From Pontiella desulfatans (GTDB lineage: Bacteria; Verrucomicrobiota; Kiritimatiellia; Kiritimatiellales; Pontiellaceae), in NCBI RefSeq assembly GCF_900890425.1, contig NZ_CAAHFG010000001.1:930001-994000 (forward strand): a DNA stretch of 64,000 nucleotides, read 5' to 3'. Below are positions 1-64,000 of this stretch, piece by piece. The notes beneath the pieces were generated by a model, which was not told where the DNA came from, made no database searches, and saw only the letters and a list, made by a program, of their open reading frames with translations. The position numbers were made by a program, and so were the translations under genes. Position 1 is the first letter of the stretch, and each line of letters opens with the position of its first letter.

Positions 1-2
1 TT

Positions 3-374
3 GCCTTTTCGAACAGCGTGATCGAGCATGTGGGTAATCTGCATTCCCAATCCCTTTTTGCTAAAGAAATCCGCCGGATTTCCCGGCGCTATATCATGCA
101 GACCCCGAACCGGCGCTTCCCGATCGAGCCCCATTTTTATGTCCCTTTCTTCCCTTATATTCCTTTAGGAATCCGTTCGTGGTTGCACCAGCGATTCAAG
201 CTCGGATGGTTGATGGCCGAATCCGATCCCCTGCAAGCTCGAATTGATTGCGACCAGATTCGTCTACTGACGCGTAGGGAATTGGAATTGTTGTTCGATG
301 ATGCCCAAATTCATGTGGAGTGGATATGCGGTTTTGCAAAATCATACATTCTGGTTGGGGAAACAACGGCATGA
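3..374 (+). CDS. Class I SAM-dependent methyltransferase, C-terminal part (cut by window start)
   Basis: The reading frame is open from base 3 and continues upstream out of the window, so the start is missing. The visible part opens with FSNSVIEHVG, which resembles the post-motif loop of class I SAM methyltransferases ('NSVIEHV' following the acidic SAM-binding strand), and ends after about 120 residues. The gene lies at the head of a run of + strand surface-polysaccharide genes, so a sugar or lipid-carrier methyltransferase is plausible, but the substrate cannot be read. Its stop overlaps an ATG at 371 (ATGA) that opens only a 21-codon frame; the next real gene probably starts at 430. The family call rests on one motif. 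Confidence 0.7.
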   Translation, partial: AFSNSVIEHVGNLHSQSLFAKEIRRISRRYIMQTPNRRFPIEPHFYVPFFPYIPLGIRSWLHQRFKLGWLMAESDPLQARIDCDQIRLLTRRELELLFDDAQIHVEWICGFAKSYILVGETTA

Positions 375-429
375 GTCGATTGCTTAGGAAATCTGAAGCA
401 TATCGGATCGGAAATTGGATGGATTGCAT

Positions 430-1185
430 ATGGTAACGCGAGTTCAGATTGGTACCTCACGATTGGAAAATCTGGAAGCCCAGGCGCTAGACACCTTTCT
501 GGATAAATCATGGATCCATCTTGGAGAACCATGCCAGGGGAGTGGTAGTGATCAGAAGGGCGGTTTGGCTTGGGAAATGGTGGTGGCCAGACTCTATGCT
601 TTAAGCCTCGCAGAGCTTAACGAAATTATTAAACGTCGATTTGCTCGGCGAGGAGCCGAAAGGCGGCCGCATGGTTTTTCGAGGAAAGCGCTTTATGAAA
701 AAACCAATTTTTCAGAATTCTATTTTGAAAAAGGCGGGCGTCTTCCATTTGACGATGAAACGGTGGATTTTATTTTTTCGGAACATTTTTTCGAACATTT
801 GTTCCTGGATGAAGCGGTTGATCTATTTCGGGAATGTCATCGTGTGCTCAAGCCAAATGGGCTCATAAGAACCTGTGTTCCAGATGCCGACTTGAGAACC
901 TACGAACCGGTGGAAAGCGTGGGGTATCCGAATCAGTGCCTGCCCTATTCCCACCCTGACAAGCATAAGAGCCGATGGTCGGTATATTCATTGTGCGAAG
1001 CCCTGGAGCATGCCGGTTTCGCTACTTATCCGCTAAGATATTGCGATCGGCATGGTCAATATATAAAATCCAATCCCGAAGATAACCAGGCGTTCTACAA
1101 GGATTGTCCAGAAGAGGAACTGGCGTTTAGCACAACATATATTCAACGGATCGACTCGCTTATTGTTGATGGAATAAAGTTGTGA
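430..1185 (+). CDS. SAM-dependent methyltransferase-like protein
   Basis: About 251 residues. The segment LPFDDETVDFIFSEHFFEHL followed by ECHRVLKPNGLIRTCVPD is the usual motif IV to post-motif region of type-11 methyltransferases ('D.V...HVLEH', 'REVHRVLKPGG'). The N-terminal glycine-rich SAM loop is not recognisable; IHLGEPCQGSG is the nearest match, so the enzyme may be divergent or its N-terminus damaged. The start at ATG 430 has GGATGG seven bases upstream; a TTG at 415 is an alternative. A short frame from 371 to 436 overlaps the previous stop in the ATGA style, so a frameshift that shortened the gene is possible. The neighbours suggest a role in surface glycan modification. Confidence 0.65.
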   Translation: MVTRVQIGTSRLENLEAQALDTFLDKSWIHLGEPCQGSGSDQKGGLAWEMVVARLYALSLAELNEIIKRRFARRGAERRPHGFSRKALYEKTNFSEFYFEKGGRLPFDDETVDFIFSEHFFEHLFLDEAVDLFRECHRVLKPNGLIRTCVPDADLRTYEPVESVGYPNQCLPYSHPDKHKSRWSVYSLCEALEHAGFATYPLRYCDRHGQYIKSNPEDNQAFYKDCPEEELAFSTTYIQRIDSLIVDGIKL

Positions 1186-1204
1186 TGGGGAAGAGTGTTC
1201 TAGC

Positions 1205-1960
1205 ATGAGTCCTTGTTTTGAAAAGAAGAGCGTTCTGGGGATTGGTGTGTCGGTCGTGGATCAGTTGCAATTGCTTGCAGCCATCGCCGAGCTGGCGAGG
1301 GGCGGCACTCCGGCCTTGGTCAACAACGTCAATGTCCATGCCTGCAACCTGGCCTATGAACACCCGGAATTCCGCGATGTGCTGAACCATTCCGAGATTG
1401 TTTTTTGCGATGGATTCGGGGTCAAACTGGCCGGGGTGCTGACGGGCAACCGGCTTGGGCCGCGGATGACGCCGCCGGATTGGATCGACGACCTGTTTTC
1501 GATGTGCGAAAGGGATGGTTTTTCCGTTTATTTCATCGGCGATGAAGACGAAGTGGTTGGAGCGTTCGTGAAGACGGTTGTGGCACGGCATCCTCAACTG
1601 AAGGTGGCGGGATGGCGAAATGGTTTTTTTGATTTAGAGGACAAGGGCGTCGTGGCCGAGGTTTCGGATGCCAACGCGGATATCATTATCACCGGCATGG
1701 GCATGCCGCGGCAGGAGCTTTGGGCATGGCAGGCCAAGGATCATGTTGACAAGGGGGTGTTCATTGCGACCGGTGCCTTGTTCCGCTGGTACACGGGCAT
1801 GGAACGCCGCGCCCCCAGATGGATTACGGACTGTGGGCTGGAATGGCTGGCCCGGTTGGTTGCGCAACCCCGCCGGCATTTCCGGCGCTATGTGGTCGGC
1901 ATCCCCCTGTTTTATTGGCGGGTGTTGACCAGTCGTGGCAAGGTCAAGCCTAGTGAATGA
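1205..1960 (+). CDS. WecG/TagA/CpsF family glycosyltransferase
   Basis: 251 residues, the usual length for GT26 enzymes. The family pattern is clear: TPALVNNVNVHACNLA near the N-terminus (substrate loop with an Asn-Val-Asn core), FCDGFGVKL containing the conserved Asp, then PPDWIDDLF, and late in the chain ITGMGMPRQELWAW, which is the family 'vGlG.PkQE.w' motif, followed by GALFRWYTGMERRAP and the C-terminal RLVAQPRRHFRRY. Such enzymes add the second sugar (for example ManNAc or ManNAcA) to a GlcNAc-pyrophosphoryl polyprenol at the inner membrane. It sits in a + strand polysaccharide cluster. The exact donor sugar is unknown. The ATG start has GGGGAAGAG upstream. Confidence 0.9.
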   Translation: MSPCFEKKSVLGIGVSVVDQLQLLAAIAELARGGTPALVNNVNVHACNLAYEHPEFRDVLNHSEIVFCDGFGVKLAGVLTGNRLGPRMTPPDWIDDLFSMCERDGFSVYFIGDEDEVVGAFVKTVVARHPQLKVAGWRNGFFDLEDKGVVAEVSDANADIIITGMGMPRQELWAWQAKDHVDKGVFIATGALFRWYTGMERRAPRWITDCGLEWLARLVAQPRRHFRRYVVGIPLFYWRVLTSRGKVKPSE

Positions 1961-2026
1961 TGGGTTGCTCAAACCGAAGGTTCGTGTAAAGGTTCCAGTC
2001 CATTTGAATGGCTGGTTTTTTTGTAT

Positions 2027-3559
2027 ATGCGTTTGTATAGGCTTTTATTGATTCTGCTCATTTTGGCGGTTGCTGTTGGTGGCATGGCCACGTTTGCATG
2101 GTGGCGGTCGGATGGCGTCGGCGCCGACCTGCCTTTCGTGCGGTGGTTCGGCACGGTTTTGGTTTCCTCTTGTCTGACCTTCGCGAACATCCTGGTTCGT
2201 TGGGTGAAGTGGCGCTTTCTTTGCCGGCGGAATGGAATACGCATGCCCGCCAGAAAAGGGCTGGGGGTTTATCTGGCCACGTTGCCAGCCATCCTGACCC
2301 CGTTCTATATCGGGGAGCTGATGCGGATTCCGATGCTGGGGCTTCCTGTCCGTCCGACCTTCCATCGCCTGGTTCGTATTTTTCTGCTGGAGCGCGGTGC
2401 GGACGCCCTTGCTTTGGTCTGCCTTCTTTCCCTCGGCAACCTACCGGTGTTGGCGGCATTGGCCATCGTGTGTATTGCCGTGCCGTTTTTCCTTCGGGGA
2501 GGGCGCCGGGCTGGCTGGAGCGTTGCCGTGCTGCTGTCCATCCTTGCCTGGAGCCTCCCGGTTGTTTCGCTGGCCGTGTTCGATGCCATGGTTGACGGAG
2601 GAATTGGCATCCGTGATATGGCGCAACTTTTTAGCCGAAGCACGTTGCTGGGTGGTTTGACCGGGCTTCCGATGGGGGCCGGGGTGACGGGGTCGTCCCT
2701 GCTCGGTGGATTCTTGGACGCTGGAATTGCGCGACCGGATGCGGTATGGATGACCACCGGGTTCCGGATGGCCACGACATGGTTTGCCTTGGCGGTCGGA
2801 TTGGCGGCCTTGATTGTGCTGGTGGCCCGGTTGCGTTCTGCGACTCGATCCGGAAACCATTTCGATGCGATTGCCGATCAATATGTGGACGAAATCCCAG
2901 GGCATATCCGCGATCATTTGCTGCACCGAAAAATCGATGCCATTCTCGACGGCATGGGCGGCGTCGGGGGCAAGGACGGGCTTGACGTGGGGTGCGGACA
3001 AGGAGCCTATGCGTTGCAATTTGCGGAAAAGGGCGCACGAATGGTGGGCGTTGACCTGTCAAGGAACCAGTTGGAGTGGGCTCGGAAAAATGCCGGTGCT
3101 GCGGAACTGAAGGCCGGGTGGGAGCAGGCTTCGGCAGACAAGCTCCCATTCCCCGATGCCCGGTTCGATTTTGTCTATTGCGTGAACATGCTCCACCATA
3201 TGGAAAGCGAAGAGGCGCAGCTGCAAGCTCTTCGGGAGATGGGGCGGGTGCTCCGTTCCGGAGGTAGAATCTTTGTGCATGAGATGAACCCGTTCAATCC
3301 GCTTTTCCGCTTCTACATGGGATACCTGTTCCCGGTGCTGAACGCCATCGATGAGGGGACGGAGTGGTGGATCGACCCCGGTCGGCTTCCCGGGATCGAT
3401 GGCGGTAAATGGAAACAGGAGAAGCACTATTTCACTTTTGTTCCCGACTTTGTTCCGATGGGGTTGTGGAAGTTGCTTCGCCCGTTGGAGGCTTGGCTGG
3501 AACGTTCGCGCTGGAACGCCTATAGTGCCCACTACATGGCGGTTTGGGAGAAGGCATGA
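2027..3559 (+). CDS. Flippase-like membrane domain fused to a SAM methyltransferase
   Basis: 510 residues in two parts. Residues 1-270 are hydrophobic with about six to seven membrane segments and the features of the lysylphosphatidylglycerol-synthase TM / flippase-like family (LVRWVKWRFLCRRNGI near the second segment, ILTPFYIGELMRIPM, LLERGADALAL, GLPMGAGVTGSS). Residues 278-510 form a class I methyltransferase: HFDAIADQYVDEI, then LDVGCGQG (319-326), MVGVDLSRNQL, LPFPDARFDFVYCVNMLHH and REMGRVLRSGGRIFVHE. ATG 2027 is preferred over TTG 2021. The next gene overlaps by four bases (ATGA), so the two are translationally coupled. I infer modification of a membrane-linked glycan or lipid intermediate; the two domains are clear, the joint function is not. 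Confidence 0.8.
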   Translation: MRLYRLLLILLILAVAVGGMATFAWWRSDGVGADLPFVRWFGTVLVSSCLTFANILVRWVKWRFLCRRNGIRMPARKGLGVYLATLPAILTPFYIGELMRIPMLGLPVRPTFHRLVRIFLLERGADALALVCLLSLGNLPVLAALAIVCIAVPFFLRGGRRAGWSVAVLLSILAWSLPVVSLAVFDAMVDGGIGIRDMAQLFSRSTLLGGLTGLPMGAGVTGSSLLGGFLDAGIARPDAVWMTTGFRMATTWFALAVGLAALIVLVARLRSATRSGNHFDAIADQYVDEIPGHIRDHLLHRKIDAILDGMGGVGGKDGLDVGCGQGAYALQFAEKGARMVGVDLSRNQLEWARKNAGAAELKAGWEQASADKLPFPDARFDFVYCVNMLHHMESEEAQLQALREMGRVLRSGGRIFVHEMNPFNPLFRFYMGYLFPVLNAIDEGTEWWIDPGRLPGIDGGKWKQEKHYFTFVPDFVPMGLWKLLRPLEAWLERSRWNAYSAHYMAVWEKA

Positions 3560-5118
3560 GTCGAAATATCCTACAGGGCAAGGAGGGGCGGCATTGGTTT
3601 CGTGCCGTGGGGATGGTTGGTCTCCTGGCTCTTTTTTATTTCGCATCCGGTCCCGTCAACCGAACGGAGGCTGAAGATGCCTACGAGTATGCCTGGCGCC
3701 TGGAAAATGAATCGGGCATGGCCTTGCTGGATGCCCATCACCTGCTCTTCCTGCCGCTGGCGAAGGTTGTTTCCACAGTCGTGCCGCATGCGCGTGCGTT
3801 GGGCGTGCTCGGCTTCATCGGCTCCGTGGCCACCGCCCTTATGCTCTATTGTTTCTATCGGGTGCTTCATAGCCAACTGGGGGTTCGCCCAAGGGATGCT
3901 CTCGTTGCCTCCCTGGTTCCCGGGGTGAGCTACGGCGTTTGGCGCTACGCGGCAGAGGCCGAAATCTATGCACTCAGCGGCATGTTCGCGGTTTGGTTGC
4001 TTGCGGTTGCCATAAAGAGCGATGGTCGGATCGGGAGTCCTGTGGTCTCGGCCATCATTGCCGCAATGGGCTCCTGTATCCATATCATGAATGTCCTTCC
4101 GGCTTTTGCGGTGGGGGTGGTGTGCCTTTGCCGTAAGCAGTGGCGGGGGGCGGTGGTCTACGGGATGGCATACGTTATCGTGTTGCTTGCGGTTGTTGGC
4201 GTCCTCGTGGCGTTGGGCTGGGATGCGGAGGGGATGCACGACGTTTCGCAATTTGCCTATGAGGGTAGCCTGTTCTCTCCCAGGAGCTATCCCCGGGCGG
4301 TGGTGGGTATTGGAAGCGGGGTGCTCTCCTCCCAGTTTGTCTTTGCCTGGGAAACCGTTGGGCATTGGATTGCCCAGGCGTTTCCCGGCATGGGGATTGC
4401 CGAGGAAATGTTTTTCGGAAAAGTGCTGGGGATGCGCCTCGCGGTAATAGGGACGGCAACGCTGGTTGCCTGTTTCGTTTCGGCAATAGGGTTGGCGTTT
4501 AAATCCATCAAGGGCTGGCGCTTGCCGGAAAAGCACGGTTCGTCGGCAACCTTGGCGGCGGTGGCAGGGCTTTGGCTGTTGCTGTATGCGCTCATCGTTT
4601 TCCGCTACGATCCCGCTGCGCCTGAGTTCTGGATCCAGGCCATTCCCGCAATCTTCCTGTTTATTTTTTCCCTGCAGTCCATGGGCGGGCGGTTCCCCCA
4701 CCTGCGCGCGGCCTTTGTGCTATTCCTCGTCTGCATGCTGCTGCACAATGGGCTGGTTGGCATGTTGCCGTTGAAAAGGGCCGATGCCGACTACAATGCC
4801 GTTAAGGCGAGTCCGCTGTTGGCTCGGGTGGAAGCGGACGATCTTGTGCTTTCCAGCGGCAGTTGGATCTTTTACCAGTATCTTCGCTACCACTGCCCGT
4901 GCGACGTCGTCTACCTCTTCGCGGTGGATGCTTCCGCCGACCTGGAATGCCGGATAGCCGGTGTGCAGGGGCAGGTATATGGATTCGATGATTTAGGCAA
5001 TCCGCCCTCCAGCCTAATGCTCCGCTATCCCGAACAGGGGAACTGGGCAAGGAAGATGGGGCTTGAATTGAGAGACAACTCCTCTATCACTATTGTTCAA
5101 CGCATGGAACTGGATTGA
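3556..5118 (+). CDS. Multi-pass membrane protein, GT-C glycosyltransferase-like
   Basis: 520 residues from the ATG that overlaps the previous stop (ATGA). The chain has about ten hydrophobic segments. After the first of them comes NRTEAEDAYEYAWRLE, an acidic periplasmic loop of the kind that carries the catalytic Asp/Glu in GT-C enzymes such as PMT/DUF2723/ArnT-like proteins. The next loop, GVWRYAAEAEIYALSGMF, resembles the 'w..a..aEvY.l..l' segment of DUF2723 proteins. The C-terminal 100 residues look soluble (VEADDLVLSSGSWIFYQYLRY). It probably transfers a sugar from a polyprenyl donor on the outer face of the membrane. The family call is by pattern only. Confidence 0.6.
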   Translation: MSRNILQGKEGRHWFRAVGMVGLLALFYFASGPVNRTEAEDAYEYAWRLENESGMALLDAHHLLFLPLAKVVSTVVPHARALGVLGFIGSVATALMLYCFYRVLHSQLGVRPRDALVASLVPGVSYGVWRYAAEAEIYALSGMFAVWLLAVAIKSDGRIGSPVVSAIIAAMGSCIHIMNVLPAFAVGVVCLCRKQWRGAVVYGMAYVIVLLAVVGVLVALGWDAEGMHDVSQFAYEGSLFSPRSYPRAVVGIGSGVLSSQFVFAWETVGHWIAQAFPGMGIAEEMFFGKVLGMRLAVIGTATLVACFVSAIGLAFKSIKGWRLPEKHGSSATLAAVAGLWLLLYALIVFRYDPAAPEFWIQAIPAIFLFIFSLQSMGGRFPHLRAAFVLFLVCMLLHNGLVGMLPLKRADADYNAVKASPLLARVEADDLVLSSGSWIFYQYLRYHCPCDVVYLFAVDASADLECRIAGVQGQVYGFDDLGNPPSSLMLRYPEQGNWARKMGLELRDNSSITIVQRMELD

Positions 5119-5124
5119 AGCGAT

Positions 5125-7131
5125 ATGGCTGAAAACGACAAAGAATTGGAGTGGAAACCCAACGGCCAGCTGCTGGCGCAATGGCTGGTGGCAATTCCGC
5201 TTGTCGCCGCATTCTTCTATGGGGTGGTGGGGGAGGATAAGTTCCTGCTGCTGTCACCCTTGATGATTGCCGGGTATGTCTTGCTATCCGGCTGGTTGGT
5301 GTCGGTTGCTTTTTCAAAATGGAAAACCGCGGTTGCTCCACCATCGTTTTACCTCTGGCTGCTGTTTGTGGCCTTCGGTGTGGCCCTGGTGTTTAGTTGT
5401 CCCATTACCTATGAAGCCAAGCTGCGCATGTTGGTGGTTGGACTATGCATGGGCGTTTTTTATCTTTGCAGCAATTCCCTCGTTCTGTTCCGAGATAGCC
5501 GGACGGTGCTGGGCTGGTTGCTCGTCTTTACCTTGCTGGGGTGCTTCTATGGGCTGGTCAACTTTTTCAAGCAACCGGACATGGTGCTCTGGACCGAACG
5601 GTATTACGACTACACGGGGCGATTGGCCTCCACCTACATTTGCCCAAACCATTTTGCGCACCTGTTGCAGATGCTCCTGCCGTTCTGTTTTGTCCTGCTG
5701 TTCATTCCCCAGGCCGGACTGTTCCTGCGCATCCTTTCCGGCTACTGCATACTCGTTTTCGTTCCTACGATCACGCTGACCGAGTCGCGCGCCGGTATGC
5801 TCGGTTCCATTGCCGCCATCGGTGTCACGACCCTGTTGGTGGCATTGCGGAAAAACAAAAAACTGTTTTGGGCCCTGGTTGTCGTGGTTCCGCTTTCTGC
5901 AATCATTCTGCTAGTCGCGGCATGGAACTCTTCGGAAATGTTCAAACGGCGCATGGCACCCGTTGTCGATTTCCTGGTCGAGGCCAAAACCGAGGGGTTC
6001 GCGAATACGACGACCACGGATTTCCGCCCGCTCACGTGGCTGGACTCCATGGACATGGTGGCCGCCAAGCCGGTCGCCGGTTTCGGCCCGGGCAGCTACC
6101 GCTATGCCTTTCCCGAATTCCGCAAGCGGTGCGAAGCTGTGCGTATGGTAACGGGCCATCCGCACAATGAATATCTTGAACTGGCTGTCGAATATGGATG
6201 GGTTGGGTTCGGGCTGTTTGCCGTGGCCTGGTGCTGGGGATTGATTCGTATCCTGGTCTTTTCGCTCAAGACGCAGAACGAGCACCATGCCTTCATGGCG
6301 ATGGCGTTCCTGGGAACCGCAGCGGGGACGATGCTGCACTCTTTCTTCGATTTCCAGATGCATGTGTTCCAGAATGCCCTGGTGTTCAGCTTGCTTGCCG
6401 GTATTGCCGTCGGGCCGATGTGCGGACGGCGGCAGGAGCAACTGGCCGCAAAGCCATCCATGGTTCGGCGGGTGGGGGCTGTTGCCCTTATGCTGGTCGC
6501 GATCACCGGCCTTGCAATTTCAGTTAAAACCCATGCATCGGCTTTCACGCGAGCGCTGGCCGACCGGGTGGCCGCGGCCGGCCGGGTGGAATCCGCCAAG
6601 TCGCTCTACGGAAATGCCATCAGGATGGATGCCATGAACTGGCGGGCGTACAAGAATCTGGGCAACCTGCATGCAAAGGATCGGCGCCTGATACTGGAGC
6701 GCGAGGTGAAGGTGGAGGTGGCCAAGGTGGAGCACGAGGTGCTGGCCGAGGGATACCTCCACAATCCCATGGATGCCGAGCTGGCGATGTTGCTGGGGCT
6801 GGTCACCTTGTTTCTTGGAGACCGGGAGCAGGGCCTGGAGCTGCTGAGGCAGGCGACGGTGCTACGACCTTTCAACGACAATGTCTGGTGGCGATATGGC
6901 GTCGAGCTGCGCAAGGCGGGCCAATATGAAAAAGCGCTCGGGATCTTCCAGACCGCCGCAACCATCAGGAACACCCAATCCATCCGAAAGAACATCCAGT
7001 GGCTGGAAAAGCAACTCAACCCGGTTGTTGAGGCGAAGGCCCCCGCCTCGGCGGATCCTTCGATGGATGTTAGGCCGGATCGGAAACGCGTTTCCTTGGA
7101 CGAGCTGCACGACCTGCTGGATTCGCTCTAG
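5125..7131 (+). CDS. O-antigen ligase family protein with C-terminal TPR-like region
   Basis: 668 residues. Residues 15-450 contain about twelve membrane segments with the Wzy_C/O-antigen ligase features: a large loop with DYTGRLASTYICPNHFAHLLQ, the LTESRAGMLGS segment, then a periplasmic loop with GFGPGSYRYAFPEF and GHPHNEYLELAVEYGWVG, where the His and the 'HNeyLe' motif are typical of WaaL/Wzy enzymes. After residue 470 the chain turns hydrophilic and looks like TPR helices (AKSLYGNAIRMDAMNWRAYK; ELRKAGQYEKALGIFQTAAT). It would polymerise or ligate the glycan built by upstream genes on the periplasmic face. It begins six bases after the previous gene and overlaps the convergent gene at 7128 by four bases. 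Confidence 0.85.
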   Translation: MAENDKELEWKPNGQLLAQWLVAIPLVAAFFYGVVGEDKFLLLSPLMIAGYVLLSGWLVSVAFSKWKTAVAPPSFYLWLLFVAFGVALVFSCPITYEAKLRMLVVGLCMGVFYLCSNSLVLFRDSRTVLGWLLVFTLLGCFYGLVNFFKQPDMVLWTERYYDYTGRLASTYICPNHFAHLLQMLLPFCFVLLFIPQAGLFLRILSGYCILVFVPTITLTESRAGMLGSIAAIGVTTLLVALRKNKKLFWALVVVVPLSAIILLVAAWNSSEMFKRRMAPVVDFLVEAKTEGFANTTTTDFRPLTWLDSMDMVAAKPVAGFGPGSYRYAFPEFRKRCEAVRMVTGHPHNEYLELAVEYGWVGFGLFAVAWCWGLIRILVFSLKTQNEHHAFMAMAFLGTAAGTMLHSFFDFQMHVFQNALVFSLLAGIAVGPMCGRRQEQLAAKPSMVRRVGAVALMLVAITGLAISVKTHASAFTRALADRVAAAGRVESAKSLYGNAIRMDAMNWRAYKNLGNLHAKDRRLILEREVKVEVAKVEHEVLAEGYLHNPMDAELAMLLGLVTLFLGDREQGLELLRQATVLRPFNDNVWWRYGVELRKAGQYEKALGIFQTAATIRNTQSIRKNIQWLEKQLNPVVEAKAPASADPSMDVRPDRKRVSLDELHDLLDSL

Positions 7132-9050
7132 CTTTTGGGGTAGTCGATGATGGTTTGGCGGTAGGCTTCGGGCATGCCGATGTCGAACCGCCGCCCTTTG
7201 ACGGGGCAGCCCACAAAACCCTCCTCCTGCCGAAGCTTGTCGAGGCACGACGTGAGCTGGAACTCGCCCTTTTCGCGCATGTTCCGGCTAATGTTTTCTT
7301 CCAGCAGCTGGAAGATGCGCGGGGTGAGGATATACTGTCCGAAAATGGTCAGGAAGTGCCCCTCCTTCACGTTCTGTGTCGCGAGATGCTCCCGCGCATA
7401 TTGCACGGGCGGTTTTTCCGCGAATTCGGTGATCGAGAGCATCTGCCCCCCTTCTTCCCAAACCCCTGTGGCGCAGCCGAAATGCTTCACGTCTTCTTCC
7501 GGGGTTTCCTGCAAGCCCACCACGCTGCGGCCGGTGCGTTCATAGAGGTCGATCAGCTGGTCGATGCAGGACGTGTCGGTGTCGGAGGCAAACAGGTGGT
7601 CGCCCAGCATCAGGATGAAGGGCTCGTGGCCAACCCATTCCTTCGCGCAATGCACCGCATGGCCAAAGCCTTCCTGCGACTCCTGCACCAGCAGCGTCAC
7701 CTTGTTGCCGATATCCATGATGTGCTGCATGTAGTGCTGGTCTTCCTTCGAGAGCTTGTTGGCATGTTCGACCGGCAGGCGCTGGTGGAAGAAATCCTCG
7801 AACAGTTCGCGGTCGGCTTCCTGGATGATGATGCCGACTTCCTCGATCCCGGTGCTCAATACTTGCTCGACAATGGCCATGATGACCGGCTTGGTGCGCC
7901 CGTCGCGGTCGATGATCGGGAACATTTCCTTTTTCAGCGTCTTGGTTGCCGGGAATAGCTGGTTGCCGAAGCCGGCGGCGGGGATGACGGCTTTCCGCAG
8001 CGGATTGAGCGATTCAATGTCGAGTTTCATGCACGGCATCTTCAGGTCGCGCTCGATGATTTCGATGACCTTCTGCTGCGCCTCCTTGTCCTTCACGAGA
8101 AACTGCGCGGTGCCGTCGCCTTGCGAGCCAACGCCCTTTCCGCCCAGGATCAGCGGTTGGATCGGCTCGTAGGCCAGCAACCGGTGCAGCACGGGGGAGG
8201 TGAGTTGCGAGGGGCAGGCCGGTTGCAGGTGTTCGTCGAACTTGGCCTGGGCCTCGTTCATGAGTTGGCCCAGGGCGACGGCATCGCCATCGCGGATCGT
8301 TTCTGCGGCGCGCCGGTTGATGTCCCGGTTGATCGGCCCCAGGTAGTCCTGCACCTTGTTTTGGATGTCGTCTTCGGCGAAGGGATAGCAGCGGTTCAGT
8401 TTGGAGAGGATTTCAACCGTGTCCTTGTGGGCCTTGAGGTCGACGATGACATAGTGAAGCGTTTCGGGAACATTGAGTTCCTCCACATCCAGCCGGTCCC
8501 CGTCGAACGTCATCTTGACCGGTCGGTTGCCATAGGCGCATCCTTGGTCGAGCCGTCCGCAGCGGGAGGGGGTTGTGATCTCGCCGAGGTAGGCATATTC
8601 CATTTCCCCCCGCACGGTCATCTTCAGGTCGTAGATGCGGTTGAACGCGCGGGCCACCAGCACGCAGATGGCGGCGGAGGATGACAAACCCTTTTGCACC
8701 GGCAGGTCGGTCAGGTAGTTGTCGATCTCCAGGCCGCGCACGCGGTAGTGCGTCACGATCTGGTAGGCCACGCCGGCCGCATAGCTCATGAAGCCGCCCT
8801 TCATGGCTTCCTCCAGCAAGGCCTCGCGATCCATCGGCAACTCAAAGGGGCCCTTGCGGCGGCCATCCTCGAACGAGGCCTTGATGATCAGCTTGTCGGG
8901 GTGGGGCTTGACCTCGGCGTAGAGGCCCTGGTTGGTTCCGACGATCAGGGCATAGCCTTTCTCGATATCGGCGTTGATGCGGCGGTAGCCGCCGGCCCAA
9001 TCCGAGTGCTCGCCAAACAGGCAGATTCTTCCTGGCACGAAAATCTTCAT
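7128..9050 (-). CDS. Bifunctional GHMP sugar kinase / sugar-nucleotidyltransferase fusion
   Basis: 640 residues. Residues 1-345 are a GHMP kinase: PGRICLFGEHSDWAGG (6-21), like the galactokinase substrate loop, GLSSSAA (121-127) as phosphate loop, GRLDQG (165-170) with the Asp-Gln of galactokinase-type enzymes, and GGKGVGSQGDG (303-313) as motif 3. Residues 352-640 are a GalU-like nucleotidyltransferase: KAVIPAAGFGNQLFPATK then KKEMFPI, FILMLGDHLF and FAEKP. In GalU the loop reads GxGTR; here it is GFGNQ (359-364), so the usual Thr-Arg pair is replaced. A sugar could be phosphorylated at C1 and activated in one protein, as in the plant fucokinase/GDP-fucose pyrophosphorylase, though with reversed domain order. 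Substrate and activity of the second domain are open. Confidence 0.85.
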   Translation of the reverse strand: MKIFVPGRICLFGEHSDWAGGYRRINADIEKGYALIVGTNQGLYAEVKPHPDKLIIKASFEDGRRKGPFELPMDREALLEEAMKGGFMSYAAGVAYQIVTHYRVRGLEIDNYLTDLPVQKGLSSSAAICVLVARAFNRIYDLKMTVRGEMEYAYLGEITTPSRCGRLDQGCAYGNRPVKMTFDGDRLDVEELNVPETLHYVIVDLKAHKDTVEILSKLNRCYPFAEDDIQNKVQDYLGPINRDINRRAAETIRDGDAVALGQLMNEAQAKFDEHLQPACPSQLTSPVLHRLLAYEPIQPLILGGKGVGSQGDGTAQFLVKDKEAQQKVIEIIERDLKMPCMKLDIESLNPLRKAVIPAAGFGNQLFPATKTLKKEMFPIIDRDGRTKPVIMAIVEQVLSTGIEEVGIIIQEADRELFEDFFHQRLPVEHANKLSKEDQHYMQHIMDIGNKVTLLVQESQEGFGHAVHCAKEWVGHEPFILMLGDHLFASDTDTSCIDQLIDLYERTGRSVVGLQETPEEDVKHFGCATGVWEEGGQMLSITEFAEKPPVQYAREHLATQNVKEGHFLTIFGQYILTPRIFQLLEENISRNMREKGEFQLTSCLDKLRQEEGFVGCPVKGRRFDIGMPEAYRQTIIDYPKS

Positions 9051-9078
9051 CTTTATCCCCTAATTGTTATCCCAATAT

Positions 9079-9414
9079 TTATTGCATTTCCCCTTCGTCA
9101 GGGAAAGCCGAATTCCGAAACCGTTCCATCCTGCGGATTGCGTCCCGGTATGCGCTCGATCCGTGGAAGGCGCGGAAGTCTTCCGCCGGCATGTCGAACG
9201 GTCGGCCAGCCTGGCGCCGCTCCTCGATCTCTTCATAGGGTCGCTGCATCGAGAGCGGCTTTATGAAGCAGTCGCAGTCCGGATATTTGGCGAGCGCCGC
9301 CTGTTTTTCCGTCTCCGTCCACGGGGCGCCGACTAGTTGGACAAACAGGGGTTCGTTATCCTCGTCGGGCAAGTGCCCCTCCAGCTTATCGATTCGTTTG
9401 TCGTAGTTTTTCAT
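9079..9414 (-). CDS. Hypothetical protein in a two-gene unit with an HTH protein
   Basis: 111 residues, no family recognised. The chain is acidic and hydrophilic, starts MKNYDKRIDKLEGHL (a possible short helix), and has a central YPDCDCFIKPL stretch. There is no signal peptide or membrane segment. Its ATG overlaps the stop of the upstream HTH gene (9411-9812) by four bases, so the two are almost certainly co-translated and probably act together. It lies directly upstream, on the same strand, of the kinase fusion, separated by 28 bases, and may share its transcript. It is credible as a gene because of the coupling; nothing can be said about function. Confidence 0.6.
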   Translation of the reverse strand: MKNYDKRIDKLEGHLPDEDNEPLFVQLVGAPWTETEKQAALAKYPDCDCFIKPLSMQRPYEEIEERRQAGRPFDMPAEDFRAFHGSSAYRDAIRRMERFRNSAFPDEGEMQ

Positions 9415-9812
9415 GATCGTCCTCCGGGGTTTAGTTTTTCCATTTCCCTTTCGATCCGCGAAAGGCGCTGCTCGATCTCTTCCATCTCCCGCAGCTGGAG
9501 GGCATGCCTCAGGACATCCTTGCAGACCATCCGCCGGACACTATGGTTTTCCGAGTCCAGCAGTTCCTGCATGACCTGCACCGCCTTTGAACTTAGGGAT
9601 TTTATATTGCACAACGCCTCGTTCATCGCCTGGTTCCTGCAACGATCGAGTTCGGCGGCGAACTCCGGCTGCTCCAGCCAGCGATACACCGTGGTTCGCC
9701 CGACCTCGGCCGCTTTGGCCGCCGCTTGAATATCCGGCGTCTTGACCAATTCAACCAGCAGGCGCTCCTGCCGGGGCGTCAGGTTTGTCTTTTTCGATTG
9801 TCCCGTCTCCAT
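9411..9812 (-). CDS. Helix-turn-helix protein, phBC6A51 / terminase-small-subunit-like
   Basis: 133 residues. LTPRQERLLVELVKTPDIQAAA followed by EVGRTTVYRWLEQPEFAAEL matches the phBC6A51-type HTH ('Lt.rqe.fl..l...Pti..AA..aGvs..T.yrwl..p.F...'), also seen in small terminase subunits of phages. The rest is helical, with a heptad-like end (EMEEIEQRLSRIEREMEKL) that suggests a coiled coil. No other phage genes are near, so this is probably a chromosomal DNA-binding protein of unknown target, not part of a prophage. It is the first gene of a coupled pair with 9079-9414. The upstream 475 bases hold no other gene and contain a palindromic element. Confidence 0.7.
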   Translation of the reverse strand: METGQSKKTNLTPRQERLLVELVKTPDIQAAAKAAEVGRTTVYRWLEQPEFAAELDRCRNQAMNEALCNIKSLSSKAVQVMQELLDSENHSVRRMVCKDVLRHALQLREMEEIEQRLSRIEREMEKLNPGGRS

Positions 9813-9952
9813 TTCGATTCCTTCGTTTGATTTTCCATTTTATGGTGCAGGCACGGATTCTGTTCCGTCTACAATCCAAGGAGAAAAATCAAACGGGAGC
9901 GGAAAGAATAGGGGGTCTACGTAGATTTTTATGGGAGCAATCCATAGCGCAT

Positions 9953-10130
9953 GTGCCAACGGCACAACACAACTTAGCCTTGGACGTAGTCCAAGGGGGC
10001 TGGCGAAAGAGAAATATTTGCCCTGAATGGGCAACACAAAACGGCAGTTGTGCCCCTACAGGGCAGAAACAGGGGATGCCCCGAACCATAGGGCTTCGCC
10101 CCATGCTAAATTGTGTTGTGCCGTTGGCAC
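9953..10130. repeat. 178-bp palindromic element with 26-bp inverted ends
   Basis: The gene-free stretch 9813-10287 holds this element. Bases 9953-9978 and 10105-10130 are inverted copies matching at 25 of 26 positions; the outer end reads GTGCCAACGGCACAACACAA. Inside are smaller hairpins: CTTGGAC-GTA-GTCCAAG, GCCC-TGAAT-GGGC, and paired runs around GCCCCTACAGGGC. The organisation resembles a REP-like or miniature mobile element. The short reading frames across it are on both strands and look accidental. No transposase is adjacent. What the rest of the stretch does, including the promoter for 10288, is not visible. Confidence 0.7.
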
Positions 10131-10287
10131 ATTTACCCCCACAAAATTCCACGAAGAACCAAGAATAGGGGCAAAAGAATGAAATTGTGTTCCGCTATGT
10201 TCTGTTGTGTTCCGACCAGGATTGCATTTCCCATCCTGAATAGCGGATAAATGGAAAAGGATTAAAAAATCAAATCGGGTTAAAGCT

Positions 10288-11541
10288 ATGGGATTGTTGA
10301 TAAAGGATGTTGAACTCGGCGGACTGGAAACCGATGTGCTGATCGAGGGCAACCGCTTCAAGCGCATCGGGCCCAACCTCGATGCCGACGGTGCGCGGGT
10401 TGTGGCCGGGCGGGGGAAGGCGATCGTGCCGACCTTCGTCAACATGCATACGCATGCTTCCATGGCGCTGTTGCGCGGCTACGCCGACGATCTCGAGCTG
10501 CACGACTGGCTCACCAACTATATCTGGCCGCTCGAAGCAAAGATGGGCGAGGAGGATATTTATACCGGTGCACGCCTGGCCTGCCTGGAAATGATCAAGT
10601 CGGGAACAACCTGTTTCAACGACATGTATTGGCATTACCACGGTGTCGCCCGCGCCGTGGAGGAAATGGGCATGCGTGCCATGCTCTCCTCGGTGTTCAT
10701 CGATTTCAACGATGAAGCCCGCGCGGCAACCGAGCGGGAGCAGGCCGCGAAGCTGTTCGAGCAGCAGGGGCGCTACTCCGACCGCATTGGGTTCACCCTG
10801 GGACCACATGCCATCTACACCGTTTCGGAAGAGTCGCTTCGTTGGGTGAAGTCGTTCGCCGATGAGCATGGGCTGCTGATCCATATCCATGTTTCGGAAA
10901 CGGAAAAGGAGGTGGTGGACTGCCGCGCCCTGCATGGCCTGCGGCCCGTGCAATGGCTCGAAAAGATCGGGTTGCTCGGAGCCAACGTGGTTGCCGCGCA
11001 TGTCATTCACGTCGATGACGAAGAGATCGGCATCCTTGCCCGTAACCAGGTGAAGGTGGTGCACAACCCGGCTTCCAACATGAAGCTGGCTTCCGGCCGC
11101 TTTCCCTATGCCCGTCTGCGCGATGCCGGAGTGCATGTTTCCCTCGGTACCGATGGATGCTCTTCGAACAACAACCTGTGCATGCTGGAGGAGATGAAGT
11201 TTGCCGCCCTCAATGCCAAGCTGGTCCACAACGATCCCACCGTGCTTCCCGCCGCGGAAGCGTTCGACATGGCCACCACCAGGGGGGCGGAGGCCCTCGG
11301 TTTGGACTGCGGCCGGATTGCCGAAGGGTTGCTGGCCGACTGCATGCTCGTTGACCTGGACAATCCACGGCTGGTCCCCGGTTATCAACTCATCGACGAC
11401 CTCGTCTACAGCGCCGATTCCTCCTGCATCGACACCGTGATTTGCGACGGGGAAATCCTGATGGAGAACGGGCGTGTCGAGGGGGAGGAAGAAATCGTTG
11501 CAGACGCTAAGGCCTATGTGTCGCGCTTCCAATCGCAGTGA
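10288..11541 (+). CDS. mtaD: Amidohydrolase, 5'-methylthioadenosine/S-adenosylhomocysteine deaminase-like
   Basis: 417 residues, normal for the MtaD/SsnA/TrzA group of metal-dependent amidohydrolases. The metal and catalytic signatures are in order: IVPTFVNMHTHASMALLRGY (HxH pair), GFTLGPHAIYTVS, LIHIHVSETEKEV (metal His plus catalytic Glu region), VVAAHVIHVDD, VHNPASNMKLASGR and VSLGTDGCSSNNNL (metal Asp). These enzymes deaminate MTA, SAH or adenosine to the inosine form in the cytoplasm, serving methyl-cycle recycling; several methyltransferases lie upstream, though that link is only suggestive. Guanine-type or atrazine-type substrates cannot be excluded from sequence alone. The start is the first ATG after the palindromic element. 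Confidence 0.8.
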   Translation: MGLLIKDVELGGLETDVLIEGNRFKRIGPNLDADGARVVAGRGKAIVPTFVNMHTHASMALLRGYADDLELHDWLTNYIWPLEAKMGEEDIYTGARLACLEMIKSGTTCFNDMYWHYHGVARAVEEMGMRAMLSSVFIDFNDEARAATEREQAAKLFEQQGRYSDRIGFTLGPHAIYTVSEESLRWVKSFADEHGLLIHIHVSETEKEVVDCRALHGLRPVQWLEKIGLLGANVVAAHVIHVDDEEIGILARNQVKVVHNPASNMKLASGRFPYARLRDAGVHVSLGTDGCSSNNNLCMLEEMKFAALNAKLVHNDPTVLPAAEAFDMATTRGAEALGLDCGRIAEGLLADCMLVDLDNPRLVPGYQLIDDLVYSADSSCIDTVICDGEILMENGRVEGEEEIVADAKAYVSRFQSQ

Positions 11542-11576
11542 TTACATGCGCAATGAACCGAAGATTTGCTCCCGGA

Positions 11577-11604
11577 ATTATCACACCTTGTGAGGTGTGA
11601 TAAT
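11577..11604. promoter_or_regulatory. Perfect 12-bp dyad with 4-base loop
   Basis: ATTATCACACCT and its exact reverse complement are separated by TGTG, 36 bases after the amidohydrolase stop and about 78 bases before the kinase ATG at 11682. No T-run follows on either strand, so it is a poor intrinsic terminator. A repressor or activator site for the downstream kinase gene, or an RNA stem at the end of the upstream message, fits better. The same sequence was not seen elsewhere in the window. Confidence 0.45.
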
Positions 11605-11681
11605 GGATGGCCCTCTTCTCGCGGCCTTCAATGGTGAAAAACGCTTGATCATTCGTTTGCAAAAAACAGATACTCCGTAGC

Positions 11682-12689
11682 ATGGAAAACAATGGCATCA
11701 TTAGAAGCAGGGCATATTCCCGGGCTGGTTTTATCGGCAATCCATCGGATGGCTACAACGGGAAGACCATTTCCTTCACCTTCGACAATTTCTATGCCGA
11801 GACGGTGATGTATGAGGCTCCCTACATCGAGCTGCTGCCCAACCGGCGCGACCGCTCCATCTACCGAACCTTGGACGATCTCGAGCAAAACGTCCGGGAG
11901 TGCGGATACTATGGCGGCATCCGTTTGCTTCAGGCCTCGCTCAAGCGGTTCCATGAATATTGCAGGAGCAAGGGCATCGATGTGTCTGGCAAAGGTTTTG
12001 CCATGCGCTATTTCTCGAACATTCCGCATCATGTCGGCATGGCGGGATCGAGCGCCATCATCACGGCGTGTTTCCGCGGGCTTATGCAGTTTTACGGAGT
12101 GGATATCCCCAAACCTGAAATGGCCAATATCATTCTTTCGGTCGAAACGGATGAACTCGGCATCGGCGCAGGCTTGCAGGACCGGGTTGCGCAGGTCTAC
12201 CAGGGCCTGACCTATATGGATTTCGACAAAGCTGCAATGAAAGCCCAGGGTTTCGGGAACTATGAGCCACTCGACCCTTCCTTGCTTCCCAATATATACA
12301 TCGCCTACAAGCGCGAACTGAGCGAAGGCTCCGAGGTGTTCCACAACGACATCCGCGCAAGGTATAACATGGGTGACCAGCAGGTGGTCGATGCCATGGA
12401 AACATGGGCAGGATTGGCGGATCAAGTGCGCGATGCCCTGCTATCGGGCAACTCCGGTGTCGTTGGGGAATTGCTCAATGCCAATTTCGATCTCCGCCGC
12501 AGGATATACAACATTCACCCAGACAATATTGCCATGGTCGAAGCGGCCCGTTCGGTCGGGGCGAGCGCAAAATTTACGGGATCGGGCGGGGCGATTGTCG
12601 GCACCTATGCCGACGACGCCATGTTTGATCAATTGAAAAGCGTGCTGGAACCACTCCGCATCTCCATCCTCAAACCCAACATTGTCTAA
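11682..12689 (+). CDS. GHMP kinase resembling plant glucuronokinase
   Basis: 335 residues. The N-terminal RAYSRAGFIGNPSDGYNGKT (residues 10-29) is the hallmark substrate loop of plant-type glucuronokinases ('R.GliGNPSDgy.GktiS'). HVGMAGSSAI (117-126) is the phosphate-binding motif, ETDELGIGAGLQDRVAQVYQ carries the catalytic-Asp region, and SAKFTGSGGAIVG near the C-terminus is motif 3. The likely reaction is glucuronate + ATP to glucuronate 1-phosphate in the cytoplasm. A GalU enzyme follows 83 bases downstream and could convert that product to UDP-glucuronate, giving a two-step salvage path. A related uronic or hexose substrate is possible; the kinase family is near certain. Confidence 0.75.
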   Translation: MENNGIIRSRAYSRAGFIGNPSDGYNGKTISFTFDNFYAETVMYEAPYIELLPNRRDRSIYRTLDDLEQNVRECGYYGGIRLLQASLKRFHEYCRSKGIDVSGKGFAMRYFSNIPHHVGMAGSSAIITACFRGLMQFYGVDIPKPEMANIILSVETDELGIGAGLQDRVAQVYQGLTYMDFDKAAMKAQGFGNYEPLDPSLLPNIYIAYKRELSEGSEVFHNDIRARYNMGDQQVVDAMETWAGLADQVRDALLSGNSGVVGELLNANFDLRRRIYNIHPDNIAMVEAARSVGASAKFTGSGGAIVGTYADDAMFDQLKSVLEPLRISILKPNIV

Positions 12690-12772
12690 CGAAGCTGTGT
12701 CACCTAAAAATCACAAAGGCCACGGAACAATGCTACATTCTGAATTCCTAAATCTTCATTGAAAGGACAACC

Positions 12773-13651
12773 ATGATTCGTAAAGCCGTCATACCTGCCG
12801 CCGGATTCGGCACCCGCTTCCTGCCCCTCACCAAGGCGCAACCCAAGGAGATGCTGCCCATCGTCGATACACCAACCATCCAGCTGGTGGTGGAGGAGGC
12901 CGTCGAGTCGGGCATCACCGACATCCTCATGGTCATCGGAAAATCCAAGCGTGCGATCGAGGAGCATTTCGACCGCAACTTCGAACTGGAGCACGAGCTG
13001 GCCGAAAAGGGAAAGAACGATCTGCTCGACCAAGTCCGGCAGGTGTCGAGCATGGCCAATATTCACTTTGTCTGGCAAAAGGAACTCAATGGTCTCGGCG
13101 ACGCGGTATCCTATGCGCGGAACCACGTCGGCAACGAACCGTTTGCGTTGTTGCTGGGCGACACCATACTCGAATCCTATTCGGGTGTGCCCGTGACCCG
13201 ACAGCTGATGGATGTGGCTGTAAAACACCAGGGTTCGGTGGTTGCCTTGGAAGAGGTGCCGGTGGAAAAGGTCAACCGATACGGTATTCTGGATGGAACC
13301 GAAATGGACGACGGCGTCTTCCGGGTGAACGATTTCATCGAAAAACCCCATCCATCCGAAGCCCCCTCAAATCTGGCATTTGCCGGGCGCTATGTCTTCA
13401 TGCCCGACATATTCGATTTCCTAATGCAGACGGGGCGCGGCAAGCATAACGAAATCCAATTGACCGATGCCATGCGTACCATGGCGCAGAGCCGTCCCAT
13501 GTTCGGGACTCGGATCGAGGGCAAGCGCCACGACATCGGCAACAAGCTGGATTTCATCAAGACCAACATTCGATATGCGCTCAAGCATCCCGACATGAAG
13601 GACGAGCTGGCGGAATTCCTGGACGATTTGGTCAAAAAAAGGTTCCAATGA
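12773..13651 (+). CDS. galU: UTP--glucose-1-phosphate uridylyltransferase (GalU)
   Basis: 292 residues, full length for bacterial GalU. The nucleotide loop AVIPAAGFGTRFLPLTKAQP with PKEMLPIVDTPTIQLVVEEA is intact, as are LLLGDTI (metal Asp), VNRYGILDG, VNDFIEKPHPSEAPSNLAFAGRYV and KRHDIGNKLDFIK. It makes UDP-glucose from glucose 1-phosphate and UTP, feeding the cell's glycan and nucleotide-sugar pools. With the glucuronokinase-like gene just upstream, broader sugar-1-phosphate use is conceivable. AAAGGA precedes the ATG. The last codons overlap the stem of a terminator that serves the opposite strand (13634-13692). Confidence 0.93.
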   Translation: MIRKAVIPAAGFGTRFLPLTKAQPKEMLPIVDTPTIQLVVEEAVESGITDILMVIGKSKRAIEEHFDRNFELEHELAEKGKNDLLDQVRQVSSMANIHFVWQKELNGLGDAVSYARNHVGNEPFALLLGDTILESYSGVPVTRQLMDVAVKHQGSVVALEEVPVEKVNRYGILDGTEMDDGVFRVNDFIEKPHPSEAPSNLAFAGRYVFMPDIFDFLMQTGRGKHNEIQLTDAMRTMAQSRPMFGTRIEGKRHDIGNKLDFIKTNIRYALKHPDMKDELAEFLDDLVKKRFQ

Positions 13652-13692
13652 TTGGAATTCCGGGAGGAGTGGATATTCCAACCATTGGAACC
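13634..13692 (-). terminator. Intrinsic terminator of the 30-residue gene
   Basis: On the - strand, a 17-bp stem (16 of 17 matched; arms 13676-13692 and 13641-13657) is followed directly by seven T residues (the A-run at 13634-13640). It begins 15 bases after the stop of the small gene at 13707. The structure overlaps the 3' end of galU; on the + strand it has a stem but no T-run, so it may also slow transcription of galU without being a classic terminator. Confidence 0.75.
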
Positions 13693-13706
13693 GGGGAGAT
13701 GATCGG

Positions 13707-13799
13707 TTAATAGAGGGCAACAACGATCATTAGGCCGATCATGGCGATTCCTGTAAGTGCCATCGACACTTCAACTGCTACTATGGACCATACTTTCAT
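13707..13799 (-). CDS. 30-residue single-span membrane protein
   Basis: A short frame encodes MKVWSIVAVEVSMALTGIAM followed by IGLMIVVALY. It is almost entirely hydrophobic, enough for one membrane span with a charged N-terminal Lys. GAGGT lies about seven bases before the ATG, and a strong intrinsic terminator begins 15 bases after the stop, which together argue for a true short transcript. It is convergent with galU. No family is recognised; membrane microproteins of this size often act as small subunits or regulators of larger membrane complexes, but no partner is visible here. The alternative is a chance hydrophobic frame within a regulatory RNA. Confidence 0.55.
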   Translation of the reverse strand: MKVWSIVAVEVSMALTGIAMIGLMIVVALY

Positions 13800-14064
13800 T
13801 GCTACCTCATCTACGTTACCTCGGATATATAGCAATGTTTGGGCCAGTTCTGTTGAAGGATGGTTTTCCCTTTAAAAACGCCCTTATTTTCCGCAAGCCG
13901 GGCTTCAGGGCGGAATCCCGTGCTCCATAATTGAGAATATTTCAACCGATCACCGCGCAATTCCAAGAATGAGGACGGGCGTACCAAACAGTCAGAAATT
14001 TGTTGCGGATGAAAGGGCGCGGATGCCTTGTCGATATGCTGTCCTGCGTTTACAAACGCTATGA

Positions 14065-14144
14065 TCATACTTGCATAAGTATGAAATGCCGATTTGGTCA
14101 ATAATAGATGCGGATGGTTGGATATCTTACTTGCATAAGTGTGA
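14065..14144. repeat. Pair of ACTTGCATAAGT boxes, 60 bp apart
   Basis: The gene-free stretch 13800-14292 upstream of ilvD holds two 20-bp boxes (14065-14084 and 14125-14144) built on TACTTGCATAAG, both in the same orientation and with starts exactly 60 bp apart. Each can fold as a stem of up to eight bases with a GCAT loop. The same pair, with one box inverted but again 60 bp apart, is at 16515-16594. A 117-codon - strand frame (13811-14164) runs through both boxes and reads TYASKI and TYASMI at them; it looks like repeat-derived sequence, not a normal gene. The boxes could be regulator sites or ends of a short mobile repeat. Confidence 0.6.
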
Positions 14145-14292
14145 TCTTCCAATGTTTCTTTCATGAACCCTTCCTGTTGATGCTTGCGGGCTAACGGGGA
14201 ATCACCTCCCGGTTATGAAGGAATTATCTTAAATTGGATTGAAACCCCTTGAAAGCCGCCTAAACTGCCGTCCAACAACGAAGGAGTTGTGT

Positions 14293-15984
14293 ATGAGTCC
14301 GAAATCGTTCCGCAAGGATCAGCGTCCATATTCGTCTGTTGTTGTTGATGGAGTCGAACGAGCCCCGAGCCGAGCCATGCTGCGCGCGGTTGGTTTCAGC
14401 GATTCCGACTTCAGGAAACCGCAAATAGGCATCGCTTCCACTTGGAGCATGGTTACCCCGTGCAACATGCATATTGATCGGCTGGCCAAGGAGGCCGAAA
14501 AGGGCGTCGAGGTCTCCAGTGGGAAGGGGGTTCTGTTTAATACCATTTCAATTTCAGATGGTATTTCAATGGGCACCGAAGGCATGAAATATTCGCTTGT
14601 TTCGCGAGAGGTGATTGCCGATTCGATTGAAGCGGTGGTTGCTTGCGAAGGATTCGACGGAGTCGTTGCTTTTGGAGGGTGCGATAAAAACATGCCGGGG
14701 TGTCTGATGGCCTTGGCCCGGTTGAATCGTCCGTCGGTGTTTGTTTATGGGGGCAGCATCAAACCCGGGTGCTACTGCGGGAAGGATGTCGATATTGTCT
14801 CTGTATTCGAGGCGGTCGGCCAGCATGCCAAGGGGGAGATCAGTTCCCGCGAGCTGTCGGAAATCGAGCGGGCGGCCATTCCCGGGGAGGGTGCCTGCGG
14901 AGGCATGTACACGGCCAATACGATGGCCTCGGCCATTGAGGCGATGGGGATGAGTTTGCCGAACAGCTCTTCACGAATGGCGGCGGAGAACGAGAAGATG
15001 CAGGAGGCCCACGCCGCCGGGCGCGCGGTCATGCAGCTGATCGAGAAAGGAATCAAGCCATCCGACATCATGACGCGCCAGTCGTTCCTCAATGCCATTG
15101 CGGTTGTGATGGCGTTGGGGGGATCCACCAATGCAGTGCTCCACCTGTTGGCCATGGCCAAAACGGCGGGCGTCAGGCTCAACCTATCCGATTTCACTGC
15201 GGTAGGTAAAAAAGTGCCCGTTGTTGCTGATTTAAAGCCAAGCGGTAGATATTCCATGGCGGATCTTGCCGCGATAGGAGGCGTTGCCCCGCTGATGGCC
15301 CGTTTGATGAAGGAGGGATTGATCGACGGGGACTGCATGACGGTAACAGGCAAGACCCTTAAGCAAAACCTTGTACATGTTAAGCCCTACCCCCGGAAGC
15401 AGGATATCATCCGTCCATTCAGTCGCCCCATCAAGAAGGAGGGACATCTGGTGGTGCTCAAGGGAAACCTTGCTCCCGGTGGGGCGGTCGCCAAGATATC
15501 CGGTAAGGAAGGACTCTCTTTTTCCGGGAAGGCCATTGTCTTCAATTCCGAGGAACAGGCGCTCGGGAAGATTCTTGATGGAACCGTCAAGCAAGGCCAC
15601 GTGGTGGTGATTCGCCACGAGGGCCCCCAGGGCGGGCCCGGCATGCGTGAAATGCTTGCGCCAACATCGGCCATCATGGGCCGGGGATTGGGGCAGGATG
15701 TTGCGCTGATCACCGATGGCCGGTTCTCCGGCGGCAGCCACGGCTTCGTGATTGGCCACATTACTCCGGAAGCTTACGTTGGCGGACCGTTGGCCATTGT
15801 CAGGAATGGCGATCCGATCTTGATCGATGCCAGGAGACGATCCATCGAATTGGGGGTGCCGAAGGCCGAAATCACTCGCCGGTTGTCCTCATGGAAAGCC
15901 CCTCGCCCCAAGGTGAAGACGGGCGCACTGGCAAAATATGCCAAGCTCGTGGGACCGGCTTCCGAGGGGGCCGTGACTTGCTAA
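14293..15984 (+). CDS. ilvD: Dihydroxy-acid dehydratase
   Basis: 563 residues from the ATG at 14293, which has GAAGGAG about seven bases upstream; an in-frame upstream TTG at 14239 adds 18 residues unlike the family. It dehydrates 2,3-dihydroxy-isovalerate and -methylvalerate to the 2-oxo acids in valine and isoleucine synthesis. Three cysteines that bind the iron-sulfur cluster are in the expected motifs: TPCNMH (C57), GGCDKNMPGC (C130) and GEGACGGMYTANTM (C202). The C-terminal RHEGPQGGPGMREML, DGRFSGGSHG and IGHITPEA motifs are intact. The neighbours are not pathway partners, and the gene seems to stand alone under the box-containing upstream region. Confidence 0.95.
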   Translation: MSPKSFRKDQRPYSSVVVDGVERAPSRAMLRAVGFSDSDFRKPQIGIASTWSMVTPCNMHIDRLAKEAEKGVEVSSGKGVLFNTISISDGISMGTEGMKYSLVSREVIADSIEAVVACEGFDGVVAFGGCDKNMPGCLMALARLNRPSVFVYGGSIKPGCYCGKDVDIVSVFEAVGQHAKGEISSRELSEIERAAIPGEGACGGMYTANTMASAIEAMGMSLPNSSSRMAAENEKMQEAHAAGRAVMQLIEKGIKPSDIMTRQSFLNAIAVVMALGGSTNAVLHLLAMAKTAGVRLNLSDFTAVGKKVPVVADLKPSGRYSMADLAAIGGVAPLMARLMKEGLIDGDCMTVTGKTLKQNLVHVKPYPRKQDIIRPFSRPIKKEGHLVVLKGNLAPGGAVAKISGKEGLSFSGKAIVFNSEEQALGKILDGTVKQGHVVVIRHEGPQGGPGMREMLAPTSAIMGRGLGQDVALITDGRFSGGSHGFVIGHITPEAYVGGPLAIVRNGDPILIDARRRSIELGVPKAEITRRLSSWKAPRPKVKTGALAKYAKLVGPASEGAVTC

Positions 15985-16056
15985 CATCAAAGCTTTGGAA
16001 CTTATTCGCTTTTTTCCTGGAGGGGCATCGCCTACCGTAGTCGATGGAGATTGACT

Positions 16057-16464
16057 ATGAAGATTGAAGTTTTTGCCCTTTGCGATGCCGCCACCGACAA
16101 CCACGGTAAATTGAATATCCTTGGTACATTCGACCAGATCTATTCCGCCAAGGTGCCGGTTGTCCATCCCGCCTGCGCCATCGCAATGCGCCTTCGGTTC
16201 GACAAGATGGAGGAGGGCGTCCATAAGGTGAACCTTCAGCTAGTCAATCCCGACGGCATTCCGGTGTTCCAGCCCATGGAGGGCGAGGTGCATCCTCGCA
16301 TGGGCGCCGATGTTGGCTCGGTTGCCGTCAACCTGATCCTCAACTTCCAACACGTCAAGTTTGATGAATATGCGGACTACCAGATCAACCTCGCCATCGA
16401 CGACGTTGCCCTGGCCGCCCTCCCGCTGCGTGTTCGCCAAATGCCCTCTCCCCGCCCCGCCTAG
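16057..16464 (+). CDS. DUF6941-like protein
   Basis: 135 residues from ATG 16057, with TGGAGA upstream; TTG 16051 is an alternative. The N-terminus IEVFALCDAATDNHGKLNIL followed by GTFDQIYSAKVPVVHPACAI is the pattern I associate with DUF6941 proteins ('..CD.a....GklNi.G.fd.i....fP..hp...l..r'). A compact beta-rich fold seems likely from the alternation (AIAMRLRF, HKVNLQLVN, SVAVNLILNF, YQINLAIDD). No signal peptide or membrane segment, so it is probably cytoplasmic. The function of this family is not known to me. It stands alone between ilvD and the EF-hand gene. Confidence 0.6.
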   Translation: MKIEVFALCDAATDNHGKLNILGTFDQIYSAKVPVVHPACAIAMRLRFDKMEEGVHKVNLQLVNPDGIPVFQPMEGEVHPRMGADVGSVAVNLILNFQHVKFDEYADYQINLAIDDVALAALPLRVRQMPSPRPA

Positions 16465-16514
16465 GATTGAACCTCCGTTTCTGCTTGAAAAGGGATGGAC
16501 GCAGGGTGGCTTTA

Positions 16515-16594
16515 TCATACTTGCATAAGTAGGAAATCCTATATTGTTCATGCATACATTCATGAAACTAAGTTTCTTACTTATGCAAGTATGA
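16515..16594. repeat. Second pair of ACTTGCATAAGT boxes, inverted, 60 bp apart
   Basis: Boxes at 16515-16534 and 16575-16594 are opposite-facing copies of the sequence found upstream of ilvD, and their starts are again exactly 60 bp apart with 40 bases between. They lie in the gene-free stretch 16465-16856. The bases after the second box (about 16600-16800) have short coding-like runs, such as CFARMSGVEGFHPEP, that are broken by stops. They recall the frame next to the first pair (GFRPEARLAE), so the boxes may belong to a longer decayed repeat of some 300 bases. The EF-hand gene's AGGAGG precedes its ATG at 16857. Confidence 0.6.
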
Positions 16595-16856
16595 TGTTCC
16601 GGCTTCTGAAAATGCGTCTTTGACGCGGGTGCACAACGATCGGTAATCCGGAGTTATCCCTGATTTAGTCGCTTGCGGCAGGCAAGCAGCACCTTGAAAT
16701 TTGCGCGCCTTTGCGGTGGACGGTGTTTCGCCCGGATGTCGGGCGTCGAAGGATTTCACCCGGAGCCCGACGATTCCTGCCTCGAAATCTTTTGATGCAA
16801 TATTATTTCCGACCTGTCGTTTAACATCCATCAAACGCAACCCCAGGAGGTAAGGC

Positions 16857-17453
16857 ATGGACACGAACACATGGAAGCTGGCCGGATTGGCCTTGGCAGT
16901 AATTGGATCCTTCACGATCGCGGAAGCCGCTTCGGGTGAAGGTAAGGGAAAAAAAGGCGGGGGGCAGCGCCCCAGCCGCGAAGAAATGCTCGAAAAATAC
17001 GATGCCGATGGCGACGGGAAGCTGAGCGAGGACGAACTCAAGAAGCTCAAGGAAGAGCGCGGCTCGGCAGGTGCGGGGCAGGGACAGCGGCCTTCCCGGG
17101 AAGAAATCATCAAGAAGTTCGATGCCGATGGCGATGGCGAGTTGAATGAAGAAGAACGCGCTGCCATGCGTGAGGAAATGGAAAAACGCGGTGGACGTGG
17201 TGGTGAGAGACCGTCCCGTGAAGAAATCATGACTAAATACGATAAGGATGGCGACGGCCAGTTGAGCGAGGAAGAACGTTCCGCGCTCCGTGAGGAAATG
17301 GGTGGCCGTGGCGGACCTGGCAAGGGTGTGGATCGCGAGGAAATGCTCAAGAAATTCGACGCCGATGGCGATGGCGAGTTGAGTGAAGAAGAGCGCGCCG
17401 CTGCCCGCGAGGCCTTCCAGAAAAAGAAAGGGCAGGGCAAGGGAGCCAAATAG
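16857..17453 (+). CDS. Secreted EF-hand protein with four calcium-binding loops
   Basis: 198 residues. Residues 1-24 look like a signal peptide (LAGLALAVIGSFTIAEAAS). The rest is four near-identical units, each with R/DREEM/I, a 12-residue loop of EF-hand type (DADGDGKLSEDE, DADGDGELNEEE, DKDGDGQLSEEE, DADGDGELSEEE) and a charged helix, joined by Gly-rich linkers. Such proteins are common in PVC bacteria and are taken to bind calcium in the envelope; no enzyme domain is present. The canonical AGGAGG lies just before the ATG. The gene ends at an intrinsic terminator, so it is a monocistronic unit. Confidence 0.88.
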   Translation: MDTNTWKLAGLALAVIGSFTIAEAASGEGKGKKGGGQRPSREEMLEKYDADGDGKLSEDELKKLKEERGSAGAGQGQRPSREEIIKKFDADGDGELNEEERAAMREEMEKRGGRGGERPSREEIMTKYDKDGDGQLSEEERSALREEMGGRGGPGKGVDREEMLKKFDADGDGELSEEERAAAREAFQKKKGQGKGAK

Positions 17454-17481
17454 AATCTACGAGACATCCAGGGATGTCCGG

Positions 17482-17523
17482 CGGCGCATGGGTAATCTTC
17501 CCCACCTATGCGCCGTTTTTTTT
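17482..17523 (+). terminator. Intrinsic terminator after the EF-hand gene
   Basis: Eight-base arms CGGCGCAT and ATGCGCCG (17482-17489 and 17508-17515) flank an 18-base loop and are followed by eight T residues. It lies about 29 bases after the EF-hand stop and just before the convergent lipoprotein gene's stop at 17532. Confidence 0.8.
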
Positions 17524-17531
17524 GTGTGGTT

Positions 17532-18575
17532 TTACTGCTGGTCGATGAGGGAATCGAAATAGGCGTCGAGCCGTTGGGTGCCGCTGGATTTGATGGCGTT
17601 TTCGAGTGTTCGGAAGGAGCGAATGCGCGCCTGTTCCAACGTTTTGTGTGCCTCGCGCCCCTTGTCGCCGACCGAAACGAGGACATCGCCGTCGTCATCC
17701 TTAATCTGAAGGGCCAGCTCATAGCGGACAAAGACCAGGCCTTGGTTGCGTTCGCCCGTATCCTTGACGGAGACGCTTCCTGAAAAATCGAGCACGAAGG
17801 AGTTTCCAACGACGAAGCCGTATTGGGTGATGAATTCTTCAAGCGTGCCTTCCATGCGTTTGTCTTCATCGCCGCTGAGATTGATCCGTACCTTGATTCG
17901 TTTGGCGGTATCGGCCAGGGCCTTGCGTAGGTTGTTTGCGGAATAGCTGGGCGTGGAGTCGGCCACGGATGGGGGGTGGATCACCTTGAGCTGCCGCAAA
18001 AGGTAGGATGCTTCGTTGGCATGGGTATTGGCTGCGCGCAACGTGGCATATTTTTTCAAAACCTTATCGGTGTTTTCTGCGCTGGCCAGCAGGAAGTTGA
18101 CACGCGAGGTTTGCTCTTCGATCTTGTCGCGGTAGATGGCGGCCGTGTCGCGGCGGTTGAGGTAGGCAACGGCATGGTAGCGCCCTTTGCTGTCTTTCCA
18201 TGCCTCGGCATGCTGGATGTTGAACAGCGTTTGGGCGGAGAGGATGTTGACGTCGGAGGTGAAATCGGTGGTGCGTATAAGGGACTTCGCGGTTTCCGTT
18301 GTTTGATCGACCAGCCTTTCATCCGACTCGATATGCGCTTCGAAAATGCGCGATAGGTTTGCGGCGGCTGCATTTTCCGCGGTACGGCGGGTATCGCCTT
18401 CGCCAACCGCAACGAGGAATTGGTTTTCGGGGTAGACGGTCTTGGGGTTCTCCACCCATTTCGGGGTGCCGCCGGTGAAGGTTTTGCATCCGGCCAGCAG
18501 CATGAGAACCATGGATAGGCACAGATGCACCCGGGGGTGTTTGCTTGAATCCGATTGGCGTGGGTTTGCTTTCAT
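17532..18575 (-). CDS. LPP20-family lipoprotein
   Basis: 347 residues. The N-terminus has a short hydrophobic run ending LMLLAGCKT, a lipobox (LAGC), so the mature protein is probably anchored by Cys. The segment PKWVENPKTVYPENQFLVAV followed by GEGDTRRTAENAAAANLSRI is the LPP20 pattern ('P.Wv......y....yl.avG.g.s...A...A...la..f'), with later IQHAEAWKDSKGRYHAVAYL fitting the same family. It is the last gene of the LpoB / COG3014 / LPP20 lipoprotein set on this strand, nine bases after its upstream neighbour. In other bacteria the set is found together and is linked, through LpoB, to peptidoglycan synthesis; the role of LPP20 itself is unknown. Confidence 0.8.
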   Translation of the reverse strand: MKANPRQSDSSKHPRVHLCLSMVLMLLAGCKTFTGGTPKWVENPKTVYPENQFLVAVGEGDTRRTAENAAAANLSRIFEAHIESDERLVDQTTETAKSLIRTTDFTSDVNILSAQTLFNIQHAEAWKDSKGRYHAVAYLNRRDTAAIYRDKIEEQTSRVNFLLASAENTDKVLKKYATLRAANTHANEASYLLRQLKVIHPPSVADSTPSYSANNLRKALADTAKRIKVRINLSGDEDKRMEGTLEEFITQYGFVVGNSFVLDFSGSVSVKDTGERNQGLVFVRYELALQIKDDDGDVLVSVGDKGREAHKTLEQARIRSFRTLENAIKSSGTQRLDAYFDSLIDQQ

Positions 18576-18584
18576 TGGAGGTTC

Positions 18585-19979
18585 CTAGTTTAGGTATGAG
18601 GATTCAACCAGGTTGAGTTTGCCGGCTTCCACATGAACGCCGGGCCGGTTATCGGAGTGGAGCAGGGCGCCGTTGGCGGAATAGTAGTTGACCTTGATGT
18701 CGTAGATGCCTTCGTCGAGGTGGATTTCGCGAATGGCAGACTCGGCCGGAAAAAAGCGCGACATGCGCAGGTCGGCGTTTTCGGTTTGGCTAACCACCAC
18801 TGTCGTTGCCAGTCGGGTGAGGAAGGCCATGCCTCCATCCATGCTCTTTGTCATGTGGTCGGTGGCTTGCTGGGCGGCAAGGCCTTTCACCACCGCACGG
18901 GTCACGGTTTTCAGATAGATCAGTGGTTTCTTGATGCTGAAGGTTTCGAGGGCCACGTTTGCGAGGCTGTCGAGTTGCTGCAGGTTTTCGGTTGGTCCGT
19001 TGGAAATCTCCACCTCCATGCGGCCGACCTTCGAGGGGCGCTTGTGCATGTGGGGGAGTTGGAATTTGAAATTGTAGCCCGGTTCCACGCCAGGCCATGG
19101 AAGAATGCTGAGTCCGGAAAGGTTTTGCTTCCCGAGATAGTTCTCGGATGTGCCGGCAAGGATGATCACGTTTTCTTCCGTGTATACGCTGAACGTGCTG
19201 GCTTTCTTGTCGGGCGCAAGGCCGCTGAAGGCAATCACATTAAGACGGGCCTTGGGAGTGAAAACCCGGTCGGTCGAGCGGGAGAAGTCGGGCTTGTCGA
19301 AGGTGTAGATGTCGGGTTGCAGCTTCCAGCCCTTATCGATTTTCTCCAGGTCGATCCGGACATCGTCCCACTTGAGTTCGTTGCGGTAGAGCAGCATGCT
19401 GAGATAGCGGCCAAGGGCGGATTCCTGGAAGTGGCTTTTGCCCGGTTTGAACTCCTCGTGGGCCTCCTCGGCTTCGCTAAGTTTCCTTGCCATCTTCGCA
19501 TGCTTGTCTTCGAGCTGCAGAAGCTTGTTGTTGATGCGCCGGACTTCCACGAAGGCTTCGTCGTTGCGGCCAAGCGCCAGATAGTTGAGCGCCTTGAAGG
19601 CATTCACGTAGATGTCTTCGTAGTCCTCACCCCCATAGGCCTGCGCGTTGTCGTTTAGGATGAGCGTGGAGGCTTTCCGGGTCAGGCTCTTGGTGAAGTT
19701 GTCGTCGATGGCGCGTTCGGCCTGCTCCAGGAACTCGTTGCTTTTTTCATACTCCTTGTTCCAGTGGTAGAGCATCCCGATGTCGAGATAGTAGACCACC
19801 CGGTCCTTGGCGCTGTAGGAGGTTTCCTTGGCGTTCTCGATCTGCGAGATCGCGGCGGGATAGTCCGCTTTCGCCAGCATCGAATCCATTCCCGCATAGT
19901 GCGATTTGCTGGTACGCATGTTTGCGCACCCGGACAGCAGGAGTACGCAGATTAGGGCGGTGGAGTGGAGGGCGCGCAT
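18585..19979 (-). CDS. COG3014-type lipoprotein
   Basis: 464 residues from the ATG at 19979 (MRALHSTALICVLLLSGCAN), where LSGC is a lipobox; the longer frame upstream runs through the REP end and is not native. The N-terminal half is helical and TPR-like (MLYHWNKEYEKSNEFLEQAE; VNAFKALNYLALGRNDEAFV), and the C-terminal half is beta-rich, as in COG3014 proteins. It sits between LPP20 and LpoB genes, the usual company of this family. The bases immediately upstream of its start belong to the RAYT-REP unit, so its own ribosome binding site has been displaced or supplied by the insertion (CCGAAAGATAAC precedes the ATG), which may change its expression. Confidence 0.78.
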   Translation of the reverse strand: MRALHSTALICVLLLSGCANMRTSKSHYAGMDSMLAKADYPAAISQIENAKETSYSAKDRVVYYLDIGMLYHWNKEYEKSNEFLEQAERAIDDNFTKSLTRKASTLILNDNAQAYGGEDYEDIYVNAFKALNYLALGRNDEAFVEVRRINNKLLQLEDKHAKMARKLSEAEEAHEEFKPGKSHFQESALGRYLSMLLYRNELKWDDVRIDLEKIDKGWKLQPDIYTFDKPDFSRSTDRVFTPKARLNVIAFSGLAPDKKASTFSVYTEENVIILAGTSENYLGKQNLSGLSILPWPGVEPGYNFKFQLPHMHKRPSKVGRMEVEISNGPTENLQQLDSLANVALETFSIKKPLIYLKTVTRAVVKGLAAQQATDHMTKSMDGGMAFLTRLATTVVVSQTENADLRMSRFFPAESAIREIHLDEGIYDIKVNYYSANGALLHSDNRPGVHVEAGKLNLVESSYLN

Positions 19980-19980
19980 G

Positions 19981-20568
19981 TTATCTTTCGGAGTGCGGCA
20001 CTTCTGTGCCGCTTTCCTCCCATGTGGGCTTGAATTCATCAGGTTCGTTCAGTTGGTCGAACTTGAACGATGCAATCTTCCTTTGTTCCGGCGTGGCAAG
20101 GTTGCGTTCGTTCCAGCCCGCGGAGCAAAACGGATACAAGTTGGCAACCGGAACCAAACCGTGGTGAACCGGATTGTTCGTTACATAGTTCAACCGGGAG
20201 AAATAGCTTTTTTCAAAGGTCAGGCATTTGTCCCAATACTGGAACCAGACTTTCCTCCCGGGATATCCATCAAGTTGGTTTAGCAATTTGGCGGATTCCG
20301 AATGAAGGTGCTGGATGAGTTTGCGGATGGAGCCGGTTTGCGGGGAAATTCCAATCCAGTGGTAATGGTTGGAGAAGAGTGCCCATGCTCGGATTTTCCA
20401 GCCCCGGTATTTGATGACGTCGAATAAGGTTTTTTCCAGAAGCTTGAGTCGTTCATTACCTCTGAACAGATGTTGCTTGTGAAGCGTACCTGCCGTCACC
20501 ATGTATGTCGTATTCGGGACGAAGACATGGTGGGGGGCGTGGTGCCAATCTTTGGGATGGGTGGGCAT
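19981..20568 (-). CDS. REP-associated tyrosine transposase (RAYT, Y1 family)
   Basis: 195 residues from ATG 20568. The Y1/HUH signature is present: ALFSNHYHWIGIS (HUH-like 'NHyH' motif in the typical 'v.MpNHvH' position), then FQYWDKCLTFEKSYFSRLNY followed by VTNNPVHHGLV, with the catalytic Tyr candidate in the 'YI..NPv' helix and the RAYT-typical 'W..y.D..i....f...l.YI..NPv'. The C-terminal residues GTEVPHSER are encoded by the left REP end. RAYTs cut and join single-stranded REP hairpins and are domesticated relatives of IS200/IS605 transposases. The gene appears intact, so it may be active. The longer start at 20619 would read through the right REP end and is less likely. Confidence 0.88.
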   Translation of the reverse strand: MPTHPKDWHHAPHHVFVPNTTYMVTAGTLHKQHLFRGNERLKLLEKTLFDVIKYRGWKIRAWALFSNHYHWIGISPQTGSIRKLIQHLHSESAKLLNQLDGYPGRKVWFQYWDKCLTFEKSYFSRLNYVTNNPVHHGLVPVANLYPFCSAGWNERNLATPEQRKIASFKFDQLNEPDEFKPTWEESGTEVPHSER

Positions 20569-20623
20569 TGTTTTGGAATAGGCGGAACGCTTTGGAAAGC
20601 GGCACAGGAAGTGCCGCACTCCG
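19989..20623. mobile_element. RAYT-REP unit inserted in the lipoprotein gene set
   Basis: The left end 19989-20017 (CGGAGTGCGGCACTTCTGTG...) and right end 20594-20623 are inverted copies differing by a single inserted base, each able to fold as a seven-bp GCGGCAC/GTGCCGC hairpin. They bracket the RAYT gene on both sides. The unit lies between the COG3014 gene's start and the LpoB gene's stop, genes that are otherwise expected to be contiguous. Both ends overlap the reading frame of the transposase or its upstream extension. The layout is that of a minimal REP-RAYT element. Confidence 0.82.
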
Positions 20624-20637
20624 AGCCGTGCTTCGCG

Positions 20638-21240
20638 CTACCACTTCATCTTGGCTTTTTTCACGACCTTCTTGATCTTCTTGTCGCCCATCCAAACCTT
20701 TTCGTTGGATTCGAGGTGAACCATTTCCATGTCGACCTGGTAGAACTTGACGGAGGTTTTTCCTTCCTGGTCGATGATGGTCTTGATGCTTCCCTGCAGC
20801 ATGTAGTCGGCGCCGGTTTCGGCGGCGAGTCGCTTCTGCGTTTCCTCCCGCGACCAGGTCTGCTGTTCCTTCCGCTCCTCGCGTAACTCGGAGCGTTCGG
20901 TCTTGTTGGCCACGAAGGTGACACGTCCGTTGTTGATCAGTTCTCGTTCGAGATCCTTCACGAAGGTGCCGGTTTCGATGTGCTCGGAACTCAGGTTGCG
21001 GATGGTGCCAACGATGACGACCGGTTTCTTGCCGTTCTTGGCCGTGTATTCCTCGATCCAGGGGCGGGTGGCGATGTCGGCGATCATCTGCTCCGAAACG
21101 AGCTGGGAGTCGGTGTCGTTCCATCGTCCTGAAAGATCAATGGCTTCGTCGGTGGCAACGCGCTTTACCTTGGTTTTGCAGCCGGTGAGGGCAACAAGGG
21201 AAACAAGCGCGAATACGAACAACAGTTTACTTCTTTTCAT
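20638..21240 (-). CDS. lpoB: LpoB-like penicillin-binding protein activator
   Basis: 200 residues with a lipoprotein signal (SLVALTGCKTK, lipobox LTGC). IDLSGRWNDTDSQLVSEQMI, KKPVVIVGTIRNLSSEHIET and the helix-rich KDLERELINNGRVTFVANKT match the LpoB fold of activators of class A penicillin-binding proteins, and TGADYMLQGSIKTIIDQEGK with YQVDMEMVHLESNEKVW completes it. In enterobacteria LpoB is an outer-membrane lipoprotein that stimulates PBP1b. Here it leads the LpoB-COG3014-LPP20 set, with the RAYT-REP unit placed directly after its stop. The ATG is preceded by AAGGAGA. No penicillin-binding protein is in the window, so the partner is elsewhere. Confidence 0.85.
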   Translation of the reverse strand: MKRSKLLFVFALVSLVALTGCKTKVKRVATDEAIDLSGRWNDTDSQLVSEQMIADIATRPWIEEYTAKNGKKPVVIVGTIRNLSSEHIETGTFVKDLERELINNGRVTFVANKTERSELREERKEQQTWSREETQKRLAAETGADYMLQGSIKTIIDQEGKTSVKFYQVDMEMVHLESNEKVWMGDKKIKKVVKKAKMKW

Positions 21241-21322
21241 GGCAGACTCTCCTTGGGTTGCATGGTCCTGAAACTCATCAAAAGAGTATAGATTGCCACG
21301 GGGGAGGTCAACCGCAAGCTGG

Positions 21323-22237
21323 CTACTTCAAAAGCTCGCCAATGATCACGTCGAAGTCCGGGTCCCGGATCAGGAGGGTGATCTTGTCGGTGCTGAACAG
21401 CTTCTTTTTCTTCAGGCTCTGGATGCTCTTCTGGATGTTTTCATTGCTTCCGAACTGGGACAACTTCTGGCAGAGTTCGGACTTTTTATCGCCTTCCCAG
21501 ACAATGCCCATTTCGCGCAGTTCACCCAGGGTGTCCCTGTCGTTGAAGAGTTGCTGGAGCGAAGCATTCTGTTCAATGCGCCGTGCATCGCCGCTGATCA
21601 GGTCTTCGGCAAACTGCTTATCGGTCATGAGCTGCTGAACCGAGTCGGCGGAGATCACGTTTTCAAGGTGTTGCATCCCTTTGGCCGGATTGCTGACCAC
21701 CCGCGCCGTCGCCGCTGCTTGCGATTCCCTGCCATCGCGCTTCGCAACCACGTAGGCGGTTTCATAGACCGCCCGGCGCGAAAAACGGCCGAAAACGGCC
21801 TTTTCAGTTCCGGGGATGGAGGTGCCGGTCATGCCGACCAGGAAAAGGTCGCCGAGCCAGAACAGGAACACCAGCGAGAACAGGCCGATGCCGAGGTTGA
21901 TGGCGCTCCCGCCGAGGGCGATGTGCCACGGATGTTTATAATCCTCCTTCTCTTCCTTGTGCTTCTGCTCATCGCGCATGTTCGTCATGATGACGTGAAA
22001 GACAAAGGTGATGACGATGAACGTTAATCCTGCAATGACGGGGATGGTAACGATTCGCGGACGGTGGGCCACTTCGCCCAGCCAGGCTCCCAGGTAGCGC
22101 CCCGCCAGGAAGGCCATGCCGTAGGCGAGTACAACGCGAACGATCCCCAGCAGGGAAAGAAGGAAGCCCTTCTGCCAGCCAGCCAGCAGGAAAAAAAGAA
22201 GAACGATCGCCGCAACGATATCGATTACAAAATGCAT
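21323..22237 (-). CDS. CvpA-like membrane protein
   Basis: 304 residues from ATG 22237, chosen because it starts the family-like VIDIVAAIVLLFFLLAGWQK followed by GFLLSLLGIVRVVLAYGMAF; longer starts run into unrelated sequence. CvpA family members have 'D........G...G...G.......' in the first two spans, with four spans in all; here about four are visible (residues 3-20, 25-45, 60-82, 120-140). The C-terminal 160 residues are soluble and helical (MTDKQFAEDLISGDARRIEQ), an extension beyond the usual CvpA. E. coli CvpA is needed for colicin V export and envelope stress resistance; what this version does is unknown. Confidence 0.65.
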   Translation of the reverse strand: MHFVIDIVAAIVLLFFLLAGWQKGFLLSLLGIVRVVLAYGMAFLAGRYLGAWLGEVAHRPRIVTIPVIAGLTFIVITFVFHVIMTNMRDEQKHKEEKEDYKHPWHIALGGSAINLGIGLFSLVFLFWLGDLFLVGMTGTSIPGTEKAVFGRFSRRAVYETAYVVAKRDGRESQAAATARVVSNPAKGMQHLENVISADSVQQLMTDKQFAEDLISGDARRIEQNASLQQLFNDRDTLGELREMGIVWEGDKKSELCQKLSQFGSNENIQKSIQSLKKKKLFSTDKITLLIRDPDFDVIIGELLK

Positions 22238-22320
22238 ACGAACCCCCGATAAATTGATCTCTAGTAAAAGATAGTTTGTTATATCCAACGCCGAAAGCCT
22301 AAAATGGTAGCTCTTTATTA

Positions 22321-22341
22321 CGTACTGCGTATTTCGTATTA
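22321..22341. repeat. Three CGTATTN heptamers left of the four-helix-bundle gene
   Basis: CGTACTG-CGTATTT-CGTATTA is three tandem seven-base units. They are the reverse complement in type of the CAATACG units right of the next gene, so the gene is bracketed by heptamers facing in opposite directions. Confidence 0.6.
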
Positions 22342-22360
22342 CTCTGATTGGGGGACTGGG

Positions 22361-22822
22361 ATGCATTATGTGGAGTGGGAGGCCAATGTTCCTGCAATTA
22401 TTAAGGAAGACGTGCTGTGGAAGATGAAGGTCTATCGACTTTCGCTCTTTTTGTCGAACGTCGCCTGGAAGGATGTGTCGAAGCTTTCGAAGGATGGCAG
22501 AACGAAATCGCTTTCCAACCAACTCTATCGGGCCGTGGGATCGGTGGCGGCCAATCTTGAGGAAGGATATTCGAAACACAGCTCAAAAGATCGTGCTCGT
22601 TTCTATGAATACTCCCTTGGTTCAGCCCGGGAAAGCCGGGGCTGGTATTATCGGGGACGCCATATCCTCGGCGAAAAAGTATTCGAACATCGGGCATGGT
22701 TGTTAACGGAAATCATCAAGATGCTCCTGACCATCGTTCCGGAGGAACGCGGATGGGTGCTGCATGAGGAAATGGAAGAATATCAGGTTGCAAGTCCCTT
22801 GGAGGATGAGGTTCCCTTTTAG
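22361..22822 (+). CDS. Four-helix-bundle protein (23S rRNA intervening-sequence protein family)
   Basis: 153 residues from ATG 22361, which has GGGACTGGG before it. The pattern VYRLSLFLSNVAWKDVSKLS, SLSNQLYRAVGSVAANLEEG, SSKDRARFYEYSLGSARESR and a last helix of EHRAWLLTEIIKMLLTIVPE is the S23/IVP four-helix bundle ('...Q..rA..Sia.NiaEG..r....e...fl.iA.GSl.E'). Such proteins were first noted inside 23S rRNA insertions and also include Avd, the DGR accessory factor; here no rRNA or reverse transcriptase is near, so it is one of the stand-alone copies of unknown role. Heptamer repeats flank it on both sides, facing opposite ways. Confidence 0.85.
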   Translation: MHYVEWEANVPAIIKEDVLWKMKVYRLSLFLSNVAWKDVSKLSKDGRTKSLSNQLYRAVGSVAANLEEGYSKHSSKDRARFYEYSLGSARESRGWYYRGRHILGEKVFEHRAWLLTEIIKMLLTIVPEERGWVLHEEMEEYQVASPLEDEVPF

Positions 22823-22885
22823 CAATACGCAATACGCAATACGCAATACGCAATACGCATTACGCAATACGCATCACGCAAAACG
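22823..22885. repeat. Nine tandem CAATACG-type heptamers
   Basis: Starting at the base after the four-helix-bundle stop, CAATACG is repeated five times exactly and is followed by CATTACG, CAATACG, CATCACG and CAAAACG. It ends next to the CGGAG ribosome binding site of the following gene. Reverse-oriented units occur on the other side of the gene at 22321-22341. Confidence 0.9.
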
Positions 22886-22898
22886 GAGTACGCCACGC

Positions 22899-23603
22899 AT
22901 GGAATTTAAATATGCCGCCGAACTGAAGAAGCAGTTCACCTGCTATGGCCATTTCTATGAGCTCGTGCTCATGAACGGGGAAACGGCCAAATGCCGCAGT
23001 GTGCTCGAGATTGTCGATACCTCCATCCCCCAGGAAACCCCCTCCGACATATCGGAAATGGAGCCGGATGTGGTGGTGATCATGATGAATCCGGGATCGT
23101 CGCACCCGAAGGACGATGCGCATGTGGTTGGGCGGATCGAATATCCCCGGCCTGGCGGCGGTAACCGCAAGGAGCTGGTACTGACGCAACCCGACAACAC
23201 GCAGTATCAAGTGATGCGCGTTGCGGTTTCGCAGGGGTGGAGGCATATCCGGGTACTCAATCTTTCAGACCTGCGCGATCCCAAGTCCGGCAAGTTCCTG
23301 CAGAAGGTGGACGCCTTGGCCGGAATCATCGGCGGCCATGTGCATAGCCTGTTTTGTCCCGAGCGGAATGAGGAGTGCGCCCACTCGCTCAAACGGAAAA
23401 ACCGCACCCCGATCCTGCTGGGGTGGGGGCAGGACCTGGGCTTGCTTCCCCTGGTGGAACAGTGCCTGGGGCGGATCGAGGGTGAGCCGACCTGTACCGT
23501 GGCCTCCGATGTCCACCCCTTGCTCAACGCCCATCCGAGCCCCATGCTGCAGAAGAAAAAAATCCTGTGGCTCGAAACCATCGTCGAGTCCCTCGGGAAC
23601 TGA
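22899..23603 (+). CDS. DUF1643-like protein
   Basis: 234 residues from ATG 22899, with CGGAG about ten bases upstream. The conserved VVVIMMNPGSSHPKDDAHVV segment corresponds to the DUF1643 'i.lNPs.A' core, followed by TQYQVMRVAVSQGWRHIRVL with NLSDLRDPKSGKFL ('a...gy....v.NLfa.r....'). The later PILLGWGQD is also family-like ('v..aWG'). It is soluble, with no signal peptide, and resembles uracil-DNA-glycosylase-fold proteins in outline, but no activity is established. It begins right after the heptamer array, so the array could affect its expression. The next gene starts 37 bases on. Confidence 0.65.
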   Translation: MEFKYAAELKKQFTCYGHFYELVLMNGETAKCRSVLEIVDTSIPQETPSDISEMEPDVVVIMMNPGSSHPKDDAHVVGRIEYPRPGGGNRKELVLTQPDNTQYQVMRVAVSQGWRHIRVLNLSDLRDPKSGKFLQKVDALAGIIGGHVHSLFCPERNEECAHSLKRKNRTPILLGWGQDLGLLPLVEQCLGRIEGEPTCTVASDVHPLLNAHPSPMLQKKKILWLETIVESLGN

Positions 23604-23640
23604 GCCGCTTTTGATCCCAAATCCATTAAAGGAGGTTGTA

Positions 23641-24213
23641 ATGGTTAAATACATTCCGTTTGTAATGCTCATCGCCCTTTCCGGATGCAAAACACCGGCG
23701 CCGCCGGCAGCCATCCCGGAATCCTGCACAAGAATCGAGGAGTTGGTGGTTAAAATCAACAAGACCGCCCCATACGAAAAAAACGGCGACTATCATGTGA
23801 GCCTTCATCCCCGCAAGACGGTCCTCGAAGGGGACAAGACGGTTGAGGAAAAGAACGAGACCATCATGGGGATTGTCGTCAAGGCGGGCCAATGGGCGCA
23901 GATCAATGCCAGTGCCACGGTCATTGGCTATACCGCGTTCACCGAATGCCTGATGGGCGAGGAAGTGGCCAAGGTATCCGGCATGCCCGGAAAAAACTTT
24001 ACCGTAAAAGTCGAACCCGCCGGAGAAGGGCGTTTCCACGCACGTGGAATCCTGCTGACGTCGAAACACGGGGAGTCGGGCGAGATCGGCGAGACGATCC
24101 CTTTCGATTTCATGGCCGAACTGGGGTCGGAAACCACCGTCTATCGCAAGACAACCATCTTCGATCCCGCAGCGCGAATCGGGGAAGAGCGCCTGCTGCG
24201 CGATGATTCTTAA
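23641..24213 (+). CDS. Small lipoprotein of unknown function
   Basis: 190 residues from ATG 23641, preceded by AAAGGAGG. The start MVKYIPFVMLIALSGCKTPA is a short signal with lipobox LSGC. The mature part is beta-rich with repeated acidic/lysine stretches (LHPRKTVLEGDKTVEEKNET; QWAQINASATVIGYTAFTEC) and looks like a single compact domain. Family not recognised; the two pairs of Cys are only C16 (lipid anchor), C28 and C113. It lies between a DUF1643 gene and a cupin gene, all on the + strand, and may share their transcript. Confidence 0.65.
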   Translation: MVKYIPFVMLIALSGCKTPAPPAAIPESCTRIEELVVKINKTAPYEKNGDYHVSLHPRKTVLEGDKTVEEKNETIMGIVVKAGQWAQINASATVIGYTAFTECLMGEEVAKVSGMPGKNFTVKVEPAGEGRFHARGILLTSKHGESGEIGETIPFDFMAELGSETTVYRKTTIFDPAARIGEERLLRDDS

Positions 24214-24262
24214 GCCGCTTGCAGTCTTTTCAAAGCCGATCAACTATGCTCTGCTTTAGGCA

Positions 24263-24601
24263 ATGAAACTGACCAAGATCAACGGGCTGCCCAGTCAAGG
24301 AGTGTCGCACAACGCGAAAATCAAAAAGCGAGTGATGGTGGCGAATGGCGCTGTGAAGAATCTCGTCAACCATGCCCGGGCCATCTTTCCGCCCGGCGAG
24401 AAGACCGGAAGCCATCGGCACGAAGACATGACCGAAATCTTCACCTGCGAGTCGGGCGCCGGCGAAATCCGGGTGAACGATGTGGGCTATGTATTCTCGT
24501 CTGGCACAACGGTTGTGGTTGAGCCGGGCGAGGTGCACGAAATCATCAACACGGGACGCGCCGATCTGGTCGTAACCTACATGGGTGTTCTTGCCGGCTG
24601 A
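24263..24601 (+). CDS. Cupin-domain protein
   Basis: 112 residues, a single cupin barrel. The first metal motif is present as FPPGEKTGSHRHEDMTEIFT (G-x5-HxH-x3,4-E-x6-G form; H-R-H, Glu in 'EIF') and the second as VVVEPGEVHEIINTGRADLV, where the PxGxxH-N pattern ends in His. It is cytoplasmic, and the fold alone does not define the substrate; small single-domain cupins often bind sugars or serve as isomerases or regulators. Its stop overlaps the ATG of the GH172 lipoprotein gene by one base (TGATG), so the two are coupled, and a link to carbohydrate use is likely. Confidence 0.85.
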   Translation: MKLTKINGLPSQGVSHNAKIKKRVMVANGAVKNLVNHARAIFPPGEKTGSHRHEDMTEIFTCESGAGEIRVNDVGYVFSSGTTVVVEPGEVHEIINTGRADLVVTYMGVLAG

Positions 24602-26058
24602 TGCGCCTTTTGCTGGCCAGTCTGCTCTTGATGCTTGCCGGATGCGGCAGGCAACCACCTTCTCCCGAGCCAGCCCACCTTGTTTCGTGGCGCTCGATGC
24701 TGGCCGATGCCGCTGGAATGCGGCTCTCTTCCCAGGGCGAAACCCGCCTGTTTTCCAGCTCGTCGGGTTCGGTGGCGCTGACCGGGTTTTCGCCGCAAAC
24801 CTACGGGGACATCGACCACGGTTCTTTCCTTTCTTTCCGCGACATTCCCGGGGGCGTCGAGGCCGTGTTGGCGGAGGTGGATGGGGCCGGGGCCATCACC
24901 TGGATGAATTCAGCCAATCCCGTCGGCGACATGGTGCTGGAGATCGATGGCACGGAAACCGTCTATCCCTTTTCCGCATTCCTCTCCGGAAAGTGGCTGC
25001 CGGTTCGCTCTCCGTTTGCCGCTCGTACCGCCGGTGGCTGGAACCTTCATTTTCCCATCATCCACAAGGAACACTGCAAGGTTTCCATCCGCGCCAAGTC
25101 CCGTTCCGAACTCGGGGCATTGTTCTACCAGATTGCCTGGAACGCCATGGATTCCTCGGCCGTCATCGAATCGTTCGATATCCATTCAATCAATCGAAAC
25201 GCGCTGAAGCGGTTGGCCCGACTGTGGACGGATCCTCGGCGGTTGGGCTCCATCGCGACCTGCGAAGCGATAGCTTCCAGGTGGCAGGACAGTCTGGCGT
25301 TCTCTACAAATGGTTCCGGAACGATCCGGTGTTTGGAGATCGAAGCGCGTTCAAAAAAGGAGCTGGCAGGGCTGTTCATTGAAATGGGGTGGGACCACGA
25401 ACGCGGCGAGGCCGTGGCATGCCCTCTTCATTTGCTTTGCGGGGTGTCGGACCGCTTCGAGGATGTCGACTCCATCCCGGTAACCGTGGAGGGGGCAAGC
25501 GTTTCAATTCGGTGGCCTATGCCTTTTTCCGAGAGTGCGTGGATTTCCCTGTTTAACAATGGGGAGGGGAATGCACATCTGAAAACCGCTGTTGCGGTAG
25601 ACCCGGTCTGCGTTTCCCCATACCGCTTCCACGCGAATTTCTCGGAACATGCGGATTTGCGGACGGACGAGTCCAACGTGCTGACGCTGCTCGATGTTTC
25701 CGGAGGGGGGGCGATTGCCGGTTGCATGGTGCAGGTCGAGAACCGAAGCGACGCGTGGTGGGGCGAGGGCGATCCGATCGTGGAACTGGATGGGAGCCCG
25801 GCGTGGCGGGGTACGGGCACCGAGGATTATTTCGGGTTTGCCTGGTGTTCGGAAACGAAGTTCAGCCATCCGCTCCGCGGGCAAACGCGCACGGCAGCCA
25901 TGTATCGCTATCACCTCCTCGACACCCTCCCGTTCCAAAACCGCGCCCGTTTCGAATTCGAGGCGCATGGCATGGGGGCGGGAACGATGGATTATTCCGC
26001 CCTGGTGCTGTGGTATTCCGACACGCGTTCCATGAAGGAGTGGAAGGAAGTAAAGTAG
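24601..26058 (+). CDS. DUF2961 / GH172 family lipoprotein
   Basis: 485 residues. The N-terminus LLLASLLLMLAGCGRQPPSP is a lipoprotein signal (LAGC). GH172 (DUF2961) features include DIDHGSFLSFRDIPGGVEAV near the start, GWNLHFPIIHKEHCKVSIRA and, near the end, SDAWWGEGDPIVELDG with AWRGTGTEDYFGFAW, the 'WwGEGDe.i..DG......GTGTEDYF' signature that carries the family's likely catalytic acids. GH172 enzymes act on fructose- and arabinan-type glycans in a few characterised cases. Placement after a coupled cupin gene supports sugar use. The last 67 bases overlap the convergent alpha/beta hydrolase gene. This version is a little longer than many family members, with an insert around residues 190-310. 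Confidence 0.82.
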   Translation: MRLLLASLLLMLAGCGRQPPSPEPAHLVSWRSMLADAAGMRLSSQGETRLFSSSSGSVALTGFSPQTYGDIDHGSFLSFRDIPGGVEAVLAEVDGAGAITWMNSANPVGDMVLEIDGTETVYPFSAFLSGKWLPVRSPFAARTAGGWNLHFPIIHKEHCKVSIRAKSRSELGALFYQIAWNAMDSSAVIESFDIHSINRNALKRLARLWTDPRRLGSIATCEAIASRWQDSLAFSTNGSGTIRCLEIEARSKKELAGLFIEMGWDHERGEAVACPLHLLCGVSDRFEDVDSIPVTVEGASVSIRWPMPFSESAWISLFNNGEGNAHLKTAVAVDPVCVSPYRFHANFSEHADLRTDESNVLTLLDVSGGGAIAGCMVQVENRSDAWWGEGDPIVELDGSPAWRGTGTEDYFGFAWCSETKFSHPLRGQTRTAAMYRYHLLDTLPFQNRARFEFEAHGMGAGTMDYSALVLWYSDTRSMKEWKEVK

Positions 26059-26801
26059 GCGTCCTCGGCAACATAGGCATAGTTGTTGTGTTCGCCGTAA
26101 TCAATCCACAGGTGCTGCTTGGGTTCGGGGGCGGCTTCATAGAGCGCCTTGCCGTGCCAGAACGGGAGGACGGCATCGTGGGTGCCGTGCATAACCAATA
26201 CGGGGCAATCGACCTTGCGCATCGATTTCACGCTGTTGAATTTATCCCACGGCAATAGGGGGACGATGGTTTTCACCCGGAAGGCGGAGGTAAACGAGCT
26301 TTCGACAATCAAGCCCCCCACCTCGTGGTGGGCCGCCGTCCAGACCGCGACCGCTCCGCCGAGCGAGCGGCCATGGGCAATGATGCGTTGCGGCGCGGTT
26401 TTCTTTTCCTCCACCAGCCAGCGGTAGGCGGAGGCGGCATCGTCCAGGATTTTCCGGTAGGAAGGGCGTCCTTCGCTGGTTCCATAGCCGCGGTAGTCGT
26501 ACATTAACACCGAATAGCCAAGCGCGTGGAATTGTCGCATGAAGGGTTCCACATTCCCCAGATCCTCGGCGTTCCCGTGGCTGAAGAGCAGGGTGTATTC
26601 CGCCGAAGGATTCCCGTGGTAGACGGCATTGATTAGTTCCCCGTCCGCGGTTCTGATTTTCACCTCGTTGGGCAAGTGGGAATAGCCCCGGCTCCGCGGT
26701 TGGAAGAGCAGCTTGTCCGAGACGAACAAGGCAAGAAGGTTCAGGAAGAGATAAACGCCTCCCCCGTAGACTGCGATTCGAATGAAAATTCCGGTGGTCA
26801 T
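25992..26801 (-). CDS. Alpha/beta hydrolase, Bem46/ABHD13-like, membrane-anchored
   Basis: 269 residues from ATG 26801, the start that gives an N-terminal membrane anchor (IRIAVYGGGVYLFLNLLALF); longer frames overlap the divergent gene. The fold markers are LLFSHGNAEDLGNVEPFMRQ (oxyanion 'HGN'), YSVLMYDYRGYGTSEGRPSY, the nucleophile elbow AHGRSLGGAVAVW (Ser), DCPVLVMHGTHDAVLPF (Asp) and DYGEHNNY (His). It is the Bem46/ABHD13 type of serine hydrolase with unknown substrate. Its 3' end overlaps that of the GH172 gene by 67 bases on opposite strands; its promoter region is shared with the divergent Memo-AMMECR1 gene. Confidence 0.85.
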   Translation of the reverse strand: MTTGIFIRIAVYGGGVYLFLNLLALFVSDKLLFQPRSRGYSHLPNEVKIRTADGELINAVYHGNPSAEYTLLFSHGNAEDLGNVEPFMRQFHALGYSVLMYDYRGYGTSEGRPSYRKILDDAASAYRWLVEEKKTAPQRIIAHGRSLGGAVAVWTAAHHEVGGLIVESSFTSAFRVKTIVPLLPWDKFNSVKSMRKVDCPVLVMHGTHDAVLPFWHGKALYEAAPEPKQHLWIDYGEHNNYAYVAEDAYFTSFHSFMERVSEYHSTRAE

Positions 26802-26912
26802 GGGGGAAACATAGAATCCATTTCCATTCGGTGCAACGGAAAGATTCCATCGCGAGGAGATTGCCCAGGCATGGGAAGGCGTGTAGATTTCCATGAAACG
26901 GAGAAGCAACCC

Positions 26913-28346
26913 ATGGAAGCGCAAGTACTTAAATCCGAGCTGGCGGGAACCTGGTACACGGACAATCCCGATCGCCTGGCGCATGAAATCGATGCCTATC
27001 TTGAAGTGGCCGAGGCAAGGCCCATCGAAAACCTAATGGCGCTCATCCTGCCGCATGCGGGCTACCGATATTCCGGCATGGTTGCCGCGCACGGCGTGAA
27101 GCAGCTGGTGGCCCGGACCTATTCCCGCGTCATCGTGATGGGGCCCAGCCATCGGATGCCCATGCTCGGAGCGGTAAGCATTCCCGACGTTTCCCATATC
27201 GAAACCCCCTTGGGGCGCATTGAAATCGACCGCGAATTCGTTGCCGGCCTAAGGGGGGACGAGGCGTTCCAATCGCACATCCATGCGCATATGGGCGAAC
27301 ACAGCGTTCAGATCGAGCTGCCTTTTCTGCAACGGGCGTTGGGCGAGTTCAAGCTGGTGCCGGTGGTCTGCGGCGAACTCGGTGTTTCGGGGGCAAAGGG
27401 GATCGCCAAAACACTGCTTGAAAACCTGGATTCCGAAACCCTGGTGGTTGTCAGTTCCGATTTCACGCACTATGGAAGATCCTTCGGCTATCTGCCGTTC
27501 AAGGACGACATCAAGCAGAATCTTGAAAGCCTGGATCTGGGGGCGTTCCGGTTGATCAAAGAGAAAAAGCTTCCCGACTTCCTTCAATATATCGAAAACA
27601 CCGGCGCCACCATTTGCGGACGGAGCCCCATTGCCGTTTTGCTGGCCATGTTGCCCGACGGGGTGAACGTGGAGCTGCTCAAATACGACACCTCCGGCAA
27701 CCTCACCGGCGACTGGTCGCATTGCGTCAGCTATCTTTCGGCCGCCGTCTCCGGCCGGTGGAAAAATGTAGACGGGGCTTCCAGCTCCGTTGCGCAAGAA
27801 CAGCTCTCCAGCTCCGACAAGATCCAACTGCTCGCGCTTGCCCGCCACAAGATTGCCGAGCGGATCAGGAAGGACGAACCAGATCTGAGCCTCGAAATTT
27901 CCCCGGCCATGCAGGAGGTCATGGGGGCGTTCGTGACCCTCCATAAACAGGGCCAGCTGCGCGGGTGCATTGGCGAAATCTTCCCGCGCCGCGCGCTTTT
28001 CGAAGCCGTCGCCGAACAGGCCGTCAACGCCGCCTTCCACGATCCGCGTTTTCCCCGTCTCCGTGAAGATGAACTCGGAGAGATCGATATCGAAATCTCC
28101 GCCCTCACCGCCCCGCACAGCGTCGAGTCGCACGAAGACATCGAAATCGGCAGGCATGGCGTGGTGCTCTACAAAGGCATGCACACCGCCGTTTTTCTCC
28201 CGCAGGTCGCCCCCGAGCAGGGCTGGGATCTCGAAACCACTTTGTCGCACCTCGCCATGAAAGCCGGCCTCGGCGCCAATGATTGGGAATCCGGTTGCGA
28301 ATTCCACGTCTTCGAGGCTATTGTCTTCAGCGAAAAGTCCGAGTAG
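26913..28346 (+). CDS. Memo-AMMECR1 fusion (AmmeMemoRadiSam proteins B and A)
   Basis: 477 residues from ATG 26913 (ACGGAGA upstream). Residues 1-280 are a Memo/MEMO1-like domain: SELAGTWYTDNPDRLAHEID, LMALILPHAGYRYSGMVAAH, RVIVMGPSHRMPM, EHSVQIELPFLQ, VVVSSDFTHYGRSFGY and CGRSPIAVLL, with the metal-binding His/Asp/Cys positions of the family. Residues 300-477 are AMMECR1-like: LRGCIGEIFPRRALFEAVAE, AAFHDPRFPRLREDELGEID with IEISALTAPHSVES, and HGVVLYKGMHTAVFLPQVAP with EQGWD. The AmmeMemoRadiSam system normally also has a radical SAM protein; none is visible here. The biochemical product is unknown to me. Confidence 0.9.
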   Translation: MEAQVLKSELAGTWYTDNPDRLAHEIDAYLEVAEARPIENLMALILPHAGYRYSGMVAAHGVKQLVARTYSRVIVMGPSHRMPMLGAVSIPDVSHIETPLGRIEIDREFVAGLRGDEAFQSHIHAHMGEHSVQIELPFLQRALGEFKLVPVVCGELGVSGAKGIAKTLLENLDSETLVVVSSDFTHYGRSFGYLPFKDDIKQNLESLDLGAFRLIKEKKLPDFLQYIENTGATICGRSPIAVLLAMLPDGVNVELLKYDTSGNLTGDWSHCVSYLSAAVSGRWKNVDGASSSVAQEQLSSSDKIQLLALARHKIAERIRKDEPDLSLEISPAMQEVMGAFVTLHKQGQLRGCIGEIFPRRALFEAVAEQAVNAAFHDPRFPRLREDELGEIDIEISALTAPHSVESHEDIEIGRHGVVLYKGMHTAVFLPQVAPEQGWDLETTLSHLAMKAGLGANDWESGCEFHVFEAIVFSEKSE

Positions 28347-28364
28347 GGAAGCTGTCGGATACTA

Positions 28365-28465
28365 GGGCAGGCCAGCGGCCTGCGGTACGTTTGCCGTAAC
28401 GCCCGCGTCTTGCGGGCTCCGCGTATCCGCCAGGAGAATTGTACCGCAGGCGGCCCGCCTGCTCC
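28365..28465. repeat. REP-like palindromic element with ~24-bp inverted ends
   Basis: Arms 28365-28388 and 28441-28465 are imperfect inverted copies (shared core GGCCTGCGGTAC / GTACCGCAGGCGGCC). In the middle lies the hairpin GCCCGC-GTCTT-GCGGGC. It sits in the gene-free stretch 28347-28777, between the Memo-AMMECR1 stop and the giant secreted gene. The rest of that stretch is AT-rich near 28550-28640 and probably carries the promoter of the giant gene, but no clear -10/-35 pair was chosen. Confidence 0.6.
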
Positions 28466-28777
28466 ATGAAGAGCCATTCCTGCTTAAGTTAGTGCCTCCA
28501 TTAGCGCGGCGCACGGTTCTTCGCCGTGTCCCGTTGTTGGTAAATTCAGCATTTCTTACCCTTTCTTGCCCCGAAAGTTAATCGGCACAAAATACTTGTT
28601 AAATTACGTACTTTACGTAAGCTATTACTGTCGTGCAGGTCGTGTATGGGCCGTGGTTTCGGGAAAAAAAACACCGCGCCCATGAAAGAAATCCGCAGTG
28701 CATGCGTAATCGGTTTATAGGCATCCATTGGGTTGTGCTGCCATTGGTTCCATTTTTTTCTAAATAAGGAGAATGCC

Positions 28778-29590
28778 ATGTGGGGTAGCCAGAGAATCGT
28801 TCAGTCCGTTGTCGCAACAAAAAGTTTGGTTGCAATGGGGAGCATGTATGCAATCTTGAGCCAAGCCGCAACCCTCCATGTTTCGCCCGGCGGCAGTCAC
28901 ACCCCGCCGTTCGACAGCTGGGAAACCGCCGCCACCACTATCCAGAGCGCGGTGAACGCTACGATTGATGGTGACACGGTTTTGGTGGGTGATGGGCACT
29001 ATATTCTCTCGGCTGAGATTAGCGTTGCCAAAGATATCGTAATTGTGAGCTCTAACGGGTGGGCAAGCACTATTGTTGATGGCGGGGGAACAGTCCGGTG
29101 TTTTGATTTGGGAGCAAGCGCGTGTGTTGTCAAAGGTTTTACGATTACGCATGGCCATACCTCCGGGAATGGGGGCGGTGTGTTTTGCGATGATGGAATC
29201 CCCTTGGTGGAAAACTGTATCTTCACGGATAATTGGAGCTGCATGGCGGGTGGCGGAATGCGCGGGGGAACTGCCCGGAACTGCGCTTTTTCAGGCAACA
29301 TGGCGAGATCGGGGGGAGGCGGCTTGAGCTTCGGCACAGCAACCAATTGCTCGTTTGTCGGCAATTGGGCGTTGCGCCACGGTGGCGGGGCGATCAATAG
29401 CTTCCTTGCGAACTGCATTGTCTGGGACAACATAGCCTTCGAAGTTTCTTCGGATCTCTACGATTGCACTGCCGAGCATTCCTGTTCGCCGGAGTTGGAG
29501 CATGGTGCAAGTGGCAATATCACCAATGCACCATTGATGGCTTCGTCTTTTCATATTTCAACAATAGGGGTATTCACTTCGATGGACTAG
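28778..29590 (+). pseudogene. Giant secreted beta-helix protein, 5' part (interrupted by an IS element)
   Basis: This is the start of a secreted protein: ATG 28778, AAGGAG just upstream, then a signal-like VVATKSLVAMGSMYAILSQA. The mature start ATLHVSPGGSHTPPFDSWET followed by AATTIQSAVNATIDGDTVLV opens a parallel beta-helix of choice-of-anchor-Q type, with GGGVFCDDGIPLVENCIF and repeated 'GGG...NC.F.GN' rungs to about residue 240. The native frame runs to 29564; bases 29565-29590 belong to the inserted element and add GVFTSMD before a stop. The continuing 3' part begins at 30587. The fragment could still be secreted as a truncated single beta-helix. Confidence 0.85.
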
Positions 29591-30578
29591 ACCCACATGT
29601 TGTGGTACACACGTTTCATGGAAGCGTATCCAAAGGATCTGGAAGAATTGGAACTGAACTTTTCAAGTGAAGAAGCATGTCGCGACTATCTTGCATCATT
29701 GCGATGGCCGAACGGCTTCCTTTGCCCGGCCTGTGGCCATGGGGAGTCGTGGCGACTGTCAGACGGCCTTTTCAAGTGCAAGACGTGCAGTCGTTAAACA
29801 TCTGTAACCTCGGGTACGATCTTTGAGGGCACCCGCAAACCGCTGGCGTCCTGGTTCAGGGCGATCTGGTGGGTGACAAGCCAGAAGAACGGAGCCAGCG
29901 CCTTGGGACTGATGCGCGTTCTCGGCCTCGGAAGCTACAAGACCGCATGGACGTGGCTGCACAAGCTCCGCCGGGCGATGGTACGTCCGGGACGGGAAAG
30001 ACTGGCCGGAACCGTGCAGGTGGATGAAACCTTCATAGGCGGCACAAGGCCCGGGAAACGGGGGCGCGGAGCCGAAGGCAAGACCCTTGTGCTAATCGTG
30101 GCGAAGGAGAATGGTAAGGCCGTCGGTCGCATTCGCCTTGTAAAAATACCCGATGCCTCATCCAAAAGCCTTGAAGGGGCCATCCGAGAAACGGTTGATC
30201 CGGGTACGCAGGTGAAGACGGACGGGTGGAAGGGGTACAATGGTTTGGGAGCTTTGGGCTACGACCATAAAGTCGTTCGGAAATCCGAGGATGTTGGCGC
30301 GAACCTGCTCCCCCTTTGCCATCGAGTCGCCAGTTTGCTTAAGCGGTGGCTTGGCGGAACACATCAGGGCGCAGTAAGTCACGAGCATTTGGCATACTAT
30401 CTCGACGAATACACGTTCCGCTTCAACCGGCGCACTTCCCGCTCGCGGGGAATGCTGCTTTACCGTCTGCTACAAAATGCAGTCGCTATGGAACCCGTTC
30501 GGTTCAAGGAAATATCCCTGTCGGTCAGGGGAAGAAACCACAAGATACAGACTTAGTCCAGCGAAGTGAATACCCCTA
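29565..30578 (+). mobile_element. IS1595-like insertion sequence, 1014 bp, with 8-bp target duplication
   Basis: Ends 29565-29589 and 30554-30578 are inverted repeats with 24 of 25 matches (outer end TAGGGGTATTCACTTCG). They are flanked directly by TTCAACAA at 29557-29564 and 30579-30586, an eight-base duplication as expected for IS1595-family elements. Removing the element and one duplicate joins the secreted gene in frame (HIST to NSPCRSAG). The transposase frame inside has one stop codon. The very intact ends and duplication suggest a recent insertion. Confidence 0.93.
29597..30556 (+). pseudogene. IS1595-family transposase with an in-frame stop
   Basis: Read through one TAA at 29798-29800 (positions just after CKTCSR), the frame gives about 319 residues. 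The N-terminus has the zinc-ribbon CPACGHGESWRLSDGLFKCK ('CP.Cg......l..g...C..C') of ISXO2/IS1595 enzymes. After the stop comes TSVTSGTIFEGTR, where the family has a Gln at the TAA position (CAA to TAA is one change), then WTWLHKLRRAM, VDETFIGGTRPGKRGRG (first catalytic Asp-Glu), VKTDGWKGYNGLG (second Asp) and HLAYYLDEYTFRFNRR. The rest is complete, so a single nonsense change probably inactivated it. Readthrough or recoding is the less likely alternative. Confidence 0.85.
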
Positions 30579-30586
30579 TTCAACAA

Positions 30587-33500
30587 ATTCGCCCTGCCGG
30601 AGTGCGGGCAGTGCATTGTTGGTTTCGGGAACGGATATTGATGGGGAAACGTGGCTCAATCCTCCTTCGATGGGCTGCGATGAAAACGATGGTTCCATTG
30701 CGAATGATGGAACGATCCTGCTCTCGATCCATGTCCCGGAAAAGGTGGTGGTCGGTATGGAGGTGCCTTGTCTGTTGAGAGTGATTGGGAGAGTGGACGG
30801 GTTCGAAATCGATTTTAACAACGGGCAAATGGTCTCGAACCGATATGCCATTGCCGCGTCATGGAGCGCGCCAGGATGGCATGAAATTATTGCAACGGCG
30901 TTTAACGGGACTTATCCACTGGGCATATCCGTGACGCAACAGGTGCATGTTGCTGAACGTGAATCGACGGCTCTTTTTGTTTCGCCGGCCGGGGATGATT
31001 TAAATGACGGGGGGAGCTGGTTGTCTTCGAAGGCAACGATCCAAGCAGGAATCGATGCGCAGGACTATATTGGTGGTGTGGTATATGTTTCCAACGGAAC
31101 TTATCTCGTGGGTAATCAAGTGGATTTTGTTCGGGATGTTGACCTTGTAGGGGTTGGCGGTCCCGATGGCCCGCTGGTTGTATCTGATGGAACCACCCGC
31201 TGCATGAACCTACGAAGTTCCCGTAGCTTCGTTGGTGGTTTCACCTTCTCCAATGGGTATGCCCACCGGGGCGGCGGTATTAATTGCGAGGGGGTTGTTC
31301 CGGTTATCTCCAACTGCGTATTCATCGGCAATACGGCATATGATTATGCCGGTGGTGGATTGTATCATGGCACGGCTATTGATTGCTCGTTTATCGGAAA
31401 TTCGTCGGCTGAAATTGGCGGCGGCATGAAGCAGGGGATGGCCATCGGGTGCACATTCTTCAACAATTCCGCCGCTAAATATGGCGGGGGGATGGTTAGT
31501 GGAGTGGCGTCCAATTGTATCTTTGTCGGAAATTCAGCTGTTTACAATGGAGGAGGGTTAAGTGGGGGTGTAGCATATAATAGTGTCTTTCAAGGAAACA
31601 GAGCCCGGAACGGCGGCGGGATGCATGGGGGAAAGGTGTATAACTGCACGCTCTCCTGGAATTCGGCTGACCTGAACGGCGGGGGGATCTTTGGTGGCGC
31701 AACGACCAACTGTATCGTTTGGGATAACACGGCTAATAATGCTTGGAAAGACATCCATTACAGTAAGGTGGCCTATACCTGCTCACCTGATTTAATGCAC
31801 GGAGTAGATGGGAACATAACGAATAATCCCTTGTTGGTTTCTTCTGCACACATTGCAGAAGAGTCACCTTGCCGTGGCACGGGGAGCTCGATCTCGGCTT
31901 TTGGAGCAGATATTGATGGTGACGCTTGGTTGAGTCCGCCGTCGATTGGTTGCGATGAAAATGATGGAGTTGCCGCGATCAATGGCGAGATTGACTTGCT
32001 ACTCTGTCTACCTACAGGTGTTGTATTGGGACGGGAGGTCGATTGTGCTATTGCGGTGATCGGCAGGGTGACTGGCTTCCATGTGGATTTCGGTGATGGC
32101 GTTGTCGTTTCCAATCAGTACAACGTGTCCCATGCATGGAGCACTACAGGCTTATACAATGTGGTGGTAACAGCTTTCAATGAAGACTACGCTCATGGAC
32201 ATTCCATTACCCAAGCTATACACGTGGCGGAAGTTACTGACACAGAAATCCACGTTGCACCATTCGGAAATGATTTCAATGACGGCTTGAGCTGGGCTAC
32301 GGCGAAGGCAACCATTCAGGCCGGAGTGGACGCGCAGGAATATGTCGGAGGGTTGGTTTATGTATCCAATGGCACCTACGTGGTTGATTCGGAAGTTGTA
32401 GTATTTCCTGACATTTCAGTTGTGGGATTTGGTTCCCATGAAAAAACTATTGTGGACGGAATTGGATCTTCCCGCTGTTTCTGGCTAATCGGAAAATGCA
32501 TCCTAAGTGGAATCACCATCACGAATGGTTATGCAGCGGCAGATGGCGGCGGTATATCTTGCGGCAACACGTCTTCGGTCATTTCCAACTGCATCATTGT
32601 TGGCAACTCGGCAGGCGACGAAGGCGGCGGGGTTGACCGGGGCACGTTGTACAACTGTGTCCTGAAGGACAATGCCGCTGTTTCGCATGGAGGTGCCTTG
32701 AACAACGGCATCGCGCACAACTGCATGTTCCTGGGCAATGAAGCCGGGCGGGATGGTGGTGGTGCCGAATGGTCGGATTTATACAACTGTCTCCTGCTAA
32801 GCAACGTTTCCAGTGAAGACGGTGGGGGTGCATACCATGGCGACGCGCGCAATTGCACCTTTATCGGGAATTCCGCAGCCTCGACGGGCGGGGGAAAGAG
32901 CCAAGGATCTGCCGACAACTGTATTGCCTGGTATAACAAGGCGGGCGGAAGTGGAAACGACCTTCATGGCAATACAGCTTCCCATTCCTGTTCACCGGAT
33001 CTGCCGCATGGAGTGATCAACTGCATCACCAACGAACCCATGCTGGCTTCTTCAATGCATATTTCAACCAACTCGCCGTGCCGGGGGACGGGCAACTCCA
33101 CATATGCCTCGGGTACGGACATTGACGGGGAGCCTTGGCTCAATCCGCCATCGATGGGATGCGACGAAAACGATGGAACGCCTTCGCGTTCGGGGAATAT
33201 TTGGTTGGAACTGGACGGTGTGCCGACGAATACCTGGGTCGGCAAGAAGATCGAATGCCTGGCAATCATGATTGGCGAAGCTTCCAGCTTCCATGTCGAT
33301 TTCGGAGATGGCCATGTGGTTTCGAACAGTCTGTTTAATTCCCATGTATGGATGGTGCCCGGTGACTACGAAGTGGTACTCTCAGCATTCAACTTGGATT
33401 TTCCCCATGGCTTGGCCATAACACAATCCGTCCATGTGGCGATGCCGGAAACGATCTATGTCACCAAAAGCGGTAGTGATGAAAACGACGGCCTCGGCTG

Positions 33501-36500
33501 GGCTTCGGCCAAGGCGTCGATCCAGTCAGCCGTGGATGCGGTCGTTGAGACCGGGGGAACGGTGTTTGTTTCCAACGGCACCTATGCCGTGGGGGCGGAA
33601 ATCCTCGTCAGGAAAGATGTGGCCATCAAGAGCATCAACGGGGCGCAGGCAACGATCATCGATGGAGGTGGAAGCGGGCGGTGCTTCAATCTGGGAACGA
33701 ACGACTGTGTGCTCGAAGGTTTCACCATTGCGAATGGGCATTCGTGGGCGAATGGCGGCGGCGTTTATTGCGATAATGCGAATCCTCAAATTGACAATTG
33801 CATCATTGTCTGTAACTCGGCCGCCCTGTCTGGCGGGGGCATGCAGCACGGAACGGCCAATAACTGTGTCTTCGGGGGCAACTGTGCCGGGGAAGATGGC
33901 GGCGGAATGAATTCTGGTGCGGCAAACCGTTGTACGTTAAGTGGGAATTGGGCTGGTAGATATGGCGGTGCGCTTTCGTTCGGAACGGCAACCAACTGCA
34001 TTGCCTGGCACAACGGGGCTACGGTCGGGGGAAGCAATATCTATGATTGCAAGACTGCGCATTCCTGTTCCCCGGATGTGGGGCATGGTTCAAATGGAAA
34101 CATGACCAATGTGCCATGGCAGGTGTCGTCGTCCCACATTTCAACCAACTCGCCTTGTCGGGGGGCGGGCAGTAGTGCGCACGTTTCGGGAACGGACATC
34201 GACGGGGAGGAGTGGCTCAATCCGCCCTCGATCGGTTGCGATGAAAACAATGGCTCGGTTACAAACAACGGAGCATTGTGGATTGGGTTGAATGTGCCAA
34301 GCAAAGTGGTGGTCGGTCGGGAAGTGGAATGCCTTCTCGCCGTGGTGGGGCGCGCCACGAGGTTTGAGATTGATCTGGGCAATAGTGAGGTGGTTTCAAA
34401 CCGATTCTCATCCACGGTTTTCTGGGATGTCCCCGGATACCATGATGTGGTTGCCATGGCCTATAATGATGAGCACCCGCTTGGAGTCTACGTGACACAG
34501 CAGGTTCATGTGGCGGAGTACGAGGATACGGCCATCTTTGTCTCACCCGATGGAAACAACACAAACAACGGGCAGAGCTGGGTAACGGCCAAGGCGAGCA
34601 TTGCGTCCGGTGTGGAGGCGCAGGCGTATGTCGGCGGCGTGGTGTATGTTTCGAATGGGATATACAGGCTGACATCGGAGATTGGGCTCTTGAAGGATCT
34701 TGATCTTGTTGGCGTAGGGAAGGAACCATCGGCAGTCGAGGTCAATTCCGACGGAACCAGCCATTGTTTCGTTCTGCGTAGCAGGAAGTGCCGGATTAGT
34801 GGTTTTACCATAACCAATGGCCATGCTCCCGGTGGCGGTGGCGGCGTCAAATGCAGTAGCTCTATCCCGCTGGTTTCCAACTGCGTAATCTCGGGCAATA
34901 CAGCAGTCCATTGGGGAGGAGGGATGTACCACGGAACTGCCGTTGATTGCAGTTTTCATGATAATTCCACCACCCATGGAGGTGGCATGATGAACGGCGT
35001 GGCCAGCAATTGCGTATTTGAGGGGAACTCCGCGGTTTTCTATGGCGGTGCAATGCATAACGTGAAGGCGTATAACTGCGTGGTCAGTGGCAACTCTGCC
35101 GGGCTGACAGGGGGCGGCATCCATAAGGGCAGTGCAAGAAATTGTGTTTTTAGCGGGAACTGGGCAGGAAGCAATGGTGGTGGTGCCCGTTGGATCGACG
35201 CATATAATTGCACCTTTACCGAAAACATTGCGCTCAACGATGGAGGGGGCATGTTCGATTGCTCAGCCGCCAACTGCATTGCATGGGGCAACGCGGCCAG
35301 CGATGGGAGCGACCTGTACGATGTCGAAGCGGTGTCTTCCTGCTCCTCCGATTTGGTTCCAGGGGTGGACGGCAACATTGCTGTTAATCCTTTGCTCATC
35401 TCTTCCTCGCATATTTCCAACGGCTCGCTTTGCCGCAGCGCGGGAAGCATTGCCTCTGCGTCGGGCACGGATGTTGACGGGGAGCCGTGGCTCAATCCGC
35501 CTTCGATGGGATGTGACGAAAACAACGGTATGGCGGGCGTGGATGGCGATATTCGCTTGGTAATGACACTGCCTGCGCATGTGGTGGTCGGCAAGGAGGT
35601 CGAATGCATCCTCGCCGTGGTCGGCAGGGTATCCGGCTTCAAGGTGGATTTCGATAATGGTGCCATCATTCACAACGACTACCGGATGTCGGTTTCGTGG
35701 GGGTCAACCGGTCTGTACGACGTGGTTGCAACCGCCTACAACAACGACTATCCATCTGGTTTCTCCATTACCCAGCAAGTACAGGTGGCTGAACTGCACG
35801 AGTCCGCGACCTATGTGGCGGCCGATGGAAACGATTCCAACGATGGCCAAAGCTGGGAAACGGCCAAGCAAACCCTTTGGTGGGGCGTTCGGGCGCAGAA
35901 ATGCGTGGGGGGCGTCATCTATGTCTCCAACGGAACCCATCTGGTGAAATCCGAAATCTATCTGGATAAGGATCGAACCATTGTTGGCGTCAGTGGTGCC
36001 GAATCGACTACGGTTGTTGGCGATGGCAACAACCGCTGCTTCAGGCTTCCGATTGGTTCGTCTACGTTGAATGGATTAACCATTACTAATGGCTACGCGG
36101 ATGATCAAGGGGGCGGCATAACATGTGGCGACAAGAATTCGGTTGTCGCCAATTGCATTATTGTCGGGAACAAGGCCGTGGGCAATGGCGGCGGAGTTGA
36201 TCAAGGGACTCTGCATAACTGCATTCTGAAAGAAAACACGGCAGACAGACATGGCGGCGCTTTGAGTGGTGGGATTGCGCACAACTGTCTTTTCATAGGC
36301 AACAAAGCGACCAGTGACGGCGGCGGTGCGAACAGGTCGGATCTTTTCAACTGTTTACTGGCTGGCAACGAGGCGGGGAATGAAGGTGGCGGAATGTTCC
36401 TCGGAACGGCTCATAACTGTACGATTACATGGAATTCAGCAGGTGCCAGAGGTGGCGGAAAGATAAAAGGAACCACGGCCAATTGTATTGTTTGGCATAA

Positions 36501-37761
36501 CACAGCCGGGATCGAAGGGGAAAACCTGCACAATGCAGGTGCTTCATATTCCTGTTCGCCGGATCTGGAACATGGTGTTGATGGAAATATCACCAATAAT
36601 CCAATGATGATTTCCTCTTCCCACATTGCCAACGGTTCTCCCTGCCGAGGCATGGGCAGTTCCGCCTATGCGTCGGGATTGGATATTGACGGGGAGCCTT
36701 GGCTCAATCCACCGTCCATGGGGGTAGACGAGAATAATGGTGCCGCGACACTATCCGGCTCGATCCAGTTGGAGTTGCTTGGCCTTCCGTCGGAAACGAC
36801 CATCCATACGAATCTTATCTGTTCCAGCGTTGTCATAGGCAGGGTTTCCGGATTCGAACTGGACTTCGGCAATGGCCATATGGTTGCGGATGGCTATTCT
36901 GCAACGAACGAGTGGCGGTTTTTCGGTAAGTATCCCGTAGTGCTGACAGCGTTCAACGATGATTATTCAGGTGGATTCTCCATCACTCAAACCGTGCATG
37001 TCGTCATGCTGGATGATGATGCGGATGGCGTTTGGGATTTGTGGGAAACCGCCTACTTCGGGCATCCAACCAATTGTCTGGCCGACATCGACTCGGATGG
37101 CGACGGCAGCAGCAACTTCGATGAATATATTGCGGGGATGGATCCGACGAATGCGGCGTCATGTTTCAGTGTTGAGCCAGTGGAGCGGATTGCTGAAGGA
37201 TTCGTGGTGCGGTGGACGGCGGTCGAGGATCGGGTTTATGATGTGCTTTGGACGCCTGATTTGGATCGTGGATTCCAGCTGCTGGAGGCGGGGATTCCTT
37301 ATCCTGGCAACAGCTACACGGACAGGGTGCATGCGGTGCAGTCGTGCGGGTATTATATGGTGGCGGTTCGGTTGCCGGGCATGAACGGCGACACGGACGG
37401 GGATGGTTTGCCGGATGTCTGGGAGGCGGAATATTTCACCGATGCGGTGGCCGCCGTCGCCGCCTACGATTTTGATGGCGACGGGCAGAGCAATGCCGAG
37501 GAATTCATTGCCGGAACCAATCCGACCAATGCGGCATCGCTGTTCAAGGCCGCTCACGTTTGGAGTGCTCCTTTCGGAACCGTGGTGGAATGGGTGTCGG
37601 TGACGGGGCGCACCTACAGCGTACTCTGGTCATCCGTTCCCGCAGGTGCTTATTCAGTACTGGAGTCGGGCATCGACCACCCGCAAAACAGCTACACCGA
37701 TACCGTCCATGCCGTCGAACAGTCCGGCTTCTACAAGGTGGATGTGAAGATAAAAGAGTAG
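30587..37761 (+). pseudogene. Giant secreted beta-helix protein, 3' part (no native start)
   Basis: This frame continues the interrupted gene from NSPCRSAG; a start at 30346 lies inside the insertion sequence in a non-native frame. With the 5' part the gene would encode about 2653 residues. It holds five further beta-helix modules (about 30960-31830, 32240-33060, 33450-34130, 34520-35400, 35800-36620), each of 'GGG...NC.F.GN' rungs and ending in a 'SCSPDL.HG..GN.TN' turn, then SGTDIDGEPWLNPPSMGCDE (choice-of-anchor-Q type) and a PKD-like domain (VDFGDGHVVSN...W...YDVVATAYN). The end has a calcium-type repeat (DDDADGVWDLWETAYFG; IDSDGDGSSNFDEYIAG) and two copies of a 'VYDVLWTPDLDRGF' domain. 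Without a signal peptide this part is probably not exported. Confidence 0.85.
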
Positions 37762-37929
37762 GGGCAAACCACGAAATACACTAAATACACGAAAGCGAGA
37801 ACAGTTCCGCCGGTAAATATTCTGTCCAAAATCCGTACGCACCGTTTCGTACGACTATCCGCGCATTTCTTGTTTTTTATGCACGTTTTGAATTTTGGAA
37901 TCTGCAACGGATTCATAGGAAAAGGAGTA

Positions 37930-38001
37930 GCAACGAATGAATGTAAAGCAACGAATCGAGAAGCAGGTAGAAATATTCGTTGCTTTACATTCATTCGTTG
38001 C
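37930..38001. repeat. Perfect 27-bp hairpin
   Basis: Bases 37930-37956 and 37975-38001 are exact reverse complements around an 18-base loop, the longest perfect stem in the window. It lies in the gene-free stretch 37762-38134 between the giant gene and the TIGR03790-like gene. There is no T-run after it. An AAAGGAG and ATG (37937) open a 35-codon frame across the stem, which I regard as incidental. The region before it (37770-37800) has ACGAAATACACTAAATACACGAAAG, a short tandem type also seen in degenerate form at 54740-54820. A transcription end, RNA-stabilising stem or miniature mobile element are all possible. Confidence 0.75.
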
Positions 38002-38134
38002 CAATAAGATTTGTTCAGGTTTGGTTGCGGCTAGGCCGCGCTAAGTCTTTCGTGGTTCCTCTCTTTTTCCGCATGTGGGTTGAAATCCGAAGGGCAAGTC
38101 TTCATAGTTTGTCCCTGTTTAACCGGGAGTTGTC

Positions 38135-39847
38135 ATGTCAGTCATGAAATTATTCTGTCACCAAATCATTCTGTCTATAATGTTTTCCGTCTTCGCTTGG
38201 GCGCAGATGCCGCACGAGGTGCTGTTGCTGGTGAACCAGCAGTCGCAGGATTCGCTGAAGGTGGCCAACTCGTTCCTAGCGGCGCGGCAGGTTCCACGGC
38301 GCAATGTCGTCTATCTCGATATTCCGGAAAGTGCCTATGGCGGCAGCGCCACCATCACGCCGGAGCAATTCACGGAGCTGATCTGGGCCCCGGCCAACGC
38401 CGTGGCGAAGGAGCGGGGGATCGACCAGCAAATCCTGGCCTGGGTCTATTCCGTCGACTTCCCGATCCGCGTCAAGACCGACTCCTACGACCGCAAGCAA
38501 ATGTCCGTTGGCGGCATGACCTTCATGCGCAACAAGATGCCCGGATTGAGCCTGGTGGAGGAGGGCAAATACCTTTCGAAGCTCTTTGCGGGCCCGAACC
38601 AGCGGATCAAGCTCAACCTCAACTCCATGTCGCTTGGCATGCAGAAAAAGGGATTGGGGATGGATGCCAAGGTTCCGCCGGAAGCCGCCTGGCTGCAACG
38701 GGGGCTGGGGGAGCGCATGCCGCTCCCCAGCATGATGCTGGGCTATACCGGTGAAAATGGAAACGACGTCCAGACCGTAATCGATTCCCTCGTCCGCGGC
38801 CAACGCTCCGACCACCGGGGCATGCGCAGCGGGATCAACTTCGTGGTATCCGACGATGTCCGTTCCAAATGCCGCGAATATCAATACTACCCCGCCGTCA
38901 ACGAACTGAAGAACCGGGGGATCACCGCAACGGTGACCACCAACTTTCCGGCCGGTGCCGAAAATGTGATGGGTATCCTGATGGGGGCGGAAAAGGTGGA
39001 TCCGTCCCAGGTCAAATCGTTCTGGCCGGGCGCCATGGCGGAGCACCTGACCAGTTGGAGCGCGGAATTCCAGAAGCCGCAGACGAAGCTCACGGCATGG
39101 ATCGAGGCCGGGGCAACCGGTTCCGCCGGAGCGGTGGTGGAACCCTATTCCAACCCCAACAAGTTTCCTTCGGCGCGTTTCTATGCACATTATGCCGCGG
39201 GGTGTTCGATGCTCGAAAGCTTCTACCAGTCGATCGCCTGCCCGTTGCAGTCGCTCCTGCTCGGTGATCCGATGGCCAAGCCCTATGCACTGCCGCTTTC
39301 CGTGAACATTCTCGGGGCGGATAACATTGAGAACGACTTCACCTACCTTGCCAATGCCGCGTGCCAAGTGCAGAATGCCCAGTTTCTCTACTCCTTCCTG
39401 CTGGACGGGAAGGAGATCCGCGAAGTTTCCGAGGATAATTCCGTGCATATCCGCTTGCTGAGACTCGCCGATGGCTACCACGAGCTGCGGGCCGTGGCGC
39501 GCATCAAGCATATGGTTGAATTCAACGCCTCGTTCGATAAGCCCATCATGGTCAATAAAATGGGGCGGTCGGTGACCATTCGTCCAAACCTTGCCCGGCT
39601 CGGTAAGCACGAACACGGAATCAAGGTGCAGATTGGCGGCCAGCAAATGCCCCAAAAGATTCGGCTGGTTTCCGGGGAACGGGTGCTCGATGAGCAGATC
39701 TATGATGCCGATGCGGAGCTGGTGCTCGATGAACTGATGGTTGGCGAAGGCCCAAACCAGGTGCGCGCCATCGCCATCTACGCCGATGGCATGGAGGTTT
39801 CCAGCCCGCCGGTTAGTTTCGGAATCACCTTCAGTACCGATTCATAA
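38135..39847 (+). CDS. TIGR03790-like secreted protein
   Basis: 570 residues from ATG 38135 (GGGAG upstream), with a signal-like start (LFCHQIILSIMFSVFAWAQM). The TIGR03790 pattern is clear: EVLLLVNQQSQDSLKVANSF followed by LAARQVPRRNVVYLDIP, WVYSVDFPIRV, MLGYTGENGNDVQTVIDSLV, WIEAGATGSAGAVVEPYSNP and YAAGCSMLESFYQSIACPLQ with SLLLGDPMAKPY ('GatgsyGtv.eP....fp......ya.G.tlaEa.y.s......ll.GDPL..P'). After residue 400 come extra beta-rich domains. The family is common in Planctomycetes, Verrucomicrobia and Acidobacteria and has no established function to my knowledge. It has no anchor, so it is probably periplasmic or released. Confidence 0.8.
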   Translation: MSVMKLFCHQIILSIMFSVFAWAQMPHEVLLLVNQQSQDSLKVANSFLAARQVPRRNVVYLDIPESAYGGSATITPEQFTELIWAPANAVAKERGIDQQILAWVYSVDFPIRVKTDSYDRKQMSVGGMTFMRNKMPGLSLVEEGKYLSKLFAGPNQRIKLNLNSMSLGMQKKGLGMDAKVPPEAAWLQRGLGERMPLPSMMLGYTGENGNDVQTVIDSLVRGQRSDHRGMRSGINFVVSDDVRSKCREYQYYPAVNELKNRGITATVTTNFPAGAENVMGILMGAEKVDPSQVKSFWPGAMAEHLTSWSAEFQKPQTKLTAWIEAGATGSAGAVVEPYSNPNKFPSARFYAHYAAGCSMLESFYQSIACPLQSLLLGDPMAKPYALPLSVNILGADNIENDFTYLANAACQVQNAQFLYSFLLDGKEIREVSEDNSVHIRLLRLADGYHELRAVARIKHMVEFNASFDKPIMVNKMGRSVTIRPNLARLGKHEHGIKVQIGGQQMPQKIRLVSGERVLDEQIYDADAELVLDELMVGEGPNQVRAIAIYADGMEVSSPPVSFGITFSTDS

Positions 39848-39942
39848 TCCTTGCGACAGGGGACGCGGTTCCGGGGAATAAATAAACCTTTAAATGGCCG
39901 GTGCGGAACGGTACGTTGTGCCGCGCATTTAAGGAAAAACCA

Positions 39943-40479
39943 ATGGACAAACCATGCATATTCTTTGACCGGGACGGCATCGTGAACGAATCGCCGGGGC
40001 CCGGTTATGTCGAAAGGTGGGAGGATTTCCATCTTCAGCCCGGCTTTGTGGCAGCGCTCAGGACGGTCGCAGCCAAGGGATACCCCGCCGTCATCATCAC
40101 CAACCAGCAGGGCGTGGCCAAGGGGCTCTATTCCGAAGAGGAGCTGGCCGGAATCCATGGCAACATGCGCGCGCAGCTGCGGGCCCACGGGGTCGATGTG
40201 CTGGACATTTTCCAGTGCACCCATTTTGCTTCCGACAACTGCCACTGCCGCAAACCCAAGGCCGGCATGTTCCACGATGCCGCGAAAAAACACGGGCTGG
40301 ATCTTTTGCGGTCGTGGATGATTGGCGACAGCGAGAAGGATGTGGAGGCCGGGCGCCTTGCCGGTTGTAAAACGATCCGGGTGTGTCCGTTGGATGAAGG
40401 AACCAAGGCCGAGTTCCATGTCGAAAGCATGGATGAAGTGGCCGCGATTTTAGAAAAGGAGTTGAAGCCGTGCGGATAG
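39943..40479 (+). CDS. gmhB: HAD-IIIA phosphatase, GmhB-like
   Basis: 178 residues from ATG 39943 (AAGGAA upstream). The HAD motifs are FFDRDGIVNESPGP (two Asp of motif I), VIITNQQGVAKG (motif II) and MIGDSEKDVEAGR (motif IV); the zinc-loop region FQCTHFASDNCHCRKPKAGM is that of D-glycero-D-manno-heptose-1,7-bisphosphate 7-phosphatase. GmhB removes the C7 phosphate in ADP/GDP-heptose synthesis for lipopolysaccharide core or S-layer glycan. A histidinol-phosphatase-type substrate is the main alternative. Its last ten bases overlap the GTG start of tsaE, forming a three-gene unit with tsaE and tsaB. Confidence 0.82.
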   Translation: MDKPCIFFDRDGIVNESPGPGYVERWEDFHLQPGFVAALRTVAAKGYPAVIITNQQGVAKGLYSEEELAGIHGNMRAQLRAHGVDVLDIFQCTHFASDNCHCRKPKAGMFHDAAKKHGLDLLRSWMIGDSEKDVEAGRLAGCKTIRVCPLDEGTKAEFHVESMDEVAAILEKELKPCG

Positions 40480-40898
40480 TTGAAACTAACAGTCCAGAGG
40501 AAACCTGGGAATTGGCCGCCGAATTGGCCGGCGAGATCGGGCCCGGAACGGTGATTGCCCTGCACGGTGACCTGGGCGCGGGAAAGACCTGCTTCATCCA
40601 GGGCTTTGCCGCCGCGCTGGGCATCGACGAACCCATCACCAGTCCGACCTATACGTTGATCGGCGAATACGAAGGGCGCCTGCCGTTGCACCACATCGAT
40701 CTCTACCGCCTATCGGGGCCGGAGGAAGCATTGGGCCTGGGGCTCGAGGAATATTTCGACGTCAACGGCATTACGGCCATCGAATGGGCGGAGCGCGCCG
40801 AAGGTCTGCTGCCCCCCGATTTGCTGCATGTTGAAATCAAGGCCGACGAACATACCGGAACCCGTGCGTTCCGCATTTTCAGGGAGACCGACGCATGA
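40470..40898 (+). CDS. tsaE: tRNA threonylcarbamoyladenosine synthesis ATPase TsaE
   Basis: 142 residues from a GTG start that overlaps the previous gene by ten bases. The P-loop GDLGAGKT, switch-like PITSPTYTLIGEYE and the Walker B region LHHIDLYRL, then EALGLGLEEYFDVNGITAIE with WAERAEGLLP complete the TsaE pattern. It works with TsaB and TsaD in making the t6A37 base of ANN-reading tRNAs. The next gene, tsaB, overlaps it by four bases (ATGA), a common bacterial order. TsaD and TsaC are not in the window. Confidence 0.93.
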   Translation: MRIVETNSPEETWELAAELAGEIGPGTVIALHGDLGAGKTCFIQGFAAALGIDEPITSPTYTLIGEYEGRLPLHHIDLYRLSGPEEALGLGLEEYFDVNGITAIEWAERAEGLLPPDLLHVEIKADEHTGTRAFRIFRETDA

Positions 40899-41533
40899 GG
40901 ATTTTTGCCATTGAACTCAGTTCCCGCTTCGGGAGTGTTGCCCTGGTGGAAGACGGCAAGGTTGTCGCCGAAAAAAGCTGGGAGGAAAATTTCAAGAACC
41001 GCCAGCAGTTGTTCGATGCCATGGCGGATATGGAAATCGACTGGAATGGCGTGGATCTCTTCGCGGTGGGCCGCGGGCCGGGTGCCTTTTCCGGCATGCG
41101 GATCGGTTTCTCCGTGGTCAACGCCCTGGCCGCTCCGTTGAAGAAGCCGGTCTATGCCCTGAACAGCGGCGCGGCCTTGGCCGCGCAGGTGGGGGCGCCC
41201 AAAACCGCCGTGGTCGGCGATGCCCGCCGCAACAAGGTTTGGGCGGGGGTCTTCGACGGATCCGAGCTGGTAAAGGAATTCAAGTTGATGGAACTTGAAG
41301 AACTCCGCGCCTTCGTGCCCGAAGACGCACTGGTTGTCAGTCCCGACCATGACCGGTTGGAGGAACTGCTGGCCGGCTTTAGGACGATGGAGAAACCCGT
41401 GCCTGTTTTCCCGACGGCGGGCAAGCTGGGTGGACTGGTTGCCGGGCGGTTGGAGCGCGGGACCCAATCCGAACCCTTTGAGCCGCTCTACATGCACCCG
41501 CCGGTATTCATTGCCCCGCGTTTCCCTGCATAA
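40895..41533 (+). CDS. tsaB: tRNA threonylcarbamoyladenosine synthesis protein TsaB
   Basis: 212 residues, the usual length. The ASKHA-type N-terminus IFAIELSSRFGSVALVEDGK (family 'iLaIDTS......al') and the signature VGRGPGAFSGMRIGFSVVNA ('g.GPGSFTGlRiG') identify TsaB; GDARRNKVWAGVFDG is the 'DARr.evY.a.f' segment. TsaB is the non-catalytic scaffold of the TsaBDE complex in t6A tRNA modification. It is coupled to tsaE by an ATGA overlap. The GxFSG rather than S-FTG variant is a small deviation and is not expected to matter. No terminator is obvious after the gene. Confidence 0.92.
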   Translation: MRIFAIELSSRFGSVALVEDGKVVAEKSWEENFKNRQQLFDAMADMEIDWNGVDLFAVGRGPGAFSGMRIGFSVVNALAAPLKKPVYALNSGAALAAQVGAPKTAVVGDARRNKVWAGVFDGSELVKEFKLMELEELRAFVPEDALVVSPDHDRLEELLAGFRTMEKPVPVFPTAGKLGGLVAGRLERGTQSEPFEPLYMHPPVFIAPRFPA

Positions 41534-41572
41534 TCTATTTAGACGGTGGCACCTGTTGCCTAGGCTGTTCAT

Positions 41573-41752
41573 ATGCAAAAGATGATTGTCAACGTATCGA
41601 AGGGATTCGACGACATGCGGCCTCTTTTCAAGGCCACGACTCCCGAAGAGCGCTTGGATGAGGTGGAGAGATTGCGTCTCGAAGCCGGAAAGTTCATATA
41701 TGAATATCCAGCTAGACTTCTGCGAGTTCTTACGGCTGTTAGAAAAATATGA
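41573..41752 (+). CDS. Small partner protein upstream of a nucleotidyltransferase remnant
   Basis: 59 residues, too short for most gene callers. The sequence MQKMIVNVSKGFDDMRPLFK, then EERLDEVERLRLEAGKFIYE and YPARLLRVLTAVRKI, recalls the small proteins ('..eR...leelR......Y......rl.RV..v...') found directly before DUF6036/MNT-type nucleotidyltransferase genes. Its 3' end overlaps the start of the remnant at 41700. Such pairs behave like antitoxin-toxin or accessory-enzyme modules; since the partner is broken, this gene is probably a relic. Homology is inferred from pattern and position only. Confidence 0.5.
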   Translation: MQKMIVNVSKGFDDMRPLFKATTPEERLDEVERLRLEAGKFIYEYPARLLRVLTAVRKI

Positions 41753-42052
41753 CGTCTCTTGAAAAGGGCCATGCTTTATTTCGGCTTCCCGGCGGAACAA
41801 CTTAAGCACGAGCTATTTTCCGAAGAGGGTACTGTGATCCAGTTCGGTGTTCCACCGTGCCAAATTGACTTGCTGAATCAAATCAGTGGAGTTGAGTACG
41901 CCAACGCCGCCGCGCATACGATTTTTGCGAAGTATGGGGATGTGCGGATTCGGGTGATCGGCCGTGAGGATTTGCTGCTGAATAAATCTTCGACTGATCG
42001 CCTTAAGGATAAGGTGGATGTGGATGAGATTAAGCGGTCTGAGTCGACTTAG
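41700..42052 (+). pseudogene. Nucleotidyltransferase remnant with internal deletion and frameshift
   Basis: Frame one (41700-41762) reads MNIQLDFCEFLRLLEKYDVS and stops; family members continue with a 'YLiVGGyAv..hG.pR.T.DiD' nucleotidyltransferase core. That core is missing. The next frame (open from 41759) picks up at RAMLYFGFPAEQL, then EEGTVIQFGVPPCQIDLLNQ ('G.vi.lG.pP.riDllt...Gv.f..a'), IRVIGREDLLLNKSSTDRLK with DKVDVDEIK ('v.vIs...Li.nK.a.gR.KD..Dve.L'). So about 60 residues, including the catalytic Gly-Gly-Ser/Asp region, were deleted with a change of frame. The 3' end overlaps the convergent transporter gene by 23 bases. Confidence 0.7.
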
Positions 42053-42950
42053 CCTTTACCCTTTTTCCTTCAACCTGCCCGATCACGATGCCGGCGATGA
42101 TGAACGCCATGCCGATCAGGCTGGGCAGGGTTGGCGATTCATCCGGAAGGAGCAACCAGCTCAAGGCCGCGCCGCTGAGCGGGATTAGGAATTTCCAGAG
42201 GTTTAGCTTGGAAACCTTGATTTTGCTGAGCAAGTGGAACCAGATGGCGAAGGCCGTGGCGGAGATGATGGAAAGCCAGGCCAATGCGCCGAAGAACGAT
42301 GCGGGTTGGTTCATTTGCGGGGGGCCTTCGAAGGGCAGCGCAATGAGCAGCAGCACGATCCCTCCCAGTAGCATCTGCGCACTGTTGAGGGCAATCGGGT
42401 GCAGGCCGCCCTTGCGCTTGGCCACCACAATGTTGCCGATGGCCGAGACCACCGCGCCGCTGAGCAGGAGCATCAAGCCGAAGAATTCCTTCAGCCCGAC
42501 CGGACTCCAGGGCTTGGTTGCCAGGCTGATCAGTGCCACGCCCACCATGCCAAACACGATGCTGACCAAGGTGCGCCGTTGCATTTTGTCGTCGTGCATG
42601 AGCAGGTGCGCCATCAATGCAGAGGCCAATGGACCCACCCCGATCATGATAGCTCCTTCCGCGCCGCGCACCCAGTTGAGGCCGATGAAGAAGGTGCCGT
42701 AGAGGAAGATCGTGTGAAAAAGGCTCACCAGCAAGACCGTGGTGAATTCCTTGCGGAGCATGCGGATGGGAGCGGCGAGGCTCCCGCACAACGGGATCTG
42801 GATCAGGCCCGCCAGCACGAAGCGTAGGCCGGCCAGATTGAGCGGTTCCTGGAAGTCGAGTGCATGCTTTGAGGTGACGAACGACGTCGACCAAAGCAGG
42901 CACGCAAAAATTGCCAACAGATTGAGCCGGAGGAGTCCGGGTTTGCTCAT
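42030..42950 (-). CDS. EamA/DMT-family transporter
   Basis: 306 residues with ten hydrophobic spans in two five-span halves, as in drug/metabolite transporters. The first half begins LLAIFACLLWSTSFVTSKHA ('..l..a.lwg.sfv..k.'), with PLNLAGLRFVLAGLIQIPLC and TIFLYGTFFIGLNWVRGAEG; the second half begins LMLLLSGAVVSAIGNIVVAK and ends SWLLLPDESPTLPSLIGMAF with IIAGIVIGQ. It is an inner-membrane exporter or importer for a small molecule, substrate unknown. It begins nine bases after the ferritin-like gene's stop and so probably shares its transcript. The C-terminal coding end overlaps the decayed nucleotidyltransferase on the other strand. Confidence 0.88.
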   Translation of the reverse strand: MSKPGLLRLNLLAIFACLLWSTSFVTSKHALDFQEPLNLAGLRFVLAGLIQIPLCGSLAAPIRMLRKEFTTVLLVSLFHTIFLYGTFFIGLNWVRGAEGAIMIGVGPLASALMAHLLMHDDKMQRRTLVSIVFGMVGVALISLATKPWSPVGLKEFFGLMLLLSGAVVSAIGNIVVAKRKGGLHPIALNSAQMLLGGIVLLLIALPFEGPPQMNQPASFFGALAWLSIISATAFAIWFHLLSKIKVSKLNLWKFLIPLSGAALSWLLLPDESPTLPSLIGMAFIIAGIVIGQVEGKRVKAKSTQTA

Positions 42951-42959
42951 CGAATTCCG

Positions 42960-43436
42960 TTAGGATTCGATCGCAAGCGAATCGAGATGTTCGCGAATCC
43001 GGCGTTCATGATCCTTGTCGCCGCGGTTGAGCTGCTGGAAAACCGTTTCGACCACCGTTTCGGCATCCTTTTCCATGAACTTCATGTAGTGGCATTCGCC
43101 GGACTCGTTCTCCAGTGCAATGGCCACTTTGCAGGCCTCCTGGCGAGTCGGTTTGACGGCCTTGTATTTTTCAATCGTTTCCAAGGTCTTGGCATTGGAT
43201 TTCTTCAACTCGTCGATGGAGTCGGCCACGATGTCGTAGGGGAACTTTCCGCGCTTTAGGAAGGATTCCTTGGCCGCGCGTATCAGCGAGGCATGGCTCT
43301 TTTCCTCCAAGTGAAGCTTCCACCAAAAATCGGCGTCGTCCGGCAAGGCTTCCGAGAAAAGCTTGTAGAGCCCTGCGGCGTTGAGTTCGAGCGCGATGCT
43401 CTTTTCAATTAGTTCATCTAGACGGTTTTTTTCCAT
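42960..43436 (-). CDS. Ferritin-like (rubrerythrin-type) diiron protein
   Basis: 158 residues from ATG 43436; the upstream TTG or GTG options add residues unlike the family. Four helices carry a likely diiron set: SIALELNAAGLYKLF (Glu), LHLEEKSHASLIRAA (E-x2-H), IALENESGECHYMKFM (Glu) and GDKDHERRIREHL (Asp/Glu-His). No C-terminal rubredoxin Cys pairs are present, so it is of the erythrin/ferritin-like type. It may serve in oxidative stress defence or iron handling in the cytoplasm of an anaerobe. It forms a two-gene unit with the transporter. The fold call is good; the metal site is inferred. Confidence 0.68.
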   Translation of the reverse strand: MEKNRLDELIEKSIALELNAAGLYKLFSEALPDDADFWWKLHLEEKSHASLIRAAKESFLKRGKFPYDIVADSIDELKKSNAKTLETIEKYKAVKPTRQEACKVAIALENESGECHYMKFMEKDAETVVETVFQQLNRGDKDHERRIREHLDSLAIES

Positions 43437-43590
43437 AACTGGATACAAGCGTTGCAAACAGGAGGGCCGCCTGTCGAGCAGTCTTTTAGGTTTTGAAAAG
43501 ACTACTAATCCGCGCTCATTTGTCGGTGTTTGTGGAGCTTGCGCTTTGTTGCAGGATGATTAGTATTTGTGGACATGGGAATGCAAATAG

Positions 43591-45084
43591 ATGGCTGAAA
43601 ATTTGGAAGAGTTGGTGTCCGCCGAGCTGCCGACGGAACCTTGCCCGGACATGGGCCGGGTGCTGGTGGCCGGGGCAACCGGCTATATCGGCGGGCGCCT
43701 GGTTCCCGAACTGATCGGCCGGGGCTACAAGGTGCGTGTGATGGTGCGCGCCGAGTCGCCGGAGCATGAAGACCGCTGGCCGGATGCCGAGGTCGCCGTG
43801 GCGGATGCCCTTATCGAGGACGAGGTCTCCGAGGCGTTGGAAGGCGTGGACACCGCCTACTACCTAATCCATTCCATGTTGATTGGCCTTCACAAGTTCG
43901 AGGATGCCGATATCCGGGCCGCCCGGAATTTCCGGATGGCGGCCGAGCGGCAGGGCGTGAATCGCATCATCTACCTCGGCGGACTAGGCGACACGCAAAC
44001 CACGCTCTCGCCCCACCTCGCCAGTCGGTCGCAAGTGGCCGAGGAGTTCAGCAAGGGCCAGGTGCCGACCACCATCCTGCGTGCCGCCATCATCATTGGT
44101 TCCGGAAGCGCCTCCTATGAAATGATCAACCACCTGGTTCGCAGGATCCCCGTTTTTCTGGTGCCGGCCTGGGCCAAGACCCGGTGCCAACCCATCGGCC
44201 TGCGCGATGTAATCAAATATTTGGTCGGCGTGCTCGAGTTGACGGAAACAGCAGGGCATTCATACGACATCGGGGGCTCCGATATCCTGACCTATGAGGA
44301 AATGCTGAAGATGCATGCCGGCATCCTTGGGAAAAAACGGGCGTTCGTCCCGTCCCCAATTTCTAGCATCGGTTTCTATTCCTACATAACCAGTTTGCTC
44401 ACCCCGGTGCCGGCGGCCATCACCTGGTGCCTGATGGAAAGCGTGACCCACGATGTGGTCTGTGGGGAAAATGATATCGTCGATCTCATCCCGTTTCGTC
44501 GCATTTCCTGCAAAGAGGCGCTCGTGCTGGCGCTTTCGCGCGAGGAGCAGGATTCCGTTTCAACGCGGTGGTCGGATAGCTATCCGCCGGACTACGAGCT
44601 GGCCATCAAGTTAAGCGAAATCGAGGGGGTGCCGACCTACACCAGCTCCTATTCACTCGTCACGAGCAAAACCGCCGAGGCACTCTTTAAATCCATTACC
44701 CACATTGGCGGGCGCAATGGCTGGTTCCACAGCACATTCCTGTGGCGCATCCGCGGAGCGATCGACCGGTTGCTCCGGGGCGTGGGCACCACGCGCGGCC
44801 GGCGCAGCGCCTCGGGACTGCGCGTGAACGACGTGGTTGATTTTTGGCGCGTCGAAGAGATCCATTACCATAGGCAATTGCTTCTGCGAGCCGAAATGAA
44901 GGTGCCCGGCTATGCATGGCTGGAGTTTCGTGTTGATCCCGTGTCGGGGGAAAAGAACCGGCTCTCCGTGAATGCCTACTACAAGACCAAGGGACTTTGG
45001 GGGCGCACCTATTGGTATATTTTCCTGCCGTTCCACCACTTCATTTTTGAAGACCTCATCAAGCAGATCGAACGGCGCGGTTGA
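43591..45084 (+). CDS. NAD(P)-binding SDR protein with DUF2867 domain
   Basis: 497 residues. Residues 22-300 are an atypical SDR: RVLVAGATGYIGGRLVPELI (glycine-rich 'GATGyiG' motif), DTAYYLIHSM, FRMAAERQGVNRIIYLGGLG, STRS-like HLASRSQVAEEF and VPTTILRAAIIIGSGSASYE. Residues 330-497 match DUF2867 (HSTFLWRIRGAIDRLLRGVG; GLRVNDVVDFWRVEEIHYHR; EMKVPGYAWLEFRVDPVSGE; FLPFHHFIFEDLIKQIERRG). Such proteins are widespread, with unknown substrate, sometimes linked to lipids or quinones. It stands alone, with a 42-base gap to the convergent regulator gene. The ribosome binding site is weak; a start at the internal Met of MGRVLVAG is conceivable. Confidence 0.85.
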   Translation: MAENLEELVSAELPTEPCPDMGRVLVAGATGYIGGRLVPELIGRGYKVRVMVRAESPEHEDRWPDAEVAVADALIEDEVSEALEGVDTAYYLIHSMLIGLHKFEDADIRAARNFRMAAERQGVNRIIYLGGLGDTQTTLSPHLASRSQVAEEFSKGQVPTTILRAAIIIGSGSASYEMINHLVRRIPVFLVPAWAKTRCQPIGLRDVIKYLVGVLELTETAGHSYDIGGSDILTYEEMLKMHAGILGKKRAFVPSPISSIGFYSYITSLLTPVPAAITWCLMESVTHDVVCGENDIVDLIPFRRISCKEALVLALSREEQDSVSTRWSDSYPPDYELAIKLSEIEGVPTYTSSYSLVTSKTAEALFKSITHIGGRNGWFHSTFLWRIRGAIDRLLRGVGTTRGRRSASGLRVNDVVDFWRVEEIHYHRQLLLRAEMKVPGYAWLEFRVDPVSGEKNRLSVNAYYKTKGLWGRTYWYIFLPFHHFIFEDLIKQIERRG

Positions 45085-45125
45085 TGGAAGGCCTCTCCGA
45101 ACCATTTCGCGAAAGGGTGGTGCGG

Positions 45126-45677
45126 CTATGCGGTGGCAATTTCGAGTAAAACCCCGGCGAACGGATGGGCTGGCGTTTTCAGGCTGTAAAGGGAGTCTTC
45201 CTGGAAAACCACATCGCGTCTGGTGAGTTTCCGTAAATGGCGATGGAGAGCCGGATGCGGGATGTCCGTCTCGATGAGCAGTCCTCGCAGCGACCGGACG
45301 CCGTGCCTAAGAACACGAACAATCTCAATACGCCGCCGGTTGGTGAAAGCCGTTGCGCAATGGATGATTTGCCCGTTGCTCATGCCGGCGGAAAAGGCGG
45401 CCTCAAGCGCCTCCAGGATTTCCGGTGCGTTATCCACATGGGGGTTGGCTTGCGCGGAATAAAAAACATATTTGCCCGCTTGCCGGGAGGTGATGAGTCC
45501 GCGTGCATTGATGGCGCGTAAATTGGTGCTGGCAACTCCCTTGGAAACATGGATCGCTTCGGCGAGGCCGGACACGGTGCACTCGGGGTGGGAGATCAGG
45601 GCTCGTAGCAAGGTCAATCGCGTTGGCTGGGCAATCACCCGGCAGGTTCTCCATAAGGTAGGGCGAAGGGGTTCCAT
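45126..45677 (-). CDS. ArsR-like regulator with two winged-helix domains
   Basis: 183 residues from ATG 45677; TTG 45683 is the alternative. The first winged helix is LWRTCRVIAQPTRLTLLRAL, then VSGLAEAIHVSKGVASTNLR and AINARGLITSRQAGKYVFYS, the ArsR pattern. The second, residues 105-175, is similar (FTNRRRIEIVRVLRHGVRSL; IPHPALHRHLRKLTRRDVVF). There is no metal-binding Cys cluster in the recognition helix. A 26-bp palindrome lies ten bases before the start, so the protein is likely to repress itself. The tandem two-domain form is less common than the usual single-domain dimer; here one chain may act as a pseudo-dimer. Confidence 0.75.
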   Translation of the reverse strand: MEPLRPTLWRTCRVIAQPTRLTLLRALISHPECTVSGLAEAIHVSKGVASTNLRAINARGLITSRQAGKYVFYSAQANPHVDNAPEILEALEAAFSAGMSNGQIIHCATAFTNRRRIEIVRVLRHGVRSLRGLLIETDIPHPALHRHLRKLTRRDVVFQEDSLYSLKTPAHPFAGVLLEIATA

Positions 45678-45686
45678 GCGCAAAGG

Positions 45687-45712
45687 CTATCATAGTTCGC
45701 GAACTGTGATAG
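45687..45712. promoter_or_regulatory. 26-bp palindromic operator of the ArsR-like gene
   Basis: CTATCATAGTTCG and CGAACTGTGATAG form a palindrome matching at 12 of 13 paired positions, centred on CGCG. It ends ten bases before the regulator's start (reading on the - strand), where a bound repressor would block transcription or translation start. The position and symmetry fit autoregulation by the dimeric or tandem winged-helix protein. Confidence 0.65.
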
Positions 45713-45808
45713 TAAAAAGAAAAGAAGTTCAAGGAGTATTCAGGGTGCTTCATGGTTTGCGGACTATGGTTCAGGTCGGGCTCAGCCATGTCAGTTGGCT
45801 TTTGCCAA

Positions 45809-46873
45809 CTATTCCACCACGCGGATGCGGCTGAATGGCCAATAGATCGTGTTTACGCGCCCAATGATGCAACTGCGTGGAATCGCCCCAAAATAGCGGC
45901 CATCCAGGCTCTGGTTTTTTCCGGTGTTGTCGCCGAATACCAGATAGTCGTGTTTGCCCAGCTCAATGTAATCGTCTGGCGTGGCAAGCTGGCCGGCGTT
46001 TTCATAGTCGAGCGTTCGGAACGGGATGGGCTTGCGAATCGTCCTGCCATCAACCACCAGGTGGGGCGGATTGATTCGAATGGTTTCCCCCGGGAGGCCA
46101 ACAATGCGTTTCACATAAACCGAACCCGGTCGCACCTGTTTGTGGGATATGCCGTCCGTACTGAACACAACAATGTCGCCTCGGCGCGGATCGCGGAACA
46201 GATAGGACAGCCGGTCAACCAGGATCAGGTCGCCGGCTTGCACCGTGCCCGACCAGATGACGTCGCCTTCCTTCAGCTCTTGTGTCGGCCAAAAGCTTCC
46301 CATGCAGTAGGCCGGCAACTTGTGCGGGACATCACCAACGGAAAACTTAATGTCGTTCCGGCTCATTCGCAATTGGCTCACGCTGCCCGAGGCCGAGGCC
46401 CGGAACTCCACCTGTTTTTTGCCGTGCCAAAACCACTCCATGGACGAACCCTGGGTCTTTTCCCTTGAGGTGGTGGTTCCGCGAAGTGTTGGTTCCATTG
46501 CACCGGCCGGGACGCGGAAGGGGCTGGAGGGGAGAAAACCGCGAAGAAGTGCCGTGCCGACGGTCAAGGACAGGAAAACGGCAACGAAGCCGATCCTTCC
46601 TCGAAGCCGGAGCCGCCGAACCGGGCGGTAGGATGCGCACAACATGGTGATGAAAAGTAACGGAAGCAGAATGAAGTTGATGGCATACATGGCATGCACG
46701 GACGCTTCCCGAGGAACGATCGCGACTCCGTAACCCGCGAAGGGAACTAGCGACAGGACAACGAACCATAAGAATCCACCCCCCTTTCTTCCCGAAAGGA
46801 ACTGCGCGGAACCCGGCACAAAGAGGGAAAGGACGACGCCCACCCAGCGAGGGTATTTACTATTCCCATCCAT
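45809..46873 (-). CDS. Signal peptidase I-like membrane protein, catalytic serine replaced
   Basis: 354 residues from ATG 46873 (AGGCG upstream); a GTG at 46909 is the alternative and would overlap mtfA. Residues 10-110 have three hydrophobic spans, the first of DUF5683 type (WVGVVLSLFVPGSAQFLSGR). Then comes the S26 region: FRVPAGAMEPTL, where the family has 'P.gSM.PTL', so the nucleophile Ser is Ala125. The general-base Lys is kept in RGDIVVFSTDG...VYVKRIVGLPGETI (K255), as is GDNTGKNQSLDGRYFG ('GDNr..S.DSR.fG'). About 85 residues are inserted between the two boxes. The protein could be inactive or use another residue. It follows mtfA on the same strand. Confidence 0.75.
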   Translation of the reverse strand: MDGNSKYPRWVGVVLSLFVPGSAQFLSGRKGGGFLWFVVLSLVPFAGYGVAIVPREASVHAMYAINFILLPLLFITMLCASYRPVRRLRLRGRIGFVAVFLSLTVGTALLRGFLPSSPFRVPAGAMEPTLRGTTTSREKTQGSSMEWFWHGKKQVEFRASASGSVSQLRMSRNDIKFSVGDVPHKLPAYCMGSFWPTQELKEGDVIWSGTVQAGDLILVDRLSYLFRDPRRGDIVVFSTDGISHKQVRPGSVYVKRIVGLPGETIRINPPHLVVDGRTIRKPIPFRTLDYENAGQLATPDDYIELGKHDYLVFGDNTGKNQSLDGRYFGAIPRSCIIGRVNTIYWPFSRIRVVE

Positions 46874-46899
46874 TTCGCCTAAACCATCCCGTTTATCCT

Positions 46900-47685
46900 T
46901 TATATCCACTGTAGAGGATCAAGCTTGTAGTACTGCTGCAACTCCTCGTAAAGCTCCGGATGTTTCTCCTTCATCTGCCGGGGCTTCTCGAAAAACGTCT
47001 CGGTGGCCACGGCGAAGAACTCAGCCGGATTGGTGGCTCCATACTGATCCATCGTGCTCTTGCGACCGTGGTTGGTCGTATCGACCAGATGCTTGTATTC
47101 ATCGCCGAACACGTGTGCCCAGGTCGAATAGGCCGACCGATCCCCGAGAATCGGCGCCCCGTCGGCCGCGCCACTTTCCTGGTCGAGCTGGTGCGCAAAC
47201 TCGTGGAACGTCACATTGTGTCCGTCGGCAAAGTTGCGCGCACCGCCGACCACGCTGTTCCACGAAAGCACCACCACGCCGCTGTTCCACGATTCCCCTA
47301 GGCGTGCTTGCTCCCCGTCGGTGTAGGTGTGGGGATAGAGTAGGATCGTCTTTAGGCGAGGGTAGACCTTGTCTTCCCGGCCCAGCAGCAACATGCAGGC
47401 CTGCGCCGCCACCGTCACCTTCATCTCCTCGGTCACCTCCAGCCCGCCGCAACCCTCGAAGTGTTTCTCCGCAAGGAAAACTTTCATATATCCCGCGATC
47501 CGCTTTTTCTCCGCTATCGAAAGCTTGTCCACCATCGGGAGCGTCTTATGCAAAATCTTCAGCCACGAATCGGGGGCGGGAATAGAACGCAGCTTGGCCC
47601 GCCTACGCTGCTTCAACGTTTTCATCACTGCCACCGCAGCAACAATCCCAACCAGCAAACAGAAGATAATTAATATGGGTAACAT
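46900..47685 (-). CDS. mtfA: MtfA-like zinc-dependent peptidase
   Basis: 261 residues with one N-terminal membrane span (LPILIIFCLLVGIVAAVAVM). The zinc motif HEFAHQLDQESGAADGAP (HExxH with the following family 'LD...g..nG.P') and the downstream Glu-containing TNPAEFFAVATETFFEKPRQ, with WNSVVGGARNFADGHNVTFH before it, are typical of MtfA (Mlc titration factor) peptidases. E. coli MtfA is a soluble aminopeptidase that binds the glucose repressor Mlc; membrane-anchored versions are common elsewhere. The terminal ELQQYYKLDPLQW is the family 'yYrqDP..w'. It heads a unit with the signal-peptidase-like gene. The ATG is preceded by a weak AGGAT. Confidence 0.9.
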   Translation of the reverse strand: MLPILIIFCLLVGIVAAVAVMKTLKQRRRAKLRSIPAPDSWLKILHKTLPMVDKLSIAEKKRIAGYMKVFLAEKHFEGCGGLEVTEEMKVTVAAQACMLLLGREDKVYPRLKTILLYPHTYTDGEQARLGESWNSGVVVLSWNSVVGGARNFADGHNVTFHEFAHQLDQESGAADGAPILGDRSAYSTWAHVFGDEYKHLVDTTNHGRKSTMDQYGATNPAEFFAVATETFFEKPRQMKEKHPELYEELQQYYKLDPLQWI

Positions 47686-47794
47686 GGATAAATCCTATGT
47701 TTTTAAACGCCCAACATCAACCTCGGCAACCGCATATAATAGAACCGCGAATGCACGCGAGTGGACGAAAATGAGAACCATATGAGGATGCCGA

Positions 47795-47840
47795 TTTTTT
47801 ACGGGACGATTGATGACAAGACGATTTTCGGTGCGGGCAA
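47795..47840 (+). repeat. Dispersed intergenic repeat, copy 1
   Basis: The unit reads ACGGGACGATTGATGACAAG followed by ACGATTTTCGGTGCGGGC. It is one of four copies found in gene-free DNA here (also in 48118-48259, twice, and 53944-54001). It is followed by three short ATCCTGTC-type runs. The surrounding stretch 47686-48473 has no gene; it also holds two adjacent REP-like hairpins, GGCGCAC-GCC-GTGCGCC at 47954-47970 and GGGCGGAC-GGC-GTCCGCCC at 47972-47990. Confidence 0.65.
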
Positions 47841-48117
47841 GTAAAATCATCCTGTCATCCAATGATCCTGTCATTCCATTATCCTGTCTTGTGAATTTTG
47901 CGCGCAATTGCTGCTCAATTGTGTGGCCATCCAACACCTGCGATGCCTTGCTGGGCGCACGCCGTGCGCCTGGGCGGACGGCGTCCGCCCCTCCACGAAA
48001 GAACCGTGCGGCGGCTCGGATGGAACCTCGCCCTCCAATATGTGGAGCGGGCTTTCTTGCCTGCTCATGGCCGGGCTGGGCAGGATTCTGGCAAATTGAT
48101 TTGGAGCAAAATGATTC

Positions 48118-48259
48118 TCGGTGCGGACGGAGAGATTTTACAGGACGATTTATAACAGGACTATTTCCGGTGCGGGCGCAGTGGTTCAAAAAATCCACCC
48201 GCACCGAAATAGTCTTGTCGTTCAATTGTCCTGTAGCAAAACCGCCCGCACCGGTTTTT
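48118..48259. repeat. Dispersed intergenic repeat, copies 2 and 3 as a long inverted pair
   Basis: Left copy 48118-48176 (TTTACAGGACGATTTATAAC..., ending in CCGGTGCGGG) and right copy 48199-48259, inverted, together form an imperfect stem of about 55 bases around CGCAGTGGTTCAAAAAATCC. The inner arms TTTCCGGTGCGGG / CCCGCACCGAAA are the best matched. The transcript would fold into a large hairpin. The GH95-like gene starts 215 bases further on. The same unit occurs singly at 47795 and 53944. Confidence 0.65.
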
Positions 48260-48473
48260 AAAGCGGCGTGGCCTTTCAGTTCCCGCCGCACCAGAATTTA
48301 TTCCCGCCCCGTTCTTGCGTTTCCCTGCGCGATGCTTGACCGCCGTAGCCTTGGCGAAGGAGGTTTGTGGTGTTGGTCTGGGATTTTAAGCATGCACGGC
48401 GTCCCCTATCTACAGGATATGAATCCTTTCCGCATGTGGTAGATTCATGCGTCAATTTTAAACGGGAGTTACG

Positions 48474-50831
48474 ATGAGACTTGGATGGATGGCCACGATG
48501 TTGGCGATGATGTTTGCGGTGCAGGGGTTTTCTGAGGAGATCGATTATGCCTCGTTTCTGGGGCGGCACGACATGGTGTGGGATCGGGTGCCGAATCGCT
48601 GGGAGGTTTCGCCGTATACCGGCAACGGGAATGTCGGGTTCCTCTTCTACCAGGACAAGGGCGAAGCGAAGAATGTGATCTCGATCCATGCGGGCCGGCA
48701 CGACTATTATGACCACCGCGAGCCGCATGAGGGCAACGAACTGTTGTGGATCTATCGCAGCCGCTTGCCGCTGGGGCACTTTAAGCTGGAGTCGGCGGGT
48801 GAGATTCAGGAAGCCGACCTGCGGTTGGATCTATGGAACGCGGAGTTGAGGGGGACGGTTAGAACCTCGAAGGGGTCCTATGCCGTGCGGGGCTTCACGC
48901 ACAGCCTGCATGATGTGATCTATTTCGAGACCGATGCGGAGAACGAATCGGTGAAGGTTTCGTGGCATCCGGAGGTTCCGAAGGCGCCTGTGCGCACCAC
49001 GCTGGAGGGTGGCGGCGGGCCGAAGGGGGGCAGCTGGGACCGAATGCGCAAGGCGCCGTATGCGTTGCCGCCGGAGCCGACCCTGAGTGAAGAAGACGGC
49101 ATGCGGTTTTGTTTCCAGCCCCTGCATGAAAACCGGGGCGAGACCACGACGGGCTGGGAGGTTGCGGGCAAGGCGAACGGGAAGCAGTTGCTGTTTGCGA
49201 GCATTCACCACAGTTTTCCCGGGCATGACAGCTTGGATGTCGTGAAGAAGAATCTGCGCAACGCCCGGGCGCTGCTGGAGGACGGCAGCTTCTTCGCCTC
49301 GCACCGCCAATGGTGGAACGCCTATTACCCGCTGAGCTTCCTGACGATCAACGATCCGGAAAAGGAGGCCTTCTACTGGATCCAGATGTATAAGTTTGCG
49401 TCGGCCACCCGCGGCAACGGGCCGGTGATGGATCTGATGGGGCCGTGGTATCACAAGACCTTCTGGCCGATGGTTTGGGGCGATCTGAATGTGGAGCTGC
49501 AGTATTGGACGCATCTGACGGCGAACCGGCTGGATGTGGGCTCCTCCCTGTGCAACTGGTTCGACAAGCATGAGGAGCAGCTTTTCAAGAATGTGCCGGA
49601 TCATTGGGAAAACAGCGCCGGGCTGGCCACCTTGTTCCCGCAGGATCTGGTGGCGCACCAGGGCGGGAGCGTGCCGGACATGCTGTGCTGGATCATGCAC
49701 AACTATTGGCTGCATTGCGAGTTTGCCGGCGACCGCGGTCGCATGCGCGACGGGCTGTTCCCCAAGCTGCGCGGCGTCGTGAACAGCTACCGCAACTATC
49801 TGAAAGACCATCCGGTGAAGTCCGATGACGGGACGATCCATATCAAGAACAGCTGGTCGCCGGAATATCCGGGCGGCCGCGGGCAGGACATCAACTTCAC
49901 GATCGGCCTGATGCGCTGGAGCCTCCAAACCTTGCTCGACCTCAACGACGAGCATCGGCTGAACGATCCGCTGGCCTCCGAATGGAAGGAGATGCTCGAC
50001 AACCTGGTTGAATTCCAGATCGATGAGGATGGGCTGCGCATCGGGAAGGATATTCCGTTCGAGAAGCCGCACCGGCACTATTCGCACCTCTTGCCGTTTT
50101 ATCCGCTGGCCGTCCTGACGCCGGACACGGAGGAGGGGGCGAAGCTGATGCGGACGACGCTGGATCATTGGCTGGACGTGACGTTTAACCGGGAAAAGAA
50201 GGATACGGCCATGTCGGTTACCGGCTATACGGCCACGGGGGCGGCCTCCATGTATGCCTGGCTGGGCGATTCGGACCAAGCCTACCACTATCTGGATTTC
50301 CTGATTAAGCACGACCGGGTTTCCCCGACCACGATGTATGCCGAGGGCAATCCGGTGATCGAAAGCCCGCTCTCGTTCGCCACCTGCATCCACGATATGC
50401 TGCTGCAGAGCTGGGGCGGGAAGATCCGCGTGTTCCCGGCCGCGCCGCAGCGGTGGGGCGATGTTGCCTTCAAGGATTTCCGGACCCAGGGCGCGTTCCT
50501 GGTCAGCGCCAAAAAGAACGCCGGCGCGACGCAGTTTGTTGCCGTTGAAAGCCTGGCGGGTTCGCCATGCCTTGTTCAAACCGACATTCCGAAGCCGAAG
50601 ATATACATCGATGGCCAGCCGGCGAAGAAGCAGCAGGTGCGGGTGCTTGGCGACGGCCTGTTTCAGATCGCGCTCCAGCAGGGGGAGCGAGTTATATTCA
50701 CTCCGGTTTCGCTGGAAAAAACGGATCTGAACATCCAACCTATTGCGGTCGATGCTTCGGGCCATAATCTATTTGGGCTGAGCGAAAAAACGGGCCGGCT
50801 TCCGGGCCATCAACATTATTATAAGAAATAG
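48474..50831 (+). CDS. GH95-like glycoside hydrolase (alpha-L-fucosidase type)
   Basis: 785 residues with a signal peptide (WMATMLAMMFAVQGFSEEID). The layout is that of GH95: an N-terminal beta-sandwich (TGNGNVGFLFYQDKGEAKNV; GSYAVRGFTHSLHDVIYFET), an (alpha/alpha)6 barrel and a C-terminal beta domain. Likely catalytic positions, by motif only, are N339 in GDLNVELQYW, E464 in NSWSPEYPGG and D641 in IHDMLLQSWGGKIRVFPAAP, with HRHYSHLLPFYPLAVLTPD and LRTQG-like FRTQGAFLVSAKKNAGATQF also matching. GH95 covers alpha-L-fucosidases and alpha-L-galactosidases. Followed at 11 bases by two sulfatases, it suits breakdown of sulfated fucan- or galactan-type glycans. GAGTTACG before the ATG is a weak ribosome binding site. 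Confidence 0.75.
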   Translation: MRLGWMATMLAMMFAVQGFSEEIDYASFLGRHDMVWDRVPNRWEVSPYTGNGNVGFLFYQDKGEAKNVISIHAGRHDYYDHREPHEGNELLWIYRSRLPLGHFKLESAGEIQEADLRLDLWNAELRGTVRTSKGSYAVRGFTHSLHDVIYFETDAENESVKVSWHPEVPKAPVRTTLEGGGGPKGGSWDRMRKAPYALPPEPTLSEEDGMRFCFQPLHENRGETTTGWEVAGKANGKQLLFASIHHSFPGHDSLDVVKKNLRNARALLEDGSFFASHRQWWNAYYPLSFLTINDPEKEAFYWIQMYKFASATRGNGPVMDLMGPWYHKTFWPMVWGDLNVELQYWTHLTANRLDVGSSLCNWFDKHEEQLFKNVPDHWENSAGLATLFPQDLVAHQGGSVPDMLCWIMHNYWLHCEFAGDRGRMRDGLFPKLRGVVNSYRNYLKDHPVKSDDGTIHIKNSWSPEYPGGRGQDINFTIGLMRWSLQTLLDLNDEHRLNDPLASEWKEMLDNLVEFQIDEDGLRIGKDIPFEKPHRHYSHLLPFYPLAVLTPDTEEGAKLMRTTLDHWLDVTFNREKKDTAMSVTGYTATGAASMYAWLGDSDQAYHYLDFLIKHDRVSPTTMYAEGNPVIESPLSFATCIHDMLLQSWGGKIRVFPAAPQRWGDVAFKDFRTQGAFLVSAKKNAGATQFVAVESLAGSPCLVQTDIPKPKIYIDGQPAKKQQVRVLGDGLFQIALQQGERVIFTPVSLEKTDLNIQPIAVDASGHNLFGLSEKTGRLPGHQHYYKK

Positions 50832-50842
50832 GAGTTCCAATT

Positions 50843-52303
50843 ATGACCTTCGCTTCAAAAGTTGCCTTGGCAGGCGCCGCGCTACTGCTCTCTTCGTTTG
50901 CCGCCACGGCCGGCCAACCCAATGTTGTTTTTGTGCTGTGCGACGATCTGGGCTATGGCGATGTGCAGTGCCTGAACCCGGAACGCGGGAAAATCCTTAC
51001 ACCGGGTATCGACCGGTTCGCAGCGGAAGGCATGGTGTTCACCGATGCGCATTCCGGTTCTTCGGTGTGCTCCCCAACGCGCTACGGGCTGATGACGGGG
51101 CGCTACAGCTGGCGCACCCACCTCCAAAGCGGGGTGGTCCAGGGGTTTGATCCGTGCCTGATTGCCGAGGATCGGCCAACGGTGGCGAGCTTCCTGAAGG
51201 CACAGGGATACCACACGGCGATCGTTGGCAAATGGCATCTTGATTTCCTGTATACCGACGCGGAAACGGGGGACGAGATCAAACGCGCAAAGAAAAAATC
51301 GCTGGCTCCGGTCGGAAGCAAAATTCCGGATGGCCCGGTGAGCCGTGGCTTTGATTTTTACCACGGGTTCCACCATGCGGGCGACATGAAGGGGGTGATC
51401 GAAAACGACACCGTGATCGAGCACGACGACGAGATCAACATGCTGCCGCGTTTGGAGCGGGTAGCGGTGGCCTATCTCGATGAACGCGCCAAAACCAAAG
51501 ACCAACCCTTCTTTCTCTATGTCCCGTTCGGCTCGCCGCACACCCCGATTCTTCCGACTGCGGAATGGCAGGGCAAAAGCGGGATCAATGCCTATGCCGA
51601 TTTCGTGATGCAGACCGATGCGGCCTTCGGTTCCATTCTGGATGCGCTGGAACGAAACGGCTTGAGCGAAAACACGCTTGTGATTTTCAGCAGCGACAAT
51701 GGCTGCTCCAAGGCGGCCAACTTCAACGCGCTGGAAAAGGCCGGGCACTATGCCAGTGCGCACCTGCGCGGATCCAAGGCGGATATCTGGGATGGCGGCC
51801 ACCGCGTTCCGTTCATTGTGCGCTGGCCGGGCAAGGTGGCCCCGGGCTCGACGAGCGACCAGCTGATCTGCCTGACCGATTTTTTTGCGACGCTGGGCGC
51901 CCTGACCGAAACCCCGCTGCCCGAAGGTGGTGCGGAGGACAGTGTTAGTTTCCTCCCCGCCTTGTCCGGGAAGCCGGTCGTGTCCTCCCGCGCCGGGGTG
52001 ATCCACCATTCGATCAGCGGACATTTCGCCTATCGCCAGGGGAAATGGAAACTGTGCCTGGCCAAGGCGTCCGGTGGCTGGACGGCCCCGAACGAAAAAA
52101 ATGCCCCGGCCGATGCACCAAAGATGCAGCTCTACGATTTGGAAAAGGATCCCGGCGAGACGACGAATCTATACGCAAGCCATCCGGAAGTGGTGGAGCG
52201 GTTGCTGAAGCAGTTGGAAGCGGACGTGCAGCAGGGGCGAAGCACGAAGGGCGTTCCCTCGAAGAATGATGTGGAAACGATCAAGCTATGGAAGACGAAA
52301 TGA
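50843..52303 (+). CDS. Type I sulfatase (Cys-type formylglycine motif)
   Basis: 486 residues with a signal peptide (VALAGAALLLSSFAATAG). QPNVVFVLCDDLGYGDVQCL is the sulfatase N-terminal metal region (Asp-Asp), C76-S-P-T-R80 in SSVCSPTRYGLMTGRYSWRT is the formylglycine motif of the Cys type, GYHTAIVGKWHLDF carries the active-site Lys-His, and VIFSSDNGCSKAANFN the second metal Asp-Asn. The C-terminus LYDLEKDPGETTNLYASHPE is typical. The enzyme would desulfate a glycan in the periplasm or outside; it needs a maturase (FGE or anSME), absent from this window. GGAG precedes the start. The 3' end overlaps the next sulfatase gene (ATGA). Confidence 0.92.
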   Translation: MTFASKVALAGAALLLSSFAATAGQPNVVFVLCDDLGYGDVQCLNPERGKILTPGIDRFAAEGMVFTDAHSGSSVCSPTRYGLMTGRYSWRTHLQSGVVQGFDPCLIAEDRPTVASFLKAQGYHTAIVGKWHLDFLYTDAETGDEIKRAKKKSLAPVGSKIPDGPVSRGFDFYHGFHHAGDMKGVIENDTVIEHDDEINMLPRLERVAVAYLDERAKTKDQPFFLYVPFGSPHTPILPTAEWQGKSGINAYADFVMQTDAAFGSILDALERNGLSENTLVIFSSDNGCSKAANFNALEKAGHYASAHLRGSKADIWDGGHRVPFIVRWPGKVAPGSTSDQLICLTDFFATLGALTETPLPEGGAEDSVSFLPALSGKPVVSSRAGVIHHSISGHFAYRQGKWKLCLAKASGGWTAPNEKNAPADAPKMQLYDLEKDPGETTNLYASHPEVVERLLKQLEADVQQGRSTKGVPSKNDVETIKLWKTK

Positions 52304-53847
52304 TTTGGAGGCGGAACGTGACGGCTCATTTGAAGGAAACGGTTTTGGCGGCTGGCCTCTTGGCCCTGGTGGGTTCCGCGTTTGCGGAACGGGCGAAGCC
52401 CAACGTGATCTTCATCAAGACCGACGACCAGCGGTTCGATTCGCTGGGCATGACAGGCCATCCCGTCACGAAGACGCCGCATATCGACCAGCTCGCGAAG
52501 GAGGGGGTCTTTTTCGAAAATGCCTTCATCACCAGCCCGATCTGCGGGCCGAGCCGGGCGAATTTCATGACGGGGCAGTGGGAGCGCAAGAACCGGCTGG
52601 GATTTTATTATACATCCAAAAATGCCATGGCGTATGAGGTGTTTGATAACAGCTGGCTCATGCGCCTGAAAGCCGCCGGCTACTTCACCGGCTACATCGG
52701 CAAGAACCATGTGACGGTGGGCGAGAATAAAGAAAAAAACCGCTACATGATGGAGAACATCGATTTCTGCTACATGCGCTCCGGCCATCTGGGCTTCGAC
52801 CTGCATAGCAAGAAGGAGTTCCAGAACCTCAAGAACTCCAGCCAGGTGGAAGGCCTCTATGAGGCCACCGAGGTTTTCATGCGTTCCGGCAAGGGGAAGG
52901 ACTATTTTTTCGAGAATGCGGATGCTTCGATGAAGGACTTTCTCCACCTGCGCGACCCCGCCCGCCCGTTCTGCCTTTCGATCAACTTCAACCTGCCGCA
53001 CGAAGCCAGCATCGGGGGGATGGGGAAGAAGGAGACGGATCCCGACATGTATCGGGAGCTCTACAACGAGGTGCGGGATCAACAGCCGCTGCCGATCAAC
53101 TATCCCAATCCCGTCTCGCTTCCGAAGGAGGTCTTCAGGCAGGACGAGTTGATGGGCTACTACCAGAACCTGAATGAGAAGAACCTCGTCGAGAAGAAAA
53201 CCCGCATGTCGCGCGCGGTGACGGCCATCGACAGCTTCGTCGGGAAACTCCGCGCCGACCTGGAGGCCTTGGGCGTGGCCGATAACACGATCCTGGTTTT
53301 GGCCTCGGACCACGGGTTGCTGCTGGGCGAACACGGGCTCGGCGGCAAAACCTTCCTATATGAGGAGTCGATCCGTATCCCGCTGGTTTTTTATTCCCCG
53401 CATTTTCCCGGAACCCTTCGCGGGAAAACCGTCAGCGAGCTGGTGGTGGGGCAGGATGTTCCGGCCACCATCCTGGAGCTGTGCCGTCTGCCGGTGCCCG
53501 ACACCTACCAGGGGCGGAGCATGGTGCCGCTGATGGCCGGCCAGAAAACCGAGTGGCGCAAGGAGGTATTCTGCGAAAACCTCTTCACCGACCAGGGCTA
53601 TCCGCGCATGGAAGCCGTGCGCGGAACCGAATGGAAATATATCCGTTATTTCTCGAAGGAGAACGACCGGAAACAATATTTGCCCGATGCGTCGATCAAC
53701 GGCGAAGAGCCGATCCATGAGGAGCTCTTCAATCTGAAGGACGATCCGCACGAGCTGCGGAACCTCGCGGCGAATCCCGAATATGCCAACGTGCTCAACG
53801 CCCATCGCAAGCGCTGCCAGGAGTTGGTCGTGGAGCTGGCCCAATAG
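52300..53847 (+). CDS. Type I sulfatase (Cys-type formylglycine motif), second copy
   Basis: 515 residues from ATG 52300, which overlaps the previous stop; an ATG at 52288 is possible. A signal-like stretch covers residues 10-30 (LKETVLAAGLLALVGSAFAE). KPNVIFIKTDDQRFDSLGMT is the metal-binding start, C82-G-P-S-R86 in ITSPICGPSRANFMTGQWER the formylglycine motif, GYIGKNHVTV the Lys-His region, and VLASDHGLLLGEHGLGGKTF the second metal site. It is not a close copy of the preceding enzyme, so the two probably act on different sulfate positions. The unit ends here; no clear terminator follows, and the convergent response regulator begins after a repeat copy. Confidence 0.92.
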   Translation: MIWRRNVTAHLKETVLAAGLLALVGSAFAERAKPNVIFIKTDDQRFDSLGMTGHPVTKTPHIDQLAKEGVFFENAFITSPICGPSRANFMTGQWERKNRLGFYYTSKNAMAYEVFDNSWLMRLKAAGYFTGYIGKNHVTVGENKEKNRYMMENIDFCYMRSGHLGFDLHSKKEFQNLKNSSQVEGLYEATEVFMRSGKGKDYFFENADASMKDFLHLRDPARPFCLSINFNLPHEASIGGMGKKETDPDMYRELYNEVRDQQPLPINYPNPVSLPKEVFRQDELMGYYQNLNEKNLVEKKTRMSRAVTAIDSFVGKLRADLEALGVADNTILVLASDHGLLLGEHGLGGKTFLYEESIRIPLVFYSPHFPGTLRGKTVSELVVGQDVPATILELCRLPVPDTYQGRSMVPLMAGQKTEWRKEVFCENLFTDQGYPRMEAVRGTEWKYIRYFSKENDRKQYLPDASINGEEPIHEELFNLKDDPHELRNLAANPEYANVLNAHRKRCQELVVELAQ

Positions 53848-53943
53848 GCGCGCCGGTGCCGTATACCGCATTAAACTGATTCGTTTTATTTCACAGAACC
53901 ATTGATGTCAGGACGATTTGGCAGTTGAAGGTCATGGTTTAAA

Positions 53944-54001
53944 CGATAGTCCAGTTATCAATCGTCCTGTAAATCCCCTTGGTTGTGAGTAGACCGCACC
54001 G
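53944..54001 (-). repeat. Dispersed intergenic repeat, copy 4
   Basis: Read on the - strand: GGTGCGGTCTAC, then ATTTACAGGACGATTGATAA and CTGGACTATCG, matching the unit at 47795 and 48118-48259. A partial extra piece, TCAGGACGATTT, is at 53909-53920. It lies between the sulfatase and response regulator stops. Confidence 0.6.
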
Positions 54002-54040
54002 GACTCTCTGAAGTGAGAGTCTCTTCTGGTTAGTTGCTTG

Positions 54041-54706
54041 TCAGTCGTCTTTCGGGAAGAGGCCGAGGCGGTGGGCGCGGTTGACGGCGGCGGGGGCGTT
54101 GGGGACTTCGAGCTTTTCATAGATGTGCCGGATGTGGGTGGCCACGGTGAACGTGCTGATGCCGAGCTGGTCGGCGATCTCCTTTTTCTGAAGCCCGTCG
54201 CCGAGCAGCTTGAGTGTTTCGAGTTCACGCTCAGAGAGCAGATCGCCCTTTTGGTTCTGCGAAAGTTTGGTCTTCAGCTTGTTTAGGATGAAACACGCCA
54301 CGGCCGGGGAGAGCGAAGAGCCTCCTTCCACCACGGTTTTGATGCCGTCCTTGATCTGTTGCACGGTGGCCGATTTGAGCAGGTAGCCCTTGGCGCCGAG
54401 CGATATGGCTTTCAGGACGTCGGCTTCGTTGTCCGACTGGGTCAGCACGATGATGCTGGAGTCGGGAACGGCCTTCGCAAAGTGGGGCAGCGCTTCGAGG
54501 CCAGACATGCCCGGAAGGTTAAGATCGAGCAAGATCAGGTCGGGCACGTTGCGGGTCGACATGTCCTGGAGGCTGCGCAACGCGCGTTCGGCGGTGCCGG
54601 ATTGGTTAACCAGTTCCAGCCCATCGTCCCGTTTGAGTGCGATTTCGATCACGCGGCGGTATTCGGGATTATCCTCGACCAGCATGATTTTTATTTTGCG
54701 GTTCAT
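54041..54706 (-). CDS. NarL/LuxR-type response regulator
   Basis: 221 residues. The receiver domain (1-120) has the acidic pocket in MLVEDNPEYR, the phosphorylated Asp61 in LILLDLNLPGMSG, the Thr region IIVLTQSDN and the Lys of GYLLKSATVQQ. A linker is followed by a LuxR-type helix-turn-helix: SERELETLKLLGDGLQKKEI with ADQLGISTFTVATHIRHIYE and KLEV. It would be phosphorylated by the histidine kinase encoded 115 bases upstream on the same strand and bind promoters as a dimer. The nearby GH95-sulfatase unit and the secreted-protein genes are the obvious candidate targets. The 115-base gap holds short ACACGAAG-type repeats. Confidence 0.9.
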   Translation of the reverse strand: MNRKIKIMLVEDNPEYRRVIEIALKRDDGLELVNQSGTAERALRSLQDMSTRNVPDLILLDLNLPGMSGLEALPHFAKAVPDSSIIVLTQSDNEADVLKAISLGAKGYLLKSATVQQIKDGIKTVVEGGSSLSPAVACFILNKLKTKLSQNQKGDLLSERELETLKLLGDGLQKKEIADQLGISTFTVATHIRHIYEKLEVPNAPAAVNRAHRLGLFPKDD

Positions 54707-54821
54707 AATCCTTCTTCCTTCAGGAGTGGTGATTTTTTAACACGAAGACTCGAAGGACACGAAGGCTCTCAAAGCTCTTCTTGGAGGTTCTTCGTGTACT
54801 TGGTGCCTTTGTGGTTGATTT

Positions 54822-56765
54822 TCAATTCCTGAACCTGAATTTTATCGGTTTTAGTTTTAGGGCAATGCAGGTGCCGCCCGATTCCGATGTTGATGTGGTT
54901 ACATGGCCACCCAACAGGCGGGCGCGGCGTTTCAATGACGAGGGGATATCCCCCTCAAGGCCAAGCCCGTTGTCGGTGATGGTTAAATGGATTGCCTCCC
55001 GGTTCGCGTTCAGTTCAATGGCAACTTTTGTGGCGCCGGAATGGCGGCTGATGTTGACGAGGCTTTCCTTGTAGAACAGGAAAAGGTCGGCCTTGGTGCG
55101 CGGCTTAAGCTTTTCCAGCATCGCTTCGCCTTCGATGGAAATCGTGTATTCAACATCGGCCATGATGCGGCGGGCGGTGCGCCGCATGTCGTCGGGCAGT
55201 TTGCCGAAGATGTCGGCCTGCTGCATGTCGGCGCAATGGCGCGCGGCGGCGCCGCTGCGTTCGGTGAGCGCGCGGATTTCATCGACGGTTTCAATGAGCT
55301 CGTCGGGCGAATGCACGGCATCCTTGGCCAGGTCGCCGAGGAGGCCGATGGCGTGGAGGTTGGCGCCGAGTTCGTCGTGCAGGTCGGCGGCGAAGCGCTC
55401 GCGGATACGGGCGATCTGGTGGAGCCGGAGCATGCGGTCGATGAGGATGGTGAAGGCGACGGCGGCGACGAGCAGGGCGGCCAACCAGCTCATCCGATGC
55501 AAGGTGGCTTTTTGCCGCGCATACCGGAGATTCAACTGCTCAACCACGAGCGGGCGCTCGGTTTCAAGGGCATGCCGCCGGGCCAGTTCGTTCAGCCAGT
55601 CTCGGACGGGCAGGATGTTGCCATAGAAGTTGCGGCCATCCGTTAGCGCGGAAAGCGCCCGGCCTCTGGGTGGCAGGTCGTTCTTGACGGTTTTGCCCAG
55701 CGCCACGTTCCGGCCCTTGGAAAAAAGCTCGATTTCGGCAAAGCCGATGCGGGAGGTGTTGGATGCAGGATCCAGGGTGTTGGGGGTTGCATCGAAAATC
55801 CGGATATGGCGGCAGGGGGTTTCGGGGATGCGCCACATCATGATCGGCCCCGTGTCGTTGACGCTTTCCTGCCGGGTTTCGAGCAGAGGGATTGCGTCCG
55901 AAAAGTCGGGCTGGTTGGCGCCCTCGATGCGCAGGTTTTTGGGAATGCCCAGGTCGCCGGCAAAGGCCTGGGGAACGGTGTCGCTCTGCTCCAGTGCGTG
56001 CAGGTGGATGCGGGAGAGGGGAACGGATTCCCCCAGATCGAGCGCCAGTACCGGCTGTTTGCCGGACGGGCTGGCATAGGCGACGCTTTGGAGGCCTTGG
56101 GCGGCATCCATCAGATAGGGCGTATGTCCATCGACAAGATAGCGGACATTCCATGCGCTGTCGGCTCGTTCCGGGTGGTTGGAGGAAACCTTGACCGGTT
56201 GGCGCAGTGCCATGTTTTCCCCGCCGCTGAAGAGCAGGACTTCCGAGAGCTGGAACACATGTTTTCCGTCAAAAGCGCGTTGGGAGAGGCGGGTCGCTTC
56301 GATCCGGATCCATGATGCCAGGATGCCCTTGGCAGGAATGACCAAGGGAGCCTCGCGAGGCAGGATGCCGTCGGCGGAGCGGTATTCCCCAAGCACGGTT
56401 CCGGAGAGATGGTCGGCGGTTCCGGCTAGAATGCGAAATTCATCGGGAAAGCCGTCCGCCTGGAATCCTTCCTGTGTATCGCGCCGTATGGTAGGCACTA
56501 GCACGATTTCGTCGAGCGGGGTTTCCTGGTCCAGTTGGATTTCAATCCACTCGGTCTGGTTGGCGGTTTCGTGCGGGATGGAGCGGAAGCCAATGGAGCC
56601 GATGCCGCTGCGCAGGCTGTAGTGGGCCAGCTGCCCGAGCTCGGCATCGATCTCCACGAGCCGCTGTTCGAGCTGGCTCAGGGAGCGTGTTGCAAGCGGG
56701 GTGGCCCTGCCCGGAAGGATTCCGGCCAGCAGGGCTGCGATGCAAATGGTGAATATTCTGCACAT
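54822..56765 (-). CDS. HisKA_3-type sensor histidine kinase with two discoidin-like periplasmic repeats
   Basis: 647 residues. A signal or first span (ICIAALLAGILPGRAT) is followed by about 400 residues outside: two F5/8-type C (discoidin-like) regions, about 45-180 (WIEIQLDQETPLDEIVLVPT; FPDEFRILAGTADHLSG) and 185-350 (NMALRQPVKVSSNHPERADS; VLALDLGESVPLSRIHLHAL). A membrane span at 425-442 leads to RIRERFAADLHDELGANLHA with H463 as the phosphorylated His, the HisKA_3 H-box, and an HATPase end (FLFYKESLVNISRHSGATKV, ITDNGLGLEG). Discoidin domains often bind glycans, so the kinase may sense carbohydrate and act through the adjacent response regulator. Confidence 0.85.
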   Translation of the reverse strand: MCRIFTICIAALLAGILPGRATPLATRSLSQLEQRLVEIDAELGQLAHYSLRSGIGSIGFRSIPHETANQTEWIEIQLDQETPLDEIVLVPTIRRDTQEGFQADGFPDEFRILAGTADHLSGTVLGEYRSADGILPREAPLVIPAKGILASWIRIEATRLSQRAFDGKHVFQLSEVLLFSGGENMALRQPVKVSSNHPERADSAWNVRYLVDGHTPYLMDAAQGLQSVAYASPSGKQPVLALDLGESVPLSRIHLHALEQSDTVPQAFAGDLGIPKNLRIEGANQPDFSDAIPLLETRQESVNDTGPIMMWRIPETPCRHIRIFDATPNTLDPASNTSRIGFAEIELFSKGRNVALGKTVKNDLPPRGRALSALTDGRNFYGNILPVRDWLNELARRHALETERPLVVEQLNLRYARQKATLHRMSWLAALLVAAVAFTILIDRMLRLHQIARIRERFAADLHDELGANLHAIGLLGDLAKDAVHSPDELIETVDEIRALTERSGAAARHCADMQQADIFGKLPDDMRRTARRIMADVEYTISIEGEAMLEKLKPRTKADLFLFYKESLVNISRHSGATKVAIELNANREAIHLTITDNGLGLEGDIPSSLKRRARLLGGHVTTSTSESGGTCIALKLKPIKFRFRN

Positions 56766-56973
56766 GTTTACATTGTATCACGGTTTAACAGGCCGCCTAA
56801 AGGCGGAACTACAAACCTCTTCTTCCAATCTCAGGAAATAATGCAATGCGGGGGCTGCGGTGGGCATCCCGCATACGTGCGATAGACAAATTTGCAAGGG
56901 GGGGTATATTGGATAGTGAATCGGGGAAGGCGATGGCCGGCCCCACGGGAGAAATCAACGGAAACGGAGGAAT

Positions 56974-59526
56974 ATGATGAAGAGGAACATCACAAAACTA
57001 TTCGCGGTTTGCATGCTGGCGGCGGTCGGCGCGCAGGGAACGGCCATTAATTGGGTCGGTGGCGGTATCGACACGGAATGGGATAATGTTGATAACTGGG
57101 CGACTGACTATGTTCCCGGCAATAATACGAATGGCGTAGCCGATCGAGGCGATTTTTTCTCTAGTGCCGACATCGGGACGGTTAGTTCGGCGGTTACTTC
57201 ATCCAACAAAGTGGATATCATGATGCGGAATAATGGAAAGCTAACCATTAGCGCCGATATGGACTCCCTCCGCAACATCGATATTGGAATAAACGGTGGA
57301 ACGTCCGGTTTCGGAACGTTTATTAAGCAGGATGCCGGCACGGTGAGTGCCAGTCAAGTGACACTCGGTACGGTGGCGGCAAATGGCGGGTTGTATGCAA
57401 TTTCAGGAACCGGAGCGCTGGTGCTGCTTAACGATTTAACGGTCGGACAGTCCGGAAAATTTTCCATTGCCGGCAGCGATGCGTCGGTCACCGTGGGCAA
57501 TGGCTCGGATGAAGACCTCACGATGTTGACCACGGCCACCCTGGAATTCATCCTGGATACCGACGGGGTCGGAACCATTGATGTTAAAGACGCATTGATC
57601 GTCGATCCGAGCAACTCCGTCTTAATCGTCGATGTTTCCGCCTATACGGGCGACGAAACACAGATTGACCTGGTGACGTTCGGCACCAACGATACGCAGT
57701 TTGCCACGAGCAACATCACGGTTTCCGGAGAGGGCAGGTTCCAGAGCTGGTCGGTCGGTTACGATGCCGACAGCATGTACATCGACCTCGTTCCATATGG
57801 CGCAGGTGAAACCGTGCTGCTCGGCCAGGATGATTTTGACGGAACAACGGCCTATTTGACCAAGGTAAATTCTTCTTCGGAAAACAGTGCCAACCTGGTT
57901 TGGAGCTCCGTAAACCGCGATACCGTTGCCGCTGCAGTTGTCATTGACACAAGTGTGGAAGCCGGCGGGGTTATAGCCACGAACGCAATGGATGTGTACG
58001 GTTTTCTGGGAACGAATAAAACGGACAAGGTTTTCGCGATGCTTCGCGCCGGACTGAGCGGGACGCGAACCCTGACCTATACCTTCAATGTTGCCGGATA
58101 CAACAACTTAAATCTGGCGACAGATTGGGCGATGTCAGGTAGTGGAAGTACCCCCAATATTAAAATGGCGTATTCCTTCGACGGAGGTGCGGCCGTGACC
58201 AACCTGGCAGTGGGCTCATCAGGGGTGGACTGGATCCAGATCATGGATGATGGCCGCTCGGTAACCAATGCCAACAGCGGTACGATCACGGTGAATGGAG
58301 TCGGCGCAGGCACGCTTTCCGAGGTGTTCAAGACCTATACGCCCACCATCTCCGGCACAGGATCGGTGTTGACCGTAACCGTAAGCATGGCTTCGCAGGT
58401 TAATTTCCAGACTTATGGCCTGGATAACCTGAAGCTCTACGGCGATGTGGCTCCCAAGCCGGGCGACACCCTGGCCATCGGAAGAGATAACTTTGACGAT
58501 GCGGGAATCTATGCCAGCCGTTCGATTGTCGCAGGAATAAACTCGGCTCCCGGAGTGACCTGGGCGATTGTCAGCCGTGATAATATCGAGTATCCGGGAA
58601 TGATTGATACGTCCGTGGAAGCAGGCGGAGTCGTGGATACGAACGCAACCGATACGCTTGGGTTCCTTGGTACCAACAAGACGGACAATATTTTTGGGAT
58701 GTATCGTGCCGGAACATCAGCAAGGTCGTTGACCTACACCTTCGATATCACGGATTATGAAGATCTCAACCTGCTGGTGGATTGGGCGACATCGGGCGCC
58801 TATAACGGCAGCAAAGATGTCTCCATGTCCTACTCCATCGATGGGGGAGCCACGAATACGATTCTCGACCTCGGGTTTTCCGGCTCCGGCTGGGATGAAA
58901 CCATGGATAACGGCACCGTTTTATCGCGAGCCAGCGGTTTCGGTGTTTCTGTGAATGGCGTGGTCACCAACAGCCTGACGGATGAATTCCAGACCTATAA
59001 CCCGGCCATCGCCGGAACGGGCTCCAACCTCACGCTGATTATCGTTATGGAGTCGAGTGTCGGCGGTTTTGGCGGCATGGGCATGGATAACCTTGAGTTG
59101 ATCGGAACGCTCTCCGGGCCTCCTGCACCTGTGGTGGGATATGACACCTGGGCGGCCGGCTATGGCCTGGAGGGCGACGATGCGTTGCCTGGAGCCGACG
59201 TTGAACCGGACGGACTCGACAACCTGATGGAATATGCCCTTGGCGGAGACCCGAACGTCGATGATGCGGCAGCAGTCGCTCCAGCCGCCTACATCATGGA
59301 TGACGGTGGAACGGACTGGTTCTACCACGTCTACGACCAGCGGGTGGATGATGCCGCCTTGACCTTCTCCCTGGGGGCAACGGACAACCTGGTCGGCACC
59401 CCGGCGGACACCAACGACGTTTCGTTTGTCGGCCAGTCGGATGAAGTTGATGGCTTCCGGACGCAGACCAACCGCACCGAGATGACCACCGATGCGAAGT
59501 TTATTTCGCTGAAGGTCGAGAAATAG
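56974..59526 (+). CDS. Secreted beta-rich protein with two copies of a shared ~210-residue domain
   Basis: 850 residues with a signal peptide (ITKLFAVCMLAAVGAQGTA) and CGGAGGAAT upstream. INWVGGGIDTEWDNVDNWAT begins an N-terminal beta-solenoid region of the autotransporter-repeat kind (residues 22-270). Then come two copies of a domain (about 57817-58443 and 58471-59109) with the pattern DNFDDAGIYASRSI, DTSVEAGGVV, DTLGFLGTNKTDNIFGMYRA, TFDITDYEDLNLLVDW, MSYSIDGGA and a closing GGFGGMGMDNLELIGT. The end has DGLDNLMEYALGGDPNVDDA, a motif common in PVC secreted proteins. The last 90 residues have no PEP-CTERM anchor. The same domain recurs in the next two genes; I do not recognise its family. 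Confidence 0.75.
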   Translation: MMKRNITKLFAVCMLAAVGAQGTAINWVGGGIDTEWDNVDNWATDYVPGNNTNGVADRGDFFSSADIGTVSSAVTSSNKVDIMMRNNGKLTISADMDSLRNIDIGINGGTSGFGTFIKQDAGTVSASQVTLGTVAANGGLYAISGTGALVLLNDLTVGQSGKFSIAGSDASVTVGNGSDEDLTMLTTATLEFILDTDGVGTIDVKDALIVDPSNSVLIVDVSAYTGDETQIDLVTFGTNDTQFATSNITVSGEGRFQSWSVGYDADSMYIDLVPYGAGETVLLGQDDFDGTTAYLTKVNSSSENSANLVWSSVNRDTVAAAVVIDTSVEAGGVIATNAMDVYGFLGTNKTDKVFAMLRAGLSGTRTLTYTFNVAGYNNLNLATDWAMSGSGSTPNIKMAYSFDGGAAVTNLAVGSSGVDWIQIMDDGRSVTNANSGTITVNGVGAGTLSEVFKTYTPTISGTGSVLTVTVSMASQVNFQTYGLDNLKLYGDVAPKPGDTLAIGRDNFDDAGIYASRSIVAGINSAPGVTWAIVSRDNIEYPGMIDTSVEAGGVVDTNATDTLGFLGTNKTDNIFGMYRAGTSARSLTYTFDITDYEDLNLLVDWATSGAYNGSKDVSMSYSIDGGATNTILDLGFSGSGWDETMDNGTVLSRASGFGVSVNGVVTNSLTDEFQTYNPAIAGTGSNLTLIIVMESSVGGFGGMGMDNLELIGTLSGPPAPVVGYDTWAAGYGLEGDDALPGADVEPDGLDNLMEYALGGDPNVDDAAAVAPAAYIMDDGGTDWFYHVYDQRVDDAALTFSLGATDNLVGTPADTNDVSFVGQSDEVDGFRTQTNRTEMTTDAKFISLKVEK

Positions 59527-59549
59527 CCGCGGGATAGAGCCGAGGCCAA

Positions 59550-59587
59550 CCATGCCTGCGCCTTTGCGCAGGCATGGCTCTGTTTTT
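59550..59587 (+). terminator. Intrinsic terminator after the first shared-domain gene
   Basis: A 12-bp stem (CCATGCCTGCGC / GCGCAGGCATGG, 59550-59561 and 59566-59577) with loop CTTT is followed by CTCTG and five T residues. It lies about 24 bases after the stop and before the ribosome binding site of the PEP-CTERM gene, so the two genes may be separate transcripts or partly read through. Confidence 0.75.
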
Positions 59588-59603
59588 GAAAAGGAGAAAT
59601 GAA

Positions 59604-60377
59604 ATGACGAAAATGAGATATGCAATGCTCGTTGCTTTGCTGGCAATAGGATCTGTCCATGCAGATGTGATTGGTTCGGACAATTTTGATGATGCGGGAA
59701 CCTATGTGAACCGGACAATTACTGGAGGTAATAACTCTGCAAACATCACTTTTAACATTGTCAGCCGTGCAAACGTAAACAATGCGGCGATGATTGATAC
59801 CTCCGTGGCGGCCGGGGGGAACATTGCTTACAATGCGTCAGATACGCTGGGCTTTTTGGGAACGAACAAAACGGACAACGTTTTCGGGATGTACCGCGCT
59901 GGTGCGGCCAAAACGCTGGTCTACACGTTCAATATCTCGAACTACACCAACTTGAATGTGGCGATGGATTGGGCCATTTCAGGTGATATTGCCGATAAAA
60001 ACACCTCAATGAGTTACTCCATCGATGGGGCCGCTGCCACCACGGTTTTCGATATCGGCACCTCGGGCGCTAACTGGAACGAGACCATGGATAATGGAAC
60101 CGTCCTTGACCGAAACCGCAGGGGAACAGTATTGGTGAACGGTGTATCTGCAACGAGCCTGACCGATGAGTTTCAAACCTACAATCCCGTACTCGATGGA
60201 TCCGGATCGGTGCTGACCCTGACCTTCATTATGAATGACACGGTCGGCGGTTATGGCGGCATAGGACTGGATAATTTGGTTCTGAACGGCACGGTCATCC
60301 CGGAACCGGCCACGCTCGGTTTGATCGCAGCCTTTGGCGGCGGAATCTTGTTTATCCGGCGCTTATTGCAGATCTAA
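59604..60377 (+). CDS. PEP-CTERM protein with one shared ~210-residue domain
   Basis: 257 residues from ATG 59604 (AAGGAG upstream); TTG-type upstream starts add an unrelated head. A signal peptide (MRYAMLVALLAIGSVHA) is followed by one copy of the domain present in both neighbours: SDNFDDAGTYVNRTI, DTSVAAGGNI, DTLGFLGTNKTDNVFGMYRA, AMDWAISGDIADKNTSMSYS, WNETMDNGTVLDRNRRGTVL and GGYGGIGLDNLVLNGT. The C-terminus VIPEPATLGLIAAFGGGILF with IRRLLQI is a PEP-CTERM sorting signal (PEP, hydrophobic span, basic end), so it is processed by an exosortase; none is in the window. A terminator follows at 60414. The protein is small, in effect one domain plus an anchor. Confidence 0.85.
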   Translation: MTKMRYAMLVALLAIGSVHADVIGSDNFDDAGTYVNRTITGGNNSANITFNIVSRANVNNAAMIDTSVAAGGNIAYNASDTLGFLGTNKTDNVFGMYRAGAAKTLVYTFNISNYTNLNVAMDWAISGDIADKNTSMSYSIDGAAATTVFDIGTSGANWNETMDNGTVLDRNRRGTVLVNGVSATSLTDEFQTYNPVLDGSGSVLTLTFIMNDTVGGYGGIGLDNLVLNGTVIPEPATLGLIAAFGGGILFIRRLLQI

Positions 60378-60413
60378 CGCGCGGGCCCCGTTGGGGTTCT
60401 TAAAAGTTTATAG

Positions 60414-60443
60414 CCATGCCGTTGTGGCATGGTTATTTTTTTT
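60414..60443 (+). terminator. Intrinsic terminator after the PEP-CTERM gene
   Basis: Arms CCATGCC and GGCATGG (60414-60420 and 60426-60432) with loop GTTGT are followed by TTATTTTTTTT. The stem uses the same CCATGCC core as the terminator at 59550. The next gene's GGAGGG ribosome binding site follows within ten bases. Confidence 0.75.
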
Positions 60444-60457
60444 AAATGGAGGGAACA

Positions 60458-63361
60458 ATGAAAAAAATCGCTTTTGGATGGATGGCCTGCATGTTAATGG
60501 CGGTCGGAGCAGGTGCATCGAACCAGATTGGAACCTTCTGGTTTGTGCAGAAAGCCGGAGCGGGATCGCCTGAGGAGGTGGCAGACGATCTTTTGATGAA
60601 TAACGGTCATGTGATCACCAACCTGAACCAAACTGGACTTTCCTGTTCCCGGGTCAGCGATGGCGATGATCTGGTGTACTCCATCACCTGGACAGGGGAT
60701 GATTTTAATGGCGATGCGACGAATGACACATTTTCGTTCGATTTGCGGGTTGAAGGTTTTTCCGGATCCACCTACTCCTACAGCACCAATGCCGGAGAAT
60801 CTTCCATGACGCTGCTTGGATCATCAACGGATGTGACGGCGATTAACAACACGTGGGGCGTGGGGGGTGATTTTGATGTGGATGCCGGCGAAAGCCTCCG
60901 CTTTACGGTGGAGAATTTTTCGGTTTCAGTTCCGGGTTTTATGGCTGAATTCAATGGGGCCATTTCTATGGTGGCGATGGAGTCGAACGGAGGGCGCGAT
61001 CACGCGTTGATTCGTGGGGAAGGAACCAATCTCAATGCTTCAATTTTTTCGGCTCCAACCGCAAGCTATGCATTTTCCGGAATGGATCCTTTTGTCGTAA
61101 CCGGCGCGGGCAGTTTTTATCTGGGAAGCCGGGAGTGGGCGGTTTCTAAGGTCGGCTTTAAGTTCACGGTGTCGAATCCATCCAATTCGGTGGTTTGGGA
61201 TGTCTCGGATTATTCGGAAGATCCCACCGGTCCGCAGTATATCGATCCCTATCCGGCTCAAACGAATTTTGCCAGCTACCCGGAGTTTTCCTGGGATACG
61301 GTGCCGCGCTGGCTGGCCCTTAGAAGTACGACCGCGCTGGAGGAATATAAGGTCGAATCGGTCGCCGACCACTACCAGATTGTGATGCTTGAGAAAGCGA
61401 ATAAGCAGGGCTTTACCTATATCGAGGATGGCATCGTGAATGTGTCAACACGGCTCAAGGCGCTGAATCCAAACATCAGAACCCTGTTCTACCGGAATAC
61501 CGTTGTGCATTACGGTGGATACGAATCGGACGCCGGCTATGATTCCGATGCCTGGAGCCAATATACGATCGGTGACGACGGGACCACCAACTACACGTTG
61601 ATTCGGAATATTTACAGGATGTATAATGCCAGTATTCCTGAGTTGAGGGAATGGTGGCTGGATGCGGCGTTGAGTATATTTGACGACCCGGACGGGATGG
61701 CGAATGTGGACGGCATTTTTCTCGATAAGGTCGGGGGCGGTGGAGCGCCTCTGATTGACGGCGAAGGAAACTTTGCATCTGATTATGTGGAGATGCTCTA
61801 TACCCTCCGCCAACAGATGCCGGCGAATAAGTTGCTGACCGGAAATACGCTCCGGAATGAGAATAAGAACGGCGACCGGGAAATGATGAGCATTATGCAG
61901 GGTTCCTATCTTGAGCGCTGGCGGCTTCCTGATGCTTCCAGCAATCCGGCACAAACCGTTGCGGATGCAACCTGTGTAACGATTCAGCTGATGCGGGAAG
62001 CCCTTTCGCTCGGTAAAATTATCATGCTGCAGTCCGGCCCCATTGGCTTTACAGAGGTCGAAAATGATGACGGGGAACTCTTCACGGATCAGGAGGCTTT
62101 TGCGGCAGCGGTAGATGTGGCACTGGCGATATTTTTGATCGCGGCAGAAGAGAATGCTTATTTCAGTTATCAAAACACTGTGAACGCCCTCGATGATGAT
62201 TGGAAGTGGGATTCAAGTTTTATCGAAGAGCTGAACCGTCCATTGGGTAAACCGTTAGGCGATCCCGTCAAAGACGGCTATGTCTATACCCGATCCTATG
62301 AGCATGTGGATGTGTGGGTGAATGTGGAAACACTGGAGGCGGTATTGGATTGGGATCCAGAACGTGGTCTGTCTAAGATGATTGGCTCGGATAATTTTGA
62401 TGGGGTCAACGAGTATGAGAGTCGAACGATCAACGGCGGAATTAATGGCGATAATAACCTGTGGAACATTGTGAGCCGGGCAACGGTCGCGACCGACGAG
62501 GTGATCGATACCTCAGTGGAGGCCGGTGGCGTTGTGGCGCTGAACGCAGGGGATACATTAGGGTTTCTCGGCACAAATAAGACGGACAACGTCTTCGGCA
62601 TGTATCGATCGGGCGCTTCGCGAACGCTGGTCTATACGTTTGATGTTTCCGGATATTATGATCTGAAGCTGGAGATGGACTGGGCGTGTTCCGGCGACAT
62701 TGCCGACAAAAATACATCGGTTTCGTATTCGATTGATGGGGGGGCTACGCAAACCGTTTTTGATGTGGGCACATCCGGTGTAAACTGGAACGAAACATTG
62801 GACAATGGAACGGTGCTGGATCGGAACCGTCGCGCAAACGTTTTAACCAATGCTGTTTCAGCGAACCATTTAACCGATGAGTTCCAGACCTACGCCACGT
62901 CGATTGATGGAGCCGGATCACTTCTGACCGTAACCATCGTGATGGATTCTACGGTCGGCGGCTTCGGAGGATTCGGACTGGATAATCTGAAACTCTATGG
63001 CGCGGCTCTTGATCCCATTGATTTTGAACTCTGGATTGCCAATTATGATCTGAGTGGAACGAACGCCACAGAAAGTGCCAATCCGGACGGAGATCGGTAT
63101 ACGAACTACGAAGAATATATCGCCGGTCTGAACCCGGAGATTGCTGATGAATTTGCTCTGACCGGCTTCCTTACCGGCGAAACCAATTCCATGGATTGGA
63201 ACGCCGTCAGCGGGCGCGTTTACAATGTCTATTGGTCGAGCAACTTGGTGCACGGATTTACGTTGATCGGGAGCAATCTTGTGGAGGGCTCATTTGTCGA
63301 TACAACCACGGATCGGGATGTTCAGGCCTTCTATAAAATCACGGTGGAACGTGAGCTGTAA
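60458..63361 (+). CDS. Secreted putative glycosidase with one shared ~210-residue domain
   Basis: 967 residues from ATG 60458, with GGAGGG upstream and a signal peptide (IAFGWMACMLMAVGAGAS). Residues 22-240 are beta-rich. Residues 270-640 resemble a TIM-barrel 'putative glycoside hydrolase': WLALRSTTALEEYKVESVAD, IVMLEKANKQGFTYIEDGIV, LKALNPNIRTLFYRNTVVHY, GMANVDGIFLDKVGGGG (Asp as possible catalytic acid) and LLTGNTLRNENKNGDREMMS. One copy of the shared domain follows at 62377-63000 (GSDNFDGVNEYESRTI to GGFGGFGLDNLKLYG). The end is NPDGDRYTNYEEYIAGLNPE and SGRVYNVYWSSNLVHGFTLI, a C-terminal domain like the one ending the giant beta-helix protein. Glycosidase activity is inferred from layout only. 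Confidence 0.7.
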   Translation: MKKIAFGWMACMLMAVGAGASNQIGTFWFVQKAGAGSPEEVADDLLMNNGHVITNLNQTGLSCSRVSDGDDLVYSITWTGDDFNGDATNDTFSFDLRVEGFSGSTYSYSTNAGESSMTLLGSSTDVTAINNTWGVGGDFDVDAGESLRFTVENFSVSVPGFMAEFNGAISMVAMESNGGRDHALIRGEGTNLNASIFSAPTASYAFSGMDPFVVTGAGSFYLGSREWAVSKVGFKFTVSNPSNSVVWDVSDYSEDPTGPQYIDPYPAQTNFASYPEFSWDTVPRWLALRSTTALEEYKVESVADHYQIVMLEKANKQGFTYIEDGIVNVSTRLKALNPNIRTLFYRNTVVHYGGYESDAGYDSDAWSQYTIGDDGTTNYTLIRNIYRMYNASIPELREWWLDAALSIFDDPDGMANVDGIFLDKVGGGGAPLIDGEGNFASDYVEMLYTLRQQMPANKLLTGNTLRNENKNGDREMMSIMQGSYLERWRLPDASSNPAQTVADATCVTIQLMREALSLGKIIMLQSGPIGFTEVENDDGELFTDQEAFAAAVDVALAIFLIAAEENAYFSYQNTVNALDDDWKWDSSFIEELNRPLGKPLGDPVKDGYVYTRSYEHVDVWVNVETLEAVLDWDPERGLSKMIGSDNFDGVNEYESRTINGGINGDNNLWNIVSRATVATDEVIDTSVEAGGVVALNAGDTLGFLGTNKTDNVFGMYRSGASRTLVYTFDVSGYYDLKLEMDWACSGDIADKNTSVSYSIDGGATQTVFDVGTSGVNWNETLDNGTVLDRNRRANVLTNAVSANHLTDEFQTYATSIDGAGSLLTVTIVMDSTVGGFGGFGLDNLKLYGAALDPIDFELWIANYDLSGTNATESANPDGDRYTNYEEYIAGLNPEIADEFALTGFLTGETNSMDWNAVSGRVYNVYWSSNLVHGFTLIGSNLVEGSFVDTTTDRDVQAFYKITVEREL

Positions 63362-63383
63362 CTTTGATTAGGAAAAAATTAGA

Positions 63384-64000
63384 ATGAAGAAAAAATCAGT
63401 AGTGGCTGCTTTTTGTGCCGCCTTGGCCATTGGAGTCTATGCAGACCCAGATTGGGATGCCGTTGTGGCACTGGGCGATCTGACGAATGCGCCGTCCGTG
63501 TATACCACCAACGGTGTGGTCACAAATGTTAACTGCGTCGGTTCGATCCAGTCGATGATGTATGAGAGCGTGGAGTATACCGGTAAAACGACACGGGTTT
63601 GGGCGTATATCGGAATGCCGGCCGGCGCCAGTGCGGAGAATCCAGTGCCTGCGGTTGTGCTGGTTCATGGGGGTGGCGGTACGGCGTTTTCTGACTGGGT
63701 TCAGCACTGGAACGATCGGGGGTATGCCGCGATTGCCATGGATAACGAAGGGCGGATGGTCGATCCGGCTACAGGCGAAAAGTTTGTGCAACCCTGGGGC
63801 GGGCCGCAACGCACCGGCATCTATGACGATATGGCGAAGCCGATCGGGGATCACTTTATGTATCACGCAACCGCATCTGCCATTGTCGCCAACTCGCTGA
63901 TACGTTCACTGCCTGAAGTAGATGCGGATAAAATCGGAATCATGGGTGTCTCCTGGGGCGGGGTGATCACCAGCACAACGATTGGGCTGGATGACCGCTT
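63384..64000 (+). CDS. Secreted alpha/beta hydrolase, AXE1/dienelactone hydrolase-like (cut by window end)
   Basis: At least 205 residues; the gene runs off the window. A signal peptide (VVAAFCAALAIGVYA) begins it. Hydrolase markers are VEYTGKTTRVWAYIGMPAGA, VPAVVLVHGGGGTAFSDWVQ ('HGggg' oxyanion region), NDRGYAAIAMDNEG and the nucleophile elbow ADKIGIMGVSWGGVITSTTI (GVSWGG, Ser). The form is that of acetyl-xylan-esterase or BAAT-type proteins in polysaccharide use clusters. The Asp and His of the triad would lie beyond the edge. It starts 22 bases after the putative glycosidase, so the two probably form a unit and the product may deacylate the same glycan. Confidence 0.8.
   Translation, partial: MKKKSVVAAFCAALAIGVYADPDWDAVVALGDLTNAPSVYTTNGVVTNVNCVGSIQSMMYESVEYTGKTTRVWAYIGMPAGASAENPVPAVVLVHGGGGTAFSDWVQHWNDRGYAAIAMDNEGRMVDPATGEKFVQPWGGPQRTGIYDDMAKPIGDHFMYHATASAIVANSLIRSLPEVDADKIGIMGVSWGGVITSTTIGLDDR

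Follow-up and report, generated by a model that had tools for sequence, protein, structure and literature searches.

S23 genes, which encode four-helix-bundle proteins, are widespread, and the function attributed to them so far is a guess from rRNA intervening sequences (IVSs). In Coxiella burnetii, the 23S rRNA IVS has a single S23 open reading frame (ORF) and 28 bp terminal inverted repeats, which form a stem cut by RNase III, and it is described as a selfish element (PMC4990558). Two to three tandem heptamers (GACAGAT) precede this ORF, and strains differ by one heptamer; in the part of that paper drawn on here, heptamers are reported just upstream of the ORF, and just for Coxiella (PMC4990558).

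Heptamer repeats are also known from cyanobacteria and Xanthomonas, with their origin unexplained. Rehm et al. (2015, PMC4692102) described intergenic G-rich heptamers in Nostoc and in Xanthomonas, whose genomes each have about 70 inverted pairs; the G-rich sequence lies on the coding strand after stop codons and on the non-coding strand before start codons. They judged phase variation unlikely and found generally no association with mobile elements; the term S23 is absent from their text, and no link to S23 is made (PMC4692102). In the Beggiatoaceae, TAACTGA heptamers occur as direct repeats near start codons, and a role in post-transcriptional regulation has been proposed (MacGregor 2015, PMC4679880). 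A general link between S23 genes and heptamers was not found in the open-access PMC literature; an earlier description in a subscription journal is possible.

The REP/RAYT systems (REPtrons) have a comparable layout: a single gene has a short inverted repeat on each side, and many gene-less inverted pairs occupy intergenic gaps.

An S23 gene between inverted heptamer arrays

The window analysed here, a stretch of 64,000 nucleotides of Pontiella desulfatans, has one S23-type gene between inward-facing heptamer arrays. This arrangement had been proposed in a preliminary description and is confirmed by direct reading, with three units on the left and ten on the right, where nine had been counted. 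The right array begins, as had been noted, at the base directly after the stop codon (TAG, 22820-22822). The features of the locus are as follows:

21323..22237, minus strand: gene for a colicin-V-like membrane protein, a host neighbour and conserved flank of the insertion site (same flank in relatives)
22314..22341, plus strand: left inverted heptamer array of three CGTAYTN units and one degenerate outer unit, the putative left terminal inverted repeat
22342..22360, plus strand: G-rich leader from the left array to the start codon, GATTGGGGGACTGGG, with homologous leaders at other loci
22361..22822, plus strand: S23 / 23S_rRNA_IVP four-helix-bundle gene, 153 aa, assigned from HMMs, homologue starts and fold
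22823..22892, plus strand: right inverted heptamer array of ten NARTACG-type units, the putative right terminal inverted repeat
22899..23603, plus strand: DUF1643-like gene (below the Pfam cut-off), a host neighbour present in 26 of 28 genomes of the genus

The left array reads CGTACTG (22321-22327), CGTATTT (22328-22334) and CGTATTA (22335-22341), preceded by the degenerate outer unit TTTATTA (22314-22320). The right array consists of five CAATACG units (22823-22857) followed by CATTACG (22858-22864), CAATACG (22865-22871), CATCACG (22872-22878), CAAAACG (22879-22885) and the degenerate GAGTACG (22886-22892). TRF assigns period 7 to both arrays; an unbiased scan of the 64-kb window for periods 4-12 at a strict threshold detected the right array only, and a second strong period-7 array is absent from the window.

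The enclosed gene matches PF05635 (57.1 bits; cut-off 33.8) and TIGR02436 (63.5 bits; cut-off 24). The longest ORF starts at 22304 and runs through the left array; in homologues, the protein starts at the residue that corresponds to codon 22361. Most likely, therefore, both arrays lie outside the gene, and the ORF from 22304 is probably not the actual protein. The leader probably holds the ribosome-binding site.

We read this feature, with a probability of roughly 0.6, as a copy of a small mobile (selfish) S23 element whose terminal inverted repeats are heptamer arrays and which has MITE-like derivatives; it is probably a stand-alone form of the 23S rRNA IVS element. Like that element, the window locus has an S23 ORF bracketed by terminal inverted repeats, but it lies between protein genes rather than inside 23S rRNA (no Rfam match at 14-32 kb of the window, and the neighbours are protein genes) and has dispersed S23-less copies. 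Its arrays share the intergenic position and the polarity of the heptamers of Rehm et al., although the word lacks a G-tract for quadruplexes. The Beggiatoaceae repeats are likewise abundant intergenic heptamers but are described as direct repeats. As in REP/RAYT systems, one bracketed gene is accompanied by gene-less inverted pairs; S23, however, is not a Y1 transposase, none lies between the window arrays, which hold S23 only, and the repeats are arrays of a heptamer that differs from lineage to lineage. Insertion sequences with MITEs also have terminal repeats common to full and gene-less copies (here the four-unit ends of the Xanthomonadaceae and, in the genus, the heptamer word), but none of the copies read showed a transposase, recombinase or reverse transcriptase between its arrays.

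A RAYT-like gene does lie elsewhere in the window (19981-20619, minus strand; 78.5 bits to NF047646, cut-off 80), and this family has 27 matches in the window's genome. No specific link between this gene and the heptamers was found. RAYTs as mobilisers of the arrays were rejected, since 24 of 28 genomes of the genus have RAYTs whether arrays are present or absent.

The arrays abut the S23 stop codon and the region where the downstream gene starts. This placement, together with the one-heptamer difference before the S23 ORF of Coxiella strains, would suit a phase-variable switch in which array length tunes expression of S23 and of the downstream gene. We consider such a switch the least probable of the readings weighed here, given that arrays flank many unrelated genes without S23 and that phase variation was judged unlikely for the Xanthomonas and Nostoc heptamers.

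Period-7 arrays at S23 genes across bacteria

Arrays near S23 genes were surveyed with a lag scan that covers any tandem period and assumes no word, an array being defined by at least 11 of 14 matches at lag 7. Within the genus, 44 of 55 S23 loci have a period-7 array at most 150 bp from the gene, compared with 2 of 55 controls about 1 kb away, these loci being partly orthologous and not independent. Across phyla, arrays are present at 57 of 80 S23 loci, chosen by protein similarity only as best matches to one alignment, compared with 6 of 80 control windows. The gene with its inverted arrays is hence a recurrent unit across bacteria. These counts strongly support the earlier suggestion that the protein and the repeat make up a single small cassette, and they run opposite to the outcome that was to speak against it, in which most related genes would lack heptamers. 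Some S23 genes have no recognisable array.

Near the S23 genes of the genus, lags 5, 6, 9, 10 and 11 give no arrays, lag 4 gives one and lag 8 four. Lags 5, 9, 10 and 11 show no excess at S23 genes; lag 8 is found across phyla at 20 S23 loci and 4 controls. An inverted match between the two flanks (score of at least 32) is present for 66% of 134 genes, against 2.6% for swapped partners and 0% for far windows. At matched positions, the upstream arm has a G facing C in 1019 cases and a C facing G in 369, indicating a constant polarity: on either flank, the G-rich strand is the one that points into the gene.

Different lineages have different heptamer words, but closely related S23 proteins have the same one. 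The share of locus pairs whose heptamers are at least 6/7 alike is 88% at 70-80% protein identity, falls to 30% at 60-70% and is 0.5-5% below 60%. Through slippage and template switching between the inverted arms, the word could drift with the two arms kept in step.

An AlphaFold2 model of the window S23 protein (pLDDT 83) has its best PDB matches in the S23 structures 2rld and 2gsc. It also resembles the Avd-like chains of the diversity-generating retroelement (DGR) ribonucleoprotein 8ub7, with a TM score of 0.79 on target length at 7-9% identity and an E value of about 0.3. The protein thus shares the four-helix-bundle fold of the DGR Avd subunit; no reverse transcriptase was found among the three neighbouring proteins tested against Pfam. 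The S23/Avd-like fold makes nucleic-acid binding by the predicted structure plausible.

The likeness to the Coxiella IVS, the nearest case on record, where a 28-bp stem is cut by RNase III and two to three heptamers precede the S23 ORF, raises the alternative that the arrays act in RNA, forming a stem in an operon mRNA from which RNase III would free the S23 message, and are kept for that purpose rather than for DNA mobility. In the predicted fold of the window transcript, the left array does pair with the right array, but this fold is only weakly better than shuffles (z -1.7). Over the 134 loci, moreover, arm mismatches are G-U 136 times and A-C 137 times, so there is no sign of the selection for RNA pairing that an IVS-like RNA stem would predict. 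The absent G-U excess argues against maintenance of the arrays through RNA-stem selection, and we regard the RNA-level alternative as distinctly improbable.

Insertion sites and gene-less copies in the genus

Related species have the unit at different sites, and the genomes that host it also contain gene-less copies whose ends are the same. The genomes compared are one per species, many of them draft, with contigs that often break at arrays. The window's S23 subfamily occupies four sites. One is the junction of a histidine kinase gene with the gene of its response regulator (HK-RR); the others are the pntA-pntB junction, metH and the gap before the DUF1643-like gene of the window, where pntA, pntB and metH are what we take the adjacent proteins to be. 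The HK-RR site is also occupied in two species from a different family of this order, and several S23-less relatives have just 7-16 bp between the kinase and regulator genes. The protein tree shows the copies at HK-RR as a paraphyletic group, within which those at pntA-pntB, metH and DUF1643 are nested. The word AATACG was kept in two of the relocations, pntA-pntB and DUF1643; copies of the metH clade carry a different one. Mobility, as had been suggested for the window locus, is supported by the tree and by the spread over four sites rather than by any observed movement. Three genomes (G008, G014 and G026) have S23 copies at two sites each, which favours copying over cutting and pasting. At several HK-RR loci (L121, L122, L123/L126), the S23 gene is broken by a stop, a frame break or an internal deletion and the arrays remain, pointing to decay of the gene after insertion.

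The gap upstream of the DUF1643-like gene is an insertion site that, depending on the species, is empty, S23-less or S23-bearing. Three genomes (G001, G021 and G025) have inverted arrays around a core of about 30 bp at the place where the window has S23. At the same site in G009 (L158), a CCAATAA array, a different word, lies about 60 bases before the DUF1643-like gene, as if one heptamer word had been replaced by another in place. No target-site duplication was recognised by eye, and no near-identical empty site was found among those compared.

Array length at one site ranges from 2 to at least 17 units between species. Such variation is what neutral slippage would produce, with the polymerase slipping at the borders of genes and the association with S23 being an artefact of selfish genes that gather in such tolerant gaps as well. 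This account is very unlikely, as it leaves unexplained the inverted symmetry, the period of 7, the word common to the gene and its dispersed copies, and the near-constant four-unit ends of the Xanthomonadaceae copies described below.

In the 8.66 Mb genome of the window, two-unit arrays (NAATACGNAATACG) give 44 matches, compared with 1 for the reversed control pattern. The window's heptamer is found at about 23 places, of which one, the window copy, has an S23 gene. Literally, then, heptamers are common away from such genes, an outcome that had been named as unfavourable to the cassette; but 14 of the 22 other places have the two inverted arms with no gene between them, as (CGTAYTN)n, a core of 2-39 bp and (NARTACG)m, and these 14 pairs read as gene-less copies of the same element. 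As far as they were read, gene-less inverted arrays lie mostly in intergenic gaps. The other twelve PF05635 matches of this genome are without arrays of the window's word; this fixed-word result (12 of 13 S23 matches without the word) looks like a refutation when taken alone and was reversed by the period-7 scan for any word. The S23-less cores mostly share only CTTGA beside an array (17 of 44; shuffles at most 8) and are not evident remnants of S23, a point against the mobile-element reading. A derivation of the solo cores from S23 ends joined by deletion fits some by eye, with only CTTGA statistically solid, and was set aside. Two further arrays of the same genome (L310-L321; C3, 117646 and 134414), of GTGATCC / CACGCCT type, are similar to the heptamer found around metH-site S23 genes in other species; no S23 copy of that kind was seen beside them.

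In this genome, array sites exceed S23 copies with the window's word by about 20 to 1; this surplus and the S23-less cores at the DUF1643 gap would both be expected if the arrays were independent dispersed repeats that serve S23 as a landing pad, the gene spreading by homologous exchange between them and replacing their cores. Against this alternative, several S23-less relatives are without any array at the HK-RR site; each S23 lineage has its own word, and in most phyla of the wide survey arrays sit tight against S23 genes. We therefore consider it rather unlikely.

Dispersed arrays of AATACG/ATTACG words are present in all 12 genomes with S23 flanked by these words (one of them, G001, a degenerate remnant) and in 1 of the 16 other genomes of the genus, G003, as remnants (Fisher p 4e-7, with no correction for phylogeny). 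Since ATTACGC arrays match in either direction, the reversed pattern is no independent control for ATTACG. The closest relatives of array-bearing species may be without both S23 and arrays, so the co-occurrence is not simply that of one clade, although the test is not phylogenetically corrected. For a further word, TTAGTGG, dispersed arrays occur in two of three genomes with TTAGTGG-flanked S23 and in none of five others; the third had no exact three-unit array of the word.

Xanthomonadaceae copies and a possible mechanism

The same system, with sharper ends, is present in another phylum, in Pseudoxanthomonas wuyuanensis and Xanthomonas codiaei. Copies with and without S23 alike end in CGGGACC(GGGGACC)3 / (GGTCCCC)3GGTCCCG. 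Most copies have four units (28 bp) on each side, and the ends vary slightly. An exact pattern of three units has 64 matches in P. wuyuanensis, 8 in X. codiaei and none in six other genomes searched. These repeats resemble those of Rehm et al., including their abundance of inverted pairs.

One S23-less element of X. codiaei (L363, 1499-1745) has an extra right arm inside and is flanked by perfect 8-base inverted repeats, as if it had inserted into a hairpin or were nested in an older copy. Insertion into hairpins was examined as a general rule and rejected as not convincing: L363 is the one perfect case, and the means are 2.86 and 2.46 complementary bases of 8. In the gap between carA and carB of Xanthomonas (L392-L421), three species have an S23 element, and readable S23-less Xanthomonas have other sequence of similar length, about 480-640 bp. 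Since the junctions without S23 hold other sequence and there is no clean empty allele, this gap was rejected as an empty site; it is a possible insertion hot spot.

For the mobile S23 element that we prefer, the following mechanism may be envisaged. The arrays would be the ends of the element, that is, its terminal inverted repeats, and the S23 protein would recognise or bundle them. Replication or repair enzymes of the host could afterwards place a copy of the element in the gaps that separate co-oriented genes, and the gene-less copies would be MITE-like derivatives mobilised in trans. The S23-encoding IVSs would be the same kind of element residing in rRNA. A broader proposal, that S23 drives the movement of a new class of element without a recognisable recombinase, the arrays being self-renewing, fast-drifting ends, and that stand-alone S23 genes, rRNA IVSs and over-represented heptamers form one system, is put forward tentatively, as a possibility with odds clearly below even.

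An S23 element of this kind could account for many bacterial heptamer repeats. With a measurable link between S23 and heptamers, recognition of the word by the protein, joint movement of arrays and gene, and dependence of gene-less copies on S23 all become testable. For annotation, an S23 gene bracketed by arrays provides a simple signature of a small and usually missed element.

Elsewhere in the window, at 47845-47888, there is a tandem array of period 8/16 (AATCATCCTGTCATCC), with no S23 match in that part of the window. Given the period-8 brackets at some other S23 genes, this array may be a related repeat.
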